This document shows, one piece after another, positions 1 through 41,348 of a stretch of DNA of 41,348 nucleotides. Under the pieces are notes generated by a model. The model had not been told where the DNA came from and searched no databases. It worked only from the letters and a program-made list of their open reading frames with translations. The stretch comes from Bacteroidota bacterium (GTDB lineage Bacteria; Bacteroidota; Bacteroidia; 2-12-FULL-35-15), in assembly GCA_029237775.1 (NCBI GenBank), contig JAQZBR010000012.1, positions 1 through 41,348 of the forward strand, given 5' to 3'. Position 1 is the stretch's first letter. Every line of letters starts with the position of its first letter. The position numbers and the translations under genes are program-made.

Positions 1-1869
1 ACGTTTGTAACAACCGTTGTTCCTGAAACAGGTGATGTTGGTTGAGTAACAGTAGCATTCACTGTTCCTGTACAACCGTTCACATCAGTAACCTGTACAC
101 TGTAAGTTCCTGCAACAAGACCTGTTCTGTCTTCTGTTGTTGGTCCCGAAGGCAGCCAGTTAAAAGTATATGGTCCTGTTCCACCTGATGGCGTTAAGTT
201 GATAGCTCCATTAGAACCACCGAAACAAGCAACGTTTGTAACAACCGTTGTTCCTGAAACAGGTGATGTTGGTTGAGTAACAGTTGTGTTCACTGTGCTT
301 GTGCAACCGTTCACATCAGTAACCTGAACAGTGTAAGTTCCTGCAACAAGACCAGTTCGGTCTTCTGTTGTTGGACCTGAAGGTAGCCAAAAGAAAGTAT
401 ATGGTCCGGTTCCACCGTTTGGTGTTAAGTTGATAGCACCATTAGATCCACCGAAACAAGAAACGTTAGTAACAACTGTTGTTCCTGATACAGGAGATGT
501 TGGTTGAGTAACAGTTGTATTCACTGTTCCTGTACAACCGTTCACATCAGTAACCTGTACAGTGTATGTGCCTGCAACAAGACCAGTACGATCTTCTGTT
601 GTTGGTCCGGAAGGCAGCCAGTTAAATGTATAAGGGCCAGTTCCACCATTAGGTGTTAAATTGATAGCTCCGTTAGAACCACCGAAGCAGGATACGTTAG
701 TAACAACCGTTGTTCCTGAAACAGGTGATGTTGGTTGAGTAACAGTTGCATTGATTGTTCCTGTACAAGCATTCACATCAGTAACCTGAACAGTGTAAGT
801 TCCTGCAACAAGTCCTGTACGGTCTTCTGTTGTTGGACCTGAAGGTAACCAGTTAAAAGTATATGATCCGGTTCCACCTGATGGCGTTAAGTTGATAGCA
901 CCATTAGAACCACCGAAACAAGATACGTTTGTAACAACCGTTGTTCCTGAAACAGGAGATGTTGGTTGAGTAACAGTAAATGGTTGAGTCGCTGTACATC
1001 CGTTAGCATCGGTAGCAGTAACAGTCCAGCTGCCGGCATTTAATCCTGTAACCGATGTTGTTCCGTCACCAGTTGGAGTACCAGGTGTCCAGTTATAAGT
1101 AAATCCTCCTGCACCACCGGTAGCAGGATTGATTGAAGCGGCACCATTCGATCCACCAAAACAGGTAATATTTGTTTGAGTAGCAGGAGTAATAGAAATA
1201 GCAGGTGGTTGAGTAATGGTGAATGTTCTTGATGCCAGGCAACCATTCGCATCTGTTACTGTTGCAGTGTAAGCCGAGGCTATAAGTCCTGTAACGCTGG
1301 TTGTGCCGTCACCTGTTGGATTCCCTGGTGTCCAGTTATAAGAATACCCACCTGCTCCTCCTGAAGCTGGATTTACACCAGCAGAACCATTAGATCCACC
1401 GAAACAGGAAATATTTGATTGAAATTGCGGAGTTAATAAAAGCGCAGTTGGTTGAGTTACACTAATACCGGTAACATTACGCGTACACCCATTGGCGTCA
1501 GTAATAATTACAGCATACGTAGCTGCTGCAAGACCTGTGCGGTCTTCTGTTGTGATACCGCCACCCCAGTTATAAGTATAGCCTCCGGCTCCACCTGAAG
1601 CTGTGAGGTTTATTGCACCAGTATTACTTCCGTTGCAGGCAACGTTTGTTACAACTGTACTTCCGTTAAGCGCAGTTGGTTGGGTAAGGGTAAAACTTCT
1701 GGTAGCAGAACAACCAATAATATCGTTAACAGTAACTGTATAAGTGCCCGCGGAAAGACCTGTTGCGATTGATCCGGTTCCACCGGAAGGGGACCATGAA
1801 TATGAATAAGGTGAAAGTCCTCCCGTTGGACTAACTGAAGCTGCTCCATTGCTCCCGCCAAAGCAGGAA
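1..1869 (-). repeat. Tandem 231-243 bp repeats encoding SprB domains
   Basis: Unit boundaries, marked by the recurring acgtttgta-type segment, fall at 1, 232, 463, 694, 925, 1168, 1411, 1642 and 1870. This gives spacings of 231, 231, 231, 231, 243, 243, 231 and 228 bp. The four units nearest the left edge are near-identical at DNA level, while those nearer the N terminus are more diverged. All spacings are multiples of three, so the array stays in frame. The gradient suggests recent expansion of the inner units, and the array probably continues to the left of the window. Confidence 0.95.
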
Positions 1870-2258
1870 ACATTAGTTTGTGCAGCACTAGCGGTTGAAA
1901 TACTTGAAACTGTCAATGTACCGTAATTGCTGTTTGTAAAACAAGTGACAACTCCATTATAAGCTACCAAACGATACATGTAACCAGACATACCTGCAGT
2001 AACACCTGTAACTACCAAAGAGTTTGTAGTTGCTCCGCTGTAAAGTGCACCATTGCTGATGTCGGCAAAGCCTGAGCCTGTATTAACCTGCCATTGTACG
2101 GATGTCGCGCCTGAAAAAGAAGCAGAGAACGCTGTGTTGCTGCCCGCACAAATAGCCCTGTTTGGGGGATTAGCTGTAACTGTCGGAGGTGTACATTGCG
2201 CAGCTGAATCAGCTACAAAGATTATGGCAAAGCTCAATAAGAGCAGAAACCTTTTCAT
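1..2258 (-). CDS. Large secreted SprB-repeat adhesin, 5' part only (runs off the left edge)
   Basis: The reading frame is open from the start codon to base 1, so only the N-terminal ~752 residues are present. It begins with a signal peptide (MKRFLLLLSFAIIFVADSAAQ). A ~115-residue Ig-like region follows, and then eight full tandem units of 76-81 residues, each with the pattern NVSCFGGSNGAA...Y.Y.W.....T..V.GL.AGTYTVTVTD.NGC. That pattern is typical of the SprB repeat (PF13573 type) of Bacteroidetes gliding adhesins and other T9SS cargo. By family knowledge it should be exported by T9SS and displayed or released at the cell surface; the sorting domain would lie outside the window. An in-frame ATG at 2291 would add 11 residues. 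I prefer 2258 because the signal peptide then has normal length. A promoter-like -7 box lies at 2347-2354. Family assignment is firm; the ligand is unknown. Confidence 0.9.
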   Translation of the reverse strand, partial: MKRFLLLLSFAIIFVADSAAQCTPPTVTANPPNRAICAGSNTAFSASFSGATSVQWQVNTGSGFADISNGALYSGATTNSLVVTGVTAGMSGYMYRLVAYNGVVTCFTNSNYGTLTVSSISTASAAQTNVSCFGGSNGAASVSPTGGLSPYSYSWSPSGGTGSIATGLSAGTYTVTVNDIIGCSATRSFTLTQPTALNGSTVVTNVACNGSNTGAINLTASGGAGGYTYNWGGGITTEDRTGLAAATYAVIITDANGCTRNVTGISVTQPTALLLTPQFQSNISCFGGSNGSAGVNPASGGAGGYSYNWTPGNPTGDGTTSVTGLIASAYTATVTDANGCLASRTFTITQPPAISITPATQTNITCFGGSNGAASINPATGGAGGFTYNWTPGTPTGDGTTSVTGLNAGSWTVTATDANGCTATQPFTVTQPTSPVSGTTVVTNVSCFGGSNGAINLTPSGGTGSYTFNWLPSGPTTEDRTGLVAGTYTVQVTDVNACTGTINATVTQPTSPVSGTTVVTNVSCFGGSNGAINLTPNGGTGPYTFNWLPSGPTTEDRTGLVAGTYTVQVTDVNGCTGTVNTTVTQPTSPVSGTTVVTNVSCFGGSNGAINLTPNGGTGPYTFFWLPSGPTTEDRTGLVAGTYTVQVTDVNGCTSTVNTTVTQPTSPVSGTTVVTNVACFGGSNGAINLTPSGGTGPYTFNWLPSGPTTEDRTGLVAGTYSVQVTDVNGCTGTVNATVTQPTSPVSGTTVVTN

Positions 2259-2346
2259 TGAAATCTTAATCAGAGTAATCTTTTGTGTCATGTTTTATTC
2301 TTTATTATGAAATGGATACTGATTGTAAAACGCTTGATGCGGGGCG

Positions 2347-2354
2347 CAAAAGTA
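2347..2354 (-). promoter_or_regulatory. Putative -7 promoter box for the SprB-repeat gene
   Basis: On the minus strand the sequence reads TACTTTTG, an exact match to the Bacteroidetes -7 consensus TAnnTTTG, followed by CGCCCC. It would place the transcription start about 50 nt or more before the first possible ATG. No clear -33 TTG lies at the usual spacing. A related gggcgcaaaa word (2342-2351) recurs at 2423-2432. Confidence 0.45.
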
Positions 2355-2458
2355 CTATTTAATATGAGTGAATTAACTTAAATATGATATTTAGCCGAAT
2401 TAATAATAATTTCTTCTAAATAGGGCGCAAAAATCCAGATTAAATAATTGATTTAAAA

Positions 2459-2474
2459 TAGTGGTTAACCACTA
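2459..2474 (-). terminator. Perfect 16-bp palindrome, possible terminator of the TMTC-like gene
   Basis: TAGTGGTTAACCACTA is a perfect inverted repeat (6-bp stem, TTAA loop), about 75 bp beyond the stop of the minus-strand gene ending at 2549. On that strand it is followed by TTTT. The stem is AT-rich and the U-tract short, so it would be a weak terminator. An operator for the SprB-repeat gene is the alternative. Confidence 0.4.
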
Positions 2475-2548
2475 GATTAAACAATTAAAAAGAGGGGGAA
2501 GATAAATAGTGAGATGAATAAAATTTTAAATTTAGAATTCTGCGCCTC

Positions 2549-4462
2549 TTACTTTTTAAGCCTTTGATATTCAGAGTAGTATTTGCCGGAATTTGCTTTG
2601 TCACCAAGCTTATCATAAGTAATAGCCAGAAAATAAAGAGGTTGAATATTTGAAGGATTCATTTTATATGAAGTCTCAAAAGCTTTGATAGCCTCCTGAT
2701 CCCGGTTGCTCATAGCAAGTGCATTTCCGTAATTCATGTAAAGTCCGGCTGTTGAGTTTCCTGCTTTCAGACCTTCTTCAAAAGTTTTACATGCTTTAGC
2801 ATATTCCTTTTTGTTGAACCATATAGATCCAAGTATCTCATAGGAAGCTGGAATTCTATTGCCCAGAGTATGTGCCCTTTCAAGATACACAATTGCACTA
2901 TCCGGTTCCTGTGACCTGAAGTAAGCATCACCAATGTTACCGCACAACATACCGTGATTATTCTTTAACTGTAATCCTTTTTTATAAGTTGCAATTGCTG
3001 ATTTGTATTCTTTCTTCTTTACATAAACAGAGCCCAGGTTGATCAATGCATCATAATAAGTCGGATCTATCTGCAGGCAGCGTTCAAATTCGGGAATCGA
3101 TGCTTGCTCTGTATTTGTACCATAAGAATTAGCCATTAGAGAAGTCCCATAATTGTAATGTACCCTTGCACTGTTCGGGACTGTTGTAACGTCTTTGGCA
3201 AATAATGTGGCGTTGTCTTTCCAGTCGGAATTGCGGGAAAACGTTTTCACTGAAAGGATCAGAAGAACCGGTATAAACAGGATAGCTACTTTATTAATAC
3301 TGAAATTTTTGACGATATCAGTTTTTAACAGCTTAAAGAAAAGCAGAGCTATCAATATAGAAGAGCCAATAGTGGAGACGAAAAGAAACCTGTCTGCCAT
3401 GGTAGCACCGATATTGAATAGAAGATTCCCGGTAAGAAAGAGAGGTAGCAGAATAAAAGCTATTGAAATGCTTACCAGCGGATTTTTTTTGAATAGGCTG
3501 AATGCAAAATAAATAAGCACACCTAAAAAAGCTAAACCAAGTAAAGCTAATGGTGATGAAAAGTTTATGATCGGGATTTGATTGAAGGAATAATCGTACG
3601 ACAATTCATAAGGATAAATAAGTTTTGCCATATATCTCGCAAACATGCCGAGAGCGGTCGCTTTTTGTTCCAGGAATGTGCCTGCAACAAGACTGTTGTC
3701 GTTCGGAGTGTATGTAATTACCGGTCCTGATGAACGAATGACGTATTGATGTAGCGCAAGCCATATAACAGAGGCTATGATCAGATTAGATCTGTTCTTC
3801 AAAATGGTTAGAATGTTTTTTTCTTTTAAATAGTCAAGCAGAAAGATGATCGGTAAAAAAATAATGGCGCCCTCTTTTGATAATAAAGCAAGAAAGAAAT
3901 AGGCAGCGCTCATCAACAGCGCGTAAGTTTTGTTATTCGCCACTTTTATATAAAGCTGATCACAACAAAGAAGAAAAAAGAGAAGTGCCAGGATCTCATC
4001 CCTGCTTTTGATGTTCGCGACAACTTCTGTGTGTAAAGGATTCACGACAAACAGAAGCGTGACAAATAGAAAGAACAAAGGGTTTATTGTTCTGAAAAAT
4101 TTTACCAGAAATTTATAAAGCAAACAGCAAGCAACGGTATATAAGAGAATATTAAACAAGTGATGAATTAATGGATTGTTCGGGCTTAGCTGGTATTCAA
4201 TTGCAAACATCACCAATGATAATGGACGGTATAGGCCTGCATTGGAATCCCAAAAGCCTTTCCAGTAAAATGTTGTAAAAAGTTCAGGAATGCTTTTAAT
4301 TCCTTCTTTGACCAGTTTATTGTTTTCTATAACCGCAATGTCGTCAAGCGCAAATCCATGATTAAGCGTATTGATATATAAGATCACCGACACTGCAGAG
4401 ATGATCAGATAGGCAGTTTTTGCAGGGAATGTAAAATCAATTGTTGTTGCTTTTTTTGACAT
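2549..4462 (-). CDS. TMTC-like multi-pass membrane protein with C-terminal TPRs (putative GT-C glycosyltransferase)
   Basis: The protein has about 637 residues. The N-terminal two thirds are strongly hydrophobic, with roughly 10 membrane segments. They carry the signature of bacterial TMTC-like/GT-C proteins: an acidic pair in NHGFALDDIAVIENN in the first loop, then YRPLSLVMFAIEY, and NPLHTEVVANIKSRDEIL. The last ~210 residues are soluble and contain about five tetratricopeptide repeats (for example ALINLGSVYVKKKEYKSAIA). Eukaryotic TMTC proteins are O-mannosyltransferases using lipid-linked sugar, so protein glycosylation on the outer face of the inner membrane is inferred but not demonstrated. 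I chose ATG 4462 (MSKKATTIDF) rather than 4513, because the extra 17 residues look like translated leader. It lies between the SUMF1-domain gene and the repeat adhesin, all on one strand. Confidence 0.8.
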   Translation of the reverse strand: MSKKATTIDFTFPAKTAYLIISAVSVILYINTLNHGFALDDIAVIENNKLVKEGIKSIPELFTTFYWKGFWDSNAGLYRPLSLVMFAIEYQLSPNNPLIHHLFNILLYTVACCLLYKFLVKFFRTINPLFFLFVTLLFVVNPLHTEVVANIKSRDEILALLFFLLCCDQLYIKVANNKTYALLMSAAYFFLALLSKEGAIIFLPIIFLLDYLKEKNILTILKNRSNLIIASVIWLALHQYVIRSSGPVITYTPNDNSLVAGTFLEQKATALGMFARYMAKLIYPYELSYDYSFNQIPIINFSSPLALLGLAFLGVLIYFAFSLFKKNPLVSISIAFILLPLFLTGNLLFNIGATMADRFLFVSTIGSSILIALLFFKLLKTDIVKNFSINKVAILFIPVLLILSVKTFSRNSDWKDNATLFAKDVTTVPNSARVHYNYGTSLMANSYGTNTEQASIPEFERCLQIDPTYYDALINLGSVYVKKKEYKSAIATYKKGLQLKNNHGMLCGNIGDAYFRSQEPDSAIVYLERAHTLGNRIPASYEILGSIWFNKKEYAKACKTFEEGLKAGNSTAGLYMNYGNALAMSNRDQEAIKAFETSYKMNPSNIQPLYFLAITYDKLGDKANSGKYYSEYQRLKK

Positions 4463-4574
4463 GTACAAACGTAAAAATAAAACCTGACATATCTTAAAAG
4501 CGACAATGCACAAAAAAAATTTTACAGTAAGTATCGAATTGATGATAGGGATGCCTTAATAAGGCAAATATCCT

Positions 4575-5711
4575 TTACTTCTTATGTTTCTTAACCTGTA
4601 CTTCCTTTAAAGCACAAGCGAGGCGAAATACAGAAAATTCTTTATAATTGGGGGCTTGCAGGTCTTGGTAAGGTGTAACTAATACAGGCTTTCCATTCTT
4701 ATCCTCACAGATAACCGGAGTTGAATTTAAACCTTCTGCGCAGCATTCCTTCCAGGCCTCCATATAGTTTTCAATCGATTTCAGCTCCTGTCCGTTCTGT
4801 TTATAAATTTCAGGCAAGCTGGTTTCATTGGTTTGATTTTTTAGGTCTAAAAATAGCTCTCCTGTGATATTCACTTTACTTGTTCCGCTAACGATGATCC
4901 TTTCCGGGTTAGGATCCATCTCTTTATAGACCCACAGATTCAGCACATTATCAGATTCAATGTTCAGAAATCTTTTTTCCCATATTGCCAGAAAGTTTTT
5001 TTTGCTGAATGGATAAGGTTTGAAATAATCATTACCAGCGGAAGTATCTCCGGCAGCTTTTATTTCTTTTCTGCTCGGTAATCGGAAAGCAGGAATCAAG
5101 ATATTATCTGACCAGTTGAAATCCCTTTCAGGATTGAGAGGATCACCCGTTTTTACGTGACGTATTGAAGACCCTTGCCACCTTCCGGCTAAATACAGGT
5201 CTGTACTGAAATAATCGTTTTCAGTTGGTGAATAACAGAAAGGCAGATACTTCATTTTGATCAATGTGTATTCATTGTAGCGATCAGCCAGCCATAAGCC
5301 ATAGTTATTAGCGTTTTGCCATGAAACACCAACAACCGGATAATCTAAATACTTTGGATTGAACATGTAATCCTTAACAAAAGGTTTGCAGTAATTTAGA
5401 ATAGCGTTGATCTCGTTTATGTTTCTGGAAGATTGCCTGCTGGCTTTGTGCAAGGCATCCAGGTCTATGCCGGGAATACTATTTAAATATATATCCGGAT
5501 AATTCGGATATAGAACACCGCGTAACCATTGCAGATAGATGATGTACTCACGGTTGGTTACAGGCCTGTTGAAAATGGCAATGTTCTCTTCATCAACCTT
5601 TAAATGACTGATTTGAGAACCTTTAAAAAAGAGATTTTCCTGTGCGCTGACTTTTCCCTGGAGACAGCAAAGCAGCAGACAAAAACAGATCAGATAATTT
5701 CTCAAGGCCAT
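4575..5711 (-). CDS. Secreted SUMF1/FGE-domain protein, GldJ/GldK-like
   Basis: The protein has 378 residues and starts with a signal peptide (MALRNYLICFCLLLCCLQ, cleavage after SAQ). Mature-region landmarks match the formylglycine-generating-enzyme/sulfatase-modifying-factor fold as used in Bacteroidetes gliding proteins: NRPVTNREYIIYLQWLRG, YPVVGVSWQNANNYGLWLADR, FRLPSRKEIKAA, and the C-terminal FRLACAL. GldJ and GldK are structural, non-catalytic relatives associated with the T9SS/gliding machinery. I see no clear FGE active-site cysteine pair, so a structural role is more likely than sulfatase activation. It is shorter than typical GldJ and has no lipobox-type cysteine after the signal peptide, so I do not assign a gene symbol. 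It stands upstream of the TMTC-like and adhesin genes. Confidence 0.75.
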   Translation of the reverse strand: MALRNYLICFCLLLCCLQGKVSAQENLFFKGSQISHLKVDEENIAIFNRPVTNREYIIYLQWLRGVLYPNYPDIYLNSIPGIDLDALHKASRQSSRNINEINAILNYCKPFVKDYMFNPKYLDYPVVGVSWQNANNYGLWLADRYNEYTLIKMKYLPFCYSPTENDYFSTDLYLAGRWQGSSIRHVKTGDPLNPERDFNWSDNILIPAFRLPSRKEIKAAGDTSAGNDYFKPYPFSKKNFLAIWEKRFLNIESDNVLNLWVYKEMDPNPERIIVSGTSKVNITGELFLDLKNQTNETSLPEIYKQNGQELKSIENYMEAWKECCAEGLNSTPVICEDKNGKPVLVTPYQDLQAPNYKEFSVFRLACALKEVQVKKHKK

Positions 5712-6028
5712 GATATTCTTTTTAACTAAGATACGATATTATGTATACAATATGTTTAGATAGAATCAATGCTCTTTATGCTGGCATCTCCGCTTACTTC
5801 ATGTGGGAGCATTTGTGTTAAGCTTCTCAATTAAATTGTGCAGGATAATTGTCCTTTCAATTTTTTGTTTTATTTTAGCTGCGAGCTACTCCCCTCAACA
5901 GAATTTATTCAAGTAATTTCTAACCACAAGCCTGAGAATTTTTCTCCTGGGTAGCTCATTGAATATTCTTATTCAATAACTCTATCTCATAAGTTAAATC
6001 TTGCTTGTAAAAAAGATCGTTCCAAGAG
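5712..6028. other. 317-bp intergenic region between divergent genes; left edge of the defence island
   Basis: It separates the minus-strand SUMF1-like gene from the plus-strand TIGR04141-like gene and must hold promoters for both. I see no coding remnant, tRNA or integrase site. The only clear structure is an inverted repeat at 5958-5977, listed separately. An AT-rich GTATAC-centred partial palindrome lies around 5736-5753. Confidence 0.6.
5958..5977. promoter_or_regulatory. Inverted repeat upstream of the TIGR04141-like gene
   Basis: ATTGAATA-ttct-TATTCAAT is a perfect 8-bp inverted repeat ending 51 bp before the ATG at 6029. Its position and symmetry suit an operator or a small hairpin in the leader. 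No regulator gene is adjacent, so function is inferred only. Confidence 0.35.
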
Positions 6029-7627
6029 ATGAGCAAAAAAGAAATTAAACCTGTACAGAAGTTAAGTATTTTCTTATTGAAAGAAGATGTAAAAAATTTT
6101 AAAGATGCTTTAAAAGAAAAAGTGAGCGTCACTGAATATGCGATTAAAAAAAACCATAACATCGATGGGCTAATTTATGTTGGACTTGAAAAGTCTCATA
6201 CACCTGATTGGAAAAGATTACTACAAGAGGGCACTGATAAAAAGATGCCTCCATTATCGAGTTCTTCTACGAGAGCTTTGTTGTTTTTAAGGATAGATAA
6301 ACGGGTTTTCGTTTTGACCTTTGGCTACGGCAAACATTTAATTAAAGATGAAACAATAGAAAGGGATTTCGGGTTAAAAACAGCATTAAATCTAGTGGAT
6401 GCTGATAAATTGAGAAGTATGGATAAAGCTAATTTAGATAACTTAACTGTACTTACGCGAACTCAAACTAGTCAACAAGCTAAGCAAGAAGCCTTTGATG
6501 TAGATATTATACGGGACCTATTGAAAGGCATTACGGGTCAGCTTGACAGTGGTCAAGAAAATCTGGGGGCTTTTATTACAGGAAATGAAGGTGTTTATAT
6601 ATTGCCAAGAATTAATTTCGAAGATATTTCTAAAAGTCTCATTCAACTAAAGAAAGCTTACGATAGTAAAAAATATCTCACGAATTTCCATTGGATTGAC
6701 AATTTGAAAGCCGAAAAGGATCCATCCGTAATATCAAAAGTTCAGGAAAAATTAATAGAATCATTAAAGGGCAAAGATTCTCTCGATGTAAGTATCTCAC
6801 CGCCATTTCTAATTGATTGGTCTACATTTGAGGGCATTAGCTATACACCAAAAGGAGACCTCGAGCAAGATTTTAATATCGAAAGTTTCTACAGAATAAA
6901 GGAGGATGATTTAGCAGACCTAGATTGGGATAAATTAATAAAGATAAAAATTCATCTTCAAACGGACGATAAAGAGGATCGAACGTCTCTTCCCATTTGG
7001 CGCTGCCTTAATTACCAAACTACTATTAGGGATAATTTGTATGTATTTGCTTTTGGCAAATGGTACCGTGTTGCTTCCAGTTATGCAAAACAAATTAGAG
7101 ATTATGCTTTACAAATAGAAGAATCTACAGCTGTTTTTATTGACTGCCCAAGTGGAGTTGATGAAGGTGAATACAATATCCAACTAGCAAGTTCTGACGT
7201 TAATTATTCCCTATTTGACAAAGAATTAGTAAATACGGATCTTGTTAGGTCGGGTATTGAAGTATGCGATGTTTTGACCCAGAAAGGTGAATTCATTCAT
7301 GTTAAATTTAGAAAGAGCTCGGCAACATTAAGTCACTTATTTGCTCAAGGTAAAATATCGGCCTCTTTATTAATGAAAGATAGAGTATTTAGAAAAAACT
7401 TTCGTGGTAAGCTTAAAGGCATGAAACTGAATCCGGATTTGATACCATTAGAATATAAAGATCTGGACAAATCGAAGTATACAATAACTTTTGCCATTAT
7501 AGAAACGAAAAAACGAAGCTTCGTTGATTCACTACCATTTTTTAGTTTACTAAATTTTAGACTAACAGCGGAAGAACTTCAAAACTGGGGATTTAAAGTA
7601 CGTGTTAAGAAAATAGTTCAAGTGTAA
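6029..7627 (+). CDS. TIGR04141/DUF6119 family protein ('sporadically distributed'), defence-island associated
   Basis: The protein has 532 residues and no signal peptide or membrane segment. The N-terminal region (LSIFLLKEDVKNFKDAL...), the segment LLFLRIDKRVFVLTFGYGKH, and the early block FGLKTALNLVDADKLRSMDK followed by TQTSQQAKQEAFDVD match my memory of TIGR04141 (later DUF6119). That family of unknown biochemical function is scattered among bacteria, often beside restriction-modification genes. The C-terminal half is a second poorly characterised region. I see no recognisable nuclease or ATPase motif. It is 65 bp upstream of hsdM on the same strand, which fits a restriction accessory or separate anti-phage gene. 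By eye it is more AT-rich than hsdM and hsdR, suggesting a separate origin. Family call moderately sure; function unknown. Confidence 0.75.
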   Translation: MSKKEIKPVQKLSIFLLKEDVKNFKDALKEKVSVTEYAIKKNHNIDGLIYVGLEKSHTPDWKRLLQEGTDKKMPPLSSSSTRALLFLRIDKRVFVLTFGYGKHLIKDETIERDFGLKTALNLVDADKLRSMDKANLDNLTVLTRTQTSQQAKQEAFDVDIIRDLLKGITGQLDSGQENLGAFITGNEGVYILPRINFEDISKSLIQLKKAYDSKKYLTNFHWIDNLKAEKDPSVISKVQEKLIESLKGKDSLDVSISPPFLIDWSTFEGISYTPKGDLEQDFNIESFYRIKEDDLADLDWDKLIKIKIHLQTDDKEDRTSLPIWRCLNYQTTIRDNLYVFAFGKWYRVASSYAKQIRDYALQIEESTAVFIDCPSGVDEGEYNIQLASSDVNYSLFDKELVNTDLVRSGIEVCDVLTQKGEFIHVKFRKSSATLSHLFAQGKISASLLMKDRVFRKNFRGKLKGMKLNPDLIPLEYKDLDKSKYTITFAIIETKKRSFVDSLPFFSLLNFRLTAEELQNWGFKVRVKKIVQV

Positions 7628-7692
7628 ATTTGCATAAACAGAAAAGGTATTATCCTTATATTTACAACACACACGAACACTAATATTTTACT

Positions 7693-9255
7693 ATGTCCTC
7701 CGACAAAAAGCAACAGCTCGAACAACAGCTTTGGAAAATTGCTGATACCCTCCGCGGGAAAATGGATGCCGATGATTTCAGGGATTATATCCTTGGTTTC
7801 ATTTTCTATAAATACCTGAGTGAAAAAATGCATGATTATGCAAATAAGATCCTTAAGCCGGATAAGCTTAAATACGAGGATCTTGAAACGCATAAAGAAA
7901 AGAAAGCTTACCTGGACGAAGTAAAACATGCTGCTCTTGATAAGCTTGGTTATTTTTTAAAACCTTCTGAGCTTTTCAGCGAACTTGCCAGAAGAGGTAA
8001 TGCGGAAGGAAAAAGCAAATTCATCCTGGATGACCTTTCAAAGGTGCTTACGAACATTGAACAAAGCACCATGGGTTCTGAATCTGAGGAAGATTTCGGA
8101 AACCTGTTTGAAGACCTTGACCTTACCAGCAGCAAGCTTGGTAAATCTGAAAACGACAAGAACGAACTGATCGTTAAAGTTCTTTCCCACCTCAATGAAA
8201 TTGACTTCGATCTTAAAAATACTGAAAGCGACATTCTTGGTGATGCCTACGAATACCTCATTGGTAAGTTTGCCAGCGGTGCTGGTAAAAAGGCAGGTGA
8301 GTTCTATACACCACAACAGGTAAGTTCTGTATTAGCGCGTTTGGTGACTGTTGGAAAAACAAAACTCAAATCTGTTTACGATCCTACCTGTGGTTCCGGT
8401 TCATTGTTATTGCGTGTTGCTAAAGAAGTGAAAGAAGTAAGTGCGTTTTACGGACAGGAAAGCAACCCTACTACCTACAACTTATGCCGCATGAATATGA
8501 TCATGCACGATGTACACTACAAAAAGTTTGACATTAAGAATGAAGATACCCTTGTGCGCCCTCAGCACATCGACCAGCGTTTTGAAGCCATAGTTGCTAA
8601 TCCCCCTTTTTCCACGGAGTGGACAGCCAGCCCATTGTTCATGAGTGATGAACGTTTTTCTGCTTATGGAAAGCTGGCGCCAAAAGGTACTGCCGACTTT
8701 GCATTTGTGCAGCACATGGTGCATCAGTTGGCAGATAACGGAACAATGGCCTGCGTTTTACCGCATGGTGTATTGTTCAGGGGCGGAGCGGAAGGACATA
8801 TCCGTGAGCATCTGATCAAAGAAAAGAATTACCTGGATGCTGTAATTGGTTTGCCTGCAAATATATTTTATGGTACGAGCATTCCGACATGTATTCTTGT
8901 CGTAAAGAAAAACCGGAATCATTCTGATAATGTTTTATTCATTGACGCCAGCCAGCATTTTGAGAAAGTAAAAACACAAAATGTATTAAGGCCGGAAGAT
9001 ATTGACAAGATCATCGCTGCTTACAAAGCAAGAAAGAATGAAGAGAAATATTCCCATGTTGCATCCTTAACAGAAATTGTGGAGAATGAATACAACCTGA
9101 ACATTCCGCGTTATGTAGATACTTTTGAAGAAGAAGAAGCTGTAGACCTTTCATCTATTTCTCAAGAATTAAAAGCACTGGAAAAGGAAATGAAAACCAC
9201 TGAGGCAAAAATTGCTGGGTATTGCAAAGAATTAAGAATTGAAACACCCTTTTAA
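7693..9255 (+). CDS. hsdM: Type I restriction-modification methyltransferase subunit M
   Basis: This is the 520-residue modification subunit, which methylates adenine (N6) in the recognition site in complex with HsdS. The N terminus (LEQQLWKIADTLRGKMDADD, then FIFYKYLSEKM) is the HsdM N-terminal helical domain. The segment GKKAGEFYTPQQVSSVLARL precedes the SAM-binding motif at residues 230-236 (DPTCGSGS). The catalytic motif IV NPPF is at residues 303-306. KGTADFAFVQHMV and LPHGVLFRGGAEGHIREHLI are further family hallmarks. Length is normal. hsdS starts 2 bp after its stop, so the two are co-translated. No defect is visible in either catalytic motif, so the enzyme should be active. Confidence 0.97.
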   Translation: MSSDKKQQLEQQLWKIADTLRGKMDADDFRDYILGFIFYKYLSEKMHDYANKILKPDKLKYEDLETHKEKKAYLDEVKHAALDKLGYFLKPSELFSELARRGNAEGKSKFILDDLSKVLTNIEQSTMGSESEEDFGNLFEDLDLTSSKLGKSENDKNELIVKVLSHLNEIDFDLKNTESDILGDAYEYLIGKFASGAGKKAGEFYTPQQVSSVLARLVTVGKTKLKSVYDPTCGSGSLLLRVAKEVKEVSAFYGQESNPTTYNLCRMNMIMHDVHYKKFDIKNEDTLVRPQHIDQRFEAIVANPPFSTEWTASPLFMSDERFSAYGKLAPKGTADFAFVQHMVHQLADNGTMACVLPHGVLFRGGAEGHIREHLIKEKNYLDAVIGLPANIFYGTSIPTCILVVKKNRNHSDNVLFIDASQHFEKVKTQNVLRPEDIDKIIAAYKARKNEEKYSHVASLTEIVENEYNLNIPRYVDTFEEEEAVDLSSISQELKALEKEMKTTEAKIAGYCKELRIETPF

Positions 9256-9257
9256 TA

Positions 9258-10523
9258 ATGGAAGAAACAGTGGTGTTGAATAAGAAAAAAATACTTGCTC
9301 CTAAATTAAGATTTAGTGAGTTTGATAGTGGCTGGAAAAAAGAAACGCTTTCAACACACATTGAGATGATATCCGGTATTGCCATAAAGGGTGAAGATAT
9401 TTCAGAAGATGCAAATGGTATTCCCATATTACGCGGAATTAATATTACAGAAGGTAAAATCAGGCATAGTAAAGATATTGATAGGTATTACAAGTTAGAT
9501 GCTAGTCAGTTAGCAAAGTTTCGATTAAAGGTTAGTGATTTGGTGATTGGAATGGACGGATCAAAGGTTGGGAAAAATGTGGCTCTGATTTCAGAAAGAG
9601 ATTCAGATTCATTATTAATTCAGCGTGTGGCTAGGTTACGTCCAATTAATAATACAAGTATTGTTTTCGTTTACCAGCATATCAATTCCATAAGGTTTCA
9701 TAAATATGTGGATGAGGTAAATACAAGTTCTGGAATACCTCACATAAGTGCAAAGCAAATAAATGATTTTACTCTATATTTTCCCTCCCTTCCCGAACAA
9801 CAAAAAATCGCATCCTTTTTATCAGCTGTAGATGAAAAGATCCAACAGCTTACACGCAAAAAAGAATTACTGGAACAATACAAAAAAGGTGTAATGCAGC
9901 AATTGTTTTCAGGTAAATTGAGGTTTAAAAATGAAAAAGGAAAGAGTTATCCGGAGTGGGAGGAGAAGAGGTTGGGCGGTGTTGCAGAAAGAGTTACCAG
10001 AAAAAATAAGGAAAACAATCTCAATGTACTTACGATCTCTGCACAACAAGGGCTTATAAGTCAGTTGGAATACTTTAATAAACAGATTTCTTCCAAGGAT
10101 GTTACCAATTATTATCTCTTAGAAAAGAATGAATTTGCTTATAACAAAAGCTATTCGACAGGTTATCCAATGGGTGCAATAAAACGACTTATTAAATATG
10201 ATAAAGGCGTTGTTTCCACTCTTTATATCTGCTTTAGGTTTAGTAAGGATGTTTCCTTAGATTTCATGGAACAATATTTTGAAAATGGGAAACATAATAT
10301 TGAAATTGAAAAAGTTGCTCAGGAAGGAGCTAGAAATCATGGTTTATTGAATATTGGCGTTACCGACTTTCTCAACATTAAATTGGAATTACCTCCCTTA
10401 GATGAACAAATAAAAATTGCCAACTATTTATCATTGATTGATAATCGAATTCAAACTGTAAACAATCAGATTTCCAGAACCCAAACCTTTAAAAAAGGTT
10501 TGTTGCAGCAGATGTTTGTGTAA
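9258..10523 (+). CDS. hsdS: Type I restriction-modification specificity subunit S
   Basis: The 421-residue DNA-recognition subunit has the usual two-fold arrangement. Target-recognition domain 1 spans about residues 15-170. A central conserved region follows (LPEQQKIASFLSAVDEKIQQ, then KKGVMQQLFSGKLRF), then domain 2 (about 230-370), and a second conserved helix at the C terminus (LDEQIKIANYLSLIDNRIQ...FKKGLLQQMFV). Each domain reads one half of a bipartite site; the site itself cannot be read from sequence. Both halves are intact, with no sign of half-subunit truncation or of inverted repeats for phase switching nearby. Confidence 0.96.
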   Translation: MEETVVLNKKKILAPKLRFSEFDSGWKKETLSTHIEMISGIAIKGEDISEDANGIPILRGINITEGKIRHSKDIDRYYKLDASQLAKFRLKVSDLVIGMDGSKVGKNVALISERDSDSLLIQRVARLRPINNTSIVFVYQHINSIRFHKYVDEVNTSSGIPHISAKQINDFTLYFPSLPEQQKIASFLSAVDEKIQQLTRKKELLEQYKKGVMQQLFSGKLRFKNEKGKSYPEWEEKRLGGVAERVTRKNKENNLNVLTISAQQGLISQLEYFNKQISSKDVTNYYLLEKNEFAYNKSYSTGYPMGAIKRLIKYDKGVVSTLYICFRFSKDVSLDFMEQYFENGKHNIEIEKVAQEGARNHGLLNIGVTDFLNIKLELPPLDEQIKIANYLSLIDNRIQTVNNQISRTQTFKKGLLQQMFV

Positions 10524-10563
10524 GATTAAAAATTAAAACGTATTTATAAATTTAAAGTAGATT

Positions 10564-12258
10564 ATGAGTAAGGATGCGCAGTATAAAGAAAAGGATTATA
10601 ATAATTACAATTTAACTTTCCCCGAAGTCCCACAACTTTTAGACAGAATTGAAGTCCTAAAGCGAAGAAAGATAAAGGACAGCGACCAACGAATTAATTA
10701 CATAGATCCTTTAAATCACATAAAAACGTTAATAAATCCAGTTAATCACTTAATTATTGGACGTAGAGGTTCGGGTAAGACCTCTTTACTTATAAAACTT
10801 ATTGAAGAGATTAAAAAGACTAATGGTTTAGTGATTACTATTGATATGCAAAGTAAGAATCGACAAAGCTCCGATCTTCCTTTGCTAGAAATATTAACAA
10901 AGCTCATAAAGGAATGCAAATTACATCTTGAAGCACATAAAGATTGGCAACCTTATCTTACAAGGAAAGCTCAAATAAAGTATTATAGCATAGTAGCATT
11001 ATATAAAGGTCTAACGAAAAAGGACTTATGGACTAATGAAACAATTGAACTTGACAAATTATATAATGCTTTAACCGCAATAGTAAATCATTTGGAGCTA
11101 ATTACAAAGACTCCAAATGGAGCATGCATCAAGATTTCAAAATTAAATAAGGAAAGTAATAGTAAATCTGGAAAGCTCAGTGTTAAAAGTGCCATTTCCG
11201 CTGATGCAAAATACCTTGAAATTATTAAAGCTTCTGCATCGGTTGATTGTTCCTATACATTAATAAACGAAAAAGAGGATGTTAGTTCAAAGAATTTTGA
11301 ATATACTCTAGTTTATTCAAAACAAGAGGCGCTTAATGAATTGAAAGGTGATATTATAGCTACCATTGAATCGTTTTTTAAAATCATAAAAAAACCCGTA
11401 TATCTTATTTTAGATGATTTTTATCAAATACCAATTATTAATCAACCTTACATCTTTCAATATTTACATGACATAAATAAAGAAACGTCAAGTAGCGCAT
11501 TTTCATTTAAAGTATGTCTTGTGCCTCATCGATTTAAACTTAATGAGGAAAACAATAAAATTTTATCCCATAAAGACGATTTCAGTACGATAAACTTAGA
11601 TAGAGACTTTTACGAGTTGGAAGACAATAAAGACTTGTTATTTAAAATATTATGTGGGTTAGACCCTTCTCTAGAATTTACCTCAACTCGAATTACTAAA
11701 TTATTTCATGATAGTTTATTGATTAATGATTGCATTCGAGCTTCAGGGGCCCTTCCCCGATATTTTCTTGATGTTTTTAGTCATATGGTAAAGTATTCAA
11801 TTGCCGAAAATCAATACAAGATTCATAGAATGGTCTTAACTCAGGTAATTAAAGAAATAAAAAAAAGTAAGGATGAATTAATAACTGAGGAAGCTTACTT
11901 GCCAGAAAGTAAAATTAGAATGCTAACGCGAATTATTGAAGAAGAAGTGGTACATGGATTAAAAACAAACGTTATTCTCTATCCATATAAGTCTTTTAAA
12001 GCAAATGAAGAAATTTTAGTTAGTCTTATAAATTTGGGTTATTTGCACCGAGTTAAGGAAGATGTATTGGTAAAGGGGGATAATTATATACCACTTTTTG
12101 TTGATATGATATTTACACATACCAAGTCAGATAAGATGCCGAAAAATTTTAAAGACGTGAAATTTTGGACCCAAAATGGTAAATATATAGGCACATGTCC
12201 TGTGTGGGAATTTTCAAAAGCCAAAATTTCAGCGTTGGAAAACATTAATTTAAACTAA
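10564..12258 (+). CDS. AAA-type P-loop ATPase embedded between hsdS and hsdR
   Basis: The 564-residue protein is not an Hsd subunit. A Walker A motif lies at residues 66-73 (GRRGSGKT) within HLIIGRRGSGKTSLLIKLIE. A Walker B-like hydrophobic strand with two acids, YLILDDFYQIP, has D284 and D285. Around 200 residues separate the motifs. The C-terminal third looks like a winged-helix segment (ILVSLINLGYLHRV). This architecture recalls ORC/CDC6-like or STAND-type ATPases, but I cannot name a family with certainty. Its stop overlaps the hsdR start by one base (TAATG, 12256-12260), implying coupled translation. By eye its base composition is markedly more AT-rich than hsdM and hsdR, suggesting later insertion. 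A restriction-accessory or independent defence function is inferred. Confidence 0.75.
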   Translation: MSKDAQYKEKDYNNYNLTFPEVPQLLDRIEVLKRRKIKDSDQRINYIDPLNHIKTLINPVNHLIIGRRGSGKTSLLIKLIEEIKKTNGLVITIDMQSKNRQSSDLPLLEILTKLIKECKLHLEAHKDWQPYLTRKAQIKYYSIVALYKGLTKKDLWTNETIELDKLYNALTAIVNHLELITKTPNGACIKISKLNKESNSKSGKLSVKSAISADAKYLEIIKASASVDCSYTLINEKEDVSSKNFEYTLVYSKQEALNELKGDIIATIESFFKIIKKPVYLILDDFYQIPIINQPYIFQYLHDINKETSSSAFSFKVCLVPHRFKLNEENNKILSHKDDFSTINLDRDFYELEDNKDLLFKILCGLDPSLEFTSTRITKLFHDSLLINDCIRASGALPRYFLDVFSHMVKYSIAENQYKIHRMVLTQVIKEIKKSKDELITEEAYLPESKIRMLTRIIEEEVVHGLKTNVILYPYKSFKANEEILVSLINLGYLHRVKEDVLVKGDNYIPLFVDMIFTHTKSDKMPKNFKDVKFWTQNGKYIGTCPVWEFSKAKISALENINLN

Positions 12259-15125
12259 TGTCGATTCAACCAGAAGCCATATTAGAAAAGGAACTCATTC
12301 AACAATTATGTAAAATGGGTTATACTTCTGTAAAGATCAGTGAAAAAGAAATCTTTCTTTCAAATTTAAAATCCCAGCTAGAGAAATTCAATAATACTTC
12401 CTTCACAACCAAAGAATTTGATGCTATATTAAATCACCTTGCAAAAGGCGGTGTATTTGAAAAGGCGAAAACATTAAGAGACAGGTTCGTACTTACAAAA
12501 GAAGACGGTAAGGTGTTTTATGTTCGCTTTTTTGATAATGAGAAGTGGACAAATAATTTATATCAAGTAACCAACCAGGTTCAACAAACGGGTTCTTTCC
12601 TTAACCGTTATGATGTTACTATATTAATTAACGGCTTACCATTGGTGCAGATAGAATTGAAACGCAGGGGAATGGAGATCAAGGAAGCTTTTCATCAGAT
12701 CAACCGTTATCAGCAGCATTCTTTCTGGAGCAATCATGGTTTGTTTCAATACGTTCAGTTCTTTGTTATCAGTAATGGGGTAAATACAAAGTACCTTGCT
12801 AATAATGAATTGCAGTCGGTGCTGCAAACATACTCTTGGGCAAACGAAGACAATAAGAATGTTTCTGATCTAACCGATTTCGCGCAAGAGTTTCTAAATC
12901 CTGATCATGTAGGCAAGATGATCGCGCATTATGTGGTGATGAATGAAACCTTCAAGAATATGATGGTGCTTCGTCCTTACCAGTATTATGCGGTGGAGAA
13001 TATTATCAAGCAGGTGAAGTCGGGAAATGAAAATGGTTATATCTGGCATACCACAGGTTCAGGTAAAACATTAACATCCTTCAAAGCAAGTCAGGTGATC
13101 ATGGAATTGCCGGATGTTTATAAAGTGGTGTTTGTTGTTGATAGGAAAGATCTGGATTACCAGACTATGCAGGAATTCAACAGCTTCAAGGAAGGAAGTG
13201 TTGATGTAACAGACAATACAAGCAAGCTCGTTTCGCAACTGGCCGATAATACGAAGTTGGTTTTAACAACCATACAGAAGCTGAACAATGCCATTACCAA
13301 AGGGCATTATGAATCGAAGCTGACTCACCTGAAGGACAAAAAGATCGTTTTCATATTTGATGAGTGCCACCGTTCGCAGTTTGGAGAAACGCATGACAGG
13401 ATCATCCAGTACTTTAAAAATGCGCAATTGTTTGGTTTTACCGGCACACCCATATTCGCGGAGAATGCCAGTAAAAATGATTTCGGTAAACGCACCACAA
13501 AAGATCTTTTCGGAAAATGTCTGCATAAATATGTGATCACTGATGCCATCAAAGATCAGAATGTATTACGCTTCGGTTTGGAGTATGTAGGAAGGTATAC
13601 GCAAAAAGGAAATACATTCATTGATATAGAAGTAGAGGATATTGACACAACAGAAGTGATCAACTCACCAAAGCGTTTGGAAAAGATCGCGGATTACGTG
13701 ATCAAATACCACAACCAGAAAACATTTGATAAAGAATATTCCTCCCTGTTTGCAGTCAGCAGTATAGATAATGTAATAGCTTATTACGATATATTTAAAA
13801 AGAAGAAGGAAGCAGGGGAGCATGATCTTCGCATTGCAACCATATTTACCTATGGAGCTAATGAAGAGGATGAAGATGCAGGAGATTATTTACCGGATGA
13901 TGTTGCAATCGCAGCGGAGCCTAAATTAGCGTACAAAGCAAGTCATACCCGGGATAAGTTAGAAGCCTGCATAGGAGATTACAATAAGATGTACGGTACT
14001 TCATTTACTACAAAAGACAGTCAGGCTTTTGAAAACTACTTTAAGGATATTAGTAAACGATTAAAAGAAAGAGAGAAGAAGTCGTTCAAGGATGAAGACA
14101 GATTGGATATAGTGTTGGTTGTGAATATGCTTTTAACCGGTTTCGATGCAAAGAAAGTAAATACACTTTATGTAGATAAGAACCTGAAGCATCACGGATT
14201 GATCCAGGCATTCTCCAGGACTAACAGGATCATGGGAGAAAAGAAATCTCAGGGAAACATCCTTTGTTTCCGAAACCTGAAAGAATCAACCGACAAAGCC
14301 ATTACCTTATTCTCCAATAAGGAAGCTATTGAAGAAATTATATTACCACCATATCCGGTAATTGCCGGAAAGTTTGCAGAAGCATTAAAGAATTTATTAT
14401 CCGTTACTCCAACAGTTCAAAGTGTGGATGACCTCCTTAGCGAAGAAGATGAGCTTGCCTTTATCCAGGCATTCAGGGCCTTGTTAAGAGCTAAGAATGT
14501 GTTAGAGTCCTACACCGACTTCAATTGGGGCGATCTTGGAATAGATGAGCAGACCTTCGCAGATTATAAAAGCAAATACCTTGATCTTTATGACAAGGTA
14601 AAGAACGAAAGAGCCAAACAAAAAACCTCCATTCTGGATGATGTGGATTTTGAACTAGACCTGATTCACAAGGACCTGATCAATGTTGCATATATCTTAA
14701 AGCTACTGGCAAAATTAAAGAATGCAAAGACCACGGAAGCCGCCCAGCAACGAAAAGCTATTATCGACCTTCTTGGAGGAGATATTGAATTGCGTAGCAA
14801 ACGCGAACTGATCGAAAAGTTCATTGATGAAAACCTGCCGAAGATCTCCAACGCGGATAATATCACTGATGAGTTTGAGAAATACTGGCAGGAGCAAAAG
14901 GTATTAGCGCTCGCTAAGCTTTGTGATGAAGAGAATTTGGATAAGGAGCAATTTAAGAATTTGATTGATGCTTATATATTCAGCGGTCAAGATCCGGTGC
15001 GTGATGAAGTATTAAAATGTTTGGGTGATCGACCAAGTATCTTAAAAGCACGTGAAATAGGGGAGAGGATTATTTTTAAAATGAAGGAGTACGTGGAGGT
15101 TTTTGAGAGGGGAATGGTAGGTTAG
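12258..15125 (+). CDS. hsdR: Type I restriction endonuclease subunit R
   Basis: The 955-residue translocase/nuclease subunit is EcoR124-like. Its N-terminal PD-(D/E)XK nuclease has D119, then E133-x-K135 within GLPLVQIELKRRG, and a RecB-type Q147xxxY151. The SF2 motor has Walker A TTGSGKT at 265-271, the DEAD-like box DECH at 368-371, LFGFTGTPIF (motif III), and LLTGFDAKKVNTLYVDK with QAFSRTNRI (motifs V-VI). The C-terminal helical region for assembly with HsdM/HsdS follows. All catalytic residues are present, so the type I system appears functional. It starts inside the stop codon of the ATPase gene. Translocation and cleavage require the HsdM2S complex encoded upstream. Confidence 0.97.
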   Translation: MSIQPEAILEKELIQQLCKMGYTSVKISEKEIFLSNLKSQLEKFNNTSFTTKEFDAILNHLAKGGVFEKAKTLRDRFVLTKEDGKVFYVRFFDNEKWTNNLYQVTNQVQQTGSFLNRYDVTILINGLPLVQIELKRRGMEIKEAFHQINRYQQHSFWSNHGLFQYVQFFVISNGVNTKYLANNELQSVLQTYSWANEDNKNVSDLTDFAQEFLNPDHVGKMIAHYVVMNETFKNMMVLRPYQYYAVENIIKQVKSGNENGYIWHTTGSGKTLTSFKASQVIMELPDVYKVVFVVDRKDLDYQTMQEFNSFKEGSVDVTDNTSKLVSQLADNTKLVLTTIQKLNNAITKGHYESKLTHLKDKKIVFIFDECHRSQFGETHDRIIQYFKNAQLFGFTGTPIFAENASKNDFGKRTTKDLFGKCLHKYVITDAIKDQNVLRFGLEYVGRYTQKGNTFIDIEVEDIDTTEVINSPKRLEKIADYVIKYHNQKTFDKEYSSLFAVSSIDNVIAYYDIFKKKKEAGEHDLRIATIFTYGANEEDEDAGDYLPDDVAIAAEPKLAYKASHTRDKLEACIGDYNKMYGTSFTTKDSQAFENYFKDISKRLKEREKKSFKDEDRLDIVLVVNMLLTGFDAKKVNTLYVDKNLKHHGLIQAFSRTNRIMGEKKSQGNILCFRNLKESTDKAITLFSNKEAIEEIILPPYPVIAGKFAEALKNLLSVTPTVQSVDDLLSEEDELAFIQAFRALLRAKNVLESYTDFNWGDLGIDEQTFADYKSKYLDLYDKVKNERAKQKTSILDDVDFELDLIHKDLINVAYILKLLAKLKNAKTTEAAQQRKAIIDLLGGDIELRSKRELIEKFIDENLPKISNADNITDEFEKYWQEQKVLALAKLCDEENLDKEQFKNLIDAYIFSGQDPVRDEVLKCLGDRPSILKAREIGERIIFKMKEYVEVFERGMVG

Positions 15126-15178
15126 AAAAGATGAATATTGAAAGGATATTAGAAAATTAAAACTAAATCGAATAATAT

Positions 15179-15862
15179 ATGGCCGAATGTAAAGACTGTG
15201 GAACTTTTACGGATCATATTGGTGGTTATTGCAAGCCTTGCTATTTTAAGTTACGGAAGCCTAACAATGTAACAAAGGTGAAATTTAAGCCAGAAGATTA
15301 CAAATTAACTGAAGGCGAGGAATTTATTGTCGATTTTCTTAAGCATTATAATATAAAATCAGAAAGTCAGAAAAAAATCCACTCGCTCAAAGGTGACACA
15401 GCTTCTTATCGCGTAGCAGATTTTTATCTTCCTAAATATGATGTATATCTTGAGTTTGAAGGACAGTGGAATGTTCCTGAAAAACAAGAGCGTTATAAGG
15501 TCAAAAAGGATCTTTATTATAGAAATGGCATTTCCTGCATTTATTTATATCCCGAAAATTTAGGCATTCTCCCCTTTGTTTTTGATAAACGAATCCAAGA
15601 GGTTTTGACCAAGTCAGGAAAGACGAAACAATTAAGGAGTTATCAATTTCATAAATTATATCAATCTGATATTTATCGTCTTTTATTTATTGTCTTTTTT
15701 GCATTAATTTTAATTTTATCGGATTATAAAGTTCACCCTGAAAGCAATCTCATCTATATAATATTCTTTTCTGGTATTATTGTTTATCAAGGTTATAAAC
15801 TGGCATCAGCCTGTTATAAGATTTTTTTTAAAAAGAATTATCCTTTGAACCTGATCGATTAA
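15179..15862 (+). CDS. Zinc-ribbon + PD-(D/E)XK (DUF559/Vsr-like) nuclease with two C-terminal membrane helices
   Basis: The 227-residue protein has no name I recognise. Residues 4-21 contain C4xxC7 and C18xxC21, a compact zinc ribbon. Residues 45-130 resemble the DUF559/Vsr-like restriction-endonuclease fold: a helix (EEFIVDFLKHYNI), then ADFYLPKYDVYLEFEG with D81, E92 and E94 as candidate metal ligands, a K-rich helix (KVKKDLYYRNG) and the closing strand ISCIYLYPENL. Residues 167-182 and 190-206 are hydrophobic and predicted membrane helices. A nucleic-acid-cleaving domain tethered to the membrane is typical of proteins that sense or degrade incoming DNA, which is inference. The next gene begins on the base after this stop codon, so the two form a cassette 54 bp after hsdR. 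Confidence 0.6.
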   Translation: MAECKDCGTFTDHIGGYCKPCYFKLRKPNNVTKVKFKPEDYKLTEGEEFIVDFLKHYNIKSESQKKIHSLKGDTASYRVADFYLPKYDVYLEFEGQWNVPEKQERYKVKKDLYYRNGISCIYLYPENLGILPFVFDKRIQEVLTKSGKTKQLRSYQFHKLYQSDIYRLLFIVFFALILILSDYKVHPESNLIYIIFFSGIIVYQGYKLASACYKIFFKKNYPLNLID

Positions 15863-16288
15863 ATGGTTAAATCGCTTAATAAATATATTGAGAGGGGACA
15901 CTTTATTTTCAAAAGTGGTGATATCCTTTCCGAAGTCTGTAATTCTCCAAGGAATTGCAGTGGTCTCTATATGATTTATGGGTATAAGAGCAAAATAAAA
16001 GAATTAATCTACATAGGAATTTCAGGTAGGAAAGGTGGAGATGGTAATATCAAACATCGCAAGGATGGTTTGAGAGGAAGATTTTTAACCGGTAAGCAGT
16101 TTGGAAACCGAAGACAACTTTCATGGCCACTTCAGATGAAAGTTGATAAGCTTGACAAAATAGAAATCCATTGGTTTGTTACTCATGGTAAATACAATAA
16201 TGATTTCCCCAGAGATGTTGAAATAAGTTTATTGCAAGATTACCTCGTAGCGAATGGCAGGCTTCCACTCTGGAATAAAGAAATATAA
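15863..16288 (+). CDS. GIY-YIG nuclease domain protein
   Basis: The 141-residue single-domain protein has the GIY-YIG signature. The first motif is GLYMIYG at 34-40 and the second YIGISGR at 50-56. These are followed by conserved basic residues (KHRKDGLRGRF, R71/R73), a candidate catalytic glutamate E120 in DVEISLLQDYL, and a terminal asparagine N138 in PLWN. This is the same order of catalytic elements as in UvrC and homing endonucleases. It has no DNA-binding partner domain, so specificity may come from the zinc-ribbon protein encoded directly upstream with zero intergenic bases (TAA then ATG). It ends 12 bp before a TonB-type gene. The GIY-YIG call is good; the cellular role is unknown. 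Confidence 0.72.
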   Translation: MVKSLNKYIERGHFIFKSGDILSEVCNSPRNCSGLYMIYGYKSKIKELIYIGISGRKGGDGNIKHRKDGLRGRFLTGKQFGNRRQLSWPLQMKVDKLDKIEIHWFVTHGKYNNDFPRDVEISLLQDYLVANGRLPLWNKEI

Positions 16289-16300
16289 CAAGCTACCATA

Positions 16301-17053
16301 ATGAAAAATTTAATTTTACTTTCTATCCTATTAATTGTTAAGCCGGCCTTTGCCCAATTCGATACCACCTTCTATAATCAAGATTGGATTAAATGCACAT
16401 CAAAATCTGAAGCAGTATTTTATAGAGTTGTAGAAAAGCAGGGTGATCTGTTTCTTATTAAGGACATGTATTTGAAAACCAATACACCTCAGATGATCGC
16501 ATTGTGCGGAAATGCAACAGAACCATTAGTGAAGGAAGGGAAGTGTACATACTTTAGTGCAGAAGGAATAAAGGTGGAAGAAGGCACGTACAAGGCAAAC
16601 AGAAAGACCGGAATTTGGGTGACCTGGTATGATGGAGGAAAAGACTCATCAGTTATAAATTACAGGGAGAATGCTGAACCGGAATATCTTCGTATTTCGA
16701 ACAAACAAAGCGTTAGCCCGGATGGGCAGGTATATACCATTGTTGAGTCGATGCCGTCATTCCCGGGGGGGGAGAAAGCAATGGCTGACTTTTTAAGAAA
16801 GAATATCTTCTATCCAATGAAGGAGATGAATAAAGGAATAACAGGAACCTGTTATGTTACATTTATAGTTGACACGGATGGTAGTATAATAAATCCAAGA
16901 ATCCGTAGAGGGGTTCCGAATGGTGAAGGTTGTGATAAAGAAGCGTTAAGAGTTGTTAGAATGATGCCTAAATGGAAACCGGGGACGCAAAATGGTAAGC
17001 TGGTGAAAGTAGAATTTAATTTGCCTATCAAGTTTAGCTTAAATGGTAAGTAG
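16301..17053 (+). CDS. Secreted TonB C-terminal domain protein with MORN/YwqK-like N-terminal region
   Basis: The 250-residue protein has an N-terminal signal peptide (MKNLILLSILLIVKPAFA). The middle carries MORN/YwqK-type sequence (EGTYKANRKTGIWVTWYDGG). The C-terminal ~95 residues form a TonB_C domain: PSFPGGEKAMADFLRKNIFYP, GTCYVTFIVDTDGSI and the closing MPKWKPGTQNGKLVKVEFNLPI. Such proteins are abundant in Bacteroidetes. Unlike true TonB there is no membrane anchor with a proline-rich linker, so direct energy transduction is doubtful and a periplasmic role is more likely. It follows the defence island by 12 bp but is probably not part of it. Confidence 0.85.
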   Translation: MKNLILLSILLIVKPAFAQFDTTFYNQDWIKCTSKSEAVFYRVVEKQGDLFLIKDMYLKTNTPQMIALCGNATEPLVKEGKCTYFSAEGIKVEEGTYKANRKTGIWVTWYDGGKDSSVINYRENAEPEYLRISNKQSVSPDGQVYTIVESMPSFPGGEKAMADFLRKNIFYPMKEMNKGITGTCYVTFIVDTDGSIINPRIRRGVPNGEGCDKEALRVVRMMPKWKPGTQNGKLVKVEFNLPIKFSLNGK

Positions 17054-17062
17054 AGTTTTTGT

Positions 17063-17078
17063 TCCCGCACGTGCGGGA
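17063..17078. terminator. 16-bp perfect GC-rich palindrome after the TonB-type gene
   Basis: TCCCGCACGTGCGGGA begins 10 bp after the stop codon at 17051-17053. As RNA it would form a strong short hairpin. No long U-tract follows (next bases are TCGGCAAAAA), so termination is plausible but not secure. Confidence 0.4.
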
Positions 17079-17107
17079 TCGGCAAAAATTTAGAGGTTGT
17101 TATCCCA

Positions 17108-17301
17108 TTTTCTTTTTGTCTTAAAACAAAAAGAAACAAAAAATTCAAGACAGAACGATCCCTTCCCGCTCTGCCATTTTCAGGAAAGTCTAAAGCACAA
17201 AAGCTAAAGTTTTTGCTGAGGTTTTCACTGAAAATGTCATTCACATCATGTCGACATCGCGTTCAGCCAATGCTCGCGCACGGCTCCGAAGCGAGATTTC
17301 A
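17108..17301 (+). repeat. Dispersed structured element, copy 1
   Basis: It starts with an A-rich box (17111-17150) containing the inverted repeat ctttttgt/acaaaaag. An outer stem pairs about 17151-17159 (cagaacgat) with 17256-17266. An inner stem pairs 17175-17183 (cattttcag) with 17228-17236 (ctgaaaatg). The apical stem closes on a loop with CTAAAG. A conserved block catgtcgacatcgcg lies at 17247-17261, and a second hairpin (ctcgc/gcgag) at 17273-17295. The same plan recurs in copy 2 with compensating changes. It lies in a gene-free 425-bp stretch (17054-17478). The rest of that stretch has only an inverted pair, cgtacctc at 17312-17319 and gaggtacg at 17376-17383. Confidence 0.8.
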
Positions 17302-17478
17302 GTAGTATACGCGTACCTCTCTTGACCTTTTACGAAAAACTGATCAACATCATCAAAGCAACCTATTGAAATCATGAGGTACGAGGTGGTAGCAAATTAC
17401 TTTTGACTAACTTTAATAATGAACGACCAATAAACGAAACCTCTGGTGTTTTTTATTCAAATAATAAAATCTGAAAAA

Positions 17479-17868
17479 ATGAAATTATTGAGAATTATTC
17501 AGGGAATAGTCTTACTTATAATTGCTGCTAATGCCTTTGGTGGTGGCTTTTACGGAATGGCAGGTGCCAAAGACGTTCCCGTAGAATGGTTAGAGGGTAG
17601 CCCCTTTAAATCATATTTCATACCCTCGCTGTTCTTATTTGCCGTTATAGGTGGAACGTGCCTTCTTGCAAGTATATCAATGTTCAGGAATTCTAAAAAT
17701 GCACGTAGGCTATCATTTATTTGCGCTGGCCTGTTATTCGGATGGATTGCTGTCCAGGTAGCTATCATAGGTTATGTTTCATGGATGCAGCCGGCAATAT
17801 TCATTTCCGCAATCGCAATTACAACAATTGCGTTTCAATTACCAAAAAAACAAACTGAACATGCATAA
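17479..17868 (+). CDS. Small four-helix membrane protein of unknown function
   Basis: About 129 residues from ATG 17479 (MKLLRIIQGIVLLIIAANAF). I chose it over the upstream in-frame ATG at 17446 because it starts directly at the first hydrophobic helix. Four hydrophobic segments are visible, around residues 4-25, 46-70, 78-100 and 103-122, with a short periplasmic-type loop (KDVPVEWLEGSPFKSY). I recognise no family. The stop overlaps the next start by 8 bases, so it is co-transcribed with the next membrane protein gene. Confidence 0.65.
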   Translation: MKLLRIIQGIVLLIIAANAFGGGFYGMAGAKDVPVEWLEGSPFKSYFIPSLFLFAVIGGTCLLASISMFRNSKNARRLSFICAGLLFGWIAVQVAIIGYVSWMQPAIFISAIAITTIAFQLPKKQTEHA

Positions 17869-18727
17869 CAAATCCCTGTTAACGGCCCTTACTTCCTTAA
17901 TTGCAATCTTTGCCGCCATTGCGGCAAGCGTTGGTATCTTCTCTGAGGGGGGGCCTGGCCCTTCTACTATTACAAGTGTCAGAGGTCAAGAGGTAACGTT
18001 GTATGGAAAAGGTGCCTACTATCATATGTCTGCCGAAGTTGCACCACAAGGGATAGCGCAGGATGTAGTAACGCTTTTTATAGGCGTGCCTTTGTTATTG
18101 TTTAGTCTTGCCCTGTATAGAACTGGATCGTTAAGGGGAAAGATCCTTTTAAGCGGAACATTAGGTTATTTCCTCACAACCTATCTTTTCTTCACAATGA
18201 TGGCAATGTATAATCAGTTGTTCATATTGTGGGTACTTTTACTGTCATTGGCATTTCATGCATTCTATATTTCTTTTAGATCGATTGATGAAGAAGAGCT
18301 TCATGCTAAAACAAACCCCAGGCATCCGGTAAAATTTATCGGTGGATTTTTGATCTTTTGCTCTTTGTCTATTGGTCTGCTTTGGTTGTCAGTTATTATC
18401 CCACCCTTACTTTCTGGTAGCATTCCCAAGCAGGTCGAACATTATACCACCCTGGTTGTGCAGGCACTTGATCTTTCGATCGCATTACCGGCCGCATTTA
18501 TAGCAGGATTATTATTGATTAAAAGAAAATTGTTCGGATACAAACTATCTGCGATCTATCTGATATTCCTTTCCATTCTTATGACGGCATTAAGTGCAAA
18601 AGTGATCGCGATGGCATCATTAGGATATAATGTTGTGCCTGTAATATTTATTATTCCCACCTTTAATCTTGTGTCTATTATTTGCGCTATGCTAACTATC
18701 AGGAACATTACGAAATCTCCATCTTAA
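17861..18727 (+). CDS. Multi-pass membrane protein of unknown function
   Basis: About 289 residues from ATG 17861 (MHNKSLLTALTSLIAIFAAI). An earlier in-frame ATG at 17774 lies deep inside the preceding gene and encodes a hydrophilic leader, so it is rejected. Around eight hydrophobic segments are visible, separated by short loops (for example SFRSIDEEELHAKTNPRHP between helices). No catalytic motif or family signature is recognised. The start overlaps the previous gene by 8 bp, and a CPBP protease gene follows after 25 bp, so the three probably form one unit. Confidence 0.65.
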   Translation: MHNKSLLTALTSLIAIFAAIAASVGIFSEGGPGPSTITSVRGQEVTLYGKGAYYHMSAEVAPQGIAQDVVTLFIGVPLLLFSLALYRTGSLRGKILLSGTLGYFLTTYLFFTMMAMYNQLFILWVLLLSLAFHAFYISFRSIDEEELHAKTNPRHPVKFIGGFLIFCSLSIGLLWLSVIIPPLLSGSIPKQVEHYTTLVVQALDLSIALPAAFIAGLLLIKRKLFGYKLSAIYLIFLSILMTALSAKVIAMASLGYNVVPVIFIIPTFNLVSIICAMLTIRNITKSPS

Positions 18728-18752
18728 AATTACCTAAAGTTACTTTTGCTAT

Positions 18753-19568
18753 ATGATCAAACAATTACTTACATATTTTACTCTTGCGTATTTAATAAGT
18801 TGGATCATCTGGCTTCCGATGTATGGCCATGTCCTCGGCTTTACAAATCTGCCTACAATACCTTTTAATCATGCGTTTGGCGCCCTCGGTCCACTGTTCG
18901 CATCTTTTCTTACAACATGGATTTATTCCGAAAAGAACGGGGTAAAACGACTGGCTAAAAGCTGCGTTCAGGTTAAGCCGTTCTTCTATTTTATAATTGC
19001 TATCATTAGTCCTTTTTGTCTTGTAATCTTAGCCGCAATCGGCTCACACTTAATCGACAAAACACCAATTCAACTTAGCGGACTTTTGATAACAAACGAA
19101 TTTCCGAATTTTAGCTTCCTTACCTTTCTTGTTTACAATTTAATTTTTTTTGGTTTTGGTGAAGAAACAGGCTGGCGGGGATTTGCATTACCACGGCTTC
19201 AGGTAAAATACAATGCATTAATTGCAAGTTGTATCCTGACTGCTTTTTGGGCTTTGTGGCATTGGCCGTTGTTTCTTTATCGGCCAGGATATGTAACAAT
19301 GTCTATTATAGATATTTTTGGCTGGCTTTTTAGTTTGCTTACAGGCAGTATATTGTTAGCCTGGCTATATAACTCTTCACGAGGAAGCGTTTTAATTTGC
19401 GCTATCTTCCATTCAACAATAGATGTTGCTTTTACTGCTGATCTCAGTGACAAAAACATTGTGAAGTACACGGGATTCCTGGTAACTGTTTGGGGGATTT
19501 TAGTATTAATAATTTTAAAATCCAAAAACCTTGCTACAACTGAAAGAACCAGGGAATTTGAAGTTTAA
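18753..19568 (+). CDS. CPBP family intramembrane (glutamic-type) protease
   Basis: The 271-residue, roughly eight-helix protein has the CPBP/CaaX-protease-2 (Rce1-like) motifs. Motif 1 is GFGEETGWRGFALPRLQ, with the catalytic double glutamate and following arginine. Motif 2 is AFWALWHWPLF with the metal- or water-binding histidine. Motif 3 is ICAIFHSTIDVAF with a second histidine. The catalytic set is complete. In bacteria such enzymes process membrane peptides or confer bacteriocin self-immunity; the substrate here is unknown. It is co-directional with the two preceding membrane proteins and ends about 80 bp before a convergent gene. Confidence 0.9.
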   Translation: MIKQLLTYFTLAYLISWIIWLPMYGHVLGFTNLPTIPFNHAFGALGPLFASFLTTWIYSEKNGVKRLAKSCVQVKPFFYFIIAIISPFCLVILAAIGSHLIDKTPIQLSGLLITNEFPNFSFLTFLVYNLIFFGFGEETGWRGFALPRLQVKYNALIASCILTAFWALWHWPLFLYRPGYVTMSIIDIFGWLFSLLTGSILLAWLYNSSRGSVLICAIFHSTIDVAFTADLSDKNIVKYTGFLVTVWGILVLIILKSKNLATTERTREFEV

Positions 19569-19649
19569 CGTGTGGGGTAGGGGAAGGTCAAATCGAAATG
19601 AAGAAAATAAAAAGCTTCCTCTGTTATTCCAATTAGAAAACAAATACTG

Positions 19650-20066
19650 TTACATCTGCTCGTAATACTGTTCAAAATCCACCGCAACCTGTTCCTTCAC
19701 ATTTGTCTCGATTTCTTTTCCCTTTCTGTTTTGTTCGGAAAGTGTCCAATGGTCAGTATTGGTTGTTTGTAACCAGGTGTTGCCTGACTTTCTGAATACC
19801 TGGACATACATGCCGAAACTATCCCTGAAATGATTTTCAAGAGTAACGACTTTCTGTTGGCCATTGATCCTGAGATGACCTGCTGTATGAACATGCCGCG
19901 TTTCTCCAATTGTTTTGTCAGTGGCAGTAATGAGATTCTCTTTTGAAAAGATCTTTTTTTCTCCTGGCCCAAATTCAAAAAATTCAAGCTTCAGGAAAGG
20001 AAAATGGTTGGCGAATTCTTCCTGTATTTCCTTTAGCGTATAGCTGTCGTGGATGGTTATTTCCAT
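19650..20066 (-). CDS. Hypothetical cytoplasmic protein
   Basis: The 138-residue soluble protein (MEITIHDSYTLKEIQEEFAN...) is rich in charged and aromatic residues. It has no signal peptide, membrane segment or motif I can assign. I have an impression of a conserved Bacteroidetes hypothetical family but cannot name it. It lies 161 bp downstream of two Usp genes on the same strand, so it may be the last gene of that stress unit. Overlapping frames give a shorter ORF, but this one has the most ordinary amino-acid composition. Confidence 0.6.
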   Translation of the reverse strand: MEITIHDSYTLKEIQEEFANHFPFLKLEFFEFGPGEKKIFSKENLITATDKTIGETRHVHTAGHLRINGQQKVVTLENHFRDSFGMYVQVFRKSGNTWLQTTNTDHWTLSEQNRKGKEIETNVKEQVAVDFEQYYEQM

Positions 20067-20227
20067 ATTTATTTTATTTTTTTAATGTTATGAGGTAAAG
20101 TGTTGATGTGCCCGGACATTCCAAAATGGGAAGAATCAATGAATCAACATGATTCCCGACAGAACTCAAAGATGCCAGAGTATTATCTGTCTTTTTATAT
20201 CGGTGTAAAATTCATTTGTCTTTGTAT

Positions 20228-21094
20228 TTAGAATATATCATTATCACCAAAATCAAAAGCATGAAATGTCAGTAATGGCAAGCGTATCTGATAAGCAAAT
20301 TGTTCTGTTAAACTTTTTCTGAGTAATAACTCAGCCAGTGAATGTTTTTCTGTTGAGAGTGCAAAAAGGTCTGCTTTTTCTCTTAAAACAAAATCTTTAA
20401 GAGTCTTTTTAACATCGCCTTCTTCAAGCAGGTAAAATTTCATTTTATCGTATTGAACTGCCAATGCCACCTGCCCCATAAAGTATTCCAATAGATCCTG
20501 ATCAAGTCTCCTTTTCAATTGATCATCGGAAACATGCACCACCATCAGTTCTGCATCAAAAGCTCTGCTGAGCTGGACCATAAAGCGAATAGCAGCTACA
20601 TCGCTATAATGATAATCTGTTGCAAAAACAACCTTTTTTATTTCTTTGAAATTATAGCCGGGGGGAACAGCAATTACCGGACATGATACTTCTTTAAGTA
20701 CTTTAACAGTATTGCTCCCAATGAAAATTCTTTTGAGTCCTGAGGCACCTTTTGTTCCCATAACGATTAAATCGTACTCGTTTCTTTCCGATCCTTTCTT
20801 TAACTCGTCTTCCAGATTTCCCTCTGCGTAGGATATTTCACAGCAGAGATCCTTTTCTACTGCCACTGCCATTTCCCGCCATAGCTTCAACCTGTTTTTT
20901 ATTTCATCCGGAGTGTCGGTGATCTCGCTACCGGTTACCACTTTTAAAGAATCACAAAAGGTATCCGCTTCGGATTGATGAAAAACATGCATCAGCATCA
21001 ATTTCATTTTCAGCTTTTTTGCTATACTAATGGCATAAAACATCGCATTTTTCGCATTTTCTGAAAAATCAACAGGAACAACAATCGTTTTCAT
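20228..21094 (-). CDS. Tandem-domain universal stress protein
   Basis: The 288-residue protein has two UspA folds. Domain 1 (about 1-140) starts MKTIVVPVDFSENAKNAMFY and has the ATP-binding pattern G-2x-G-9x-G-S in MGTKGASGLKRIFIGSN. Domain 2 (about 150-280) starts KKVVFATDYHYSDVAAIRF and lacks the glycine motif (STEKHSLAELLLRKSLTEQ), so it is probably structural. Usp proteins bind ATP and promote survival under growth arrest, low oxygen or nutrient stress. It begins 31 bp after the stop of another Usp gene, with which it forms an operon. Confidence 0.92.
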   Translation of the reverse strand: MKTIVVPVDFSENAKNAMFYAISIAKKLKMKLMLMHVFHQSEADTFCDSLKVVTGSEITDTPDEIKNRLKLWREMAVAVEKDLCCEISYAEGNLEDELKKGSERNEYDLIVMGTKGASGLKRIFIGSNTVKVLKEVSCPVIAVPPGYNFKEIKKVVFATDYHYSDVAAIRFMVQLSRAFDAELMVVHVSDDQLKRRLDQDLLEYFMGQVALAVQYDKMKFYLLEEGDVKKTLKDFVLREKADLFALSTEKHSLAELLLRKSLTEQFAYQIRLPLLTFHAFDFGDNDIF

Positions 21095-21125
21095 AATTAA
21101 GATTCTTTTGGACTATGGATATTGG

Positions 21126-21965
21126 TTAAAGGAAATAAGCTGCTATTGATTTGTGGTTATCCGGCAGGGCGAGTAAAGGAACGTTCGTATGAAAGGCCAG
21201 TTTTTTACTGATGCTCTTGTGAAACAAGCTATTAACCAAATCGTAACGATGAGGAACAACTGCAACGATATCTGCATCATGTTCTGAGGCAAATTCATTG
21301 ATTCCTTCCGCGAGATCTTCTCGTTCCGGAAAATAGTATACGTGCTCTACATTATTTAATAGGCCATCAAGTTTAGTTGCCACTTGTTGTTTAATAGCAA
21401 CTGATTCCTTCTTACGTTTGATATTCACCACATATATTTTAGGATCAAAGGCCTTCGAAAAGCTCTTTATGACATCAAGCGAATGAACATCAGTGGCCGG
21501 ATCGCGATCACATGCAAATACAATCGTTTTTGGTTTTTTATACCCTGCCTTTTCGGGAATTAACAGAACGGGAACAATACTTTTGCGAAAGACCGAAGCG
21601 GCAATACTTCCTAATAGAGCTTCGGCTATTTTGCCGGAACCTTTCATTCCCATAATAATGAGGTCGACATTCTTCACTTCCCGGATCTCGTCTGCCGCTA
21701 ATCCCATTTTAGCCTGGTAGATTACTGTTGCACCCGTTCTCTTACTCAAGTGTGCCGCTTCTCTTTTTATATATTCTTCATTTTCTGCCTGCATCTCATC
21801 AAGTGCAAGAGGCATAAGAGGGAATTCAGCTGTAGTTGTTACACGAACATGATAAGCGTGGAATAACAGAACTTGTGCGTTAACCGATTTAGCAAATTTT
21901 GCAGCATATTCTGCGGCATTTGTTGCCGCTTCCGAGAAATCTGTGGGTACAAGAATTGTTTTCAT
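21126..21965 (-). CDS. Tandem-domain universal stress protein
   Basis: About 279 residues from ATG 21965 (MKTILVPTDFSEAATNAAEY). The upstream in-frame ATG at 22004 adds 13 residues not seen in Usp proteins, so it is rejected. Domain 1 carries the ATP-binding pattern in MGMKGSGKIAEALLGS. Domain 2 (KTIVFACDRDPATDVHSLDV... to VPHRYDLVNSLFHKSISKK) lacks it. It is the first gene of the Usp pair transcribed toward 20228. An inverted repeat 84 bp upstream (22049-22067) may control it. Confidence 0.92.
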   Translation of the reverse strand: MKTILVPTDFSEAATNAAEYAAKFAKSVNAQVLLFHAYHVRVTTTAEFPLMPLALDEMQAENEEYIKREAAHLSKRTGATVIYQAKMGLAADEIREVKNVDLIIMGMKGSGKIAEALLGSIAASVFRKSIVPVLLIPEKAGYKKPKTIVFACDRDPATDVHSLDVIKSFSKAFDPKIYVVNIKRKKESVAIKQQVATKLDGLLNNVEHVYYFPEREDLAEGINEFASEHDADIVAVVPHRYDLVNSLFHKSISKKLAFHTNVPLLALPDNHKSIAAYFL

Positions 21966-22048
21966 ATATTCTTTATTAAAATGATTGGAGTTCTTACGAA
22001 GCAAAGATCATATATCCCACATCAGCAGAACATGAGTATGGTCAAGTC

Positions 22049-22067
22049 GTGACATGACATTTGTCAC
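22049..22067. promoter_or_regulatory. Inverted repeat GTGACA-N7-TGTCAC upstream of a Usp gene
   Basis: A perfect 6-bp dyad with a 7-bp spacer, 84 bp before the Usp start at 21965 and within the 142-bp gap to the VOC gene. The half-site resembles those of Crp/Fnr-type regulators, which control Usp genes in other phyla. No regulator gene is nearby, so this is a candidate only. Confidence 0.35.
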
Positions 22068-22107
22068 TCTCGGTCAATCTTAGAAAAAACCGGAAGAAAG
22101 AATGGGA

Positions 22108-22488
22108 TTACTTTGCAAACGCCAATATGTGTCCGTCAGGATCAGAACAATAGGCAACCACATCGCCCCAATCGCGCTGAGAAGCTTTATCTATTTCTTT
22201 TGCACCCACATTAACGGCAGTCATAAGGGATTGATCAGGATCTTCAACGATCAGGTAGAGTTCACAGCGGGGGATGCCGCTACCAAGCGCAGGATGGCTG
22301 ACTGCGGGACAAATGATTTTGGCGATACCGCTTTCCGGCATCAGTCCAAGTTTGCAATTTTCATTTATCAAGAACTCAGTCATTCCCGGAACATTAAGAA
22401 TAGGTTTCCGGCTTAGTACTTTTTCATAAAACACAGTGCTAAGCTGTTGATCCGAAACATAGAGAATAACAATTGGGATTTTTTTCAT
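22108..22488 (-). CDS. VOC (glyoxalase/bleomycin-resistance fold) protein
   Basis: The 126-residue protein has the two beta-alpha-beta-beta-beta halves of the vicinal-oxygen-chelate fold. The first is IPIVILYVSDQQLSTVFYEK, ending in EFLINENCKLGLMPE. The second is CELYLIVEDPDQSLMTAVNVGAKEI, ending in VVAYCSDPDGHILAFAK. The terminal DPDGHILAFA is characteristic. Members include glyoxalase I, dioxygenases and antibiotic-binding proteins; the substrate cannot be told. It lies 51 bp downstream of a Usp gene on the same strand, within the stress island. Confidence 0.88.
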   Translation of the reverse strand: MKKIPIVILYVSDQQLSTVFYEKVLSRKPILNVPGMTEFLINENCKLGLMPESGIAKIICPAVSHPALGSGIPRCELYLIVEDPDQSLMTAVNVGAKEIDKASQRDWGDVVAYCSDPDGHILAFAK

Positions 22489-22539
22489 TGTTCAGCCTGA
22501 CAACAGCTAAATTAACTAATTTTTGTTTTGCGATGTATT

Positions 22540-23433
22540 CTAAAACGGATTAGAAGCTGCCAGAGAGATCAATTCATATTTCCTTTCTTCCGGTTTTATG
22601 CTCATTACCGGAACTCTGGAATGATTAACAACCTGCTTTGAAAAGGCATCCAGAAATATTCCATTCAGCTTTGATTCATGATTTGTGAGGACAACAATTA
22701 GATCAGCTTTTACTTTCTTTGAATATTTGATCGCTGAGTTTGCAAGATTATCCCCTTTTACAATTTTGAGGTCATAAGCAAGCCCGGCCTTTTCAATCGC
22801 TTTCTTAACGGACTCAAGCTTTATTTTGAATTTGTCGATATTCGTTTCTCTTGCTTTATCTACGAGTCCAACAATGTGGATCTTGGCGGCATAATTTTTT
22901 GCAAGTGAAATTGTATAATCGACTTTTTCCCTTGAGTGCAATGAGTTATCCAGCGGTAATACAATGTTAGTGAAGCCTAACTTTTTAGCATGTGTTTGCA
23001 CCGTAATAACCGGGCATGGACAAAGTGTAACGGTTTTATAAGCATTGCTGCCAATGAAAACCTCATTAAAGCCCTTTGTTCCGTGAGTTCCCATTATAAC
23101 AATATCAATGTCGTTATCTTTTACAACCTGAACTATCTCATACGCAGCCTTTCCCCAGGTACAAATTGTTTTTACTTTAACACCGAATTCCTTATATATT
23201 TTTGCCGACAGATCTTTCAATGTGATGACCGCACTATGCTCCACTTCAGCGGTGCGCAAGATTACTCCGGAATTATAAATACTGTAAGGTGTTTCAAGAA
23301 GTTCAATGCTATGGAACAGATAGAGATTTGCTTTGTGCAAACGGGCCATGAATGCAGCATGTTCCACGGCTAAAAGTCCGGTTTTGGAAAAGTCGGTTGG
23401 TATAAGAATATTTTTTATTCGAAGAGTTTTCAT
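22540..23433 (-). CDS. Tandem-domain universal stress protein
   Basis: The 297-residue protein starts MKTLRIKNILIPTDFSKTGL. Domain 1 has the ATP-binding pattern in MGTHGTKGFNEVFIGSNAYK and ends CPCPVITV. Domain 2 (TNIVLPLDNSLHSREKVDYT...) has no glycine motif but keeps the fold (VVLTNHESKLNGIFLDAFSKQVVNHSRVPVMS). It is distinct in sequence from the other Usps here. It lies 34 bp after the TerB-like gene and 51 bp before the VOC gene, so the three are probably one transcript. Confidence 0.92.
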   Translation of the reverse strand: MKTLRIKNILIPTDFSKTGLLAVEHAAFMARLHKANLYLFHSIELLETPYSIYNSGVILRTAEVEHSAVITLKDLSAKIYKEFGVKVKTICTWGKAAYEIVQVVKDNDIDIVIMGTHGTKGFNEVFIGSNAYKTVTLCPCPVITVQTHAKKLGFTNIVLPLDNSLHSREKVDYTISLAKNYAAKIHIVGLVDKARETNIDKFKIKLESVKKAIEKAGLAYDLKIVKGDNLANSAIKYSKKVKADLIVVLTNHESKLNGIFLDAFSKQVVNHSRVPVMSIKPEERKYELISLAASNPF

Positions 23434-23467
23434 ATATATATTATTTCTGATTTAAAACATTTCAATA

Positions 23468-23872
23468 TTATCCTTGTCCGTAATAAACAGGATCACCCGA
23501 GATCGTTGAAAATTCCTTTTTAAACTTGTTAATTAGTTCTTTCTCTTCCACACTCACAGGAGGAAAAGCGTTTGCAATCTTTTCCAGGATACTAATAAAT
23601 TTCGTTTTTAATTCAGGACTTAAATAATGACTATTGAGCCTTATCTCTTTCATTGCATTCGCATAAGAGGTTTGTGTGTCGACAAACTTGTCTTTTTCAA
23701 GTAAGTGAAAAATAATATCTGAAACATCGAAGTCACGATCATTTGATCGAATTTCATCAGTCATGATACTATGAAATTTAATGCGCTCTTCAGGTTGTAG
23801 TTTTCCGTCTGCCTGTGCAATTGCATAAGCCAACTGACCTATAGCGTAGTGAAGATTTTCCTGTGGTGTCAT
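23468..23872 (-). CDS. TerB-like protein
   Basis: The 134-residue, all-alpha, soluble protein carries the TerB-type signature near the N terminus (YAIGQLAYAIAQADGKLQPEER), where acidic residues can bind metal. Its length matches a single TerB domain. The family is linked to tellurite resistance and to membrane-associated stress or phage-defence complexes. Here it heads a minus-strand unit (TerB-like, Usp, VOC), so a general stress function is the best inference. Confidence 0.7.
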   Translation of the reverse strand: MTPQENLHYAIGQLAYAIAQADGKLQPEERIKFHSIMTDEIRSNDRDFDVSDIIFHLLEKDKFVDTQTSYANAMKEIRLNSHYLSPELKTKFISILEKIANAFPPVSVEEKELINKFKKEFSTISGDPVYYGQG

Positions 23873-24316
23873 ATCGTCTTAGATTAGTTTATAATGCAAA
23901 AGTCGTTTACTTTATTTTCATCTTTTGTGAGTGGAGTCAGAATGCCGTATGATTTATATCAGGACATCCTTCGGACTTCCATTATTAAGTCTTTCAATTT
24001 CGAGGTTTTAAGCAACATCTCTTTTACATTATCTCCAAACACCCGGGAAGTAGTTTGGGATTAAAATCATCGTTAAGCCTGTTGTGGAGCGGTTAACTTT
24101 CGATAATAGAACTATTAACTGATAATAATCATATTCTCGTCTGACGCCACTCATTTAAGCACCCAAAGCTTACATCTACTTTCGCAGGCAAACAAGCAAA
24201 TCGAATTATTTACACACCATAATCAAGTGCGAAAACTCTTATAGGTAGGATATTCCCGGACTGCCTTTCTTTTTTTTTAATCACAACACTTAACAAATAA
24301 CTAAAAATCCGTCACA
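23873..24316. other. 444-bp divergent promoter region of the stress island
   Basis: It separates the minus-strand TerB-like/Usp unit from the plus-strand Usp/Mla/P-type ATPase unit. I see no coding remnant or RNA gene. On the minus strand GACTTTTG (23897-23904) is one base from the -7 consensus. A symmetrical TGATAATAATCA lies at 24120-24131 and is listed separately. Confidence 0.6.
24120..24131. promoter_or_regulatory. Fnr/Crp-like dyad TGAT-N4-ATCA
   Basis: TGATAATAATCA matches the core of the Fnr-type consensus (TTGAT-N4-ATCAA), although the outer T and A are not both present. It is central in the divergent region, about 185 bp from the plus-strand Usp start and 248 bp from the TerB-like start. 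These distances are long for classical activation, and such AT-rich dyads arise by chance. Confidence 0.3.
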
Positions 24317-25141
24317 ATGAAAACTATACTTGTCCCTACAGATTTCTCTGAAGCAGCTGCTAATGCTATTGATTACGCTGTCGAGATCGCAAAGCTCAGC
24401 CAGGCTAAGCTGATTCTTTTTCATGTATATCACTTACCGGTTGTTCCGGCTGAAGTTCCGGTTGTAATGCCAATCGAGGAAACAAAATCTGAATCAATCA
24501 AAGGTTTAAAAAAAATTGAAAGAAGCCTTTACATCAAGCATGGGGAACAAATGGCAATTGAATGTACTGCCAGGCTTGGCTTTCCGGTAGAAGAAATAAA
24601 TCTTTTCGCGAAGGAATGTAAAGCAGACTTAATAGTAATGGGAATGGAGGGCACCGGATATTTAACAGAAAAACTAATCGGAAGCATTACCACTTCTCTT
24701 ATAAAGAAATCTCAATGCCCTGTTCTCGCAATAGCTAAAAATGTACGTTTCACAAGTTTGAAGAAGGTTGTGCTGGCATGCGATTACAATCATATTGAAA
24801 ATAAAGGGGTTCTGTCACCTTTAAGAGAAATGGCAAAACAGTTCAAATCACATTTATACCTATTGAATGTAGTTCCTGCAACAAATGAATTACCTACTGT
24901 AAGCAAAGCGGTAGAAGGCATGAAACTCGATCACATGCTGGAAGAAATTGATCATTCTTTTCATTATGTGAAAGGAGGAAACATTATTGAAGGGATCAAT
25001 GACTTTGTGGAAGAAAATGGAATCGATATGGTCGCGATGGTACCCCGTAAACATTCATGGTGGCAAAATCTGTTTGAGGAACCTACCAGTAAAGCGATGG
25101 CCTTTCATACCAAAACCGCACTACTCACCTTACATGAATAA
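24317..25141 (+). CDS. Tandem-domain universal stress protein
   Basis: The 274-residue protein starts MKTILVPTDFSEAAANAIDY, very close to the start of the minus-strand Usp at 21965. Domain 1 has the ATP-binding pattern in MGMEGTGYLTEKLIGS; domain 2 (KKVVLACDYNHIENKGVLSP...) lacks it and ends with VPRKHSWWQNLFEEPTSK. It heads a seven-gene plus-strand cluster with short gaps running through mlaE, mlaF and mlaD to the P-type ATPase. Confidence 0.92.
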   Translation: MKTILVPTDFSEAAANAIDYAVEIAKLSQAKLILFHVYHLPVVPAEVPVVMPIEETKSESIKGLKKIERSLYIKHGEQMAIECTARLGFPVEEINLFAKECKADLIVMGMEGTGYLTEKLIGSITTSLIKKSQCPVLAIAKNVRFTSLKKVVLACDYNHIENKGVLSPLREMAKQFKSHLYLLNVVPATNELPTVSKAVEGMKLDHMLEEIDHSFHYVKGGNIIEGINDFVEENGIDMVAMVPRKHSWWQNLFEEPTSKAMAFHTKTALLTLHE

Positions 25142-25157
25142 CACGCAAGTATAACCA

Positions 25158-25460
25158 ATGGACGCTAAAACAATAAAACAACAAATTATTTCGGGAGCCC
25201 TTTCCGAGGATGAATTATCAGCTATTCTCAATAAAGGAAACTCGTTAAGCAAAAGAGGCGGATTTCTTAAAACAATACTGAAAGGGTTTATAGAAGGATA
25301 TACGGCCCCGAACATGTGGCGGATGACGCTCGAAACGTTTCTCTTGTTCAGTGTAATAACAGGTATAATTATCCTATCCTATGCCGGCCATTTAGACATG
25401 ATGATAACCTCTGTCTTGCTCGCATTTGTTCTTGGTTTTATATTCGGGAAGATTAAATAA
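25158..25460 (+). CDS. Small two-helix membrane protein of unknown function
   Basis: The 100-residue protein has an N-terminal soluble part (~55 residues, including SGALSEDELSAILNKGN) followed by two hydrophobic segments, about 58-74 and 78-96, ending GFIFGKIK. I do not recognise it. It lies 16 bp after the Usp stop and 13 bp before the mlaE start, so it is co-transcribed and could be an accessory of the lipid transporter. Confidence 0.6.
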   Translation: MDAKTIKQQIISGALSEDELSAILNKGNSLSKRGGFLKTILKGFIEGYTAPNMWRMTLETFLLFSVITGIIILSYAGHLDMMITSVLLAFVLGFIFGKIK

Positions 25461-25473
25461 TAGCAAAGAAAGA

Positions 25474-26241
25474 ATGAAATCAACTGCAGTTCGTCTATTT
25501 TTAGTTGAAACCGGTAACCTGTATAGATTTGCTGTCCGGTTCTTCAGAGAAGGATTTAAGCCACATTATGAGATAAGCGAATTCATCCGTCAGTGTTTTT
25601 ATATAGGCAACCGAACACTGCCGCTTGTAGCAATAACCGGATTCATCATAGGTTTGGTGATCACTATCCAATCACATCCTTCAATGGAAGCGTTTGGTGC
25701 CGAATCGTGGCTGCCATCGGTGGTGTCCGTTTCATTAGTAAGGGAAATTGTTCCGGTAATTACAGCTCTTATTTGTGCGGGAAAAATCGGATCAGGCATC
25801 GGAGCTGAGCTTGGATCCATGAAAGTTACAGAGCAGATAGATGCCATGGAAGTTTCCGGTACAAATCCATTCAAATATCTGGTGGTAACGCGCGTATTTG
25901 CAGCTATGCTGATGCTACCGCTTCTCATTATTCTGAGTGATACGATAGCCTTGTATGGTGCTTATCTCGGAGTTAACATGAAACAGGTTGTAAGCTTTCA
26001 TCTTTTTACCAACCAGATTTTTGAAAAACTTACTTTCGGAGATGTATTACCTTCCATTGCAAAGGCTGTGTTTTTTGGTTTTGCCATAGGCCTTATTGGA
26101 TGTTATAAAGGTTATCACACAAAAAATGGAACTCAGGGTGTAGGGATGGCAGCCAATTCTGCTGTTGTCGCTGCAATATTCGTTGTCTTCATTATCGATC
26201 TGGTAGCTGCGCAGATTGCCGATATATTCCATATCACATGA
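25474..26241 (+). CDS. MlaE-type ABC transporter permease
   Basis: About 255 residues from ATG 25474 (MKSTAVRLFLVETGNLYRF). The upstream ATG at 25426 lies inside the previous gene. The Mla/Tgd/Mce permease fold is clear: FIRQCFYIGNRTLPLVAITG, then REIVPVITALICAGKIGSGIGAELGSM (the loop that contacts the ATPase), and GFAIGLIGCYKGYHT near the C terminus. Its partners MlaF and MlaD follow directly. Mla-type systems move phospholipid between inner and outer membranes. Its stop overlaps the mlaF start (ATGA). Confidence 0.92.
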   Translation: MKSTAVRLFLVETGNLYRFAVRFFREGFKPHYEISEFIRQCFYIGNRTLPLVAITGFIIGLVITIQSHPSMEAFGAESWLPSVVSVSLVREIVPVITALICAGKIGSGIGAELGSMKVTEQIDAMEVSGTNPFKYLVVTRVFAAMLMLPLLIILSDTIALYGAYLGVNMKQVVSFHLFTNQIFEKLTFGDVLPSIAKAVFFGFAIGLIGCYKGYHTKNGTQGVGMAANSAVVAAIFVVFIIDLVAAQIADIFHIT

Positions 26242-26987
26242 GAACAGGAACAAAAGATCTTCCATCAGTTATTTGTATTGAGGGCTTAAAGAAGTCATTC
26301 GGAAAAAATAATGTTCTAAACGGACTTAATCTTGATCTGAAAGAAGGTGAGAATGTAGTTGTACTCGGAAAGTCAGGATCCGGTAAATCAGTGCTTATAA
26401 AATGTATTATCGGACTTATGGACCTGGATTCAGGTAATATACAAGTGTTTGGAGAGGACGTTCCGCGTTTTTCGCCATCAGATCTCGATAAAATGAGAAC
26501 GAAGGTTGGATTTCTGTTTCAAAGTAACGCTTTATACGATTCAATGACCGTCAGAGAGAATCTTGAATTTCCGTTGCGCAGACATTGGATAAAAATTACG
26601 AAAAAAGAAATAGACGATATGGTAACCGAGGCCTTAACCAGTGTGGGGCTTGCAGAAACAATTGATATGATGCCCTCCGAATTATCAGGAGGAATGAAAA
26701 AACGTATTGCCCTGGCAAGAACGCTTATCCTCAAACCAAAAATTATTCTTTACGATGAACCTACGACAGGGCTTGATCCTATAACAGCAAAAGAAATAAG
26801 CAAGCTTATGGTGGAAATCCAGAAAAAGTATAATACCTCTTCGATCATTATTTCACATGACCTGAACTGCGTAAAGATCACTTCCAACCGGATAATAATG
26901 CTTATTGACGGCATTTGTTATGCAACGGGAACCTATGCTGAATTGAGCATGTCAACTGACGAAAGAATTAAGCAATTTTTTGATTAA
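26238..26987 (+). CDS. MlaF-type ABC transporter ATP-binding protein
   Basis: The 249-residue ABC ATPase has Walker A GKSGSGKS, the Q-loop segment VGFLFQSNALYDSMTVREN, signature ELSGGMKKR, Walker B ILKPKIILYDEP, the D-loop TTGLDP and the switch histidine ISHDL. The FQSNALYDSMTVRENLEFPL block is characteristic of the Mla/Mkl branch. It starts within the mlaE stop codon (ATGA overlap), giving coupled translation, and is followed 10 bp later by the MCE-domain gene. Confidence 0.94.
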   Translation: MRTGTKDLPSVICIEGLKKSFGKNNVLNGLNLDLKEGENVVVLGKSGSGKSVLIKCIIGLMDLDSGNIQVFGEDVPRFSPSDLDKMRTKVGFLFQSNALYDSMTVRENLEFPLRRHWIKITKKEIDDMVTEALTSVGLAETIDMMPSELSGGMKKRIALARTLILKPKIILYDEPTTGLDPITAKEISKLMVEIQKKYNTSSIIISHDLNCVKITSNRIIMLIDGICYATGTYAELSMSTDERIKQFFD

Positions 26988-26997
26988 CATTTCACTC

Positions 26998-27966
26998 ATG
27001 AAAGAACAAACCGCAAATAAAGCAAAATTAGGTGCCTTCGTATTGATAGCAACTATATGTCTCATTACCGGACTATACTATATCGGAAGTAAGAAGAATA
27101 TCTTTCACTCTACAATTACTGTTAGTACCGTTTTCAATAATGTAGCCGGACTAATGCAGGGTAACAATGTCCGCTTTAACGGAATAAATGTCGGGACAGT
27201 TTCTGAGGTATATTCTATTTCAGATACCTCAATAAAAGTAGAATTTACTATTGGTGAAGCATCGACACCCTTTATATCAAAAAATGCGATAGCGTCTATC
27301 GGAACAGATGGATTATTAGGAAATAAGCTGATCAATATAACGCCCGGGGAAGGAATCGTGATGCAGGTGAAGGAAGGAGATGAATTAAGGTCAGTAAACC
27401 CCATCCAGATAGACAATGCATTGAGAACACTTACTCTTACAAATGATAACTTACAGGTCATCAGTGAGAACCTTAAAGATGTTTCTGAACAATTCAGTAG
27501 CAACAATTCATTATGGAAGCTATTAACGGATACAGCAGTCGCTGGCAATGTGAGAAGCGCCTTTGTAAATTTCAAAATCACAGGAGAAAATACAGCTATT
27601 CTTACGGGAGACCTGAGCAAGATCGCTAAGGACATAAAAGCAGGAAAAGGATCTATTGGTACATTACTTACCGACACAATACTCGCGGGCAAGTTAAATC
27701 AAACGATTATAAACGTACATTCGGTAAGCGATTCCCTGGCGTTTATTTCAGGGAACTTTAGCAGCTTTTCCAGGAAATTGAATAATGACAATGGTGCAAT
27801 AGCCACATTGCTCACTGATACTTTATTTGTAAATGATTTAAACAAAAGTTTGCAGAACATTAAAGATGGTGCCGGAGGGTTTAATCAAAACATGGAGGCA
27901 CTAAAGTATTCCTGGCCATTTAAAAAGTATTTCAGAAAGCAAAAAAATCAGGATCATAAAAAATAA
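26998..27966 (+). CDS. MlaD-type MCE-domain protein
   Basis: About 322 residues from ATG 26998 (MKEQTANKAKLGAFVLIATI); the earlier TTG at 26980 overlaps mlaF and is unlikely. One N-terminal membrane helix (GAFVLIATICLITGLYYIG) is followed by a single MCE domain (VFNNVAGLMQGNNVRFNGINVGTV... to ALLGNKLINI-type turn). A long helical region with two similar GSIGTLLTDT / GAIATLLTDT segments comes next, and then a basic tail. MCE proteins form periplasmic rings that carry lipid. With MlaE and MlaF it completes the inner-membrane complex; no MlaB or MlaC homologue is nearby, as usual in this phylum. Confidence 0.9.
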   Translation: MKEQTANKAKLGAFVLIATICLITGLYYIGSKKNIFHSTITVSTVFNNVAGLMQGNNVRFNGINVGTVSEVYSISDTSIKVEFTIGEASTPFISKNAIASIGTDGLLGNKLINITPGEGIVMQVKEGDELRSVNPIQIDNALRTLTLTNDNLQVISENLKDVSEQFSSNNSLWKLLTDTAVAGNVRSAFVNFKITGENTAILTGDLSKIAKDIKAGKGSIGTLLTDTILAGKLNQTIINVHSVSDSLAFISGNFSSFSRKLNNDNGAIATLLTDTLFVNDLNKSLQNIKDGAGGFNQNMEALKYSWPFKKYFRKQKNQDHKK

Positions 27967-27970
27967 AGAA

Positions 27971-28435
27971 ATGGCAAAACACGGTGAAAATCTCTTTGAA
28001 AAATTAGCGCATAAGGCAACTGCTTTTAGTGGATCAACAATAGCATTTATGATGGCCCTGGGCATTATTCTTGTCTGGCTTCTGACAGGTCCGCTGTTTA
28101 AATTCTCCGATACCTGGCAACTTGTTATAAATACAGGAACAACCATTATAACGTTTTTGATGGTGTTCCTCATACAACGGATGCAGAATAAAGATTCCCA
28201 CGCAATACATTTAAAACTAAACGAGTTGGTGGCGGCACTGAATGGCCCAAGTAACCGTTTGATAGATGTGGAAGATCTGTCTGAGGACGAACTTGAGATA
28301 CTGGGGAATTACTATCAGACACTCGCAAAGATGGCAAAAAAGGAAAAAAACCTGTCGGCCTCACACTCAATCGAGGAAGCGATGGCGTTACATAAAATAA
28401 AATATTCCAGAAACAAACATACATCACCCGGATAA
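27971..28435 (+). CDS. Low-affinity iron permease-like (PF04120-type) membrane protein
   Basis: The 154-residue protein has two close hydrophobic helices (STIAFMMALGIILVWLLTGP and INTGTTIITFLMVFLIQRMQ) followed by the family hallmark NKDSHAIHLKLNELVAAL and an acidic tail (DVEDLSEDELEILGNYY). Homologues are named after the yeast low-affinity Fe/Cu permease Fet4, but this short bacterial form has only the first part. Transport itself is unproven. It lies 4 bp after mlaD and 5 bp before the P-type ATPase gene. Confidence 0.85.
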   Translation: MAKHGENLFEKLAHKATAFSGSTIAFMMALGIILVWLLTGPLFKFSDTWQLVINTGTTIITFLMVFLIQRMQNKDSHAIHLKLNELVAALNGPSNRLIDVEDLSEDELEILGNYYQTLAKMAKKEKNLSASHSIEEAMALHKIKYSRNKHTSPG

Positions 28436-28440
28436 AAACA

Positions 28441-30942
28441 ATGAAAGGGCTTAGCACTATACAGGTAAATGAGAATTTAAAGAAACATGGTTTCAATGAA
28501 TTACCTTCAGCAAAACCTAAGAACCTTTTTAGGATTGCCCTGGAGGTTCTGAAGGAGCCTATGTTTCTCCTCCTTATCAGTTGCGGCATCATTTACATCG
28601 TTTTGGGAGATTACAGAGAAGGAGGAGTCCTTCTATCTACAATTTTCATCATCATTTTCATTACCTTTTATCAATATCAGAAAACCGAGAAAGCTTTAAG
28701 TGCCCTTAAACTGCTTTCTTCTCCAAGAGCATTGGTAATCCGTAACGGAGAGAAAAAAAGAATTGCAGGACGAGAGGTTGTACCTGATGATATACTCATA
28801 TTAAATGAAGGAGACCGAATTGCCGCAGATGGCAGCTTGTTGGAAACCACAAATTTAATGGTTGATGAATCTATGCTTACCGGTGAATCTGTTCCTGTAT
28901 TGAAGTCGCTTCAGGATAACGGTTCAGATACAAATGGACTTGTATTTAGCGGGACGCTTATCGTCCAGGGAAATGGGGTTGCAAAAGTTATGGCCACCGG
29001 AACAAAAACGCAGTTTGGAAAAATTGGCATTTCATTGCAAGGTGTTAAAGAAGAAGGAACACGCTTACAAAAGGAAATGAAGATGTTGATCAGGAATCTT
29101 TTCATTGCAGGCGCATTAATCAGTGCCGGGGTGGTAATTGTCTTTTATTTTACGAGGGGTAACTTCATACAATCTTTATTAAATGGGCTTGCTTCTGCAA
29201 TGGCAATTTTGCCCGAAGAATTCCCCGTAGTTCTCACAGTATTCATGGCCATTGGTGCATGGAGGCTTTCCAAGAAAAATGTATTAACAAGAAAACCTTC
29301 AGCTATCGAGTCGCTTGGCTCAGCAACAGTTTTATGCAGCGACAAAACGGGTACTATAACTCAAAATAAAATGGAAATTGCCGCAGTGTTCTGTGGTAAT
29401 GAATTGATCTATAAAGATGATTTCGAAAGGAATAAAAATAAAACCTCCGGACTAATAACAACGGCATATTTTGCCTCTCAAAATAATCCCATTGATCCAA
29501 TGGAGAAGGCTATAGAAGTTTCCTATCAATCTATGGTTTCAAAAAAGCAACCGAACGCTGTTCTTGTAAAGGAGTATCCCTTGAGTAAATCCTTGTTTGC
29601 TATGACAAGGGTAATAAAGTTCGAACCCGAAAATCAGTCCTTCATTTTCTGTAAAGGCGCTCCTGAAGCGATTTTCCAACTTTGCAAAATGGATCGGATA
29701 CAAATCAGCAGTTTGTTATCCATAGTTGAGCAATTGGGTGAAAATGGCTTACGTGTGATCGCAGCAGCGAAAACAAGTCTGTTGCCCGGGACATCTCTGC
29801 CTGAATCACAGCATGGTTTTGATTTTGAATTTGAGGGATTAATAGCCCTCGAAGATCCGATAAGGCCTGAAGTTCCACAGGCACTCAAGGAATGTGAAGA
29901 AGCAGGAATAAAGGTCATAATGATAACAGGTGATTTCCCTGCAACGGCTAAGAGTATTGCACATAAAATCGGAATGAACGCGCAAGGAAAAATTCTGAGC
30001 GGCCATGAAATAAAAGAGATGAGCGATGATGAATTAAAAAACAGGATTCTTGATGTGAATGTTTTCGCACGTGTTGTGCCTGAACAAAAACTCAGAATAG
30101 TTGAAGCGTTAAAAGCAAATCATGAGATCGTAGCAATGACCGGTGACGGTGTAAATGATGCTCCAGCCCTAAAGGCTGCCCATATAGGAATTGCTATGGG
30201 AGGAAAAGGGACTGATGTAGCAAGGGAAGCGGCATCACTTGTTTTATTAGACGATAATTTTGCTTCAATTGTTGCAGCTATTCGTTCAGGAAGAAAAATT
30301 TTCGATAATCTTCAAAAAGCAATGTTTTATATAATTGCTGTCCATATTCCTATAATTGGTTTAGCATTGCTCCCGGCCTTTATCCCATCATTACCTCTAC
30401 TGCTTATGCCTTTACATATTGTTTTTATGGAATTGATCATTGATCCGGTTTGTTCCATTGCATTTGAATCCGAACAGGAAGAAAAAGGTATCATGAAACG
30501 ACCGCCAAGAAATCCTGAGAAGAAATTTTTTGGCCTGAAAAATATTTTTTTCAGCATTGCAGAGGGCACACTTGTTCTTTTGATGGTTATGGCAGTATAC
30601 TTTCTTTCAATTTATGAAGGGCACACTGAAGGAGAAGTAAGAGCCATTGCTTTCTCTTCACTTATAGTTGGTAATGTTTTTCTTATTCTAACGAATCTTT
30701 CTAAAACAAGAAGTTTCATAGCCGTCATTGCAGAAAAAAACATCGCTGTTATTGTCATTCTGATTGCGGCCATGTTCATGCTTGTGAGTATTCTTTCCGT
30801 TCCTTCATTACGAATTATTTTTAACTTTGAATTTCCCGGTTACAAACACTTTATATCTTCAATAATCGGATCTGTGTCTATACTTGCTATTCTTGAAACA
30901 ATAAAATATTTTTTTCAAAACAGAAAGTCGGATGCACATTAG
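28441..30942 (+). CDS. Cation-translocating P-type ATPase (P2-like)
   Basis: The 833-residue protein has an N-terminal cation-ATPase domain (STIQVNENLKKHGFNELPSA) and an actuator loop with MLTGESVPV. Helix M4 reads AILPEEFPVVLTVFMA (PEEFP in place of the Ca2+-ATPase PEGLP). Phosphorylation site D301 lies in CSDKTGTITQNKM, and KGAPEAI in the nucleotide domain. The hinge motif is MTGDGVNDAPALKAAHIGIA. C-terminal helices contain FMELIIDPVCSIAFE where Ca2+ pumps have the NLVTDG ion-site residues, so Ca2+ specificity is uncertain; Mg2+, Mn2+ or another ion is possible. It is the last gene of the Usp-Mla unit. All catalytic residues for ATP-driven transport are present. Confidence 0.92.
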   Translation: MKGLSTIQVNENLKKHGFNELPSAKPKNLFRIALEVLKEPMFLLLISCGIIYIVLGDYREGGVLLSTIFIIIFITFYQYQKTEKALSALKLLSSPRALVIRNGEKKRIAGREVVPDDILILNEGDRIAADGSLLETTNLMVDESMLTGESVPVLKSLQDNGSDTNGLVFSGTLIVQGNGVAKVMATGTKTQFGKIGISLQGVKEEGTRLQKEMKMLIRNLFIAGALISAGVVIVFYFTRGNFIQSLLNGLASAMAILPEEFPVVLTVFMAIGAWRLSKKNVLTRKPSAIESLGSATVLCSDKTGTITQNKMEIAAVFCGNELIYKDDFERNKNKTSGLITTAYFASQNNPIDPMEKAIEVSYQSMVSKKQPNAVLVKEYPLSKSLFAMTRVIKFEPENQSFIFCKGAPEAIFQLCKMDRIQISSLLSIVEQLGENGLRVIAAAKTSLLPGTSLPESQHGFDFEFEGLIALEDPIRPEVPQALKECEEAGIKVIMITGDFPATAKSIAHKIGMNAQGKILSGHEIKEMSDDELKNRILDVNVFARVVPEQKLRIVEALKANHEIVAMTGDGVNDAPALKAAHIGIAMGGKGTDVAREAASLVLLDDNFASIVAAIRSGRKIFDNLQKAMFYIIAVHIPIIGLALLPAFIPSLPLLLMPLHIVFMELIIDPVCSIAFESEQEEKGIMKRPPRNPEKKFFGLKNIFFSIAEGTLVLLMVMAVYFLSIYEGHTEGEVRAIAFSSLIVGNVFLILTNLSKTRSFIAVIAEKNIAVIVILIAAMFMLVSILSVPSLRIIFNFEFPGYKHFISSIIGSVSILAILETIKYFFQNRKSDAH

Positions 30943-31017
30943 TTTTCTACTAATAACTATCATAGAACCTTCGTCTTGAATACTAGCTTTGTTAATGATA
31001 ATGCAGAAAATCTTCCC

Positions 31018-31035
31018 CCTCCCGATTATGGGAGG
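31018..31035. repeat. Inverted repeat CCTCCC-gattat-GGGAGG
   Basis: A perfect 6-bp stem with a 6-nt loop, 76 bp after the P-type ATPase stop codon. No U-tract follows. It may help end the upstream transcript together with the palindrome at 31058-31077. Confidence 0.35.
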
Positions 31036-31057
31036 AATTGTAATAATCCTGGTTTAT

Positions 31058-31077
31058 TGCCAGGCGATCGCCTGGCA
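31058..31077. promoter_or_regulatory. Perfect 20-bp palindrome just before the ATP-cone gene
   Basis: TGCCAGGCGATCGCCTGGCA is a perfect dyad ending 25 bp before the ATG at 31103, in an otherwise AT-rich spacer. As RNA it forms an 8-bp GC-rich stem with a GATC loop followed by TGTTTAAA. It may be an operator, or a weak terminator/attenuator separating the P-type ATPase unit from the nucleotide operon. Confidence 0.5.
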
Positions 31078-31102
31078 TGTTTAAAGTCAAATTATATCTC
31101 AA

Positions 31103-31966
31103 ATGATGAATAAAGAACTATTGGTGACTAAGGCTTCGGGGACCAAAGCATTATTCTCGGAAGCAAAGCTTTATAACTCACTACATCGCGCAGGGGCTAC
31201 AGAGGAACAAATTGCCGGCATCATACAGGAAATGTCAGGTAAGATGTATAATGAGATCCCAACAAAAAAAATATACAAAATGGCTTTCAGTCTGCTAAAA
31301 AACAGTTCCAGGCATCTTGCCGCTAAATACCATTTAAAGCAGGCTCTCATGGAACTTGGCCCTTCAGGATTTCCATTCGAAAAGTATATTGGAGCAATTA
31401 TGAGTCAGCAGGGTTATAACACTGTTGTAGGCGAATTTGTCAATGGTAAATGTGTCCAGCATGAAATAGATGTTATTGCAGTGAAAGACCATCTTCAGCT
31501 TATGATAGAATGTAAATACCATAATCACGCAGGCATCTTCTGCGATGTAAAGGTTCCTTTATATATCCAATCACGATTTAAGGATGTAGAATATGAATGG
31601 CTAAAGTCATCAACGAACCAAAATATTACCTATCAGGGCGGTGTCGTTACCAATACCCGCTTTTCAAGTGACGCAATCAAATATGGCACATGTGCAGGCC
31701 TTAGACTTATAAGTTGGGATTATCCCTTAAAAGGAAGTCTTAAAGACCAGATTGACGACCTTGGATTATATCCGATCACATGTTTGACCTCACTTACAAA
31801 GATCGAGAAACAAATGTTGCTCGACAGAAAGGTTGTGTTGTGCCTGGAGCTGAGCCAGAATACCAAATTACTCATCCCTCTGGAAATAAAAGCATCCCGT
31901 ATGGACGGAATTTTACAAGAGATCCATCAGCTAAGCAAAATAACTGTTAAGGTAAATGACAAATAA
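31103..31966 (+). CDS. ATP-cone domain fused to a Mrr-like PD-(D/E)XK nuclease domain
   Basis: The 287-residue protein starts with an ATP-cone (about residues 1-90: VTKASGTKALFSEAKLYNSL, then GATEEQIAGIIQEM and IYKMAFSLLK), the nucleotide-sensing module of ribonucleotide reductase and NrdR. A Mrr/restriction-endonuclease-type domain follows (about 95-210): GFPFEKYIGAIMSQQGYNTV, then a candidate D in HEIDVIAV and E-x-K in LMIECKYHNH. The remainder is a helical domain. The fusion suggests nuclease activity gated by ATP/dATP. ATG 31106 is equally possible. It opens a four-gene operon; its stop overlaps the next start by 11 bp. Confidence 0.8.
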   Translation: MMNKELLVTKASGTKALFSEAKLYNSLHRAGATEEQIAGIIQEMSGKMYNEIPTKKIYKMAFSLLKNSSRHLAAKYHLKQALMELGPSGFPFEKYIGAIMSQQGYNTVVGEFVNGKCVQHEIDVIAVKDHLQLMIECKYHNHAGIFCDVKVPLYIQSRFKDVEYEWLKSSTNQNITYQGGVVTNTRFSSDAIKYGTCAGLRLISWDYPLKGSLKDQIDDLGLYPITCLTSLTKIEKQMLLDRKVVLCLELSQNTKLLIPLEIKASRMDGILQEIHQLSKITVKVNDK

Positions 31967-33332
31967 AACAATATCGGAAGTACAAATTCAATTTTTAGGA
32001 GCCGCTGGAACAGTTACTGGTTCCAAGTATCTCATACGAACAAAAACGATATCTATATTGATAGATTGCGGACTTTTTCAGGGATTGAAAGAGCTCCGCT
32101 TATTAAACTGGAATACCCTTCCGGTAGAACCTTCCACGATCGATGTTGTGCTTCTTACGCATGGCCATTTGGATCATACCGGATATCTGCCAAAATTAAT
32201 TCAAAAAGGATTTTCCGGTAAAATATTTGGAACCAAGCCAACCTTGGAGATCGCAAAGATCATTTTGGAAGATAGTGCACGGATACAAGAAGAAGATGCC
32301 GAAAGAGCGAATGCCGAAGGCTTCTCAAAACACAAGCCCGCTTTACCTTTATATACAGAGAAAGATGTAAAAAAAACACTTCCATTGTTTCGACCACAAC
32401 CCCTCGACCAATGGATTGAATTAGAAAAAAATATCTATTGTCGTTTTCGTTACAACGGACATATCATCGGAGCTACTTTCATAGAATTAAAAATAGGATC
32501 GAAAACAATTGTGCTTTCGGGAGATATAGGCCGTGAGAATGACCTGTTGATGTACCCCTCTCAAAAGCCGGACAATGCTGATGTCCTGCTTATCGAATCA
32601 ACTTATGGTGACCGCCTCCATAAAATGGAATCGGAAAAGGAGCTTTCTGAAATAATCAACAATGCATTTGCAACACAAGGGACTGTTATTATTCCAAGTT
32701 TTGCGGTGGAACGTACACAAACATTGATGTACCTGTTATGGAAACTTAAAAAAAGCAGGCGCATTCCTGAACTCCCTATATATATGGACAGTCCTATGAG
32801 CAACAATGTCCTTGAAGTGTTTGAGGATAACTTGTCCTGGCACAAACTCCCCATGGATGATTGCAGGGAAATGTGCAGAGACATAAAGCTTATCCGAACC
32901 ATCCAGGAAACATATGCATTGGCCAAATCAGACCACCCAAAGATCATCATAGCCGGAAGCGGTATGGCTTCTGGTGGTAGGGTGCTCACTTATCTTCTGC
33001 AATACATCGGTAAAGCTTCAGCTACTATTTTATTAGCAGGTTACCAGGCAGAAGGAACGAGAGGACGTGCCTTACTCAATGGCGTTGATAAGATCAAACT
33101 TTTCGGCAAATTCTATCCGGTAAAGGCGAAGATCATGAACCTCGAAGGCTTGTCCTCTCATGCTGATCAGAAAGGATTGATCAATTGGCTTTCTGCTCTT
33201 AAGCAAGCCCCTGATAAAATATTTATAGTGCACGGTGAATCCGAAGGAGCCTTAGGATTACAAAGTAAAATAAAAGAAGTGTATGGTTGGGATTCTGTTA
33301 TTCCTGAATTGAATCAGGTCATAAATCTTTAA
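31956..33332 (+). CDS. MBL-fold beta-CASP metallohydrolase (CPSF73/Ysh1-like ribonuclease)
   Basis: The 458-residue protein has an N-terminal metallo-beta-lactamase core: FLGAAGTVTGSKYLI, H69-x-H71-x-D73-H74 in LTHGHLDHTGYL, GHIIGATFIEL and VLSGDIGREND. The beta-CASP insert follows (IIPSFAVERTQTLMYLLW, YMDSPMSN, IIIAGSGMASGGRVLTYL), and then the RMMBL tail (GLSSHADQKGLINWLSAL with IFIVHGE). Relatives cut or trim RNA, and the full set of metal ligands is present. In this operon it sits between an ATP-cone nuclease and an AMP phosphorylase-like enzyme, suggesting RNA turnover feeding nucleotide salvage. Confidence 0.92.
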   Translation: MTNKTISEVQIQFLGAAGTVTGSKYLIRTKTISILIDCGLFQGLKELRLLNWNTLPVEPSTIDVVLLTHGHLDHTGYLPKLIQKGFSGKIFGTKPTLEIAKIILEDSARIQEEDAERANAEGFSKHKPALPLYTEKDVKKTLPLFRPQPLDQWIELEKNIYCRFRYNGHIIGATFIELKIGSKTIVLSGDIGRENDLLMYPSQKPDNADVLLIESTYGDRLHKMESEKELSEIINNAFATQGTVIIPSFAVERTQTLMYLLWKLKKSRRIPELPIYMDSPMSNNVLEVFEDNLSWHKLPMDDCREMCRDIKLIRTIQETYALAKSDHPKIIIAGSGMASGGRVLTYLLQYIGKASATILLAGYQAEGTRGRALLNGVDKIKLFGKFYPVKAKIMNLEGLSSHADQKGLINWLSALKQAPDKIFIVHGESEGALGLQSKIKEVYGWDSVIPELNQVINL

Positions 33333-33334
33333 GA

Positions 33335-34840
33335 ATGTACGAAACTCATTTTCATAAGTTAAAAATTAAAGATCTCGGGATTGACTCTTATGGTGAGAAT
33401 ATTATTTTCCTGAAGGCGGACAGCGGTGTTTGCATTTCAGAAGGTTTTACAGCACTTACGCGTGTGATTGTTCATAAGGATAATAAAAGGATCATAGCTA
33501 CTATTAATGTGGTAAATTCTGACATTATTGCTAATGGAGAAGCGGGCTTGTCAAGCGAAGCAATGAATCGTTTAGTTGTCAGGAATGGTGATGAAATCCT
33601 TATATCCCATTTGCACCCAATTGAATCATTGAGTAAAGTGAGGGCTAAGGTTTATGGTAAAGAGCTTAATGAGTCATCTTATCATGAGATAATTAAAGAT
33701 GTTGTTGCAGGGCACTATTCCAACATTGAGATCTCTGCCTTTGTTTCAGCCTGTGCTGGGGATAACATGACTGTAAATGAAATTATTTCACTTACGAAGG
33801 CTATGATAGCAGTTGGGAAGAAAATAAAATGGCCTAAAAGTCTGATTCTTGATAAACACTGTGTAGGAGGATTGCCCGGCAACCGGACTACACCTATTGT
33901 AGTAAGTATTGTTGCCGCAGCCGGACTCATTATTCCTAAAACATCTTCAAGAGCGATTACCTCTCCAGCCGGGACAGCCGATACCATGGAAACGATGGCT
34001 CCGGTTAACTTAAGCATTGATAAAATACAGAAAGTGGTATCGGAGCATGGAGGCTGCATTGCATGGGGAGGTGCAGTTATGCTAAGTCCTGCAGATGACT
34101 TGCTTATAGCTGTTGAAAGAGCGCTTGACATTGATAGTTCGGGACAAATGGTGGCTTCCGTTTTGTCAAAAAAAGTTGCTGCAGGATCAACGCATGTTGT
34201 AATTGATATACCGGTTGGTCCTACCGCGAAAGTGCGAACACATGAAGAAGCATTGAAACTTCAATATTATTTTAAAGCTGTAAGTGAGGCCATAGGTATT
34301 TATGTTGAAGTAATAATCACCGAAGGGATCCAGCCTGTAGGAAGAGGCATTGGCCCATCCCTGGAAGCAATGGATGTGCTTTCTGTTCTTCAAAACAAGA
34401 TCGATGCTCCTGCAGATTTAAAAGAAAGGGCAATCACACTTTCTGCAGCACTTTTAGTCTTGTCCGGAAAGTTTGCTGCAGGTACAGAATTAAAAGCAGC
34501 GCAGATATTACTTGAGAACGGAAGCGCGTACGAAAAGTTTAAGTCTATTTGTATTGCACAGGGCGGTTTCAAAGAACCTGGTTTAGCTAAGTTCAGGTTT
34601 GATGTAATTGCAGAAAACAATGGTGAAGTAAGAGCTATTGACAACAGAAAACTTGCGCGCATTGCTAAACTGGCAGGTGCCCCTAAACAACCTTGCGCTG
34701 GTGTATTCTTTAATGCACCTGTCGGGAAAAAGATAAAAAAGGGTGACCTTCTATTCAGCATATATGCAGAACTGGAAGCTGAGCTTGAATACGCTGTTAA
34801 GTACTTTAACAGTTTAAATGATTTAATTGATATCAGATAA
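33335..34840 (+). CDS. AMP phosphorylase-type (thymidine phosphorylase type 2) enzyme
   Basis: The 501-residue protein has an extra N-terminal domain of about 90 residues that ordinary DeoA (about 440 residues) lacks. Length and domain plan match archaeal AMP phosphorylase (about 503). The phosphate/nucleotide site reads LDKHCVGGLPGNRTTPIVVS and SSRAITSPAGTADTMETMAP, the AMP-phosphorylase form rather than the DeoA form (DKHSTGG). GGCIAWGGAVMLSPADD is another subfamily marker. The archaeal enzyme converts AMP and phosphate to adenine and ribose 1,5-bisphosphate; bacterial homologues are often annotated only as putative thymidine phosphorylases. Its stop overlaps the prs-type start by one base, which supports a joint role in ribose-phosphate metabolism. 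Confidence 0.88.
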   Translation: MYETHFHKLKIKDLGIDSYGENIIFLKADSGVCISEGFTALTRVIVHKDNKRIIATINVVNSDIIANGEAGLSSEAMNRLVVRNGDEILISHLHPIESLSKVRAKVYGKELNESSYHEIIKDVVAGHYSNIEISAFVSACAGDNMTVNEIISLTKAMIAVGKKIKWPKSLILDKHCVGGLPGNRTTPIVVSIVAAAGLIIPKTSSRAITSPAGTADTMETMAPVNLSIDKIQKVVSEHGGCIAWGGAVMLSPADDLLIAVERALDIDSSGQMVASVLSKKVAAGSTHVVIDIPVGPTAKVRTHEEALKLQYYFKAVSEAIGIYVEVIITEGIQPVGRGIGPSLEAMDVLSVLQNKIDAPADLKERAITLSAALLVLSGKFAAGTELKAAQILLENGSAYEKFKSICIAQGGFKEPGLAKFRFDVIAENNGEVRAIDNRKLARIAKLAGAPKQPCAGVFFNAPVGKKIKKGDLLFSIYAELEAELEYAVKYFNSLNDLIDIR

Positions 34841-35739
34841 TGAAACCAATAGTTTTATCTCTTCCTGGCAACGAATTGTTAGCTCAGAAGATCATAGTCG
34901 CTATTCAGGCAGACAAAGCTGAATATGAATTACGTTCTTTTCCTGACGGGGAAACTTACTTAAGGGTATTAAGTGATGTAGCGGAACGGGATATTATTCT
35001 TGTTTGCACACTTTATCAACCTGATTCCAAATTACTGCCACTTCTTTTTCTTTGCCGTTTACTAAAAGACCTGAAAGTAAAATCAATTTGTCTTGTCAGC
35101 CCATACCTTGCCTACATGCGTCAGGACAAACAATTTAAATCTGGAGAAGCTGTTACATCCGGATATTTTGCATCTGTTCTATCAGGTATATGTGATCGTC
35201 TTATTACGATTGATCCTCATCTTCACAGGCGAGTGTCAATGAAGGAAATCTATTCGATACCATGCGATGTTTTGCATGCAGCTTCTATAATTTCAAAATG
35301 GATAAAAGCAAACATTCCTGACGCTCTGGTAATAGGCCCTGATAGTGAGAGTGAGCAATGGGTGTCCGAAGTGGCTAAGAATGCTGAAGTACCATTTGTT
35401 ATACTTGAAAAGGTGAGACATGGAGATAAAGAAGTAAAAGTAAGTGTACCACAAGTTGATGGATACAAGGCTCACACGCCTGTATTGGTAGATGATATCA
35501 TTTCCACTGCCCGAACAATGATTGAAACGGTTAGCCATTTAAAAAATGCAGGGATGAGAGCTCCTGTGTGTATTGGTGTTCATGCCGTTTTTGCGGGAAA
35601 TGCTTATGCAGATCTAAGGAACGCAGGAGTTGCTAAAATAGTTACCTGCAATTCTATAACCCATGAAACAAATGAAATTGATATCAGTGAAATATTAATT
35701 CACGCACTTCGCAATAAGACAATGTTTAATGCTTTATAG
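34840..35739 (+). CDS. Ribose-phosphate pyrophosphokinase (PRPP synthetase), divergent class
   Basis: The 299-residue protein has two type I phosphoribosyltransferase-like halves. Landmarks are YELRSFPDGETYLRV, SPYLAYMRQDKQFKSGEAVT, DPHLHRRVSMKEIYSIP (catalytic-site histidine region), IGPDSESEQWV, VRHGDKEVKVS (flexible-loop region) and the PRPP-binding loop PVLVDDIISTARTM. In canonical Prs the last reads DDIISTGGT or DDIISTAGT; the arginine here is unusual. The features are closer to short archaeal-type enzymes than to the roughly 315-residue housekeeping bacterial Prs. It makes PRPP from ribose 5-phosphate and ATP; with the AMP phosphorylase it may recycle ribose phosphates. A decayed copy of its 3' end lies at 37848-38001. 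Confidence 0.88.
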   Translation: MKPIVLSLPGNELLAQKIIVAIQADKAEYELRSFPDGETYLRVLSDVAERDIILVCTLYQPDSKLLPLLFLCRLLKDLKVKSICLVSPYLAYMRQDKQFKSGEAVTSGYFASVLSGICDRLITIDPHLHRRVSMKEIYSIPCDVLHAASIISKWIKANIPDALVIGPDSESEQWVSEVAKNAEVPFVILEKVRHGDKEVKVSVPQVDGYKAHTPVLVDDIISTARTMIETVSHLKNAGMRAPVCIGVHAVFAGNAYADLRNAGVAKIVTCNSITHETNEIDISEILIHALRNKTMFNAL

Positions 35740-35751
35740 CGAAGTTTCTAG

Positions 35752-35927
35752 ACGAAATATATAGTGAGGATTTAGATATAGCATTCAAAGAGCTTTTATT
35801 AGCGAATGAAAAGATTAAGTTTCTACAAAATGAACAAATTGATATGTAGAAAATTCTGGAGAGCGCAAGGAATGAATTAAGACTATCAGGTCTTTCAGAC
35901 AATCAGATTAAGGAATTTGAAACTTAA
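35752..35927 (+). pseudogene. Possible decayed short coding remnant after prs
   Basis: One frame reads FLDEIYSEDLDIAFKELL, then a charged coiled-coil-like stretch, a TAG at 35847-35849, and more plausible coding (KILESARNELRLSGLSDNQI...) to a TAA at 35925-35927. The helical, charged composition on both sides of the internal stop suggests a broken gene, but I recognise no family and chance is possible. Confidence 0.3.
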
Positions 35928-36005
35928 AAATGGTGTTAATCCAATGGAAGGTCAGGACATGAGTAAAATGTAACAGTAAATATTTTAACCTAAAAAAAGG
36001 AAAAA

Positions 36006-36116
36006 ATGAGAAAAACAATCATCCTTTCAGGAATGGCTTTTATCGCTATCACAAGTGCTGATCTTCTGATTAAAGTCATTATTAATTATGAGAGGCATCA
36101 TTCAGTTTTTGAATAA
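36006..36116 (+). CDS. Short ORF resembling a truncated secreted protein
   Basis: This 36-residue ORF (MRKTIILSGMAFIAITSADL...) follows an A/G-rich stretch (aaaaaaaggaaaaa) suitable for translation initiation. The N terminus looks like a signal peptide, but the frame ends 16 residues later. It may be the 5' stub of a lost secreted protein left when the multicopper oxidase region was rearranged. It lies within a 436-bp stretch (35740-36175) that otherwise holds only the remnant at 35752-35927. Confidence 0.3.
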   Translation: MRKTIILSGMAFIAITSADLLIKVIINYERHHSVFE

Positions 36117-36175
36117 AATGAAACATCTTTGCTAAAATAGCATAAGCAGTTTCATTCATTAATTAAATTATACCC

Positions 36176-37843
36176 ATGAAAAAGATTTTTCTTTCCTTAC
36201 TTATAGGAATCAGTTCTGGTATTTCATTAGCACAAACCCTGATTTCAATACCTGATACTCTTTCAGGTTCAACTATAAATCTGACCATCGCTGACAGCAC
36301 CCACCAGTTTTTTAATGGCTTTAATACAAACACTATTGGCTATAATGGAAGTTATTTAGGTCCGACAATTATTCTGAACAAAGGACAAAATGTAACTATG
36401 AATGTAAATAACATGCTCCCCGATACTACAACTACACACTGGCACGGCTTGCATGTTGCACCTATGGATGATGGAAGTCCTCACAATCCAATTATGTCTG
36501 GTAATTCCTGGAGTCCTTCATTTACAGTTATGGACAATGCCGCAACATATTGGTATCATCCGCATTTACATGGAAAAACAATGAATCAGGTTGTTAAAGG
36601 TGCAGCAGGTTTAATTATTGTTCGTGACATTGTTGAATCAGGGATAACACTTCCGAGAACTTATGGTGTTGATGATATTCCTCTTGTTTGTCAATTTCAA
36701 CACATGGATACCACCACCCAACAAATCATTTTAGATGATGAATTGGACAACATAACCATGGTGAACGGTACAATTAACCCAATGGTAAATATTCCTGCTC
36801 AGGTTGTTCGCCTGAGAATCTTAAATGCAAGCAGTCACCGTGTTTTGCAATTTGGTTTTAATGATGGTCGTACCTTTTATCAGATCACAAGTGATGCTGG
36901 CTTGCTGAATGGGCCAGTTGCATTGACGAGATTACGGCTTGGCAGCGGGGAAAGAGCTGAGATTTTAGTTGATTTCAGCGGTCAAAACGGAAACACTTAT
37001 TACATCAATCAATTTGGGAATGAGTTACCTGCGGGTTTCCCTGGTGGGCCTCCAATGATGGGAAGTCCAATCGGACCTTATGATAACATGACTTTTAATT
37101 TTCTGCAAATAAATGTAGTAGCTCCTACACTTTCTCCGATAACAACAATCCCTGTATCGCTTACAACAAATACACCATGGAACGCTGCAGGCGCAACAAG
37201 TGCGAACTTTCTTATTCAGGGGTCTCCAATGATGAGCATGACCAACTTTTTGATAAATGGCGTTCAATACAATGAAAATACGGTCAACTTCTCAAAGCAG
37301 CAGGATGATCTAATGATCTGGAATATCACGAATCAAAGTATGATGGCACATCCGTTTCACATTCATGGAAATCACTTTTTTATAACATCAATTAATGGAG
37401 TTACACCAGCCGCCAATTTGCGGGGAAGAAAAGATGTAGTATTGATTGGCCCCCAGGGAGGTACGGCAACCCTGATTACAAAGTATGAAGATTTCTGCGA
37501 TTCAATAATGCCTTATATGTATCACTGCCATATTCTAAGTCATGAAGATCATGGAATGATGGGTCAGTTTCTTGTACAGTGTTTAAGCACCGCTGTCAGT
37601 GTTATTGAAAACAAATCAGACGGTATGCTGGTTTATCCCAATCCGGTAAATGATTTACTAACCATTCAACTCAATGCAAGCACTGAAACTTTTACAACAG
37701 AGATCGTCAATGTTCTTGGCGAGCAAATTATAAAATCTTCAAATAGCAAAAATATAGATGTCTCTTTCCTTACGGAGGGAGTGTATTTCATTTACTTACA
37801 TCAGGATAATAAAATTACTGTTATGAAATTTATTAAGGAATAG
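36176..37843 (+). CDS. Secreted multicopper oxidase with T9SS C-terminal sorting domain
   Basis: The 555-residue protein has a signal peptide (MKKIFLSLLIGISSGISLAQ). Copper ligands are complete: H88-W-H90 in THWHG, H128-P-H130-L-H132 in YWYHPHLHG, H392-P-F-H395-I-H397, and YHCHILSHEDHGMM with C451, H456 and axial M461 for type 1 copper. Three cupredoxin domains resemble CueO/FtsP. The final ~75 residues (VYPNPVNDLLTIQL... GVYFIYLHQDNKITVMKFI) are a type A T9SS sorting domain, so the enzyme should be secreted or surface-attached. Likely activities are cuprous-ion or phenolic oxidation. It is preceded by gene debris and followed at once by a prs fragment, so it seems to have been inserted or rearranged here. 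Confidence 0.95.
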   Translation: MKKIFLSLLIGISSGISLAQTLISIPDTLSGSTINLTIADSTHQFFNGFNTNTIGYNGSYLGPTIILNKGQNVTMNVNNMLPDTTTTHWHGLHVAPMDDGSPHNPIMSGNSWSPSFTVMDNAATYWYHPHLHGKTMNQVVKGAAGLIIVRDIVESGITLPRTYGVDDIPLVCQFQHMDTTTQQIILDDELDNITMVNGTINPMVNIPAQVVRLRILNASSHRVLQFGFNDGRTFYQITSDAGLLNGPVALTRLRLGSGERAEILVDFSGQNGNTYYINQFGNELPAGFPGGPPMMGSPIGPYDNMTFNFLQINVVAPTLSPITTIPVSLTTNTPWNAAGATSANFLIQGSPMMSMTNFLINGVQYNENTVNFSKQQDDLMIWNITNQSMMAHPFHIHGNHFFITSINGVTPAANLRGRKDVVLIGPQGGTATLITKYEDFCDSIMPYMYHCHILSHEDHGMMGQFLVQCLSTAVSVIENKSDGMLVYPNPVNDLLTIQLNASTETFTTEIVNVLGEQIIKSSNSKNIDVSFLTEGVYFIYLHQDNKITVMKFIKE

Positions 37844-37847
37844 TTAT

Positions 37848-38001
37848 TGGAATGCTTATGCAGTTAGAAGAATGCAGAAGTTGGTAAGCTAGTTGCCTGA
37901 AATCTCCTGAACAAATGAGATGATATCATCGAAATATTAATTCGATCAATTCGCAGAAAAACAATTTTCAGCGCTTTTATAGCGAAGTTCCTGAAATCGA
38001 A
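37848..38001 (+). pseudogene. Decayed duplicate of the prs 3' end and flank
   Basis: Starting five bases after the oxidase stop, the sequence aligns with about 35598-35757, the last ~47 codons of prs plus 18 bp beyond its stop. Shared words include aatgcttatgcag, acaaatga, gaaatattaattc and tttatagcgaagtt. Base differences and small indels break the frame and introduce stops, so it is non-functional. It implies an old duplication of prs, or of the segment, around the oxidase gene. Confidence 0.75.
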
Positions 38002-38420
38002 CCATAACCCATGTTACTCTCCATATAGTAAGTTATTTAAGTGAGATCTTGGATCCTTAACACTTTTATTAGCATTGATTTCAAATAGCAAAACAAATTG
38101 GTCACACGTCTGTTTGTCTCACTTAAAAAAATAGGTGTCAGAATGTGCTCTACTATTTTCCCTCATAAGCTCCATAAATCTTTGTTTTTCAACCTGATGT
38201 GATTTGAAGTTTATTACACAAAGATGTGCAACGCCAAGATGGTAACAAATGACGATGGTCATTTATTGGTTTAATTTAAATCAGGATTGAGGAAATGGAT
38301 GAGAAGATCGATTTGAATGAAAATTCCGATTTCCGAAGCTCTGGAGAACCTCTGCGTGGTAAAATTTCAAACAGTTCTGGTGTGATTTGGTATGCGGGGA
38401 TTTGTGTTGATTTGAGGCGG
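38002..38420. other. Gene-free stretch between the prs fragment and mnmE
   Basis: With the prs fragment this forms a 577-bp gap between convergent genes. I see no further coding remnant. There is a perfect hairpin AAATGAC-gatg-GTCATTT at 38247-38264 without a clear U-tract, which could act as a terminator. Confidence 0.5.
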
Positions 38421-39818
38421 TTACTTGCCAATACAAAACCTGCTAAAAATATTCGCTAACAAATCATCGGAGCTAATCTCACCAGTGATAGTCCCTAAAT
38501 AATGTAATGCCTGTCGGATATCCATTGCTAGGAAATCACCCGAGACATTCATGTTCAAGCCTTCAAGGACTTTTATAAGCGCGGAGTTGGTATGGCGTAA
38601 TGCTTCAACGTGGCGTGCGTTCGTGACAATGGTTTCTGTCACATTCACTGTTCGCTTATCAAACAAAGCCACCATATGCTTTTTGAAATCTTCAATGCCT
38701 GTTCTTTCTTTCGCAGAAATGAAAAGCATTTCAGGGAAAGCAGAAAATTCTTTTTTTGTGTATTCAATATCTTCTTTGTCGATCTTGTTTGCTACCAGCA
38801 CCAATTGCGAATTATGCAGATGAGGGGTGATGTCATCAACGATCAGCTTCAGCTCCGAAGCGGTGATCTCATGCGCATCAAATAAATAGATCGCAATAGA
38901 AGAAAGCTTGATCTGCTCATAGGTTTTCTCCACTCCGATGCTTTCAATGATGTCATTCGTTTCGCGAATTCCCGCGGTGTCAATAAAACGGAATTGGACT
39001 CCGTCTATATTGATCTCATCTTCGATCACATCACGCGTAGTTCCGGGAATGTCCGAGACGATTGCGCGTTCTTCTTCCAGCAAAGCATTCAGCAAAGTTG
39101 ATTTTCCCGCGTTCGGTTTGCCTACAATCACCACCGGAATCCCGTTTTTTATAACGTTCCCAACTTCAAAGGAATCGATCAGTCGCTGAACAATACGTTG
39201 GATCGAGCTGACTAAATTTTTTAAATCACTTCTGTCAGCAAACTCAACATCTTCTTCTGCGAAATCAAGTTCCAGTTCTATCAGTGATGCAAAGTCGATC
39301 AGGTTCTGACGTAAAGTTTTTATTTTATTCGAAAATCCACCTCTCATCTGCTGCATCGCCACCTGGTGTGAGGTTGCAGAATTGGAGGAGATCAAATCGG
39401 CAACCGCTTCCGCCTGGCTCAGGTCGAGCTTTCCGTTCAAAAATGCCCGAAGGGTGAATTCGCCCTGATTGGCCATCCTCGCTCCATGCTTAATGAAAAG
39501 CTGGATGATCTGCTGCTGTATGAAAGGGGAACCATGACACGAAACTTCAACTGTATTTTCTGAAGTATATGAATTCGGCCCTTTAAAGAGACTAACAAGT
39601 ACCTCATCAATTATAATATCCTCATCGTGGATCACACCAAAATGGATGGTATGCGATGCGGCATTCAAAAGGTCTTTCTTTTTTAAGCTTTTTGTCCCGA
39701 AAACAGCATTGCAGATCTCGATCGCACGCGGTCCCGATAGACGTATAACGCCAATGGCACCAACTCCCTGAGGAGTTGCCAGTGCAACAATTGTATCCTT
39801 ATTTATGGAATAAGACAA
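38421..39818 (-). CDS. mnmE: tRNA uridine-5-carboxymethylaminomethyl(34) synthesis GTPase MnmE
   Basis: The 465-residue housekeeping enzyme works with MnmG to modify the wobble uridine of certain tRNAs. The N-terminal folate-binding domain begins DTIVALATPQGVGAIGVIRL and includes NGKLDLSQAEAVADLI. The G domain has the P-loop GKPNAGKST at 233-241, the switch region DIPGTTRDVIEDE, DTAGIRET and the NKID specificity motif. The C terminus ends FCIGK, with the conserved catalytic C462. All motifs are intact. It is divergent from sucD across a 272-bp gap; TAAATTTG on the minus strand (39899-39906) matches the -7 consensus about 80 nt upstream. Confidence 0.98.
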   Translation of the reverse strand: MSYSINKDTIVALATPQGVGAIGVIRLSGPRAIEICNAVFGTKSLKKKDLLNAASHTIHFGVIHDEDIIIDEVLVSLFKGPNSYTSENTVEVSCHGSPFIQQQIIQLFIKHGARMANQGEFTLRAFLNGKLDLSQAEAVADLISSNSATSHQVAMQQMRGGFSNKIKTLRQNLIDFASLIELELDFAEEDVEFADRSDLKNLVSSIQRIVQRLIDSFEVGNVIKNGIPVVIVGKPNAGKSTLLNALLEEERAIVSDIPGTTRDVIEDEINIDGVQFRFIDTAGIRETNDIIESIGVEKTYEQIKLSSIAIYLFDAHEITASELKLIVDDITPHLHNSQLVLVANKIDKEDIEYTKKEFSAFPEMLFISAKERTGIEDFKKHMVALFDKRTVNVTETIVTNARHVEALRHTNSALIKVLEGLNMNVSGDFLAMDIRQALHYLGTITGEISSDDLLANIFSRFCIGK

Positions 39819-39987
39819 AAGGTTAAATGTTAAAAGTTAAAAGTCTCGAGCGAGCCTGTTTACTGTATTAGTCTTTTCTACAGCGCTTTTGAGCCGAACA
39901 AATTTAACCAAATTTCGCTCTCCGCAGCCTAAATCCACTATTTAACACAATTAACTGATTAACCAAACCTAAAAAACAAAAAAATCC

Positions 39988-40018
39988 TTGTCAATAACCG
40001 TCTAAAAACATACTTTAG
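39988..40018 (+). promoter_or_regulatory. Putative Bacteroidetes-type promoter of sucD
   Basis: TTG at 39988-39990 is followed, after a 20-base spacer, by TACTTTAG at 40011-40018. This is close to the Bacteroidetes primary sigma consensus (TTG, 19-21 bp, TAnnTTTG). It would start transcription around 40022-40026 and give a leader of about 65 nt. Confidence 0.55.
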
Positions 40019-40053
40019 CACTCGCAAAATTGGGTTTATTAATTTTTTTTCCC

Positions 40054-40083
40054 AATTAACCAATAACCAATTAACCAATAACC
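40054..40083 (+). repeat. Tandem 15-bp duplication in the sucD leader
   Basis: aattaaccaataacc occurs twice without a gap (40054-40068 and 40069-40083), ending 7 bp before the sucD ATG. This may be replication slippage; the second copy may have displaced the original leader. Confidence 0.8.
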
Positions 40084-40090
40084 AAGAGAG

Positions 40091-41011
40091 ATGAGCGTAT
40101 TAGTAAATAAACAGTCAAGAATCATTGTTCAGGGCTTTACAGGTACTGAAGGTACTTTTCATGCCGGACAGATGATCGAGTATGGATCGAATGTAGTAGG
40201 AGGGGTAACTCCTGGAAAAGGCGGATCAACTCACCTTGATAAACCCGTATTCAATACTGTTAAAGAAGCGGTTGATAAAGCCGGAGCTGATGTTTCTATC
40301 ATTTTCGTTCCACCGGCATTTGCTGCTGACGCGATCATGGAAGCCGCTGAAGGTGGAATTAAAGTAATTATCTGTATCACCGAAGGTATTCCTGTGAAGG
40401 ATATGATCCAGGTGAAAGAATATTTAAAAGGTAAGGATTGCCGCCTGATCGGACCAAATTGTCCTGGCGTTATCTCTGCTGAAGAAGCGAAAGTTGGTAT
40501 CATGCCGGGCTTCGTTTTCAAAAAAGGAACAGTAGGTATCGTTTCTAAATCAGGAACTTTAACATATGAGGCTTCTGACCAGACCGTAAAAGCAGGTTTA
40601 GGTATCACAACTGCGATCGGAATCGGTGGAGATCCTATCATCGGAACTACCACCAAACAAGCGGTTGAACTATTAATGAACGATCCAGATACTCACGGTA
40701 TCATCATGATCGGTGAGATCGGTGGAAGTCTTGAAGCTGACGCAGCACGCTGGATCAAAGCTGATGGTAACCGTAAGCCTGTAGTTGGATTCATCGCTGG
40801 TGAAACAGCTCCGAAAGGACGTACAATGGGTCACGCAGGTGCTATTGTTGGTGGTGATGACGATACTGCTGAAGCTAAGAAAAAGATCATGCGTGAATGT
40901 GGAATCATTGTAGTTGATTCCCCTGCTGAGATCGGACTTGCAATGGCCAAAGCTCTTGCTGAAGATGTTCGCAAAGCAAGCCCGCACCATCATGCAAACA
41001 GAGTTGATTAA
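40091..41011 (+). CDS. sucD: Succinate-CoA ligase subunit alpha
   Basis: The 306-residue subunit catalyses the interconversion of succinyl-CoA and succinate in the TCA cycle together with SucC, which is not in the window. The CoA-binding domain has [20 protein letters not shown] and [13 protein letters not shown]. The ligase domain has [30 protein letters not shown], and the phosphohistidine loop [13 protein letters not shown] with H248. The C-terminal tail (PHHHANRVD) is slightly extended. Length and motifs are normal. It is monocistronic, bounded by a strong terminator. Confidence 0.98.
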
Positions 41012-41031
41012 TTTTTAGTTTATATATATTT

Positions 41032-41062
41032 AAAACGCCCTTCCGAAAAGAAGGGCGTTTTT
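41032..41062 (+). terminator. Rho-independent terminator of sucD
   Basis: AAAACGCCCTTC-cgaaaa-GAAGGGCGTTTT forms a 12-bp perfect stem with a 6-nt loop and a T-run, 21 bp after the sucD stop. This is the clearest terminator in the window. Confidence 0.93.
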
Positions 41063-41083
41063 GTTTAAATAGTTTAATTTACA

Positions 41084-41280
41084 TTCTTTCTTTTTGTCTT
41101 GAAACAAAAGAAACAAAATTCAAGATCAGGCGATTCCTCTGCGCCTCTCATCATTTAACCGGAAATCTAAGCATGAGAACTAAAGCTCCTGCCAAGATTT
41201 TCTGGTTAGATGATGTTCACCCCATGTCGACATCGCGCCTGATCAAGCCTCACGCGCTTCTTCGAAATAGTGATTGAAAA
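41084..41280 (+). repeat. Dispersed structured element, copy 2
   Basis: It has the same plan as the copy near 17.1-17.3 kb. The A-rich box (41091-41125) has tcttgaa/ttcaaga ends. The outer stem is 41126-41134 (tcaggcgat) with 41232-41242 (atcgcgcctga). The inner stem is 41149-41162 with 41202-41215 (catcatttaaccgg/ctggttagatgatg). The apical stem closes on a CTAAAG-containing loop. The conserved block catgtcgacatcgcg is at 41223-41237, and a second hairpin (tcac/gtga) at 41250-41273. It starts about 20 bp after the sucD terminator. The remaining bases to the window end show nothing recognisable. Confidence 0.8.
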
Positions 41281-41348
41281 TCATTAATGATTCTATATTA
41301 TCGGATATAAGTATTTTGTATCATGTCTTGCTTCGGTGAATAATGTTT

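Follow-up and report, generated by a model that had tools for sequence, protein, structure and literature searches.

The attC sites of integrons conserve structure over sequence, being imperfect hairpins that are recognised as folded single strands and that carry the consensus boxes R' (GTTRRRY) and R'' (RYYYAAC). The Flavo-1 RNA (RF01705) is an intergenic motif of Bacteroidetes. REPs, in the portions of two reports available to us, are 20-40 (up to 65) nt long, have a 5' GTAG/GTGG foot and flank their own transposase gene (PMC3733652, PMC6006769), and the second of these reports describes, in the same portion, a subclass 2.6 of Bacteroidetes Y1 transposases with atypical flanking structures. 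MITEs, for instance MITECca01 of the Bacteroidetes endosymbiont Cardinium, are short, non-autonomous and multicopy (PMC9769881, in the section consulted), and the STAXI motif is a repeated pseudoknot that its authors, in the consulted part of PMC2864571, thought possibly to act as single-stranded DNA.

In this work, we analysed a stretch of 41,348 nt (the window), contig C9 of a 4.08-Mb assembly of a Bacteroidota bacterium in 12 contigs, in which the initial annotation had placed two copies of a repeat conserved in secondary structure; both lie where it had put them (element spans 17109-17290 and 41087-41268). This element resembles REP/RAYT systems, as portrayed in the available portions of PMC3733652 and PMC6006769, in being dispersed, intergenic, palindromic DNA with many copies and species-specific stem sequences, whose fold is thought to be the recognised feature, whereas its length of 108-182 nt, against 20-65 nt for REPs, its pseudoknot, the missing GTAG/GTGG foot (18 copies of the source genome) and the missing linkage to Y1 genes separate it from them. 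It is short, non-autonomous and multicopy like MITEs, and in one relative (genome G029) its core lies within a MITE bounded by terminal inverted repeats and 3-bp duplications, but the copies of the source genome show neither an excess of target duplications nor common flanks and their conserved part is an internal fold. With attC sites it shares the conservation of structure rather than sequence; unlike them, it has no R'/R'' boxes, no integrase above the IntI cut-off accompanies it, and the copies of the source genome are mostly solitary. The STAXI motif is likewise a repeated pseudoknot, but it is enterobacterial and lies near DNA-handling genes (PMC2864571, same part), and the window has no Rfam match. 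Flavo-1 shares the intergenic setting in Bacteroidetes, but it is a separate neighbour whose Rfam match does not overlap the element. The pseudoknot, the size and the width over which one architecture is found set the element apart, whereas its way of life is that of dispersed palindromic, MITE-like repeats. A description or name was not found in the literature at title and abstract level, in largely open-access journals and without supplements.

Read 5' to 3' on the + strand, the element consists of a hairpin P1 (11 bp), an A-rich linker, the segment P2, the 5' arm of an outer stem P3, an inner hairpin P4 in the long form, a CGGCATCG-type block at the base of P3 and a tail (Table 1). The two window copies are 75% identical over an alignment of 178 nt. 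That they share an A-rich box had been recognised from the outset; what had been overlooked is that this box is the hairpin P1, whose loop CTT(G/A)AA pairs with TTCAAG downstream (in copy 1 with one A·C mismatch). The block CATGTCGACATCGCG, described as exact in both copies, is so (in copy 2 at 41223-41237); 0.02 matches to it are expected per window even allowing two mismatches, and no third place in the whole genome carries its first 14 bases. In the outer arm, four of the five pairs compared do change on both sides (columns 44-48 with 159-163 of alignment A3); in the fifth, copy 1 has an A·A mismatch, and one pair further out (columns 43 with 164) it has A·C where copy 2 has A-T. The inner arm pairs in both copies as proposed, with two G·T mismatches in copy 2. 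The further proposal of a 3' hairpin did not survive comparison, as over 17 copies of the source genome the mean length of the longest hairpin in this stretch is 3.5 bp, compared with 4.1 bp in shuffles (one further copy unplaced, and two rows in which the stretch begins about 18 nt early); the 3' tail is kept as a sequence (CNCGCGCNNCTTCG), not as a pairing. A terminator-like hairpin within 66 nt upstream was seen in 3 of 19 rows only, one of them nearly all A+T, and is therefore no general rule. Two copies of the source genome (L074 and L084) have a palindrome, CCCGATAGCTATCGGGA, inserted in their A-rich linker, and the similar CCCGCACGTGCGGG lies just upstream of copy 1, at 17064-17077.

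Table 1 Features of the two window copies and of related loci in other genomes.
Feature	Position	Strand	Basis or remark
Copy 1, long form, whole	17109..17290	+	BLASTN, covariance-model matches, alignment A3
Copy 1, P1 hairpin TTTCTTTTTGT / ACAAAAAGAAA, 6-nt loop CTTAAA at 17120-17125	17109..17136	+	read from sequence, covariation
Copy 1, A-rich linker CAAAAAA	17137-17143	+	
Copy 1, P2 TTCAAG, partner of P1 loop (H-type pseudoknot)	17144..17149	+	covariation
Copy 1, P3 outer stem, 5' arm CAGAACG	17151..17157	+	sequence, covariation, A3
Copy 1, P4 inner hairpin CATTTTCAG...CTGAAAATG, long form only	17175..17236	+	RNAalifold on A3
Copy 1, two CTAAAG motifs within P4	17190-17195, 17204-17209	+	
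Copy 1, CATGTCGACATCGCG block, exact in copy 2; usual family form ..CGGCATCG..	17247..17261	+	
Copy 1, P3 outer stem, 3' arm CGTTCAG, one A·A mismatch	17260..17266	+	sequence, covariation, A3
Copy 1, 3' tail, sequence-conserved, family form CNCGCGCNNCTTCG	17273..17290	+	
Copy 2, long form, whole	41087..41268	+	BLASTN, covariance-model matches
Copy 2, P1 hairpin, loop CTTGAA at 41098-41103	41087..41113	+	read from sequence
Copy 2, P2 partner TTCAAG	41119..41124	+	read from sequence, family covariation
Copy 2, P3, 5' arm TCAGGCG	41126..41132	+	sequence, A3
Copy 2, P4 inner hairpin CATCATTTAACCGG...CTGGTTAGATGATG	41149..41215	+	sequence, A3
Copy 2, P3, 3' arm CGCCTGA, perfect complement	41236..41242	+	sequence, A3
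G029, high-copy MITE loci	L091, L092, L096, L098, L100-L120		
G031, recombinase locus L382 (G031:C244): Phage_integrase gene, element, repeat, HigB gene, HigA-like ORF, element, repeat	1444-4231		
Flavobacterium caeni locus L148, Flavo-1 (RF01705) matches	4267-4350, 3400-3483	+, -	one head to head with a box element
Second palindromic insert, L148	about 3557-3630		
Second palindromic insert, L336	stretch after copy at 6921	-	

The claim that the element is dispersed holds, with about 25 copies in the source genome, the window pair included. BLASTN with copy 1 gave 20 genome matches, counting itself and one opposite-strand echo, and of 17 further places inspected in 16 stretches one (L020) held no real copy. 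Two forms occur: a long form of about 180 nt (up to 182), to which both window copies belong and of which ten were aligned as A3 (the window copies with L009, L010, L011, L012, L015, L017, L018 and L019), and a short form of about 108 nt (eight aligned) that has no P4. A covariance model, R1, built from the eight short copies, found 25 places in the source genome at E<=0.01 and, in a laxer single-genome search at E<=1, 36 places, which include fragments and opposite-strand echoes and from which at least one long copy (L012) is absent. An element lies no more than about 80 bp from the end of two contigs of the assembly (the window, at 41268-41348, and contig C11, at L009), as if these repeats were breaking the assembly.

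The initial annotation had also argued from compensatory change between the arms, and the 56 matches aligned to R1 (1282 pair cells in 25 pairs) bear this out. Of these cells 97.2% are paired and 18 of the 25 pairs show double changes, giving a covariation score of 0.472 against 0.139 (sd 0.008) in shuffled and 0.050-0.093 in slid controls. By stem, 99.0% of the P1 cells are paired and 9 of its 11 pairs change on both sides, all 8 pairs of P3 vary on both sides, and free variation in P2 is confined to the last pair (A-U 24, U-A 23, C-G 3, unpaired 3); the alignment leans towards P1 and P3 because both were in R1, which P2 was not. In copies found by a search pattern for the 5' box, the loop pair that the pattern leaves free is complementary in 126 of 127 (about 56 expected) and the two inner P1 pairs, likewise free, in 249 of 254. 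For the long form, RNAalifold over the ten copies of A3 gave 41 pairs, 27 of them with double changes. The stems covary far beyond both controls, the pseudoknot between P1 loop and P2 recurs across the Bacteroidota, and the chance similarity of two intergenic regions, which the initial annotation had allowed for should further copies or covariation among them be lacking, does not describe this family. In Chryseobacterium, L162, L186, L195 and L220 are apparently one locus in four species, with shared neighbours and diverged arms, and this would be a good place to study compensatory change in situ.

What this pairing serves is a matter of RNA or DNA, the two options named at the start, and of these the palindromic DNA of REP/MITE kind fits better and the folded RNA worse, almost all pairs being Watson-Crick. 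In covarying RNA stems, G·U pairs are common and A·C pairs rare. The 56-row alignment has 1231 Watson-Crick cells, 15 G·U, 16 A·C and 20 other (n=1282), although an alignment to an RNA model tolerates G·U and is to that extent biased against the DNA reading; P1 and P2 of 204 elements have 7 G·U against 20 A·C, 8 of these at a single position and perhaps inherited; and the downstream stems of 203 elements have, as isolated mismatches, 7 G·U, 10 A·C and 23 other. Among 320 cells of fifteen tRNAs from the fetched sequences, 19 were G·U and none A·C, in a control whose finder admits by its rules G·U and not A·C, which counts against the DNA reading. DNA is favoured over RNA because G·U is no commoner than A·C, unlike in the tRNAs. 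Neither in P1 and P2 nor in the downstream stems was there a G·U asymmetry in favour of the + strand; A·C was somewhat commoner.

A structured non-coding RNA or RNA processing element, with its fold under selection and its dispersal secondary, would account for the strong covariation of the stems, and the geometry, as reasoned from established pseudoknots and without a tool, also suits it: on the + strand, S1 of 11 bp, S2 of 5-6 bp and a linker of 7-9 nt are feasible and like known RNA H-type knots, whereas the - strand knot would require a zero-length loop over a 6-bp stem. H-type pseudoknots with an A-rich third strand are more usual in RNA, which counts against the DNA reading, and the boxes lie mostly between ORFs, with 6 of 128 inside an ORF call and 35 at a contig edge and so unclassified. 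Nevertheless, besides the lack of preference for G·U over A·C, (i) in each of 18 copies of the source genome the - strand has the more stable fold (mean minimum free energy -48.8 against -40.8 kcal/mol for the + strand, without shuffle control), (ii) the orientation to neighbouring genes is not fixed, all four arrangements of flanking genes occurring (34/20/19/14), (iii) copy 2 sits past the terminator of a sucD-like gene, and (iv) no window match reached an Rfam gathering score, and the 28 sub-threshold matches obtained at E<=5 with 15 loci of the source genome were all to unrelated families. We regard an RNA function as unlikely, though by no means negligible; the element looks more like fold-recognised mobile DNA than like a working RNA. 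Sixteen loci of other genera gave with Rfam only Flavo-1, beside an element, and Flavo-1 was rejected as a homologue because it only neighbours the element in L148; it may itself be a dispersed palindrome.

The data are evidence that pairing is kept in DNA, through recognition of a DNA fold or through correction by template switching. The initial annotation was right that pairing is kept, but template switching at replication, rather than the selection it named as the cause, may keep part of it. In the portion of PMC8794818 available, template switching yields multi-base compensatory changes in one event. Quasipalindrome correction of this kind could be what mainly keeps the stems perfect, producing covariation without selection on the fold, while the repeat spreads as a passenger of MITEs and by recombination; it predicts restoration of Watson-Crick pairs with no preference for G·U, as observed, and tandem amplification and carriage in MITEs are both seen. 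It accounts poorly, however, for the complementarity of P1 loop and P2 kept throughout the phylum in all but one of the copies counted above, for the conserved unpaired motifs (the tail, CGGCATCG, CTAAAG) and for the wide spread of one architecture, and we consider it a rather improbable explanation of the whole.

Turning to mobile DNA, the element is short and carries no transposase gene, as is usual for a MITE, and it has been dispersed as a discrete unit, with similarity ending at its borders: long copies are 75% identical in the core and 56-57% in the 50-bp flanks on each side, against 57% in shuffled flanks, and short copies 79% in the core and 57-59% in the flanks. Between copy 2 and the stop codon of the sucD-like gene (40091-41011), whose product has succinyl-CoA ligase domains, lie 75 bp. 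Thirty sucD loci of the genus were retrieved, including that of the window and one that runs no further than the gene, and in all 28 relatives with sequence there the intact box behind sucD is absent; the intact unit is missing from the orthologous site in relatives. The comparison covers one of the two window copies and its near junction, the far flank lying past the contig end, and three of the 28 relatives hold remnants of related repeats near sucD: in G025 a degenerate R1 piece 238-335 bp downstream (29.1 bits), in G023 an R1 piece on the upstream side (33.3 bits) and a bare hairpin remnant with no P2 168 bp downstream, and in G029, by eye, a shrunken MITE remnant downstream. These limits and remnants count against the mobility reading, as does the lack of an excess of target duplications in the copies of the source genome (best excess 1.6 against a shuffle mean of 2.0 in 18 copies, the 3' ends of L009_1 and L018_10 having been placed too early); the 5' ends of these 18 copies read TTTC, TTAC or TAAC.

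In G029, 27 copies with both ends form a MITE of 237-241 bp that carries the core; the MITE's terminal inverted repeats are imperfect (GTGAAGTTTTCGAAATAA against TTATTTTGAAAGCTTTAC), and its ends lie outside the core. Identical 3-bp flanks (TTA, TAA, TAG, TAC) are found in 19 of the 27, a few of which are tandem neighbours with a common junction; 1000 shuffles gave 8.5 on average and 15 at most. In this genome, where movement is clearest, the MITE's own ends account for it and the core may be a passenger, which counts against a mobility of the element's own.

Besides, no enzyme was found, which counts against the mobile-DNA reading too. In 699 ORFs from 118 loci with 128 boxes, no ORF family recurred beside the element in more than 8 loci, and the most recurrent, in 8 loci, is by eye a receptor-like protein. 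The TnpA-REP-like transposase that the initial annotation had suggested looking for was not encountered: the box is present in 0 of 60 Y1 loci (188 kb, part of the Y1 genes seen), with a finder that detected it in 117 of 118 positive loci, and R1 found the element in 0 of 30. A Y1 transposase occurs in 48 of 59 genomes and its presence does not track the element, since five genomes of the same genus (G006, G010, G024, G028 and G031) contain 3-18 elements but lack a Y1 match, while G005, G011, G026, G030 and G034 have Y1 and no element. The sole Y1 protein of the source genome has DHCH and YVVNQKEHH motifs, resembling subclass 1.2 and not 2.6 as these appear in the portion of PMC6006769 at hand, and identity of the element with the structures of subclass 2.6 of that report is unlikely, judging by the linkage test rather than by sequence comparison. 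That the element is a REP like those of REP/RAYT systems and is mobilised by a Y1 (TnpA-REP) transposase would fit its genomic style, which is similar, but the empty Y1 loci, the independent occurrence in five genomes each way and the motifs of the source genome's Y1 make it highly improbable. Linkage to RAYT/Y1 was rejected, as neither co-occurrence nor neighbourhood supports it.

Tyrosine recombinases offer a different partner, if the element were an attC-like site of an integron-type system whose folded form is used by an IntI-related enzyme. In addition to conserving structure rather than sequence, elements form same-strand arrays with a spacing of 240-386 bp in some genomes, and in G031 a HigB toxin gene (PF05015) and, by eye, a HigA-like ORF lie between two copies, 0.2 kb from a Phage_integrase-family gene resembling IntI; this arrangement looks like a small cassette array. 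Elements of G010 and G025 also lie near the same integrase subfamily (62-69% identical). The linkage is suggestive only: it holds for 3 of 40 fetched integrase loci (3 of 20 with model and box finder, 0 of 20 with box finder only), at varied distances and orientations, and was noticed post hoc. Moreover, none of the 59 genomes has an integrase above the IntI cut-off TIGR02249, although diverged IntI relatives exist, also in the source genome; both R' and R'' boxes are present in 0 of 18 copies of the source genome; and the array spacers read mostly as no gene cassettes. The integron reading is therefore kept as a weak rival, and a doubtful one, given spacers that are mostly repeats, missing boxes and so sparse a linkage.

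The element reaches well beyond its source genome. R1 matches 41 of 59 genomes, the source included, in 13 of 24 genera, where E is reckoned per genome so that some weak single matches outside the genus may be chance; the richest relative is G029, with at least 65 matches. In a genome collection the 5'-box pattern occurs in at least 118 stretches, and the 80 box matches listed are nearly all from Bacteroidota, the exceptions being single records of Neomarinimicrobiota, Patescibacteria, Rhodothermia, Propionigenium and an unclassified source. The box was found in 39 of 395 genomes drawn from the phylum, the source included, and the reversed pattern gave zero matches among those listed for these 395. 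Eight viral contigs carry the box, and plasmids (three queries) and phages (one query) gave no element matches. The arms stay complementary while their sequence changes, and the 5' box is widespread in Bacteroidota. Behind the box, other genera have by eye different, equally palindromic-looking arms, with CTAAAA, AACTCGC..GCTCAAACAG and TTAACG as recurrent motifs; since the arms differ, the source genome's form appears to represent one branch of a wider family.

In L339 and L340 (G169), L341 (G154) and L344 (G382), two to four elements stand in tandem with a spacing of about 290-390 bp, the spacers in G169 being degenerate AATCTAAAATC/TCTATCATC-like repeats. In L336-L338 (G413:C5, G142:C19) and L231, elements lie between genes of nucleotide-sugar and polysaccharide synthesis, several of them confirmed with Pfam, and in G413 and G142 on the same strand as these genes; it is possible that they are recombination points there. 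A second small palindromic insert, which starts AGCTCAC and holds GTTCGCTGA, splits the P1 hairpin in two genomes (by eye).

Altogether, we see about an even chance that the window copies belong to a non-autonomous mobile DNA repeat whose fold is fixed and which an enzyme acting in trans recognises as folded DNA. The unit comprises the 5' hairpin P1 pseudoknotted with P2, the outer stem P3, closing either a short loop or the long inner hairpin P4, and the 3' tail, which keeps its sequence. The unit would be recognised in folded DNA, single-stranded or extruded, and a recombinase would act on it in trans, much as on shape-recognised attC sites or REP/IS200 ends; because recognition would be by shape, the stems may take any sequence that pairs. 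Most copies sit between genes, a few of them directly behind terminators, and ordinary MITEs can carry them further. Whether this amounts to a new class of mobile element throughout the Bacteroidota, its signal a DNA pseudoknot with covarying stems that drift while pairing, its recombinase acting in trans and possibly an IntI-like tyrosine recombinase, is a tentative proposal that we advance as a possibility.

Covariation of stems commonly passes for proof of a functional RNA, and here strong covariation comes without the expected tolerance of G·U. The family could thus be used to separate selection on RNA, recognition of a DNA fold and correction by template switching. The analysis gives a defined anatomy to a widespread repeat of an abundant phylum, apparently unnamed in the sources searched, and the family provides a test set for finding the enzyme that would mobilise it.
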